A stretch of DNA of 32,792 bases, from the NCBI GenBank assembly GCA_905612265.1, contig CAJQRI010000053.1:1-32792 (forward strand), written 5' to 3'. The notes beneath the pieces are model-generated. The model was not told where the DNA came from and searched no databases. It worked only from the letters and a program-made list of their open reading frames with translations. The DNA is from an uncultured Nitrospinota bacterium (GTDB taxonomy: Bacteria; Nitrospinota; Nitrospinia; Nitrospinales; VA-1). The first letter of the stretch is position 1, and each line of letters opens with the position of its first letter. Both the position numbers and the translations under genes were made by a program. This document shows, piece by piece, positions 1-32,792 of this stretch.

Positions 1-1423
1 TTCGAATAACAGGATATTTGACTGGACCGTCATAAGCCGCTGTAGTCAAGTTCAATAATTGCTGAGCTTCACGTTGCGGAGAACGGGTCCAACGAATGGT
101 TCCACCATGTGGATGATGGGAATGGAAAACCTCTCCACCACCATGCACGAGACGGAATTTAGCCGGGTCACCCAAGTAAGAACGGGGAATCGTTGTTGGA
201 GCATCTCCGAAGGTATAGGAGCTGTAAGCAAGGGACTCATCTTCAAAGTGAAATTTCTTTTCCTGAACGGCAAGATTGTTAATGCCGAACGGCTCTGAAC
301 GAAAGTTCAGGGCACGCGCAGAAGGACGGTATGCATCCGTCTGTGGATCGCGTTGAGGAATCATCTCACCTTGACGGTTGAGAGGGCGAAAAGATTCATC
401 GCCAACCTCATGATACATTAAAGTGAACTCACGAAAATCTTTAGCATCGTCACTGGTGATCATAGCCATCCAGCCACTTTCCAATGGGCCACCAGTCCAG
501 GGATCTACATAACGAGACCCTCTAGGCTCAACAATAAAAGTTCCAATTAGTCCCAAAGAAGAAGGATCACGACCCGCATGATTCTGGATCATATGACCAC
601 CTTCCTGCTCATCAATAGGAATGTACCACTCGTACTCCTGTTTCTCTTCAGCCGCTACGATGGAACCTGGAGTTGCCGCCGTATTGGGTTGTCCACTAGA
701 GCTGATAATCATAGCAGAGCCATTAATCTGAAAACCGGCATCTTCGTCTTCCAACAGGTTTGAAAAGCTTACACGAACGCATTCTCCCTGGTTACCTCTG
801 ATTACTAATGGTTGAATAGCATCGCCCTGAAGACCATTGGTAACAGCACCGGGATCAAGCTCATCTTCACGAGCTGCTGCATTCTTTTCCTCTTCCGCAC
901 GAACTTTTTCGATATCCTTATCCAGAACATACATATAGCCCGGGTAGTAATCTCCCCATTGATTCAGAGTGACCTCTACATTAATAGCGGAAATTTCATA
1001 TTTTTTAACTGGGATGTTGCTAGGACAATGGGCGCCTTTGTATACTTTGGCAGCCGCTTCAGTAGGCCCGAGAAGATAGCTTTGCCCCAACTGATGGGCA
1101 GCCCAAGAATCCTGAAATCCACCGCCGGAAGAAGCTGGGCTGGCGTGTTCTTTAAGTTTGGACTTCAATTGATCCATGATTTTCATCATGGTATTGTCCA
1201 ATTTTTTCTGACTACCATCCATACCAGACATTAAGTCTTCATGCTCAAGCTGATCTTCCAACTTTTCCAGCCATGCTGGTTTATCTACTCCAGCCTTGCC
1301 CAGATTGTGACCGCCATGTGAATGATCCGTCGAAACCGCACCTGCAGGAACACAAAGCCCCAAGGTTACGAGAACTGCAGCAAATGCATGCCAGTTTTTC
1401 CACCCTTTTTTGACACCAAACAT
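1..1423 (-). CDS. Large multicopper oxidase (MnxG-like), 3' end cut by window edge
   Basis: The frame is open from an ATG at 1423 to the window edge (474 codons, no stop), so the C-terminus lies outside. AGGAGG sits 5 bases before the ATG. Residues 1-29 form a Sec signal peptide (basic start, then AFAAVLVTLGLCVPAGA), followed by a His-rich patch and a charged linker to about residue 100. Cupredoxin-like features follow: LVIRGNQGECVRVSF (206-220), HMIQNHAG (277-284), GLIGTFIVEP (291-300), and a copper-ligand-type cluster FHSHHPHGG (433-441). Known family: multicopper oxidases oxidise metals or organics and reduce oxygen to water. The layout, with a late His cluster and a YLGDP stretch at 416-420, resembles the large multidomain bacterial type that includes manganese oxidase MnxG. 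The substrate is not established here, and the final copper motifs near the C-terminus are not visible. Confidence 0.85.
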   Translation of the reverse strand, partial: MFGVKKGWKNWHAFAAVLVTLGLCVPAGAVSTDHSHGGHNLGKAGVDKPAWLEKLEDQLEHEDLMSGMDGSQKKLDNTMMKIMDQLKSKLKEHASPASSGGGFQDSWAAHQLGQSYLLGPTEAAAKVYKGAHCPSNIPVKKYEISAINVEVTLNQWGDYYPGYMYVLDKDIEKVRAEEEKNAAAREDELDPGAVTNGLQGDAIQPLVIRGNQGECVRVSFSNLLEDEDAGFQINGSAMIISSSGQPNTAATPGSIVAAEEKQEYEWYIPIDEQEGGHMIQNHAGRDPSSLGLIGTFIVEPRGSRYVDPWTGGPLESGWMAMITSDDAKDFREFTLMYHEVGDESFRPLNRQGEMIPQRDPQTDAYRPSARALNFRSEPFGINNLAVQEKKFHFEDESLAYSSYTFGDAPTTIPRSYLGDPAKFRLVHGGGEVFHSHHPHGGTIRWTRSPQREAQQLLNLTTAAYDGPVKYPVIR

Positions 1424-1635
1424 TTCTACCTCCTAAGTAGTGCGTCTAAAAATGTCTAAACAAAAACCGTATGAATGTTTTTTTTCTAAACTCATATACT
1501 GGCCCCTTCCACCACTGAGATGGTAGGCCAAAAAATACAACCCCTTGTTACATAAGGGTTATAAGGTAAGTTCCTTAAAGTAAAATATCCCCGCCGACAA
1601 AAATCTTGCATTTTGGGTGTATCAATCTAACAAAT

Positions 1636-2955
1636 TTAATTTTCTCTTACAATCCCCAAATGAAATTTTTCCTCATTTCTCCAAACTAATAGAAAAATAG
1701 GGCTTCCTTTCTCGATTTCACCCAATAATTGAGCAAATTCTATCTGGCTATCGACAACATCCCCGTTGACCGCTGTAATAAGATCTCCAGAGAGTAATCC
1801 CTTCAACCCAGCAGTACTTTCAGGGTTCACATGGGACACCAAAACTCCATTGGGCAAGTTTATATCTTTTCCCGGATTCTCCACACTAAAACCCAATGAA
1901 TCTAAGGACGGCACTGCGGCCAATGGCAGGGTCTTTTTCGTTCTCGATTCCAGTTTTATAGGCACCATTCTGGACTTACCATCCCGTAGAATATTCATAT
2001 TAATGGTTTGCCCCGGCGTGATAGCCCCAATAACACGGATCATTTTGTTCGGGGAGTTAATGTCCGACCCCCCAATTTTCAGGATGATGTCTCCAACTTT
2101 AAGCCCTGCACGGTCAGCCGGGTCGCCTTCAAAAACCGAGTTGATGATGACCCCCACTCCTTCCTGCCCATTCGCTTTTTTGGCAGCCTCTTCTGTAACC
2201 GGGTCTATGCCAACTCCCAGCCAGCCTCGATGTACCTCACCGTGCTCAACCAGTTGTTCCACCACATGCTTGACCATATTGGACGGAATAGAAAAACCAA
2301 TACTCTGGGCATAGTTGATGATCGCTGTGTTGATACCAATCACTTCGCCTTTGATATTCAGCAGTGGCCCACCACTATTACCCGGATTGATAGAAGCATC
2401 CGTCTGTATGAAATCTTCATAACGGGAGAGGTTGACATTTTCCCTTTTGAGACCACTGACAATACCGAAAGTGGTGGTGTCGTTGAGTCCATAAGGGTTG
2501 CCCACCGCGACGACAAGTTGTCCAACTCGGACTTTACTGGAGTCGCCAAACTTAACTTCGGCCAATGGTATCTCGGATAAGACATGGATAACCGCGAGAT
2601 CAGTATCTTCATCAGCCCCCAACACTTCACCAATGATTTCCCGACCATCCTTAAAGGTTACCTTAATTTTATTTACACTTCGCACCACATGACTGTTGGT
2701 AACGATGAGACCTTTTTCCGCATTGTAGACAACCCCTGCCCCGGCATTGGCAGACCTGCCCTTATTAGGCAACCCGTCACCGATAGCACCTTTGGCTATA
2801 AAAGGAGACAGGCTGACGACTGCGGGGCGCACATTGTCCGCAAGTTCTACCAATTCGTTTTCCACTTGTTCCAGAATTCCGGCTTCGCTATAAAATGGAA
2901 GCGCAAAAAACAAAGCGACCACAAATAAAATGAATTTCAGCGATAGATTCTGCAT
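1636..2955 (-). CDS. degP: HtrA/DegP-family periplasmic serine protease with two PDZ domains
   Basis: Trypsin-like HtrA protease. Numbered from the longest frame (ATG at 3003), the triad is H105 (VTNSHVV), D135 (DTDLAV) and S210 (NPGNSGGPL). Two PDZ domains follow at about 265-350 and 365-450 (GWLGVGI, DPADRAGLKVGDIILK; NPESTAGLKGLLSGDLITAVNG). I place the start at 2955, residue 17 of the longer frame, because MQNLSLKFILFVVALFFALP then forms a normal signal peptide ending near YSEAG; neither start has a strong ribosome binding site. The family acts in the periplasm as protease and chaperone against misfolded envelope proteins. The gene is divergent from cysH, and a 133-base gap (2956-3088) should hold both promoters. 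Length and motifs are complete. Whether it is functionally DegP, DegQ or DegS-like cannot be told, but two PDZ domains exclude DegS. Confidence 0.93.
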   Translation of the reverse strand: MQNLSLKFILFVVALFFALPFYSEAGILEQVENELVELADNVRPAVVSLSPFIAKGAIGDGLPNKGRSANAGAGVVYNAEKGLIVTNSHVVRSVNKIKVTFKDGREIIGEVLGADEDTDLAVIHVLSEIPLAEVKFGDSSKVRVGQLVVAVGNPYGLNDTTTFGIVSGLKRENVNLSRYEDFIQTDASINPGNSGGPLLNIKGEVIGINTAIINYAQSIGFSIPSNMVKHVVEQLVEHGEVHRGWLGVGIDPVTEEAAKKANGQEGVGVIINSVFEGDPADRAGLKVGDIILKIGGSDINSPNKMIRVIGAITPGQTINMNILRDGKSRMVPIKLESRTKKTLPLAAVPSLDSLGFSVENPGKDINLPNGVLVSHVNPESTAGLKGLLSGDLITAVNGDVVDSQIEFAQLLGEIEKGSPIFLLVWRNEEKFHLGIVREN

Positions 2956-3088
2956 AGAAAGTTCTTTATAAATTTTCAGAGCTTGATTTTTCTTAATGGT
3001 CATGAAAAAGTAAGGGAATATTCAATAACTCTATCAGTAGTTTCAACTTATATAAACAATCTATTCCCCTGTCAAGTACAACACCACT

Positions 3089-3790
3089 ATGACCCTACCA
3101 ATCAAAAATTTTGAAGCTAAATCCCCTGAGGAACTGTTGCGCTGGAGCATGGACCAATATGGAGATAAAGCCGGACTGGCCTCCAGTTTTGGCATGGAAG
3201 ATATGGTTCTCATCGACATGATCGCGAAGCTCAACGGCCCTATCACCATCTTCACCCTTGATACCGGCAGACTTCATGAAGAAACTTATGAGCTCATGGA
3301 TCGGGTGCGCTCTAAATACGGACTGGAAATCAAAACCTATTTTCCCGATAGCTACAAAGTCGAAAATCTTGTTCGAGGAAAAGGGTTCTTCTCGTTTCGT
3401 GAAAGTGTGGATAATCGCAAGGAGTGTTGTTATATCCGCAAAGTTGAACCCCTGAACCGGGCATTGGGTGAACTGAAAGCCTGGATCACCGGACTGAGAC
3501 GGTCGCAAGGTATCACCCGGACAGACATCCCAAAGGTCCTGGAAGATGCCGATAACCCACCCTTGATAAAAATCAATCCGCTTGCTGAATGGAGCGAGGA
3601 ACAGGTGATGAACTACATCATCGAGAACAACGTGCCTATCAATATTCTACATAAAAAAAATTATCCTAGTATTGGATGCGCCCCATGCACACGCCCGGTA
3701 GAACAAGGCGAAGACATCCGCGCCGGAAGATGGTGGTGGGAAAACCCCGAGCATAAAGAATGTGGCCTACACAACCGCCCAGCCCACTAA
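3089..3790 (+). CDS. cysH: Assimilatory APS/PAPS reductase, iron-sulfur type
   Basis: Thioredoxin-dependent reduction of adenylylsulfate (or PAPS) to sulfite in cysteine biosynthesis. The 233-residue protein has the ATP-pyrophosphatase-like fold motifs ASSFGMEDMVLID (31-43) and TLDTGRLHEETY (56-67), then the four-cysteine signature C113-C114 plus C197 and C200 (CAPC) that ligates a [4Fe-4S] cluster in APS-type reductases. WITGLRRSQ (132-140) lies between, and the catalytic C-terminal Cys is C225 in KECGLH. The double Cys pairs indicate the APS-preferring class rather than the cluster-free PAPS class of enterobacteria; substrate choice is inference. No good Shine-Dalgarno is visible before the ATG. 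No other cys genes are adjacent. Confidence 0.93.
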   Translation: MTLPIKNFEAKSPEELLRWSMDQYGDKAGLASSFGMEDMVLIDMIAKLNGPITIFTLDTGRLHEETYELMDRVRSKYGLEIKTYFPDSYKVENLVRGKGFFSFRESVDNRKECCYIRKVEPLNRALGELKAWITGLRRSQGITRTDIPKVLEDADNPPLIKINPLAEWSEEQVMNYIIENNVPINILHKKNYPSIGCAPCTRPVEQGEDIRAGRWWWENPEHKECGLHNRPAH

Positions 3791-3888
3791 GTGTGGAACC
3801 AGTTAGCCACAGCTATCATTGGCTGGCAGTTGGAGGTTTAGTATCTCTTTTTATCTGTGGTTAAAAACGATTCAGGTCGGAAAAAAAA

Positions 3889-4513
3889 TCAAAACAATAA
3901 AGTCCAGAACAGAATGAACGACTGCAAGTAGTTTTTGATAGCCGCGTTTGCCTTTTTTTTGCGAAGGCTGAAAAAATAGTCTTCGGTTTCAGCAAAGATC
4001 ATCGGCAAAAACTTCACCGCCATCACAGCAACGGCAAGTAGTTCTCGGATACCGGGCAAACGTTGGCTCAAAGGCCCGAGGAGTTTATCCAGCCCGCTCA
4101 TCCAATCCTGCGACGAAGTGGTGCGCACAAGAACCAGATATATAAACAAGATATTGAGCAAACGCACTGAGAATTCCAGCCCCAGCGCCAAACCTTCGTA
4201 GGATACAGTGATGAGCAGCCAAGACGGCAGGTCGACATAAAACCCCGGCGTGAACAAAACTAGGGTAACTAACAATAGACAGAAAGAACCAAGCCATGCG
4301 CCGGATAGGATATAAAAGTTCCTTCACTGGCACGCGGGCAACTAAGACTCCTGTCATCGACAACAGGCCAACTCCCATGAGGACCCATCCATTGCCAATG
4401 CGTGATCCCAGCAGCAGGAATAGCGCGACAATGATTTTGGTTTCTGCTTTTAATTTGTGGATAGCGGTGTCCCCTTCTACGTAACCGCTACTTTTGGTTC
4501 TATTAATTTTTAT
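3889..4513 (-). pseudogene. Broken EcfT/CbiQ-like transporter membrane component
   Basis: Two overlapping minus-strand frames read as one membrane protein. The upstream frame contains GYVEGDTAIHKLKAETKII, matching the N-terminal region of EcfT/CbiQ transmembrane proteins, then a hydrophobic run to MAWFFLSI. Near 4275-4290 the similarity moves to another frame (TLVLFTPGFYVDLPSWLLI onward), which continues through RLPGIRELLAVAVMAVKFLP to a stop at 3889. A single-base frameshift therefore splits it. The upstream frame also lacks an ATG, GTG or TTG at the expected place; an ATA at 4511-4513 sits where a start would be. The total, about 205 residues, is shorter than the usual roughly 250, so the C-terminal part may also be lost. 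No ATPase or substrate-binding partner genes are nearby. Family assignment is by motif impression; sequencing error is the alternative to decay. Confidence 0.55.
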
Positions 4514-4534
4514 AAATTTTAATCAAGAATAAGC

Positions 4535-4567
4535 AACCCCCCTCTATCCTTCTTACAGGGGGAGGTT
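4535..4567. other. GC-rich hairpin between broken ecfT and HD gene
   Basis: AACCCCCCT at 4535-4543 pairs with AGGGGGAGGTT at 4557-4567, allowing one bulged base, around a 13-base loop. It lies between the divergent ecfT-like pseudogene and the HD hydrolase gene. Neither side has a clean T-run, so a Rho-independent terminator is not supported. It could be part of the 5' leader of the ecfT-like gene, but no known riboswitch core is recognisable. Confidence 0.35.
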
Positions 4568-4668
4568 TGTTCAAGGGGATTATGAGCTTAGCTCCCAAAT
4601 TGTTCATTGATCCTAATTTCTTGATATGAAATGATAACCCTTTTCGTAAACCTAAAAATTATCTGACT

Positions 4669-5313
4669 ATGTCTATTATAGAGAAAACCTGTCATTTTGT
4701 GGAGCAGAAGCTTGCGGGCGATGGCTCCGGCCATGACTGGTGGCATATCTACAGGGTGTGGAACCTGGCCAAAGTTATCGCCAAACAGGAGGGAGCAAAT
4801 TCACATATCGTTGCATTGTCCGCCCTGCTCCACGATATTGCAGACTGGAAATTCCATGACGGGGACGACACCAAAGGCCCGCGAATGGCGGAACAGTTTC
4901 TTTTAGAAAATAAAGTTGCGCGTGAAGTGATTGACCCGGTCGTTGAAATTGTCGCAACGATCTCTTACAAGGGTGCGGGGGTTGCCACACTCATGCGAAC
5001 CTTAGAAGGAAAAGTAGTGCAGGATGCCGACCGGCTCGACGCCATTGGTGCAATGGGCATCGCACGCACGTTTGCCTATGGCGGGCACAAGAACCGCTTG
5101 ATGTATCACCCTGATGAAAAACCGGTCATGCACCAGAGCTTTGCAGAATACAAAAAAAACACGGGACACACCATTAATCATTTTTACGAAAAACTACTTT
5201 TATTAAAGGACCGGATGAACACTGCCTCGGCTAAAAAAATTGCCGATGGTAGACACCAGTTCATGCAATCTTACCTGGATCAGTTTTATGAGGAGTGGGA
5301 TGGAAAAGCTTGA
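4669..5313 (+). CDS. HD-domain metal-dependent phosphohydrolase
   Basis: A 214-residue soluble HD-superfamily hydrolase of the short YedJ/YpgQ-like type. Visible metal-site motifs are H26 (GHDWWHIYRV), the paired H55-D56 (LLHDIADW), and the later DADRLDAIGAMG (119-130), which is typical of this subgroup. HD enzymes cleave phosphate esters, commonly of nucleotides; the substrate here is unknown. The stop overlaps the start of the following sirtuin gene by 14 bases, so the two are probably co-transcribed and translationally coupled. No clear ribosome binding site precedes the ATG at 4669; the GSGHDWWH motif near the N-terminus supports this start region. Confidence 0.85.
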   Translation: MSIIEKTCHFVEQKLAGDGSGHDWWHIYRVWNLAKVIAKQEGANSHIVALSALLHDIADWKFHDGDDTKGPRMAEQFLLENKVAREVIDPVVEIVATISYKGAGVATLMRTLEGKVVQDADRLDAIGAMGIARTFAYGGHKNRLMYHPDEKPVMHQSFAEYKKNTGHTINHFYEKLLLLKDRMNTASAKKIADGRHQFMQSYLDQFYEEWDGKA

Positions 5314-6124
5314 GATTCTGCATAAGGCTTCGGACCTTATTAACAAATCAACGCGCACATTATTCTTAACCAGTGCCGGAATGAGCGCCGATTCCAACAT
5401 CCCCACGTTTCGTGACAAGGATGGTTATTGGAAAAACTTTCCTCCTTTCAAAGATAAGGGACTGGAAGCGCAAGACCTCGCCAGCCCCTGGGCATTCCGC
5501 AATGAACTGCCGCACGCCTGGGCTTTCTATGAATGGAGACGGCGCAACGTTGAGGAAAACGAGCCGCATGAGGGTTACAGAATCATCAACAAATGGCTTG
5601 AGGCTCAAGACGGGTTTATTCACACCACCAACACCGATGGTTTACATTTAAGGTCTGGTTGCCCTGAGGACCGCATCCTCGAAGTTCACGGCTCCATGTG
5701 GCGACTGCAATGTCTCGATACTTGCACCTACCAGTTCTGGGAAGAACTATCAGTCCCTCTATGCAATCTCGATACAGGCACCATGAAAGCCTCTAATTAT
5801 CCGACATGTAATGGTTGCAGGGGCATCGCACGTCCACATATTCTTATGTTTGACGATGGGGATTACATAGGTCATCCGGAACAGGAGGAAAGTTTTAAAA
5901 GGTTCGTGCAGGAGCCTATCGATCTTGCAGTTATGGTCGGTAGTTCTGGGGCAGTACCCACTAATGATTATATTGCCCTACATTTTATGGAACGAGGTAC
6001 CCCAGTTATCAATATCAACTTAGATCGATCCAGTAATCGTATCGTCAATACGGATCTTTTTATTGAAATGAAAGGTCAGGAAGCGTTTATAGAACTGGAC
6101 CGTATCTCTTTTGGTTCAGTATAA
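5300..6124 (+). CDS. SIR2-family NAD-dependent protein deacylase (sirtuin)
   Basis: I choose the ATG at 5300 because AGGAG lies 4 bases upstream and the protein then begins just before the Rossmann fold; the longer frame from 5240 would add 20 unrelated residues. The 274-residue product has the NAD-binding stretch TSAGMSADSNIPTFRD (24-39), HTTNTDGLH (108-116, in place of the usual TQNID), the catalytic His H130 in EVHGS, and a zinc knuckle C138/C142 with C170/C173. VGSSGAVPTND (213-223) and NINLDRS (238-244) complete the NAD site. Sirtuins remove acyl groups from lysine using NAD, and some subgroups are ADP-ribosyltransferases. The first Gly of the GAG motif is Ser here, and the motifs fit a divergent bacterial sirtuin group rather than CobB. 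It overlaps the HD hydrolase gene. Confidence 0.88.
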   Translation: MEKLEILHKASDLINKSTRTLFLTSAGMSADSNIPTFRDKDGYWKNFPPFKDKGLEAQDLASPWAFRNELPHAWAFYEWRRRNVEENEPHEGYRIINKWLEAQDGFIHTTNTDGLHLRSGCPEDRILEVHGSMWRLQCLDTCTYQFWEELSVPLCNLDTGTMKASNYPTCNGCRGIARPHILMFDDGDYIGHPEQEESFKRFVQEPIDLAVMVGSSGAVPTNDYIALHFMERGTPVININLDRSSNRIVNTDLFIEMKGQEAFIELDRISFGSV

Positions 6125-6245
6125 ATAAACAGACAGGTTTTATATTTCCGCGAGTTTAATATTTATAGTATTCTGCTTACATAAATCCAACTCAATGAAA
6201 CAGGTGTTTCTTTGTCCAGAAAAATTTCAGAATCAGGAGTTTAAT

Positions 6246-6881
6246 ATGCGGATCGTGCTTTTGACATTAATTGTTTTCTTCATTCAGCCGATTCCTTCTT
6301 TTGCAAAATGTAAGCAAGCTGAAATTTGCGAAATGATAAAAAAACTGGACCACTTCTCTATTCTTAACCAATGCCCAGACGCGGCTCCTATGCTTAAAGA
6401 ATGCAGAAAAGTCAACGACAACGTTCTTGAAGAACTTGCGGAACCAAACTTTGTTGATAATGGTGATGGAACCGTGACGGACACCGTAAACAAACTGCGT
6501 TGGATTAAAAAGGGCATCACAAACAAATTAAAACTAAAAGACGCCCAAGCTTTTGCCCAAGCTGAAACTTTTGCTGGCAGCTCTGATTGGCGTTTGCCAA
6601 CCCTTCCAGAACTGAAAACTCTCGTCTACGAAAAGCGTGTCATTAACGCCAGCGGGAAAAAGGCCTGGATCAACCCCATCTTTGATGATGGACTAGGCCA
6701 TTACTACTGGACCACCACTACCTGCGATGAGCTATCGGCCATAGAAGACCGCTACCAGAAAAAAATCTGTCAACAGGGTAAGAGTGCCGCCTGGTTGATT
6801 CATTTTAATATCAATGCCATCTTCTGGTTTCAGACCAGTGAAGAAAAGCCTCATAGCTGGTTGGTGCAGAATCTGAAATAA
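6246..6881 (+). CDS. Exported DUF1566 (Lcl C-terminal domain) protein
   Basis: The ATG at 6246 has AGGAG 7 bases upstream and opens a signal peptide (MRIVLLTLIVFFIQPIPSFA); an ATG at 6195 would bury it. The mature protein, about 190 residues, starts with a Cys-rich segment (C20, C25, C40, C49 by count from 6246), then a DUF1566-type domain: VDNGDGTVTDTVNKLRWIKK, DWRLPTLPELKTLV, INPIFD, and YYWTTTT near the C-terminus. This domain is common in secreted bacterial proteins and adopts a lectin-like fold, but no biochemical role is established. It stands alone, with no clear operon partners. Confidence 0.8.
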   Translation: MRIVLLTLIVFFIQPIPSFAKCKQAEICEMIKKLDHFSILNQCPDAAPMLKECRKVNDNVLEELAEPNFVDNGDGTVTDTVNKLRWIKKGITNKLKLKDAQAFAQAETFAGSSDWRLPTLPELKTLVYEKRVINASGKKAWINPIFDDGLGHYYWTTTTCDELSAIEDRYQKKICQQGKSAAWLIHFNINAIFWFQTSEEKPHSWLVQNLK

Positions 6882-6992
6882 GGAGAACACCCTTTTTTAT
6901 TGATGATGCTTTCCCTAATCACCATAACTGGGGTATTTTTATTTCCTATGAAACCGAGCTGGAATTTTCATCCTTTTATGGACTAGCATACC

Positions 6993-8423
6993 TTGAATTT
7001 TCAAAACCGATTTATCGAGCTGGGGGCTGAGTTTTATCAGGCCAAGACTCCAGACCCGGTCACCGACCCTTATCTGATTGATTATTCACCCTCCGTGGGA
7101 AAACTGATAGACCTGCCCTCTGAAGTCGGCAGTGACTTTCTGGACCATTTCAGTGGGAACAAGCCCCTGGAAGGTGCTCAGCCCTTGGCCATGGCTTATT
7201 CGGGGCATCAGTTCGGGTCTTACAACCCTAGATTGGGTGACGGGCGCGGACTCTTGCTAGGAGAAGTTCAAAGTCAAAATCAGGAAATGTGGGACATTCA
7301 TCTTAAGGGCGCTGGTCCCACACGATTCGCTCGAGGCTTTGACGGCAGGGCAACCCTCAACTCATCAATCCGCGAACATCTGGCTAGCGAAGCTTTAAAT
7401 GGATTGGGAGTTCCCACCACCCGTTCATTAGCCGTTATTGGAATTCGTGAGTTGATTTACCGGCAAAGACCGGAGTTGGCAGCCATATTAGTCAGGGTTG
7501 CTGATTCACATATACGCTTCGGTAGTTTCGAATTTTTTCACTACAACGGTCAGGGGAAAAATGTAGAACGTTTGCTGGAATTTTCCATTCAAAGTTATTA
7601 TCCTGATATTGTAGAGGAGTCCGACAAGTATAGAATTTTTTTTCAACGTACTGTCCAGCGCACTGCAAAACTTATCGCAAAATGGCAGGCTGTGGGGTTC
7701 ATCCACGGCGTGATGAACACCGACAATATGTGTATCACCGGCACCACCTTTGACTACGGACCTTATGGATTCATGGACCGTTTTGTTCCTAAGTATACTT
7801 CAAACCATTCAGACACACATGGCCGCTATGCTTATAGTCAGCAACCTGAAATCGGCTTCTGGAATCTCAATAAATTGGCAGAAACTCTCACGCCATTAAT
7901 TGGCGCTGAAATCCTGGAAGAGTTAATGAAACAATACCAGCCGACTTTCAATCAGTTTTATCGTGAAGAGATGAGTAAAAAACTCGGACTCTCCATTCTC
8001 GATTCGGAATTCAGCCAACTGGTTCAGGAAATGTTTCAGCTACTTCATAACCAGCAACTTGACTACACCAATTTCTTCAGGTTTCTCGCGAACTACCCCG
8101 CAGCGAGTAGCAGTGACGATGATTTGAATTCGTGGCTGAGCCGCTATCTAGAATTGGCTCAACGCGAAGGCATAAGCTATGAAGATCGAAAAGCACAAAT
8201 GGATGCCACCAACCCAAAATTTATTTTAAGAACTCACTTATTGCAAACAGCACTCGACAAAGCACTCAAAGAATCGGATTTTTCTGAAATCTCACGCTTA
8301 AGAGTCCTTCTGGAAAATCCGTTTCAGGATCAGCCAAAAATTTTTGAAGAACATGAGCTCGAGCACTATGCTCAAGACACCCCGGAAACATCTATCGGCC
8401 GACAAACCAGTTGTTCCGCTTAA
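6993..8423 (+). CDS. selO: SelO/YdiU-family protein adenylyltransferase
   Basis: A pseudokinase-fold enzyme that transfers AMP from ATP to Ser/Thr/Tyr of target proteins, linked to redox stress in characterised homologues. The start must be the TTG at 6993: an in-frame TAG lies 9 bases upstream, and the next in-frame Met is about 65 residues inside the conserved region. MNFQNRFIELG matches the typical SelO N-terminus. Conserved blocks are MAYSGHQFGSYNPRLGDGRG, WDIHLKGAGPTRFARG (Lys of the nucleotide site), SIREHLASEALNGLGVPTTR, and HGVMNTDNMCITG followed by TFDYGPYGFMD (metal and catalytic region). The 476-residue length is full. The C-terminus SCSA is where eukaryotic SelO carries selenocysteine; here a Cys is kept two residues before the Ala end. 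Confidence 0.95.
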   Translation: MNFQNRFIELGAEFYQAKTPDPVTDPYLIDYSPSVGKLIDLPSEVGSDFLDHFSGNKPLEGAQPLAMAYSGHQFGSYNPRLGDGRGLLLGEVQSQNQEMWDIHLKGAGPTRFARGFDGRATLNSSIREHLASEALNGLGVPTTRSLAVIGIRELIYRQRPELAAILVRVADSHIRFGSFEFFHYNGQGKNVERLLEFSIQSYYPDIVEESDKYRIFFQRTVQRTAKLIAKWQAVGFIHGVMNTDNMCITGTTFDYGPYGFMDRFVPKYTSNHSDTHGRYAYSQQPEIGFWNLNKLAETLTPLIGAEILEELMKQYQPTFNQFYREEMSKKLGLSILDSEFSQLVQEMFQLLHNQQLDYTNFFRFLANYPAASSSDDDLNSWLSRYLELAQREGISYEDRKAQMDATNPKFILRTHLLQTALDKALKESDFSEISRLRVLLENPFQDQPKIFEEHELEHYAQDTPETSIGRQTSCSA

Positions 8424-8457
8424 TAAAGGCAATCCTCATAGATTGCAGAAAGGAAGC

Positions 8458-8688
8458 ATGATTCTGTTAGACGGAGAAATCACCGAGATCAATACCCCCC
8501 CTAATAAAGCCGACCAGTTTCGAGAGCTCACTATCTGGGTACCTGAAACAGGAGAGCATGTGGAAATGACCTGCTTCATTCATGAGCTGAAAAAGTCAGG
8601 ACTGGAAGAAGGCAGCAAGATTTCGATTAAAATCGAAAAGAAGTTCGATGTCGATTCCCTGACCCGCGACCTGTTGAAGCCGCAATAG
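8458..8688 (+). CDS. Small hypothetical protein, 76 residues
   Basis: I do not recognise this family. The ATG at 8458 has GAAAGGA about 5 bases upstream and is preferred over an ATG at 8344 that would overlap the selO end by 80 bases. The product is soluble, mixed charge, with alternating hydrophobic strands (MILLDGEITEI, ELTIWVP, VEMTCFIHEL, KISIKIEKKFDV), consistent with a small beta-barrel such as an OB or SH3-like fold; that is inference. It follows selO by 34 bases on the same strand, so co-transcription is likely. Confidence 0.6.
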   Translation: MILLDGEITEINTPPNKADQFRELTIWVPETGEHVEMTCFIHELKKSGLEEGSKISIKIEKKFDVDSLTRDLLKPQ

Positions 8689-8780
8689 TTGCGGGTATGC
8701 CAACGTAGCTTTTAGTTTTACTTTTTGTTAAGTTAAAGGTTCTCTAACTATCCAAGCACCTGAAAGCTCTAACAACGTTT

Positions 8781-9782
8781 ATGCGCAAAATAAAAGAACT
8801 CGGTGAATTTGGGCTTATCCAACATCTGACTTCAAGCTTGAATTTCCGCGCCTCCGATTCTATTCTAGGTATCGGAGATGACTGTGCGGTTTATCCAGTA
8901 AAATCTGGAATGAAAGAAGTCATCTCCACAGACGCCCTAGTTGAAGACATCCATTTTAAACTTTCCACCACAACACCTGAAGCCTTGGGTCGAAAAGCCT
9001 TGTCCGTTAGCCTCAGTGATATTGCGGCAATGGGGGGAACTCCCAAAAGAGTACTGGTGACGTTGGGCTTGCCTGAACGGGTTTCATTGTTATTTCTAGA
9101 TAAGCTCTATTCCGGATTTAATGAAATATGTAATCAGTTCGAGGTGGAACTCGCCGGAGGCGATACGGTCTCTTCTCCTAAATGTTTTTTTATAAATATT
9201 GCGGTCATCGGAGAAGCAAAACGTGTTTTCACCCGCAAGGGTGCCAAGCCAGGCGACCTCATTTTCGTGACAGGAACTTTGGGAGATTCGAGTCTGGGCT
9301 TAAAACTAATCGGCAAAAAGATAAAAGGTGGCAAAGATAATAAGTTTCTGATCAATAGACATCTGGATCCTACACCAAGAGTTAAAGAAGCTGGCATTCT
9401 AGCCCGTTCCAAGTTAGATATTACTTCAATGATCGATATCAGTGACGGACTGGTTCAGGACCTTTACCATATTTGTAAGGCTTCTAATGTGGGAGCACGA
9501 ATTTATCAAGACAGGTTGCCACAATCACCCGAATTTGCACGCACTTGTGGCAAAAATTCAATTTCTCCTCTCCCCCTCCTTTTAAATGGTGGAGAGGATT
9601 ATGAATTATTATTTACTTTGCCAGCTGATGGTGCTAAAAAATTAACTAGGCAGTTTTTAAAGGCTAAAGTGTTTGTTACGCAAGTCGGGGAGATTGCCCT
9701 CAAACCCAGAAAAGTATTACTGGAGTTGAGAGATGGAACGATGAAGACCCTTCCAGAGTCTGAAGGCTTCAATCATTTTTAA
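8781..9782 (+). CDS. thiL: Thiamine-monophosphate kinase
   Basis: ATP-dependent phosphorylation of thiamine monophosphate to thiamine diphosphate, the last step of cofactor synthesis, in the cytoplasm. The 333-residue protein has the PurM/ThiL-type motifs in order: GEFGLI near the N-terminus, GIGDDCAVY (30-38, magnesium-binding Asp pair D33-D34), STDALVEDIHF (49-59), GRKALSVSLSDIAAMGG (70-86), ELAGGDTV, VTGTLGDSSLGL, IDISDGLVQDL and NGGEDYELLF. Length and motifs are full. No Shine-Dalgarno is apparent before the ATG. No other thi genes are present. The CNNM pair follows 106 bases downstream. Confidence 0.96.
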   Translation: MRKIKELGEFGLIQHLTSSLNFRASDSILGIGDDCAVYPVKSGMKEVISTDALVEDIHFKLSTTTPEALGRKALSVSLSDIAAMGGTPKRVLVTLGLPERVSLLFLDKLYSGFNEICNQFEVELAGGDTVSSPKCFFINIAVIGEAKRVFTRKGAKPGDLIFVTGTLGDSSLGLKLIGKKIKGGKDNKFLINRHLDPTPRVKEAGILARSKLDITSMIDISDGLVQDLYHICKASNVGARIYQDRLPQSPEFARTCGKNSISPLPLLLNGGEDYELLFTLPADGAKKLTRQFLKAKVFVTQVGEIALKPRKVLLELRDGTMKTLPESEGFNHF

Positions 9783-9888
9783 GTATAAAAACGATAGCTT
9801 TCCCTTCCCATACTTGCAAATTGCCAAATCGAATTATTCTTCAATTCGACTGACAAGCACCAGCCTAACTTGAGGTTTCTTAAAAGTT

Positions 9889-11196
9889 TTGGATGAATCA
9901 CTGTTTGCCCGTTCACTGTTATTGGTATTTCTACTTCTATGTTCGGCCTTTTTTTCAGCCTGTGAGGTTGCATACTTTTCTCTGAACTCTCTTCAACTAA
10001 ATGAGATGTCCGAGAAAAAGGGACACCTGGGGCGAATTGTAAACTCCCTCCTGGAAAAACCACGAGAACTTCTCATTACCATTTACATTGGTAATGAGTT
10101 CGTCAACATTGCTATTTCAGTTGTCGTCACCTCCATAGCCATTAATGTTTTTGGCAATCTTGGCGTGGGTATAGCCATTGGGGTTGGCACTTTACTATTG
10201 TTGGTTTTTGGCGACATCATCCCAAAGAGTATTTCACTAAAGTTTTCTCAGCCCTACGCTTTATTTTCAGCCTATCCTTTAACAATCTTTGCAAAGATTG
10301 TTCAGCCCGCCCAGAAACTTTTTTCCATTTGGACAGAAAAAATTATTAGTTATATGGGAATCCTGCCGCATGGTTTGAAAGAATCTCCTATTACCGATGA
10401 GGAGTTTCGAGCCATGGTCCAGGTCGGAGAAGGGGAAGGCGTTATCGACTCCGATGAAAGAGAGTTAATCCAAAATGTTATTGAGTTTGGTGAGACAACA
10501 GTAGATGAAATTATGACCCCAAAGATAGATATGTTCACCGTAGGGATTGAGGATAGTTTGGATGACATCCTACCCAGAATCATAGAGAATTTTTATTCTC
10601 GGGTTCCTGTATACGGAGAAGATGAGGAATGTATTCTGGGAATTTTGTACACTAAAGATCTGACGCGACTTAAACACTTGCCCCGCGAAAAGGTAAACTT
10701 AAAAAGCATCCTGCATGACACCATTTCTGTTCCGCAATCAAAAAAAATAAAAGAAATGTTGGAAGAGTTCAGGAAGATGAAAAGACATATGGCCATCGTT
10801 CTAGATGAATATGGCAGCGTATGTGGACTAGTAACACTGGAAGATATTCTTGAGGAACTGGTTGGAGAAATTGACAGTGAAATGCGGCAGGAGGAACTCC
10901 CGCTAAAGAGACTGAATGAAAACCATTATCGTATTGTAGGCGCTTACAGTCTGGCGGAGTTTAATGAAAGTTTTCAGAGCGACCTACCTGAGAATGATTA
11001 CGACACGGTTGGGGGTTATGTTTTTGGGCTCTTTGGCCGAATTCCCAGATCAGGTGAATCAACCACTGTTGACAGGTTCAAGTTTCGTGTCGAGAAAATG
11101 AAAGGTTCAAGAATCTTGAGTCTCTTCATAACCCTTATGAGTCCCCCCGCACAATCACTGCAAGGAACAGAAAAAGTTGAGGCCTCCGTAGATTAA
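9889..11196 (+). CDS. CNNM/CorC-family membrane protein with CBS pair (first paralogue)
   Basis: Starts at a TTG (9889): an in-frame TGA at 9871 leaves no room for an upstream ATG, and a GAGG lies 13 bases before it. The 435-residue product has an N-terminal DUF21 membrane domain (about 1-180) with several hydrophobic helices, starting SLLLVFLLLCSAFFSACEVA. A CBS pair follows (about 200-325; MTPKIDMFTV, SRVPVYGED, DEYGSVCGLVTLEDILEEL), then a C-terminal CorC/HlyC domain (about 345-425; YDTVGGYVFGLFGRIPRSGE). Related proteins are magnesium or cobalt transporters or efflux regulators, and older annotations call them hemolysins. Its stop overlaps the start of the next gene by one base (TAATG), so the pair is translationally coupled. 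Confidence 0.92.
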   Translation: MDESLFARSLLLVFLLLCSAFFSACEVAYFSLNSLQLNEMSEKKGHLGRIVNSLLEKPRELLITIYIGNEFVNIAISVVVTSIAINVFGNLGVGIAIGVGTLLLLVFGDIIPKSISLKFSQPYALFSAYPLTIFAKIVQPAQKLFSIWTEKIISYMGILPHGLKESPITDEEFRAMVQVGEGEGVIDSDERELIQNVIEFGETTVDEIMTPKIDMFTVGIEDSLDDILPRIIENFYSRVPVYGEDEECILGILYTKDLTRLKHLPREKVNLKSILHDTISVPQSKKIKEMLEEFRKMKRHMAIVLDEYGSVCGLVTLEDILEELVGEIDSEMRQEELPLKRLNENHYRIVGAYSLAEFNESFQSDLPENDYDTVGGYVFGLFGRIPRSGESTTVDRFKFRVEKMKGSRILSLFITLMSPPAQSLQGTEKVEASVD

Positions 11197-12485
11197 TGGA
11201 TTTCGCGACAACACTTATACTCGTGCTACTGGGAATACTACTGGAAGCATTTTTTTCTGGCTCAGAAATCGGCATGGTTTCTGTAAACCGCATAAAAATG
11301 AAACACCTTGCAGATGATGGAAGTTCCGCCGCGCGGTCCATCTTAAAATTACTCGAAAACCCTGAACGGCTCTTCACCACGACCTCTTTGGGAACCAATC
11401 TGGCGATGGTAGCTAGCACTGCTGTATTCACCGCATTCATGGTCACGCACTTTGGGGATACCGGGGAATGGATGGCCATGATGATTATTTCTCCTTTGAT
11501 ATTTTTTGTGGGAGAAATTATCCCAAAAATTATTTTTCAGCATCGCGCCGATTCCGTGATGCTATTTATGATTTACCCGCTGTTTTTTTTCTATAAAATT
11601 CTTTCTCCATTTACAAGCTGGCTATCAAAAGCATCCGCAAAGTTTACTAATAGTGTTCAGTTAGCCTCTACGGCGGAGCACAAGACCTTTAGTCGAGATC
11701 AACTACGAGGAGTTTTGAGCCTGGAATCACAGACTGTGGACTTAGGTGCGACGGAAAAGAAAATCATTCACAATATTTTTAATTTCGGAGAGCTTCGAGC
11801 AGAACATTGCATGGTTCCACTCATTCAAATGATCGCCATAAAAGATACGGCTACGTTGGCGGAAGCTCATGTTGTTGCCAATGATTCCGGTTTCTCACGA
11901 GTGCCGGTTTTCCATGAAAGAATGTATAACCTTATTGGAATTTTAAACACTTTTGATCTATTGGACCAGCCAGTTGATCACACTCCCATCACTAACCTCA
12001 TCCGTCCGGCTTACTATATTCCCCCGAGCAAAAAAGTTGATGACCTTCTCAAAGAGCTTCAGCAAAGAGGCTTGCATATAGCCATCGTGGTGGACGAGTA
12101 TGGTGGATGTATCGGTTTGATAACGATTGAAGATCTTCTGGAAAAAATTGTCGGTGAAATTGAAGACGAATACGACAAACCCGAGAAAACCTACGAAACC
12201 TATGCGGATGGAGGGTATCTGGTGGATGGCAGCACAGAAATAAGCGTTCTCAACGACGCTCTCAACTGGGATCTCCCCAGTGGAGATTTCGAGACTCTTG
12301 CCGGCTTGACCATTGACCGACTTGAAAGAATCCCAAACTCCGGTGATCAGCTTCTGGTAGGTTCCTATCGGTTAACTGTTAAAGAAGCAAGTAAACGAAA
12401 AATTCAATCCCTGATTATCCGTAAACTGAACACACAGCAGGAAACCAAAACGGATAAAAAAACCAGGCCCCTTAAAATTTCCTGA
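11196..12485 (+). CDS. CNNM/CorC-family membrane protein with CBS pair (second paralogue)
   Basis: The ATG overlaps the previous stop in TAATG. The 429-residue product repeats the architecture of its neighbour: a DUF21 membrane domain ([18 protein letters not shown] near the N-terminus, long hydrophobic helices to about 150), a CBS pair ([39 protein letters not shown]), and a CorC-type C-terminal domain ([20 protein letters not shown]). The two are clearly diverged paralogues rather than a recent duplication. The adjacent pair suggests they may act as a heteromeric ion-transport unit in the inner membrane; that is inference. The 3' end overlaps the convergent J-domain gene by 14 bases (12472-12485). 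Confidence 0.92.
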
Positions 12486-13194
12486 CCTTTTCCAACGCCT
12501 GATAAGCTGATTGAACCTCAATAAATTTCAAATGGGCCTCATGAACCGTATTTTCATCCTCCATGGCAACGCGGTCAGGATGACACTGGCTAGCCAGATT
12601 GCGATAGGCTTTTTTGATTTCATCATTAGAAGCTTTAGAGGAAAGCCCTAATACATGGAAAGGTGTTTTAAAAGGTTCGAGCAAATACTTCGCCCTGACC
12701 TCGTTATGCTGGTCATAGGACAACCCCAACTCCGATACGATTTTTTTTATCAGGGATTGAGTTTCTTCACCTAAATCATTCCCAACCAAAGTAATCTGAT
12801 AACATAGAGCAAGAAGCAAAAGGTTGTAATTATTTTGGCAGGAATCTTTATACTCCTTCACAAATCGGTCAATATCCGGTTTTTTGGACCCGACTTCCTT
12901 GATCAAGCGATCCAAGGACTTTAAGTCTGAAGAACCATAACTCAGATTCTTCATAAAAAAATTATGGATCACGGCCACTTGTTTCGGTAGCAATGCACCC
13001 GACTCCCTGGCCACACGTGCTAGAATGACAACCAGACTTGTAATAAATTCGCCCTGCTTTGTAATACCTGGTAAACTTTCCTGCAGTTTTTTCTGGAGTT
13101 TTTTACCCAAAAAATGCTCCATAGTTCCACCGATGACAGCACCCAAAGGACCACCACGTAAAAAACCTAAACCTGCACCCATCCACCAAGACAT
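12472..13194 (-). CDS. DjlA-like co-chaperone: TerB-like region plus C-terminal J domain
   Basis: A 240-residue protein. The N-terminus (MSWWMGAGLGFLRGGPLGAV) is Gly-rich and hydrophobic, like the membrane-anchoring start of DjlA. The middle (about 45-165) is a helical acidic region resembling TerB. The last 65 residues are a J domain (TPFHVLGLSSKASNDEIKKA, HPD at 205-207, then YQAL near the end). J domains stimulate the ATPase of DnaK through the HPD tripeptide. Placing the J domain at the C-terminus after TerB matches DjlA. The gene is on the minus strand and convergent with the second CNNM gene, with overlapping 3' ends. No SD of note; GTGAG lies about 13 bases upstream of the ATG. Confidence 0.85.
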   Translation of the reverse strand: MSWWMGAGLGFLRGGPLGAVIGGTMEHFLGKKLQKKLQESLPGITKQGEFITSLVVILARVARESGALLPKQVAVIHNFFMKNLSYGSSDLKSLDRLIKEVGSKKPDIDRFVKEYKDSCQNNYNLLLLALCYQITLVGNDLGEETQSLIKKIVSELGLSYDQHNEVRAKYLLEPFKTPFHVLGLSSKASNDEIKKAYRNLASQCHPDRVAMEDENTVHEAHLKFIEVQSAYQALEKVRKF

Positions 13195-13324
13195 ATGAAA
13201 TTTATACTCACAAAATGAAAATGGGCACTATACCACAAACAGAGCAACGCGCCCTCTATGTCAATATCCCCATAAAGGCGGAGATAAGCATATTTAGAAA
13301 ACAACCCACTGGAGGAAACAGTTA

Positions 13325-13615
13325 ATGGTCAAGCACATTGTTATGTTTAAACTGGCAGAAAAAAATCAGGAAAATATGGATCAGGTTATGACTGCCCTCA
13401 ATAGCCTGAGAGGGAATATAGAAACCTTAAAGTTTCTTGAGCTGGGAAATGATTTCTTAGGCTCTGAAAGGAGCTATGATATCGTCCTTACAGCTCATTT
13501 TGATGACCTTGAAGATTTAAAGGTATATGCAGACCATAAAAATCATTTACCTGTCGTAGACAAAGTGCGATCCCTCTGCTCCGCATCCATCGTTGTGGAC
13601 TACCAAACGGAATAA
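13325..13615 (+). CDS. Dabb (stress-responsive alpha/beta-barrel) domain protein
   Basis: A 96-residue protein of the Dabb superfamily: MVKHIVMFKL at the start carries the conserved His of strand 1, and the middle and end (YDIVLTAHFDDLEDLKVY, HKNHLPVV) match the dimeric ferredoxin-like barrel. GGAGG lies 9 bases before the ATG. The family includes plant stress proteins and bacterial enzymes of polyketide or heme-related chemistry, but most short bacterial copies have no known function. No operon partner is visible, and the preceding J-domain gene runs the other way. Confidence 0.88.
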   Translation: MVKHIVMFKLAEKNQENMDQVMTALNSLRGNIETLKFLELGNDFLGSERSYDIVLTAHFDDLEDLKVYADHKNHLPVVDKVRSLCSASIVVDYQTE

Positions 13616-13940
13616 CGCTGGCCTAGGCTTTATCAAAAAACTTAATTTTTTTATGCCATCTAGGCAAATAAAATCTTGTACTTTATTTTCTCAAGTGCTA
13701 AAGTTCAAGAAATTTTTATCCAGCCATGGATAAGATGCAATAAAAACTAGAGAATCAGGGTAAAAATAATAACGGGAAAATCGTCTCTATGTCATTCGAT
13801 CAATAGGTGATGGGAGGCTAAAAAAATTTATCTACCCACCCATACTTTCGTCTAGCTAAACATATGGATAGCTAATGATTTTGAGTTACCTTCCCGAATG
13901 AATGCATCATAAGAGTTCCCTTTAATATAGGAGATTCGGC
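13616..13940. other. Intergenic region upstream of the H1-DksA fusion gene
   Basis: 325 bases without a supported gene, AT-rich. It contains GCCTAG near 13621 and CTAGGC near 13660, which could pair across a loop of about 33 bases, and two copies of TAGCTA (itself a palindrome) 10 bases apart near 13853-13874. I see no clear sigma-70 promoter, terminator or RNA gene. It presumably holds the promoter and leader for the gene starting at 13941; AGGAG lies 7 bases before that ATG. Confidence 0.4.
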
Positions 13941-14618
13941 ATGGCAACGAAAAAAAAGTCCGCAAAGAAAATCGTTAAGAAGACTTCTGCAAAGAAGAAA
14001 GTTATAGCTAAAAAAAAGGTAGCCACTAAGAAATCTGCAAGCAAGAAAACCGTAAAACCTACCAAAAAACCCGTTAAGAAAAAAGCAACTAAGAAAACTG
14101 TGGCAAAAAAAGCATCTCCAAAGAAGAAAATCAAGGCTTCTGCTGTAAAGAAAGCGACTAAAGCAACTGTGAAGAAGGCCAAAGTTTTACCCACAAAAAC
14201 CAAAATAGCAAAAAAGAAGGCCAAAACTTCAAAAAAAACCAGTACCAAGCCGGGTAAACGTATGGTAGCCCAATTAGACCCTGCGGTGCTTAAAATCCGC
14301 GAGCGTCTTATTGTCAATCGGGCTGAGTTATTGAAATTGATTCAGGCTTCTCAATCTGTCGAGCGTGATGCTGGAGATTTAACGTTTAGCAACGAAATCG
14401 ATCTTGCCTCAAGTCTTGAGGGGAGGGAAATGACTTTCCAATTAACCAGCCGGGACCGCAATGAGCTGAAGTTAATTGAAGAAATCTTATTCAGAATAAA
14501 CAACGGTAGTTACGGGGATTGTGATTCCTGCGAAAAGAAGATCACTTTGAAGCGCCTTCAAATTATGCCATTAGCCACTTTATGCATCGAGTGCCAGGAA
14601 GACGCTGAGAACCTTTAG
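13941..14618 (+). CDS. Histone H1-like Lys/Ala-rich tail fused to a DksA/TraR zinc-finger domain
   Basis: The 225-residue protein has two unlike parts. Residues 1-108 are almost wholly Lys, Ala, Thr, Val and Ser in KK-rich repeats (such as KKKVATKKSASKKTVK), like the C-terminal tails of histone H1 and bacterial H1-like DNA-binding proteins. Residues 113-225 resemble DksA/TraR: a coiled coil, then a C4 zinc finger C194/C197 (CDSCEKK) and C215/C218 (CIEC). Known role of DksA: it enters the RNA polymerase secondary channel and modulates transcription with ppGpp. At the coiled-coil tip the DxxDxA motif of E. coli reads NEIDLA (151-156), so by my alignment the first Asp is Asn and the second is kept (D154). 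The basic tail would bind DNA nonspecifically. AGGAG precedes the ATG. It ends 8 bases from the convergent secA. Confidence 0.9.
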   Translation: MATKKKSAKKIVKKTSAKKKVIAKKKVATKKSASKKTVKPTKKPVKKKATKKTVAKKASPKKKIKASAVKKATKATVKKAKVLPTKTKIAKKKAKTSKKTSTKPGKRMVAQLDPAVLKIRERLIVNRAELLKLIQASQSVERDAGDLTFSNEIDLASSLEGREMTFQLTSRDRNELKLIEEILFRINNGSYGDCDSCEKKITLKRLQIMPLATLCIECQEDAENL

Positions 14619-14626
14619 CAGCACTG

Positions 14627-17188
14627 TTACTGGCCGTGACATTTTTTGTATTTTTTACCACTCCCACAAGGACAAGGGTCGTTCCTACCGACTTTATCTT
14701 CATCGCGACGAACCGTTACCGATTTTTCTAGAGGCTCTGAGTTCCCCCGGTGCTCCACAAATTTCGAGGGTTTGTTGACCAACTCCTCTGGAGCTTCCAC
14801 CTCTTGGTTGATCTCAGCTTTAAACAAGTATTTCGTGGTTTCTTCTTTAATGCTTGCCATCATGTTGCTGAACAGGTCAAACCCTTCTTTCTTATATTCA
14901 GTCAGAGGGTTTTTCTGAGCATAACCTCGTAAACCGATTCCTTCTTTGAGATGATCCATGCCTAGCAGGTGATCTTTCCAGAACGAGTCAAGAATCTGCA
15001 GCATAATGACTTTTTCAACATGCCGCATGAACTCGGAATCAATACCCTCTTCCTTGGCTTCGTAGGCTTGGGTCACTGCCAAGATAACAGCATCATGAAG
15101 CTTCTCTCTATTGCAGTTCTCCAACTCCAGTGAAGTCTTTCCCTGAAGTAGTAACTCATGCTCACCAGACTTTTCAATATGAACCCCAAACTGCCTTTCC
15201 AGCAACTCATTCAAACCTTCGACATCCCATTCTTCAGGGTATATTTTTTCATGAGCAATATCAGCAAGAGCTTCATCCACCACCTCGTCGGCCATATCCA
15301 GTAGGACATCTTTCCCGTTTTCTGTGTTGATGATTACACGGCGCAAGGCGTAAAGCACTTCTCTTTGACGGTTCATAACATCATCATATTCCAGAAGATG
15401 TTTACGTATATCAAAGTTGTGCGCTTCTACTTTTTTCTGTGCGTTAGCAACCGCTTTCGAAACCATGGAATGCTCAATTGGTTGTCCATGTTCCATTCCC
15501 AACCGGGCCATTAAAGGAGATATTTTATCCGATCCAAAAATACGCAGTAAATCATCCTCAAGACTCAGATAGAAACGGGAAGATCCATTGTCCCCCTGCC
15601 TTCCAGAACGGCCCCTCAACTGGTTATCGATGCGGCGACTTTCATGCCGTTCAGTTCCAAGAATATGAAGGCCACCCAACTCAGGAATGCCCTCACCCAA
15701 AACAATATCAGTACCTCGGCCAGCCATATTCGTCGCAATGGTAACGGCTCCGGGTTGCCCCGCCTGTGAAATAATCTCGGCTTCTTGCTCATGATGCTTG
15801 GCATTCAATACACTATGTTTAATACCCGCCTTTTTCAGTTTTTTACTCAAAAGCTCTGATCTTTCGATAGATATCGTACCAACCAGAACAGGCCTCTTGA
15901 TCTCATTCAGCTCTTTAATCTCTTCGATGGCGGCATCATATTTTTCCATTTCTGTTCGGAAAATCATGTCAGGACAATCTTCTCGAATCATGGGCTGATT
16001 CGTCGGAACCACAATAACTTCGAGTTTATAAATTGAACCGAATTCTTCAGCCTCGGTATCTGCGGTTCCGGTCATACCACCCAGTTTTTCATACATTCTA
16101 AAATAATTTTGGAAAGTGATGCTTGCGAGGGTCTGATTTTCGTTTTCAATTTTTACGCCCTCTTTCGCCTCCAAAGCCTGATGCAATCCATCGCTATAAC
16201 GCCTACCCGACATCATGCGGCCGGTGAACTCGTCAATAATAACGACTTCACCATCCTTAACCACATAGTCCACTTCGTTTCTGAATAGCCCATGCGCTTT
16301 AACCGCTTGATTAAGACAATGAAGTGTTTCAATATTATTTGGATCGTACAGGTTTTCCATACCCAACAAGTTTTCCATTACGACAATACCATCATCCGTC
16401 AAAGCGGCAGTCTTGGCTTTTTCATCAACCAGATAATGCTCTTCCTTTTTCAACTGAGGAACAAGCTGGTTCACCGTATAATACTTGTCGGTAGATTCCT
16501 CCGCCGGCCCGGAAATAATCAAAGGCGTTCGAGCCTCATCGATCAAAATGCTATCCACCTCATCCACAATGGCAAAATTCAGTTCGCGCTGAACCATTTG
16601 ATCTCTCGAGAACTTCATATTATCTCGGAGAAAATCAAACCCGAATTCATTGTTGGTGCCATAAAGCACATCTGCGGCATAAGCCACCTTTCTATCCTCC
16701 TCAGGAATATCGTGATAAATCATGCCCACAGATAGACCTAAAAATTTATAGATCTTTCCCATCCAGTCGCTGTCACGAGTCGCCAAATAGTCGTTAACCG
16801 TTACGATATGCACGCCTTTTCCAGACAAAGCATTCAAGTAAACCGGTAAAGTTGCCATGAGGGTTTTCCCTTCACCGGTTTTCATTTCTGCTATTTTTCC
16901 TTCATGCAGAACCACTCCGCCTATAATTTGCACATCAAAGTGACGCATTCCAAGCACCCGCACACTAGCTTCTCGGACAACAGCAAATGCTTCAGGTAAA
17001 ATTTCATCTATGGTAGCGCCATTGGCCAGTTTGCCTTTCAGCTCTGGTGTTTTGGCCATAAGCTGATCATCAGAGAGCGCCTTCATCTCATCCTCAAGTG
17101 CGTTCACAGCAACTACATAGCTTTGAATCCGCTTAATCTCACGGTCATTACGAGAACCAATAAGTTTTTTGATTAAACCAAATACCAT
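14627..17188 (-). CDS. secA: Preprotein translocase ATPase SecA
   Basis: The motor of the Sec export pathway, acting at the inner membrane with SecYEG. The 853-residue length is normal. Motifs: Walker A KTGEGKT (103-109), the DEVDSILID helicase block, [11 protein letters not shown], the GTISIERSE region, [13 protein letters not shown] in the second helicase domain, and the C-terminal zinc-binding SEC-C motif ([19 protein letters not shown]), which typically contacts SecB or ribosomes. The start at 17188 gives the expected N-terminus ([20 protein letters not shown]). The M23 peptidase gene lies 164 bases upstream on the same strand. Gene and motifs appear intact. Confidence 0.98.
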
Positions 17189-17352
17189 CTCAAATCTCGG
17201 GTTAAATTACAGCTTGGAGTTTAAAATTAATGCAGAGAATATCAGACCTTTACCAACAAGGCCAAACCCTCACTCATCAAGGATGCCTTCAGAAAATTCT
17301 AGATATCGGTGGGGAAAAGGTGACGGCGATTCAATAACCGCCTAAGGACAAT

Positions 17353-18282
17353 TTACTCTTCTAAAATATAGTTCTTGGGACTGACTGGCACACCGTTGAG
17401 CAATATTTCATAATGGAGATGAGGACCAGTACTCCGCCCGGTATTCCCAACTAGCGAAACTACCTGCCCACGCTTAACACGGTCTCCAACTTTAACTAGA
17501 TGTTTGGAGTTATGACCATAACGGGTAACAATGCCATAACCATGGTCTACCTCAACCAGGTTGCCATAACCATATTCCCTTCCTTCGACCACTACTACAC
17601 CATCTGCAGTAGCACGAACCGGAGCCCCGCTTCGAGCCGCAATATCCCAGCCTTCATGTTTTTCTCTTAAACCTGTAAATGGAGACTTTCTAAAACCAAA
17701 GCTGGAAGTCACCCAACCACGAGTCGGCCAGATTGAAGGAGTTGAAGAAAGAAAAGATTTTTGATTCTTAAAGAAATCGTCAAGTTCTTGAAAACTGATA
17801 CTCTGAATTTTTGCCTGTCTATCTAAATGATCCAATCCATTAGATAAACGATCTACCATGCTAGCCGCACCTCGGCCCATGGATGTCTTGAAACTGTTTT
17901 TCCTCAGTCCATAAGGTCCGCCAACACCCCAGTTTTTCTCAACCGATTTCGGGGAATTTTCCAGAGCTGTAATGACTCGAAGCTTTTTTTCAAAACGTTC
18001 CAAACGGGCCATTTGTGTTTCAAAGTTTTTTACTTGCTGTGCAAATTTTGCTACTTGGATTTTGCGGATTTTAGAATCCCGACGAAGTTCAACCAACTCG
18101 TTTTCACTGCCTTGCAAACTTAAATACTGCTGAGAAAAATAAAATACAGAGCCCACAAAACCAATTAAAACGACAAAGGACACTAAAACACCAAATTTCA
18201 CAACACGTTGTGGTAGGCGTATCTTTTTAGGCGCTCTCAATGTTCCAGGGAAAAGTACTATGGTTACTTCATCCTTACCCAC
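17353..18282 (-). CDS. M23 (LytM) peptidase with membrane anchor and coiled coil
   Basis: Starts at a GTG (18282) with AAGGAG 5 bases upstream. The 309-residue protein has a cytoplasmic basic N-terminus, one transmembrane helix at about 28-50, a coiled coil at about 55-105, and a C-terminal LytM domain. Zinc-site residues are H209 and D213 (HEGWDIA), with H288 and H290 (GPHLHYE); GYGNLVEVDHGYG and YGHNSKH fill the rest of the site. Such proteins cleave peptidoglycan cross-links, or, if degenerate, activate amidases as EnvC or NlpD do. All zinc ligands appear present, so an active endopeptidase is likely. It sits between the dnaB/TPR cluster and secA on the same strand. Confidence 0.92.
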   Translation of the reverse strand: MGKDEVTIVLFPGTLRAPKKIRLPQRVVKFGVLVSFVVLIGFVGSVFYFSQQYLSLQGSENELVELRRDSKIRKIQVAKFAQQVKNFETQMARLERFEKKLRVITALENSPKSVEKNWGVGGPYGLRKNSFKTSMGRGAASMVDRLSNGLDHLDRQAKIQSISFQELDDFFKNQKSFLSSTPSIWPTRGWVTSSFGFRKSPFTGLREKHEGWDIAARSGAPVRATADGVVVVEGREYGYGNLVEVDHGYGIVTRYGHNSKHLVKVGDRVKRGQVVSLVGNTGRSTGPHLHYEILLNGVPVSPKNYILEE

Positions 18283-18451
18283 GTTGTCTCCTTGATAGCA
18301 GTTATAAATGCATGCAATCCTCGAAATTGTATCGCTTAAAGCCCTTATTTGTCAATAGTTAAATCAGCAGGAGCCCAAAGCGAAATAAACCCGAAGCAGT
18401 CATTTTCAGTTTCTATGTAAGTTGTTTGAAGAGCCCCCATAAGCTCTAATT

Positions 18452-19330
18452 TTAGGGTTCTATTTTCTCTCGGGCCTGGATATGATTTGGATTAATCGAC
18501 AACACCCGCTTGAAAAATATTTGGGCTTTTAGGACGTTTCCGCTTTCTTCGTAGAGTATACCAAGGCTAAATAAAGTGGGTACTTCGCCATTGACATCGT
18601 CGATTTGCTTGTAAATCTTCAACATTTTTTCAAAACTGGCAATCGCTCCGGCCAAATCTCCTTTATCATAATCACCAAAAGCCTTTTGCCGAAGTGATCG
18701 AGCTAAGACTTTTCCATAGCCCCAAGGCTTTATACCTATAGAGTTTTCATATTCCTCTTCAAACCGTTGCTCTTCACCCATCTGTTCAAAAATTTTCTTC
18801 AAGTTGAAATAAAACATCAACTCTTTTGGGTTGGACCTAATAGCAGTTCGCACTTTTTTCAATGCTTCCTGAAAGTGTCTGCCATTAACAAGAGATGCCG
18901 ACCAGTTATTCCAAGCCAAACCATTTAGCGGATCCAATTCTGTGGCTCGCTGAAACAACTCTGCGGCCTTTAAATCTTCACCTTTTATATATTGAAGGTA
19001 GCCCAGAGCATACCAAACTGAGGAAGATTTTTCGTGTGACTGACGGTATCCATTTAAAAAAATATCGGCTTGGTCAATTGCCCCCGTTGCAGCCCATGCC
19101 TTCACCATATTGCGAAAAATATAACCGGATTCAGTCTCATCCTCAAGAACCGACTTGTAAATTTGCAACGCCTCTTTAAATTTCCCCTGAGCAAAATAAA
19201 TATCGGCTTTGGCTTTTTCTGACAACTGAAAACTACCCGAGCCAGGGTGGGGTTGAGCCTCAGTGATTACCGAGCCAAGTATTAGCAATAAAAAGACTAA
19301 AAAAAAATAAAATAAAGGATAGGACTTCAT
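18452..19330 (-). CDS. Exported TPR protein
   Basis: A 292-residue protein with an N-terminal signal peptide (hydrophobic FYFFLVFLLLILGSVI, probable cleavage after EA near residue 25). Tetratricopeptide repeats cover the rest: YFAQGKFKEALQIYKSVL, WYALGYLQYIKGEDLKAAEL, AWNNWSASLVNGRHFQEAL, and a final pair ending FFKRVLSINPNHIQAREKI. TPR domains are protein-binding scaffolds; no catalytic motif is present. The gene follows dnaB by 34 bases on the same strand and could be transcribed with it. Function unknown; an envelope-complex scaffold is a reasonable inference. Confidence 0.85.
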   Translation of the reverse strand: MKSYPLFYFFLVFLLLILGSVITEAQPHPGSGSFQLSEKAKADIYFAQGKFKEALQIYKSVLEDETESGYIFRNMVKAWAATGAIDQADIFLNGYRQSHEKSSSVWYALGYLQYIKGEDLKAAELFQRATELDPLNGLAWNNWSASLVNGRHFQEALKKVRTAIRSNPKELMFYFNLKKIFEQMGEEQRFEEEYENSIGIKPWGYGKVLARSLRQKAFGDYDKGDLAGAIASFEKMLKIYKQIDDVNGEVPTLFSLGILYEESGNVLKAQIFFKRVLSINPNHIQAREKIEP

Positions 19331-19364
19331 TTAAATCACTTCTTGTAGTGTGAAAAGTTTACGA

Positions 19365-20756
19365 TTAAAAGGCAGGTTCAAAGTCCGAAGAGTCCGCTTC
19401 GGGTGGAGTATCCACACGGGAGCTTCTATCATAAAAGCGGGTGTACTGGTTTTCAAAGTGCAAGAATGCCTCGCCAATGGGACCGTTTCTTTGCTTACGA
19501 ATCAAGATTTCCGTTTTACCAGGATCATCTGATTCCTGATTATATACAACGTCACGATAAATGAACATAACCACATCCGCATCCTGCTCAATGGAACCTG
19601 ATTCACGAAGGTCCGATAAGAGAGGACGCTTATCCGGTCGACTCTCAACAGCACGACTCAACTGGGAAAGAGCTATTATCGGTGCATTTATTTCCTTGGC
19701 CAGAGCCTTGAGCCCTCGAGATATTTCCGATACTTCCAGTTGCCGACTCTCAGTGCCACTACGTCCCTGCATCAATTGCATGTAGTCGATAATAATCAGC
19801 CCCAGAGGCTGCTCAGCGGCAAGTCTGCGAGCACGAGCACGCACATCTAAAACAGATAGCGCCGGGCTGTCATCAATAAACAATTGCGCTTCCGCAAGTT
19901 CCCTACCAGCATCATGCACTTTAGGCCAATCGCTCTTGGCCAGATAACCGGTACGAACTTTCGAAGAGTCTACTTGAGCCTTGGAACACAAAAGCCGCAT
20001 CCCTAATTGTTCCTTGGACATTTCTAGACTAAAAAAAGCTGTCGGGATTTTTTGAGTCAAAGAAACATAGCGCGCAATATCTAGAGCAAAACTGGTTTTA
20101 CCCATACTTGGTCGTGCCGCTAAAATAATCAGGTCTGACTTTTGAAAACCCGCTGTCATATTATCCAGGTCCATAAATCCTGAAGGTACACCAGTTACCA
20201 TTCCCGGTTCCTGAGCAAGTTTTTCAAGATCCGATAAGCCCTGCTTAATAATATCGGGCAGTTTGTGAAAACTTTGTTTGGTTCTTTTTTCGGAGATCTC
20301 AAAAATAGACTGCTCGGCTTTATCAAGCAGAGTGTCTACGTCATCGTTATCACTGTAACCACTGGAAACAATCTCTGTTGCGGTTTCAATCAGGTCCCGA
20401 AGAATTTTTTTTTCGCGGAGAATTTTAGCGTGGTGGACCACCGCCGTGGAGGTGGGTACAAAGTCTTCAAGAAGGGTCAGGTATTCTATGCCTCCCACTT
20501 CTTCAAGCTCATTTTTCCGCTTGAGCTTATCAGCCAACGCAAGAACGTCTATCGGCTCATTGGCTTCAAACTGTTCCCGCATTACGGAAAATATTTTTTT
20601 ATGAGTGGACTTATAGAAGTCCTCAGAGTTCAGAACTTCAAGAGCTTTGGCAATGGCATCTTCGGAGTGCAGGCAGGCCCCTAGAACACTTTGCTCTGCC
20701 TCCTTATTATAAGGAGGTAACTTATTCAGAGAAATGTCGGTCAGGGCATTAGACAT
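19365..20756 (-). CDS. dnaB: Replicative DNA helicase DnaB
   Basis: Hexameric helicase that unwinds DNA at replication forks. The 463-residue protein has the N-terminal helical domain with PPYNKEAEQSVLGACL (14-29), a linker, and the RecA-like domain with Walker A ARPSMGKTSFAL (214-225), the Walker B region (LGLIIIDYMQLM), SQLSRAVE and the DLRESGSIEQDADVV sensor stretch. The C-terminus is rich in acidic residues (DTPPEADSSDFEPAF), as often seen. It lies 21 bases after rplI on the minus strand; the order rpsF-ssb-rpsR-(DUF2232)-rplI-dnaB is a widely conserved arrangement. The Shine-Dalgarno is weak (GAAAGAATT before the ATG). Confidence 0.97.
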   Translation of the reverse strand: MSNALTDISLNKLPPYNKEAEQSVLGACLHSEDAIAKALEVLNSEDFYKSTHKKIFSVMREQFEANEPIDVLALADKLKRKNELEEVGGIEYLTLLEDFVPTSTAVVHHAKILREKKILRDLIETATEIVSSGYSDNDDVDTLLDKAEQSIFEISEKRTKQSFHKLPDIIKQGLSDLEKLAQEPGMVTGVPSGFMDLDNMTAGFQKSDLIILAARPSMGKTSFALDIARYVSLTQKIPTAFFSLEMSKEQLGMRLLCSKAQVDSSKVRTGYLAKSDWPKVHDAGRELAEAQLFIDDSPALSVLDVRARARRLAAEQPLGLIIIDYMQLMQGRSGTESRQLEVSEISRGLKALAKEINAPIIALSQLSRAVESRPDKRPLLSDLRESGSIEQDADVVMFIYRDVVYNQESDDPGKTEILIRKQRNGPIGEAFLHFENQYTRFYDRSSRVDTPPEADSSDFEPAF

Positions 20757-20777
20757 AATTCTTTCAGGATAAGAGGG

Positions 20778-21314
20778 TTATTCTCCAGTTTCCTCTTCAG
20801 CATCCCCTTCCTGTTCAACTTCCGGTGAAGGTTCAGCAGATTCAGCAGGTGCGGCAGCTTCTTTAGCCTCCTGTTCTCCCTCGACAACCAGTTTGATCTC
20901 TGCTGTCACTTCTGAATGGAGTTTGACAGGAATTTTATATTCTCCGGCTTTTTTAATTGGCTCGGCAATTTGAATTTTACGCCGATCAACTTCCACACCT
21001 TGGCCTTTGAGTAAATCAGCAACTTCCTGCGCCGTCACCGAACCAAACATCTTGCCGGTATCGCCGACCTTTTTCTTAACTAAACAGGTTACTTTTGCAA
21101 TTTCATCGGCAACAGCCTGAGCCGCCGCGATCACCTTTGTAACCTTGCCTTGAACCACACGCTTCTGGTGATTAAAAGCCTTAAGGTTGTTAGGGGTAGC
21201 AAGTAATGCCTTACCCTTGGGAATCAGGAAGTTTCTTCCGTATCCATCTTTAACTTCTACCTCATCACCACAAAATCCGAGGCCATCCACATCTTCTTTC
21301 AATAACAGCTTCAT
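20778..21314 (-). CDS. rplI: 50S ribosomal protein L9 with acidic C-terminal extension
   Basis: Binds 23S rRNA at the base of the L1 stalk. MKLLLKEDVDGLGFCGDEVE and YGRNFLIPKGKALLAT form the classical N-terminal domain, a long helix follows, and the C-terminal domain ends near residue 145. The protein is 178 residues against a usual 150 or so: about 30 extra residues are nearly all Glu, Ala, Pro and Ser (EAKEAAAPAESAEPSPEVEQ onward). A good ribosome binding site (AAAGGA) precedes the ATG. The acidic tail resembles the one on S6 from the same cluster. Confidence 0.97.
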   Translation of the reverse strand: MKLLLKEDVDGLGFCGDEVEVKDGYGRNFLIPKGKALLATPNNLKAFNHQKRVVQGKVTKVIAAAQAVADEIAKVTCLVKKKVGDTGKMFGSVTAQEVADLLKGQGVEVDRRKIQIAEPIKKAGEYKIPVKLHSEVTAEIKLVVEGEQEAKEAAAPAESAEPSPEVEQEGDAEEETGE

Positions 21315-21344
21315 AAGTTTTCCTTTCTAAAGATCAGAGTGTTT

Positions 21345-22292
21345 TCAACTTACATCTTCAACGGTTCTAAGCTTTCTGAAATCCGCCCATATATCAAACA
21401 CACCCAATCCGGCCACCAATCCAATTAAAAGAGGTTGCACAAAAATTAATATAAAAAGAACAAACCAAAAGAAAGTAGGAACTTTCCTAACTTTCAAAAA
21501 GTAAACGATAATGCTAAGTCCCTGAGCAAAGTAAATGCACAGCATGACCAGAAACACATTCAATCCTGCATCTTCCACCATGCCCTGCCCTAGGAATAAA
21601 GCCGCTCCTGACAATATAAAACCCCAAACAAGGGTTTCTGGACAAATCCATTCAGAGAATGCTCTCCCCGAAAATAGGCCTGGTCCATAAAGCCGCATCC
21701 AGGCAATTCGAATCAATGCGTAATTAGCCGCTGCACCAATCAAAGACCCAATAAGTAAAAAGGCCGGATAAGATGCAGCAAAACCTTCTGCCGCCTTTTC
21801 CGCGAAGACCCTCATTTCCTCGATTTCCGCTTTATTCTCTCCCATGGACTCGAAAGCTTCCATTGACTGAGAAAAGTGGGAGCGAACTTGTTTCGCAAAA
21901 AACTCTTTAACCGATACATCCTGGTCGCCGAACAAGGCCAGCAGAAGAACCATCGATACAAAACCCGATGCAAAGGCACTGATCGCTATACACCGGTCTC
22001 CTGGCAACTGGAATCGGATCAACTCCCCTAACACTAAAGCCATCAACGCATACTCTGCTAAAAACAACATTGCCTGATTAGCACCCACTAACAACAGGAG
22101 CACTACAAAAACCAAGGCAACAAGGGCGATGCCAACCTGCCTACCCCTCTGCAAATAAATAAAGACCAGAGGAAAAGGGGATAATACCCCAATCAATGCA
22201 CCCAGTGGCGGAAACACTATCAAGCCAAAAAACAGAATAAAAACCAGAACTGCAGGTACCAGTAGGTTTTTTGGTGGTATCAATTCAGCCAA
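21345..22292 (-). CDS. DUF2232 (YybS-like) multi-span membrane protein
   Basis: A 315-residue integral membrane protein with about eight or nine hydrophobic helices (LLVPAVLVFILFFGLIVFPP at the start; FFWFVLFILIFVQPLLIGLV near the end). The stretch GALIGVLSPFPLVFIYLQRG at the second helix and YALIRIAWMRLYG later match the DUF2232 family, which is often found between rpsR and rplI in bacteria. Function is unknown. The start is TTG at 22292, only 2 bases after the rpsR stop, suggesting translational coupling; a second TTG at 22283 is possible. An amphipathic soluble loop (about 125-175) is charged. Confidence 0.8.
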   Translation of the reverse strand: MAELIPPKNLLVPAVLVFILFFGLIVFPPLGALIGVLSPFPLVFIYLQRGRQVGIALVALVFVVLLLLVGANQAMLFLAEYALMALVLGELIRFQLPGDRCIAISAFASGFVSMVLLLALFGDQDVSVKEFFAKQVRSHFSQSMEAFESMGENKAEIEEMRVFAEKAAEGFAASYPAFLLIGSLIGAAANYALIRIAWMRLYGPGLFSGRAFSEWICPETLVWGFILSGAALFLGQGMVEDAGLNVFLVMLCIYFAQGLSIIVYFLKVRKVPTFFWFVLFILIFVQPLLIGLVAGLGVFDIWADFRKLRTVEDVS

Positions 22293-22294
22293 GT

Positions 22295-22537
22295 CTAATG
22301 CTCAACAGCAAACGGCAACAAGGCAATACTTCTGGCTTTTTTGATCGCTCGGGTCAAAATTCTCTGACACTTGGCGCAATTCCCCGAAATCCGTGAAGGC
22401 ACAATCTTACCTCTTTCGGAAATCAGCGGTTTCAAAGCCTTCACATCATAAAAATCGATAAAAACCTTGCTTTGATCGTCATTACAAAACCTACAAATTT
22501 TTTGAGAAAAAACTGAACTTTTTTTTGTTTCTGGCAT
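22295..22537 (-). CDS. rpsR: 30S ribosomal protein S18, zinc-binding (C+) form
   Basis: Partner of S6 on the 30S platform. The 80-residue protein has ICRFCND (C15, C18) and NCAKCQR (C54, C57), a four-cysteine zinc ribbon that marks the C+ paralogue; many bacteria carry only Cys-free S18. [20 protein letters not shown] and [20 protein letters not shown] are the conserved S18 core. AAGAAGG lies before the ATG. It is in the expected slot after ssb, and is followed after 2 bases by the DUF2232 gene. The C+ form implies a normal zinc supply under growth conditions, by analogy with other bacteria. Confidence 0.95.
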
Positions 22538-22564
22538 ATCTACCTTCTTTAATTAATTGTTTTA

Positions 22565-22957
22565 TTAAAATGGAATATCGTCAGCAGCCGGGGCAGAAGT
22601 CGAATCAGGGTCCATGCTTACTTTTTCGCCCTGGCGAGTCAAAAACTGCACATTATTGGCGACCACTTCAAGTTTGCTTCGCTTTTGTCCACCATCCGCT
22701 TCCCACGTCTGATAGTTCAGTCGGCCTTCAAGAAAAACCAGACTGCCTTTATTCAAGTATTGAGCGCAGTTTTCACCTTGCTTTGCCCAAACCGTGATAT
22801 CGACAAAACAAACCTCGTCTTTCCATTCTTCTCCCTGCTTAAACTTTCGGTTCACCGCCAAGCCAAAACTGGCAACTGCTGCACCACTCGCTGTATATCT
22901 TAGTTCAGGGTCCCGAGTCAGGTTGCCCATCAGAAGCACCTTGTTGAACGAAGCCAT
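22565..22957 (-). CDS. ssb: Single-stranded DNA-binding protein
   Basis: Tetrameric SSB that protects ssDNA in replication and repair. The 130-residue protein has the OB-fold signature (FNKVLLMGNLTRDPELRYT, ASFGLAVNRKFKQ, DITVWAKQGENCAQYLNKG, GRLNYQTWE) and ends with the DDIPF tip that contacts replication partners. The linker before the tip is short (about 20 residues), so the protein is compact compared with the usual 150-180. AAGGA precedes the ATG. It lies 27 bases downstream of rpsF in the same cluster. Confidence 0.97.
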   Translation of the reverse strand: MASFNKVLLMGNLTRDPELRYTASGAAVASFGLAVNRKFKQGEEWKDEVCFVDITVWAKQGENCAQYLNKGSLVFLEGRLNYQTWEADGGQKRSKLEVVANNVQFLTRQGEKVSMDPDSTSAPAADDIPF

Positions 22958-22984
22958 ATCAAGTCCTTATTGTCACTTTGTTAA

Positions 22985-23437
22985 TCAAGAGTCTTTTTCT
23001 TCTGCTTTTTCTTCTACTTCTGCTTTTTCTTCTACTTCTGCTTTTTCTTCTACTTTTGCTTTTTCTTCTACTTTTGCTTCAGCTTTTTTATCTTCATCCT
23101 TGGACTCACCCTCTACTTCAGTTTCTTTTCCGAGGGCTCTTTCCAACTCATCATCATCTAACCGGACTACCATGTACTTGATAATCAGATCATACAATTT
23201 GTATTTAGTTTCCAACTCGACAACCTTGGCAGACTCAACGGTGTGATAAAGGTTCAGGTATATCCCGAATCGATTTTTCTTTACCCGGTAGGCGAGACGT
23301 TTTTTCCCCCAGTTTTCAATTCTAAGAGATGCGCCGCCATTACTCTTGATGAACTCGCCTATTTTTTCCAAGGCTTCAGCAACACGTGCTTCGTCAATAT
23401 CGGGTTTAAGAATCAGGACACTCTGGTAAGATCGCAA
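22985..23437 (-). CDS. rpsF: 30S ribosomal protein S6 with long Glu/Lys/Ala repeat tail
   Basis: The start is TTG at 23437, not the ATG at 23452: AGGAGG (23444-23449) lies 6 bases before the TTG, and the product then begins MRSYQSVLILKPDIDE, the normal S6 N-terminus. The ATG would put the Shine-Dalgarno inside the gene. S6 pairs with S18 on the 30S platform. The core ends near residue 102; the rest is a low-complexity tail of VEEKAE-type repeats, unlike the short acidic tail of E. coli S6. Two hairpins lie in the leader (23465-23513). The gene is first of the rpsF-ssb-rpsR-DUF2232-rplI-dnaB cluster. Confidence 0.95.
   Translation of the reverse strand: MRSYQSVLILKPDIDEARVAEALEKIGEFIKSNGGASLRIENWGKKRLAYRVKKNRFGIYLNLYHTVESAKVVELETKYKLYDLIIKYMVVRLDDDELERALGKETEVEGESKDEDKKAEAKVEEKAKVEEKAEVEEKAEVEEKAEEKDS
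22991..23088 (-). repeat. 18-bp tandem repeat in the 3' end of rpsF
   Basis: Imperfect tandem copies of an 18-base unit (seen on the plus strand as TCTACTTCTGCTTTTTCT and close variants) encode successive KVEEKA/EVEEKA blocks of the S6 C-terminal tail. At least four copies are near-identical, with one-base variants (ACTTTTG for ACTTCTG). Such tracts change copy number by slippage without breaking the frame. Confidence 0.85.
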
Positions 23438-23443
23438 CAGATA

Positions 23444-23513
23444 CCTCCTCATGGGTTAAGAGTAGCTCCAAATTAAATCTGGAGCGAGGGGTTAATTGAA
23501 TGGATTCAACTAA
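23444..23513 (-). promoter_or_regulatory. rpsF leader: two hairpins and Shine-Dalgarno
   Basis: Reading toward rpsF, a first hairpin pairs TTGAA/TTCAA around TGGA (23492-23513, with an outer TTA/TAA pair and one mismatch). A second perfect 6-bp stem pairs GCTCCA (23465-23470) with TGGAGC (23480-23485). Next comes AGGAGG at 23444-23449, 6 bases before the TTG start. The S6:S18 complex binds rpsF leaders in some bacteria; here I do not see its characteristic CCG motif, so autoregulation is only a possibility. No clean promoter was found further upstream. Confidence 0.45.
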
Positions 23514-23610
23514 TTTTAGAAATTCACTATATAATGAATTTATTTGAAAAAAGATTTTTGCATAGTAGCACAACAAAATCAAGGGATTTTCAAATAACTG
23601 GAGCGATATC

Positions 23611-24774
23611 ATTAAAAGGCTAAATATCACTAAAATATTCCTCACCTTATTCCGACATCTTTCATGGATCGGTCTATATTGCGTAGCACTATTCCTGTCA
23701 GCCTGTGATCTGCCACAGCCGCCGCCTGATTTATTCTACAAGTTTGATGTCATGCCGGTCGGCAAGGGTCCCGCCCATCTATTGACTGCCGATTTGAACC
23801 TCGACGGAGAGCCTGACCTAGTTTCTACCAATGCCAAAAACAGCTCTCTCACTCTCCTCTTTGGCAAGGGCGATGGTAGTTTTCATGCTGGTTCAACCAT
23901 CAAAGTAGCTATCGAACCCACTATGTCGACCGTGGGAGATGTCAATCGAGATGGAATTCCCGACCTTGTGGTCAACTCCCGTGGGTCAGAGAGGTTTTTG
24001 GTTTTTCTGGGTAAAGGGAACAGTAAATTCATGAGACCCCTCGCCACTAAAACTGGCAAAGTCCCTCTAAACATTATTCTGGGGGACTACAATGAAGACG
24101 GCAATCTGGATGCTGCTGTCACCCTGACCTTTGATCAAATGGAGTTGTATCTGGGCTCCGGTGACGGCTATTTTAAAAAAGGCGAAACCTATCTCACCGG
24201 CTCGCGATCCTTTTCTGGAGTCACGGAAGATTTCAATGAAGACGGGCATCTGGATATTGCTCTAGCAGCAAGCAGTTCCAGTGCCAGTTCTATTCGGCTG
24301 TTTCCGGGGAATGGAGATGGCACGTTCGAAAAACCCAAACGGTTAGCAGAACAACTTGTCCCTCTCGCGTTGGTCGCCAGTGATATGAATGACGATGGTA
24401 AAACTGACCTGGTCTTTGCCGCAGGTCAAGGGGACAACATGTACCTGCTCACTTCGAACGGAGGCGGCAATTTCAAAGAACCCATTATCTTTTCCGGCGG
24501 TGGCGGTCCCTTTGCTCTAACTACCGGACATTTTAATCCAGACAAGTTAAAAGATGTAGCCGTTGCCAACTCCCGCTCCAGCAGTTTTTCGTTGGTCATC
24601 CGCAATCCCAACGGAACATTCAAGTTTCCCACGCGCGATTATGTGGTTGATGGGGGTACACCCCTCGCCATCACCAGCGGCGACTATAACCACAGCGGCA
24701 TGAGCGATATTGTCGTGGCCAGCAACGCTAAGAACACGATTGAAATTTATTTGCAAAGACGAGTTTTCAAATAA
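23611..24774 (+). CDS. FG-GAP/VCBS-repeat beta-propeller lipoprotein with probable ATT start
   Basis: The frame reads without a break from a TAG near 23567 to the stop at 24774, but has no ATG, GTG or TTG before 23752, which is inside the mature protein. Translation from ATT at 23611, with GGAG 7 bases upstream, gives a lipoprotein signal: a basic start (MKRLNITKIF), a hydrophobic run (WIGLYCVALFLSAC), lipobox LSAC with Cys32, then a Pro-rich linker. The rest has seven calcium-loop-like repeats (DLNLDGEPDLV, DVNRDGIPDLVV, DYNEDGNLDAAV, DFNEDGHLDIAL, DMNDDGKTDLVF, HFNPDKLKDVAV, DYNHSGMSDIVV), fitting a seven-bladed propeller. The role is probably surface or periplasmic binding; the ligand is unknown. 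ATC at 23608 is an alternative start. Confidence 0.75.
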   Translation: MKRLNITKIFLTLFRHLSWIGLYCVALFLSACDLPQPPPDLFYKFDVMPVGKGPAHLLTADLNLDGEPDLVSTNAKNSSLTLLFGKGDGSFHAGSTIKVAIEPTMSTVGDVNRDGIPDLVVNSRGSERFLVFLGKGNSKFMRPLATKTGKVPLNIILGDYNEDGNLDAAVTLTFDQMELYLGSGDGYFKKGETYLTGSRSFSGVTEDFNEDGHLDIALAASSSSASSIRLFPGNGDGTFEKPKRLAEQLVPLALVASDMNDDGKTDLVFAAGQGDNMYLLTSNGGGNFKEPIIFSGGGGPFALTTGHFNPDKLKDVAVANSRSSSFSLVIRNPNGTFKFPTRDYVVDGGTPLAITSGDYNHSGMSDIVVASNAKNTIEIYLQRRVFK

Positions 24775-24895
24775 CCAACGTTGGAGACAGCGGAAGAAAT
24801 ACCACGCAGGGAGAAAAGAAAAGCTTATCAGAAAATACCACTGTATAACAAACCAGTACAAAACAGTAGGTAGGACTAAACTTTATAACCCCGCA

Positions 24896-25523
24896 TTATT
24901 CGCGTTTGTTCAACTGGATGAATCTAACAATAAAGTGGCTACGTCCGTTTTTCTTCACCCAACTTACATCGGTATCTTTCTTTTGAAATTTGTGCGGTTG
25001 CCCTTGCAACTCTGCCGGAACCTCACCATGTTTGATGCGAGTATTTTCTTCCCGAGTGTTGCGTTGTTCAGGAACCTGGAAAATGCTGGCATTTATGAGT
25101 TGCCCTTGACTTGCAAATAAACCTTGGTTGTCGAGGTACCGATCGAATCTACGGAACAGCTTATCGATGATATTTTTGTTTGAGAGCGTATCTCGAAACA
25201 ACCAAAGGGTTTTCGCACCTGGCTCGGTGTCTTCGAAGTCGCGACCCAGAAAACGCATGAACGATAAACGACCTTTGACCTGAAGTTCCGATTGATCGTC
25301 GCTTAATTTGTAGAGGCTTAGCAATACAAGGATCTTGAACATAAAAATACTATCGTAAGGTTTACGACCCGCATTACTATTTTTTTGAATTTGCGCAGAG
25401 CTTTACTGGGTTCAGGTCGAAACGTTTCCCACCGAATGGACTGATCCAAAACTTTCAGAGGATCACTCAGCTTGCTAATCGACTCATAACGGTTATCGAG
25501 ATCAAAAAATCCGACTGGGCCAT
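24896..25523 (-). pseudogene. Decayed IS5-type transposase, N-terminal half only
   Basis: Fragments in different minus-strand frames read as one transposase. The first is GFFDLDNRYESISKLSDPLK onward; after an A7 run near 25380 the frame shifts by one and continues NAGRKPYDSIFMFKILVLLS, then LSFMRFLG, AKTLWLFRDTL, NASIFQVPEQRNTREEN and VSWVKKNG. These match the N-terminal half of IS5-group transposases. An ATG at 25521-25523 with AAGGAG upstream is in yet another frame, consistent with a base lost just after the start. The catalytic C-terminal half is missing: similarity ends before 24960 and the stop at 24896 follows unrelated residues. So two frameshifts and one deletion. The rest of 24775-25721 holds no gene I can support. 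Confidence 0.8.
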
Positions 25524-25721
25524 GCGAACTCTCCTTTTCATCAGGTAAAAGATCCTATCATTAACCTATAACCCTTTTCTAATCTACTCATAAATTTTTT
25601 AGACCATTTTCAGAGGTCCCCTTAAGTTAGAGTTGTTATATTTGACCCGGCTCGGCAATAAGTTTATGATAAGTTATCAACAGCAAAGTATTGTATTTAA
25701 TGATTTTTTCCCTATTCTCCA

Positions 25722-26216
25722 ATGTCTGACAAACAAAATATCGATTTAGATCAACTGATTGCTAGAAAAACGGTAAGGGGTGTGGCTGATGTCAGCCTTG
25801 AGCTGGAAAATAAAAAGCTGGGCGATGATGAAATAATTCGCCTAGCCAACATGGAGATTCTGGCTGAAGTTACTCACTTGGACCTGGGTGAAAATAATAT
25901 CAGTGACTTAGGTGTATCGGCACTTTGTCATTCTCCTTACACAAAAAAATTAAAGTCCCTCAACTTAAAATCCAATAGCATAACTGAAGCAGGAGCCGAG
26001 CAATTAGCCAAGGCACCCAACCTGATCAATTTGGAACAGTTGATTTTAAAATTCAATCGTATAGGGGAAGAGGGAGCAAAATATCTGGCAGAGTCAGAAA
26101 TACTTGTAAACCTGAACACATTAGATCTTTTCCGCAACCGAATTGGCGAAGCAGGTGCAAAAGCCATCAAAACCTCAAAAAACTTTAAAAGGGTGAGCCG
26201 TATCAGGCTTGACTAA
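25722..26216 (+). CDS. Leucine-rich repeat protein (ribonuclease-inhibitor type)
   Basis: A 164-residue cytoplasmic protein (no signal peptide) with about four LRRs of the ribonuclease-inhibitor kind, each LxxLxLxxNxIxxxGAxxLA: VTHLDLGENNISDLGVSAL, LKSLNLKSNSITEAGAEQLA, LEQLILKFNRIGEEGAKYLA and LNTLDLFRNRIGEAGAKAI. Such repeats form curved protein-binding surfaces, often in eukaryotic-type or host-interaction proteins, but small bacterial versions of unknown role are common. No ribosome binding site stands out. The DUF5069 gene starts within 7 bases of the stop, so they are probably one transcript. Confidence 0.85.
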   Translation: MSDKQNIDLDQLIARKTVRGVADVSLELENKKLGDDEIIRLANMEILAEVTHLDLGENNISDLGVSALCHSPYTKKLKSLNLKSNSITEAGAEQLAKAPNLINLEQLILKFNRIGEEGAKYLAESEILVNLNTLDLFRNRIGEAGAKAIKTSKNFKRVSRIRLD

Positions 26217-26223
26217 ATATAAA

Positions 26224-26646
26224 ATGGACTTATCCATAGCCTATCCCCGTAGCCCTAAAGTGAAAATGTCTGGTTTGGTGCAATTAGCACGAATGATCGA
26301 TAAAGCCCGGGCATATAGAGAAAATAAAATGTCCGACTATATTTATCCCTGTCCACTCGACAAAATAATTCTGAATTTTCTGCATATTGATTCCGATGTA
26401 TTTACCATAAAGGCAGTAGATTGTGGAGATGATGAAATCAGTGCCTGGTCCCAGGAAATACTTAAAGATAAAAATGCTACGGAGATTGATTTCATCAATA
26501 ACCAGATTCTTGAACGCAGACCGGACTCTGAGGACCGACTAAAATATTTCCGTGAAATTCGTAACAAAATTGATCCATCAAGAGAAGATATCAACACTTG
26601 GGTCGACCTGATGGATTTAGAGGAAGGCCGCTTACCACCAAAGTAA
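26224..26646 (+). CDS. DUF5069 domain protein
   Basis: 140 residues from ATG 26224 (MDLSIAYPRSPKVKMSGLVQ), which matches the usual DUF5069 start; a TTG at 26209 would add five residues and overlap the LRR gene by 8 bases. Other family-like stretches are LARMIDKARAYRENK and DYIYPCPLDKIILNFL. The C-terminal part (after about residue 75) is charged. Function of DUF5069 is unknown; the conserved PRSP and CPLD motifs are the main marks. It is paired with the LRR gene upstream. Confidence 0.8.
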   Translation: MDLSIAYPRSPKVKMSGLVQLARMIDKARAYRENKMSDYIYPCPLDKIILNFLHIDSDVFTIKAVDCGDDEISAWSQEILKDKNATEIDFINNQILERRPDSEDRLKYFREIRNKIDPSREDINTWVDLMDLEEGRLPPK

Positions 26647-26725
26647 TTACCCCTATATTTTTGCACGTATTATTACTGCCTCTTTTTACCAGCCTATTCC
26701 CCGCTTGACGCTATAACTGTTGACC

Positions 26726-29125
26726 ATGAAAAAAATACTGAAAAACCAGAAACCCACTAAACCAAAAAACAAAAAAAAACGTTCCAGATTTGCAAGAATT
26801 TTTCTGGTCACGTTTTATTCACTCACCCTTTTTAGTTTAGTCGCAGGTTTTGTAGGGGCAGGCTTTATATATTTCCATTACTCTCAGGACCTTCCCGATG
26901 TCCGTGAATTAAAAAATTACCACCCCAGCACTATCACTCAGATTTATTCTAATGGGAACGAAAAAATTGCCGAGTTTTATATAGAAAAGCGCATCATGAT
27001 ACCGCTTGAAAGTATTCCCCTTGAGCTAAAACAGGCTGCTCTGGCCGTTGAAGACTCCAACTTCTACTATCATTTTGGAATTGACCCAAAAGCTATTTTT
27101 AGAGCTTTCATCACCAATCTAAAAGCCGGTCGCGTGGTGGAGGGTGGAAGTACCATCACCCAGCAATTATCCAAAACGTTATTTTTATCACGCGAGCGAA
27201 CATTACCCCGGAAAATAAAAGAAGCTATTCTTGCGGTCAGATTAGAACTGGTTTTCACCAAAGATGAGATACTCGAAATGTATCTCAACCAGATTTATTA
27301 CGGTCATGGTAGCTATGGGGTAGAAGCCGCCTCCCGCACATATTTTGGTAAAGGCGTTGCGGATATTAGTATCGCTGAATGCGCCTTGATTGCCAGCCTT
27401 CCAAAAGCTCCCAATCACTATTCACCATATAAAGACCCGAAGCGCGCACGAAAAAGAAGAAACCATACCATTCGCAGAATGGCCTACCTCTCCTTCATTA
27501 CCAAGGATGAATCTAAACAGGCCATGAGTGAAGAGTTTCACTTGGGCGGAGTTAATGACATGCTAAACAGAGCTCCCTATTTTGTTGAACATACAAGACA
27601 ATTTCTTGAAGAAAAATATGGTAGCAGTAAACTTTATCGCGGAGGCTTAAAGGTTTATACCACCCTTGATATAGACCTTCAGGAATCCGCTCAGAGAGCT
27701 GTCAGAGAAAACTTGCGAATTGCGGATAAACGCTATGGTTATCGTGGTTCACTAGGCACCATGTATTTATCCAAAGGCGAATTGGCTATACAAGAAGCTC
27801 TCATCAAAATGAACAAGTTTAAAGAGGGCGAAAGTATCACTGCAGGAAAAGTCATCAAAGGTGTTGTTTGGTCAGTCGATGAAAAACAGGCAGATATTTT
27901 TTTAGGGCCCGATCAAGGGACAATAGATATTCTTGATATGAACTGGGCAAGACCTCCCAATACCCGTCTGGATGGTAGGTGGGCAAAAATTAAACGACCC
28001 AGCGAAGCTCTATCTCCGGGTGATTTAATCCTGGTTAAACCGTTAAAAATAAGGGATGACGGTTGGGCACTGGCTCTGGAGCAGGAACCTGAAGTAGAGG
28101 GTAGTCTGGTGAGCCTGGACCCAAAAACCGGCCAACTCAAGGCAATGGTCGGGGGATATGACTTCTCTAAAAGTCAGTTTAACAGGGCTATGCAAGCAAT
28201 TCGACAACCTGGGTCCGCATTCAAACCCCTCATTTATGCTGCCGCTATCAAAGAAGGTTATTCTCCTGCCAGCATAATCATAGATTCACCAATTATTTTC
28301 AAAGAAAAAAAAGATTCTTTTGATAGATGGAAACCCGTAAACTTCGAAGAAAAGTTTTACGGCCCAACATCACTGCGAACAGCCCTCACCCACTCCCGCA
28401 ATATTGTGACCGTCAAACTCATGCAAAAAATTGGCATAAAGGGAACTATAAGGCTAGCAAGGAAATTAGGTATCACCAGCAATATGGAACGAAATTTATC
28501 TATTTCACTTGGTTCATCAGGATTAACATTATTTGAACTTACATCTGCCTATTCAGCATTTGCTAATAATGGAACCCTAATTAAACCTAGCGCCATTAGA
28601 AATATTCAGGATCGTAAAGGAGAAGTCCTATATACTTCCACCCCAGAAACCACACATCCGATTTCTCCAGGTACTGCGTATACCATCACAAGTTTATTGC
28701 AAAGTGTTGTAGAGCACGGAACTGGGAAAAAAGTTAAAAAGCTTAATCGACCTGTAGCGGGGAAAACAGGAACCACTAATAATTACGTAGATGCATGGTT
28801 CATGGGTTATACACCGGAGTTGGTTACAGGAGTTTGGGTGGGCAAGGACAAAGACGAATCTCTGGGAAGGAATGAAACGGGGTCTCGAACTGCGATACCT
28901 ATTTGGCTACAATTCATGCAAGATGCTCTTATCAATAAACCGGTCACTAACTTTCAAGTACCCAGAGATATACAACATCTAAGAATCCAATCGAAAACAG
29001 GTGAGCCCGCTTTATTCAACGACCCAGACTCAAAGTTCGAAGTTTTCTTACAGGGTCATCTCCCTGAAAATGAAAAGCCTTTTTTGGATGACTCATTCGA
29101 AGACACATTTGGAAACACCTTCTAA
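26726..29125 (+). CDS. mrcA: Bifunctional penicillin-binding protein 1A (glycosyltransferase-transpeptidase)
   Basis: Builds and cross-links peptidoglycan at the inner membrane. Numbered from ATG 26726 (a TTG at 26720 is possible), residues 1-20 are Lys-rich and cytoplasmic, and a transmembrane helix lies at about 25-50. The GT51 domain has E109 in EDSNFYYHFGID, GGSTITQQLSKTL and NQIYYGHGSYGVEAASRTYF. The transpeptidase has S497 in SAFK (PGSAFKP), the SRN triad and K680 in KTGTTNN. An insert between the domains (about 310-450) fits the OB-like domain of PBP1A. The length, 799 residues, is typical. It faces the LpoA-like gene tail to tail with a 16-base gap. Confidence 0.96.
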   Translation: MKKILKNQKPTKPKNKKKRSRFARIFLVTFYSLTLFSLVAGFVGAGFIYFHYSQDLPDVRELKNYHPSTITQIYSNGNEKIAEFYIEKRIMIPLESIPLELKQAALAVEDSNFYYHFGIDPKAIFRAFITNLKAGRVVEGGSTITQQLSKTLFLSRERTLPRKIKEAILAVRLELVFTKDEILEMYLNQIYYGHGSYGVEAASRTYFGKGVADISIAECALIASLPKAPNHYSPYKDPKRARKRRNHTIRRMAYLSFITKDESKQAMSEEFHLGGVNDMLNRAPYFVEHTRQFLEEKYGSSKLYRGGLKVYTTLDIDLQESAQRAVRENLRIADKRYGYRGSLGTMYLSKGELAIQEALIKMNKFKEGESITAGKVIKGVVWSVDEKQADIFLGPDQGTIDILDMNWARPPNTRLDGRWAKIKRPSEALSPGDLILVKPLKIRDDGWALALEQEPEVEGSLVSLDPKTGQLKAMVGGYDFSKSQFNRAMQAIRQPGSAFKPLIYAAAIKEGYSPASIIIDSPIIFKEKKDSFDRWKPVNFEEKFYGPTSLRTALTHSRNIVTVKLMQKIGIKGTIRLARKLGITSNMERNLSISLGSSGLTLFELTSAYSAFANNGTLIKPSAIRNIQDRKGEVLYTSTPETTHPISPGTAYTITSLLQSVVEHGTGKKVKKLNRPVAGKTGTTNNYVDAWFMGYTPELVTGVWVGKDKDESLGRNETGSRTAIPIWLQFMQDALINKPVTNFQVPRDIQHLRIQSKTGEPALFNDPDSKFEVFLQGHLPENEKPFLDDSFEDTFGNTF

Positions 29126-29141
29126 GACAAAAAAACCTTCC

Positions 29142-31148
29142 TCAGTTTTGCTGAACAATTTTCTGTCTTTTAACTGTCAACGCAAAAATATTTTTTTCAG
29201 AGTCTCCGGAAGGAAGCAAGGTTGTATTACCAGTAACACCGGGGAAATTTTTGACCGCATTCAAGCTTTCCTTCATCTTGATACGATTGCTCGCACCCGC
29301 CAGAATATTATTTATCATTATGTTTGCCGCATCAAAAGACTGAGCCGATAAATAGCCAGGTTCTTCACCAAAGTTAGCTTTAAAATCACGAACAAATTTC
29401 TGAACTTCCACATGATGAGAATCAGGAAAAAAACCATCCACAAAATAAACATTCGTCAAATACTTCCCGCCCATCGTAACCAGTTCGGGAGAGTTCCAGC
29501 CATTGGTACCTAGCAAGCTAACTGTATTCACATTGTAAAACGCCAGTTGTGGAATGATCAAACCGACTTTATCAAAGACACCTGGAATAAAAATCGCATC
29601 ATAACTCAACTCCAGCGACACTTTCAACTTTTCAACATCATCTCCCGACCAATGCCCCATATCAATCAGTGGACGGGAGAAAGTAGATGGGCTACTAAAA
29701 TCCGGTATCACACCTTCACTCAACACTAATTCGCGGCCAATCTTTTCCAGTTCATCATCTTCAACACCGCCTAACTCAAAAATCTGTTTCTTAAAATCAT
29801 TCTGAGTGCGATCATATCCAGCAACTGCAACCACCTCTCCGCCAAAGGACTCCACCTCTTTAATGAAGGTATCTTTCAACTCCAACCCAAAAGATTCATA
29901 GGGATGAAGCACAGCAAACCTTTTCAACTGCAGGGTATTAACAGCATACTCTGCTAAAAATTTAGCCTGAATCTCTCGGGTCAAGGCATTGCGGAACATA
30001 AAAGGATTCTCATCCACCAATCCATAGGTTGAAGCTGTCGGTGAAAATATGGGGATTAGATAATCTCTGGCAACCTTACCGGCAATTGCGACCTCATCAC
30101 TCAACAAAGGGCCGATGATACCCACAACATTAGGTAGTCCGGACAAGTCGGCTATGATTTCTTTCATAGGTAATTGGTGACCCGAATCTCTCACTTCCAA
30201 CGCAAGTTTTTCACGAGCTTGAAAAGGGAGCTGATGCACCGCGAGTTGAATCCCTTGCAATACCTTTTGACCTGTCAGTGCAAGTTTTCCGGTCAAGGGT
30301 ATAACGACACCAATTTTAATCTTAGCCCCGGAATCAGCCTTGATCTGGTTTAATCGGCTTTTAACCTCAGCTTTGCGAGAATGGTTGGGAAAAAATTCAA
30401 TAAATTTTTCCATACTTGCCATATAATTTGCAATATCACCTTCAGCCCTGTCGGAAGAAATTTTCCACAACAATAAAAGGTCAACGGGGAACCCATTGCC
30501 CAACTTTTTTATTAATGCAGAAACCTGATTTTCCCCAAGCTTTTCATTGATCAATTTTTCAGTAACTACAACAGCTTGTTTCCGGATTTCTTTATTCTCA
30601 ATCTGGTCATGCGCTTGTTTCAATTTAGTAAAAGCTTTTTCATAATTCATTCGCCCTCCATCAACCTGGGCTAAATAAATCATGATCTTCCATTTAATCT
30701 TTTTATCTGAGGAAAGTCGCAGAACCATTTTAAAGTTTGACTCCGCACTGTTATAGTCTGCCAATTCATAATGGCAAACAGCCAGGCCAAACCTTACAGA
30801 ATCTGCCAAAATAGAACGTGGAAAACGCTGCAAAAGAATTTGATAGAAACGAGCTGCAGTGGAATACGATTTAATTGACTGATCTATCGAACCAAGTCTG
30901 AATAACGCCTGATGACTTCTTTTCCCTGATGGGTTCTGGGACAAGTAGTTATGGTAAAGCGGCTTTGCCGCAAGAAAATCTCCCGAATGAAAAAGGTATT
31001 CGGCCTGCAAAAAAGGATTCTCTAGCAAAGTAGGTTTGGTCTGAGCTATGTTGCCATTCACTGAGAATTCTTCTTCAGGTGCAGCAAAAATCAGCCCGCA
31101 AACAATGAGCTGGAAAAGCAAAATCAAATTGATCACTGCTGTTTTCAT
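29142..31148 (-). CDS. TPR plus periplasmic-binding domain protein, LpoA-like architecture
   Basis: I start it at ATG 31148, which opens a signal peptide (MKTAVINLILLFQLIVCGLI, cleavage likely near FAA); ATG 31169 would add seven residues before it. About 668 residues. Residues 30-280 are TPR-like helical repeats (FRLGSIDQS, RFYQILLQRFP, ANYMASMEKFIEFFPNHS). From about 285 a Peripla_BP_6/LivJ-type domain begins (KIKIGVVIPLTGKLALTGQK; VVGIIGPLLSDEVAIAGKVA; SYDAIFIPGVFDKVG). In gammaproteobacteria, LpoA with TPR plus this domain activates PBP1A. Here the protein is exported but lacks a good lipobox (LIVC has Val at -1). It lies next to mrcA, so an activator role is plausible; a solute-binding role is the alternative. 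Confidence 0.82.
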   Translation of the reverse strand: MKTAVINLILLFQLIVCGLIFAAPEEEFSVNGNIAQTKPTLLENPFLQAEYLFHSGDFLAAKPLYHNYLSQNPSGKRSHQALFRLGSIDQSIKSYSTAARFYQILLQRFPRSILADSVRFGLAVCHYELADYNSAESNFKMVLRLSSDKKIKWKIMIYLAQVDGGRMNYEKAFTKLKQAHDQIENKEIRKQAVVVTEKLINEKLGENQVSALIKKLGNGFPVDLLLLWKISSDRAEGDIANYMASMEKFIEFFPNHSRKAEVKSRLNQIKADSGAKIKIGVVIPLTGKLALTGQKVLQGIQLAVHQLPFQAREKLALEVRDSGHQLPMKEIIADLSGLPNVVGIIGPLLSDEVAIAGKVARDYLIPIFSPTASTYGLVDENPFMFRNALTREIQAKFLAEYAVNTLQLKRFAVLHPYESFGLELKDTFIKEVESFGGEVVAVAGYDRTQNDFKKQIFELGGVEDDELEKIGRELVLSEGVIPDFSSPSTFSRPLIDMGHWSGDDVEKLKVSLELSYDAIFIPGVFDKVGLIIPQLAFYNVNTVSLLGTNGWNSPELVTMGGKYLTNVYFVDGFFPDSHHVEVQKFVRDFKANFGEEPGYLSAQSFDAANIMINNILAGASNRIKMKESLNAVKNFPGVTGNTTLLPSGDSEKNIFALTVKRQKIVQQN

Positions 31149-31265
31149 AAAGCTATTTCTGCATCCCAATCATTCATCATTTTTAGTATTTCCTCTTAAC
31201 TTGTGCTTCTCGATTCGATATTTCATTATTTCATTGAACGGTAACTGAGATTCAAGGTTTCCGCA

Positions 31266-32471
31266 TCACCGATTAAAGGTTTCCGCATAGAGTTTTAAGC
31301 GTAGAGCGTTTAGTTTTATGAATCCTTCCGCATCATTCTGGTTGAAGCCATGGCTCTCCTCGAAGCTCGCTATATTCTGGTTATACAGCGATTTTTCAGC
31401 TTTTCGGCCTATGACAATACAGTTACCCTTATACAGTTTTAGCCTAGCTTCGCCAGTCACATTAGCTTGAGCATGATCCATAGTTTTCTGGAGCAACTCT
31501 CTTTCAGGAGAAAACCAGAAACCGTTGTAAATCATCTTGGCATATGAGGGAATCAAAGAATCTCGAAGAAAAGCGACCTCTCTATCCAGAGTGACGGATT
31601 CAACTGCTCGATGAGCTTCGTGCAGAATTGTGCCACCCGGAGTCTCGTAAACACCGCGTGACTTCATTCCTACAAAGCGGTTCTCTACAATATCAATACG
31701 GCCTATTCCATTTTCACCCCCATACTGGTTGAGTCGCTCCAATAAATTTGCAGGGCTCATCTTTTCCCCGTTTATCGCAACTGGGTTTCCCTGTTCGTAG
31801 GTAATTTCCAAGATGGTTGGCTTATCGGGGGCCTTCTCAGGAGTTACCGACAATAAAAACATGTCGTCATGGGGTTCATACCAAGGATCTTCCAACACCC
31901 CACCCTCATAACTAATATGGAATAAATTACGATCTGTACTATAAGGCTTGTCCTTGGTAACAGGAACCGGAATCCCGTGCGTCACCGCATAATCAATCAA
32001 AGCCGTTCTCGAAGTAAGATCCCACTCACGCCAAGGAGCTATAATCTTTATTTCGGGATTGAGTGTGTGGTATGCCAGTTCAAAGCGGACCTGGTCATTG
32101 CCCTTACCGGTCGAACCGTGCGACACCCCATCTGCCCCTTCCAAGCTGGCAATTCTTATCTGCTCTTTGGAAATCAAAGGCCGAGCAATGGAGGTGCCTA
32201 AAAGATAATTATGTTCATAAAATGCGTTGGCCCGAAGCATGGGAAAGACAAAGTCACCGATAAATTCTTCTCGAAGGTCTTCGATATAAACCTTACTGGC
32301 ACCAGTTGCCAATGCCTTCGCTCTTACCGGTTCCAACTCCTGCCCCTGCCCCACATCGGCGGCAAAAGCTATGATTTCACAATCATATTGTTCTTTAAGC
32401 CATTTGATAATGACAGAGGTATCCAATCCGCCTGAGTAGGCCAATACAATTTTTTTAAGTTCGGTTGACAT
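31266..32471 (-). CDS. argG: Argininosuccinate synthase
   Basis: Joins citrulline and aspartate using ATP to give argininosuccinate, the penultimate step of arginine synthesis. The 401-residue protein has the ATP-binding P-loop-like [11 protein letters not shown] near the N-terminus, [24 protein letters not shown], the [16 protein letters not shown] and [16 protein letters not shown] blocks, and [13 protein letters not shown]. All are typical, and the length is normal. No argH or other arg gene is in the window. The 117-base gap to the LpoA-like start carries no identified terminator. Confidence 0.97.
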
Positions 32472-32532
32472 GACTGCTTTCTTTCATAGTTAGAGAATTC
32501 GGTAATAACCCAGAATCCATATAATGATCAAT

Positions 32533-32792
32533 TCATAAAACAAGGGGGTATAGGGCAGCTCCCAGCAAAGGGATAGATTCATCCATCACCACTTTCACAG
32601 GGATTTCTGAGAGATACTTCTCGGAACCTACCTTTGACAAGAAACGCCTGCATAAAGCCCCCTTCTTGCAACAAGGGCACTATCTTTTGAGCAATACCTC
32701 CGCCAAGATAAACCCCACTTTTTGATAAATATTGCAATGCTAAATTTCCTGCCAATGCTCCATACAGAGAAACAAATAGCTTCACCGTTTCC
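32533..32792 (-). pseudogene. glk: Glucokinase 3' end, frameshifted, cut by right edge
   Basis: The frame is open from the window edge, through VSLYGALAGNLALQYLSKSG, VYLGGGIAQKIVPLLQEGGF and AFLVKGRF, typical of the C-terminal half of Glk-family glucokinases. Near 32618-32625 similarity moves to another frame (YLSEIPVKVVMDESIPLLGA, then ALYPLVL and a stop at 32533). One missing base after KGRF explains it. Without the repair the frame ends at 32579. The 5' half is outside the window. Glucokinase phosphorylates glucose to glucose-6-phosphate with ATP. Sequencing error is a real alternative to decay. Confidence 0.75.

Follow-up and report, generated by a model that had tools for sequence, protein, structure and literature searches.

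Results

A lysine-rich tail and a DksA-like body in one frame

The window, as we call the whole 32,792-nucleotide stretch of uncultured Nitrospinota DNA that was analysed, carries a dksA-like gene at positions 13,941–14,618 of the forward strand, a single open frame of 225 amino acids (stop codon included in the coordinates) that is also supported by its orthologues. A Shine-Dalgarno-like AGGAG lies at 13,929–13,933 (+), 7 nt ahead of the ATG, in agreement with the good ribosome-binding site seen in the sequence-only reading of this DNA. That reading had described an in-frame join of a Lys/Ala-rich tail of about 108 residues to a DksA body, and the 225-codon frame indeed runs through both parts without interruption. 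The tail (residues 1–108; 13,941–14,264), delimited by composition and predicted to lack regular structure, is followed by the first helix of a coiled coil (residues 113–145; 14,277–14,375; structure models and alignments), the coiled-coil tip N151-E152-I153-D154, which aligns with D71-P-V-D74 of E. coli (14,391–14,402), the second helix with R171, E175 and L178 (residues 158–188; 14,412–14,504; models and alignment) and a C4 zinc finger formed by C194, C197, C215 and C218 (14,520–14,594; Pfam PF01258 and alignment), where M209 occupies the position of E. coli R129; all of these parts are on the forward strand.

The neighbouring genes were assigned by Pfam matches and synteny. Upstream, in a conserved context, is a gene for a Dabb stress-responsive barrel (13,325–13,615, +), and downstream is the convergent secA (14,627–17,188, −), which is not part of the protein; 8 nt separate the stop codons of the two genes. 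The 325-bp intergenic stretch 5' of the gene (13,616–13,940) had no Rfam match, and an upstream gap of similar size was also found in relatives. A two-domain TerB-DnaJ protein encoded at 12,472–13,194 (−) is kept in the neighbourhood across the order. An antisense ORF at 13,922–14,317 (−; 131 a.a., Phe-rich) mirrors the Lys codons and was rejected as a gene candidate.

A DksA-family body with an altered tip

The protein belongs to the DksA/TraR superfamily, having its PF01258 zinc finger and coiled coil. The zf-dskA_traR model (PF01258) reached 47.4 bits, above its cut-off of 24.9, and solved DksA structures were matched by sequence with E-values down to 4e-11. When the body was modelled alone (mean pLDDT 79.6), it formed a helical hairpin with a zinc-finger base whose top PDB matches were all DksA chains, and against polymerase-bound E. 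coli DksA (5vsw, chain M) it reached a TM-score of 0.87 by query length. Among solved structures, P. aeruginosa DksA2 (4ijj) was the best match in both sequence and fold (E = 5e-7 for the body model; 36% identity over the fold alignment); unlike the window protein, which keeps all four zinc Cys, DksA2 lacks part of them in the sequence alignment and has no Lys tail. The complete coiled coil of DksA type and the C4 zinc finger noticed earlier were thus recovered with family models, solved structures and all four Cys.

The similarity to E. coli DksA is incomplete. Both NCBIfam DksA equivalog models scored below their cut-offs (TIGR02420, 66.5 of 115.5 bits; NF033459, 68.2 of 105 bits). In the alignment to E. 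coli K-12 DksA, for which the reference sequence was taken from NC_000913, R91 (R171), D74 (D154), A76 (A156) and the four zinc Cys are kept, whereas the DxxDxA tip is replaced by N151-E-I-D154-L-A156. The claim that one of the two DxxD acids is replaced therefore holds, with D71 corresponding to N151 and D74 to D154. The motif FSNEID(L/M)AS was found at the tip in all 54 Nitrospinales orthologues, and Asn stood at the D71 position in 19 of the 20 tailed representatives, the remaining row, from family f6, keeping Asp. Asp was likewise present at this position in all six tail-less orthologues compared. In E. coli DksA, a change of R91 lowers RNA polymerase binding and the double change D71N/D74N leaves the polymerase bound while regulation fails (PMC10746185); D74 is the tip acid necessary for activity (PMC7461557). 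Elsewhere in Nitrospinales, families f2 and f3 (L040, L044, L062) have a five-residue insertion in the zinc finger just past the first Cys pair (CVDCP[FM]G...), which is not present in the window's family.

Replacement of the ppGpp site 2 contacts

E. coli DksA contacts ppGpp at site 2 through L95, R91, K98, R129 and K139, and either K98A or R129A alone abolishes the site (PMC7676912). In the window protein only R91 is kept (R171), the other positions being replaced (L95 by E175, K98 by L178, R129 by M209 and K139 by Q219). The same replacements prevail in the 20 tailed Nitrospinota orthologues, with E or G at L95 in 20/20, L or M at K98 in 20/20, M or L at R129 in 20/20 and Q at K139 in 17/20, and most of the contacts are replaced throughout the clade, tail-less members included. 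The window protein thus probably lacks ppGpp site 2. Since RelA/SpoT was present in seven of the eight genomes of the order searched, ppGpp is presumably made there; the earlier description of the protein as a ppGpp-linked regulator is nevertheless not supported, because the site 2 contact residues are replaced both here and in the clade. Judged by equivalog cut-off, tip and site 2 residues, the protein would not be classed as DksA sensu stricto, that is, as the ppGpp-dependent E. coli type.

A probably disordered polycation under selection

The tail (residues 1 to about 108) is rich in Lys, Ala, Ser and Thr, and the 111 residues ahead of the coiled coil comprise 42% Lys and 0% Asp/Glu, with one Arg, no aromatic residue and no Cys. 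In the full-length AlphaFold model, which is poor owing to a shallow alignment and the tail, residues 1–113 had a pLDDT of 40–48 and no helix or strand. The histone H1-like family models remained far below their cut-offs (Burkholderia family NF038053, 13.8 of 80 bits; NF038052, Hc2, 10.4 of 135 bits). Both Lys codons are used (27 AAA, 20 AAG), so the tail is no DNA homopolymer artefact.

In 38 orthologues, the tails ranged from 102 to 205 residues (mean 137) and had a similar make-up, with 40% Lys (s.d. 5%), 2% acids, 15% Ala and 7% Pro. Between neighbours, dN/dS was 0.08–0.56 in the tail vs 0–0.08 in the body; the tail is under purifying selection, which holds its make-up rather than its letters. 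Such drift with kept charge is the pattern expected of a disordered polycation.

A tail-only query matched only itself and missed even tailed orthologues known to exist, as low-complexity filtering discards matches of this kind; the search is therefore uninformative about further Lys-rich proteins, and we instead used a sample of 400 kb drawn evenly from a one-contig relative (G017), about 12% of its genome, together with the window. A single other ORF in this sample had a 60-residue stretch with at least 30% Lys, and therefore, as far as that roughly 12% of the G017 genome goes, the tail is no general trait of the lineage's proteins. The ORF (L227:19,137–19,919, −, in G017) encodes a long Lys-Asp dipeptide repeat and is probably a simple-repeat expansion.

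The fusion in Nitrospinales and its relatives

Nitrospinales is an order of marine nitrite-oxidiser relatives. Our phylum set comprised 77 genomes, 64 of them from four families of this order, and an orthologue was present in 54 of the 64. Among the 54 distinct Nitrospinales orthologues, 53 have the tail and the remaining one begins at a contig end, so that both parts form one gene across the whole order, as the sequence-only reading had supposed for the window. In nearly all Nitrospinales loci that are long enough, the gene lies between the Dabb gene and convergent secA. Most genomes also carry a separate, tail-less DksA-like paralogue, in which both tip acids are kept (14 of 14 representatives); the window's genome, a 1.04-Mb, 57%-complete metagenome assembly, shows the tailed gene alone.

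In the class outside the order, the orthologue is tailed in family f6 (L064), tail-less in f7, f8 and f9, and absent from f5. Homologues without the tail, which had been named in advance as grounds for doubting the fusion, do therefore exist, but they reflect gain or loss of a tail in one orthologous gene and do not speak against the fusion itself. The orthologues group together as a single clade (SH-aLRT 97) in which the tailed Nitrospinales are nested as a clade (99). Since the deeper orthologues are tail-less and two of them, from f8 (L063, L158), also adjoin secA, a DksA-like gene already present next to secA probably acquired the tail in place. Alternatively, the tail may have been lost in f7–f9, the tree being weakly resolved; and because the tailed f6 row is a long branch, one and two gains within the class are indistinguishable. 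A mobile or phage origin was rejected: the viral-contig scan returned no relative, the body alone found matches in plasmids and phages, all of them to distant DksA/TraR proteins, and the gene has a fixed chromosomal place by secA.

Tailed DksA proteins in other phyla

Lys tails on DksA were also found in Gammaproteobacteria (24 of 35 loci, with canonical DxxD bodies), Nitrospirota (15 of 23 loci, two body types) and Bacteroidota (8 of 13 loci, bodies without three of the four zinc Cys); these loci were picked to cover both tail states, and the fractions are not frequencies. The tailed gammaproteobacterial rows keep L95, K98 and R129 in 11/11 cases and K139 in 10/11. On one tree across the four phyla, the tail state changes at least 12 times, gain and loss being indistinguishable on this quick tree of 84 rows and 121 columns, which was built without the tails and has many open forks. 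This tree cannot be reconciled with a single origin of the tail unless many losses followed. Lys-tailed DksA is not exceptional, occurring in four phyla here and, as published, in Streptomyces.

Several of these proteins have peculiarities of their own. The Bacteroidota bodies (L138–L145, L194–L197) have the first zinc Cys only and the tip MEDGS, and some members carry Lys/Ala/Pro tails of 140–260 residues. The two tailed types of Nitrospirota (L146–L153, L199–L204, L213) have the tips FPD(L/M)GDQA and VDTA(L/V)D(D/E)GDW, and some genomes seem to carry both.

Discussion

The fusion architecture is not new. According to the later papers that cite its original description (Aldridge et al. 2013, cited in PMC9043899, PMC11942623 and PMC6637917), the Streptomyces 'bifunctional histone' DdbA (SCO2075) consists of an N-terminal DNA-binding H1-like domain and a C-terminal DksA domain, and two of them report effects of a ddbA deletion on chromosome compaction and on the stress resistance of spores (PMC9043899, PMC11942623). 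The window protein has the same arrangement as described there (PMC9043899), with an H1-like Lys-rich N-terminal part and a DksA C-terminal part in one protein, and in both lineages a further DksA-like protein coexists with it (SCO6164 in Streptomyces; PMC9739823). The two belong to different phyla, and the likeness is to the description of DdbA in these accounts. With E. coli DksA the window protein shares the fold, the four zinc Cys, D74, A76 and R91, and differs in its 108-residue basic tail, the Asn for D71 and the replaced L95, K98, R129 and K139. The tail is, like the AlgP/Hc1-type H1-like proteins, a disordered polycation rich in Lys, Ala and Pro, whereas those proteins stand alone or are joined to other partner domains and their family models match the window protein weakly (13.8 bits at a cut-off of 80).

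We consider the protein to be a chromosomal DksA-family secondary-channel factor, anchored to the nucleoid by its H1-like tail and probably without ppGpp site 2, a reading to which we assign a probability of about 0.6. By family and fold, the zinc-finger/coiled-coil body would dock on RNA polymerase and reach into the secondary channel. The tail, judging from its composition, the selection on it and the DdbA precedent, would bind nucleic acid non-specifically, most likely DNA, and would concentrate the factor on the nucleoid, a tethering that is plausible by analogy. DNA compaction or local DNA density might in this way be coupled to transcription, as has been proposed for DdbA. In Nitrospinales the body probably does not respond to ppGpp through site 2, and with its altered tip (Asn for D71) it would likely modulate the polymerase differently from the tail-less DxxD paralogue; together, the tip change and the loss of site 2 residues could also point to weak polymerase binding by the body or to a different mode of action. 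A more far-reaching proposal, possible but doubtful, is that Nitrospinales divide DksA work between the tail-less DxxD paralogue and a nucleoid-anchored, ppGpp-independent, architecture-coupled polymerase modulator (D71 lost, no site 2, histone-like tail), and that this is one case of 'chromatin-bound' DksA having arisen several times independently across phyla.

Other explanations of the tail have to be weighed against nucleoid anchoring. Polyanions other than DNA, among them RNA and polyphosphate, are also targets of Lys-rich tails. The main rival, which we hold to be unlikely, is that the tail aims at such a polyanion (polyphosphate granules, rRNA, nascent RNA) or drives condensate formation and does not anchor the protein to the chromosome. 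Neither the sequence nor the fold of the tail shows any specificity, and the Pseudomonas H1-like protein AlgP, tied to polyphosphate granule spacing, provides a precedent, its authors discussing binding of the Lys-rich domain to polyphosphate (PMC9239181); however, the body is that of a polymerase factor working at DNA, the papers citing DdbA describe that protein as DNA-binding, and the neighbourhood gives no hint of polyphosphate or PHA. It is rather improbable that the protein is a plain DksA paralogue whose tail is a low-complexity expansion under loose constraint and of little function (solubility, slippage-prone repeats). The tail's variable length (102–205 residues) and fast sequence turnover, its repeated coming and going on the tree and the tail-less orthologues of f7–f9 would fit such an expansion, but dN/dS is below 1, the make-up (40% Lys, 2% acids) is kept over the order, no intact tail-less orthologue occurs among the 54 of Nitrospinales, the use of both Lys codons argues against a homopolymer artefact, and such Lys density is rare in the sampled relative.

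Two further alternatives concern the protein as a whole. The DksA fold, the presence of RelA/SpoT in the order and the existence of gammaproteobacterial tailed DksA with kept ppGpp contacts might be taken to favour the DNA-tethered, ppGpp-responsive DksA originally suggested for this gene; that is very improbable in view of the replaced contacts in the tailed Nitrospinota orthologues and of the E. coli K98A and R129A changes, either of which alone kills site 2 (PMC7676912). Joining of two genes by an assembly or sequencing error, a natural concern with a 57%-complete metagenome assembly, is already refuted, as 53 orthologues show the fusion in genomes that were assembled separately, the one-contig G017 and G037 among them.

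What the present analysis adds to the Streptomyces precedent is that nearly all members of an order have the fusion, that it probably arose in place by secA and that Lys-tailed DksA underwent at least 12 changes of state among four phyla; features of the lineage are the Asn that replaces D71 in all Nitrospinales orthologues read and the absence of the ppGpp site 2 residues. We regard the evolutionary recurrence of tailed DksA as the most interesting part. Given the repeated origin, a nucleoid-anchored secondary-channel factor becomes a general question, testable by tail deletions, which would be easiest in culturable Gammaproteobacteria, whose DksA otherwise resembles that of E. coli. Their Lys-tailed proteins resemble the window protein in the fusion of a Lys/Ala tail to DksA, and differ in that DxxD is kept, the ppGpp contacts are nearly always kept, and they form a separate clade with separate tail changes; for a nucleoid-bound, ppGpp-responsive DksA they are better subjects than the window protein. 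Lys/Ala N-terminal tails of about 75–250 residues on canonical DksA were observed in many gammaproteobacterial species (L012, L123–L137, L174–L180, L192, L193), close relatives of which are tail-less.
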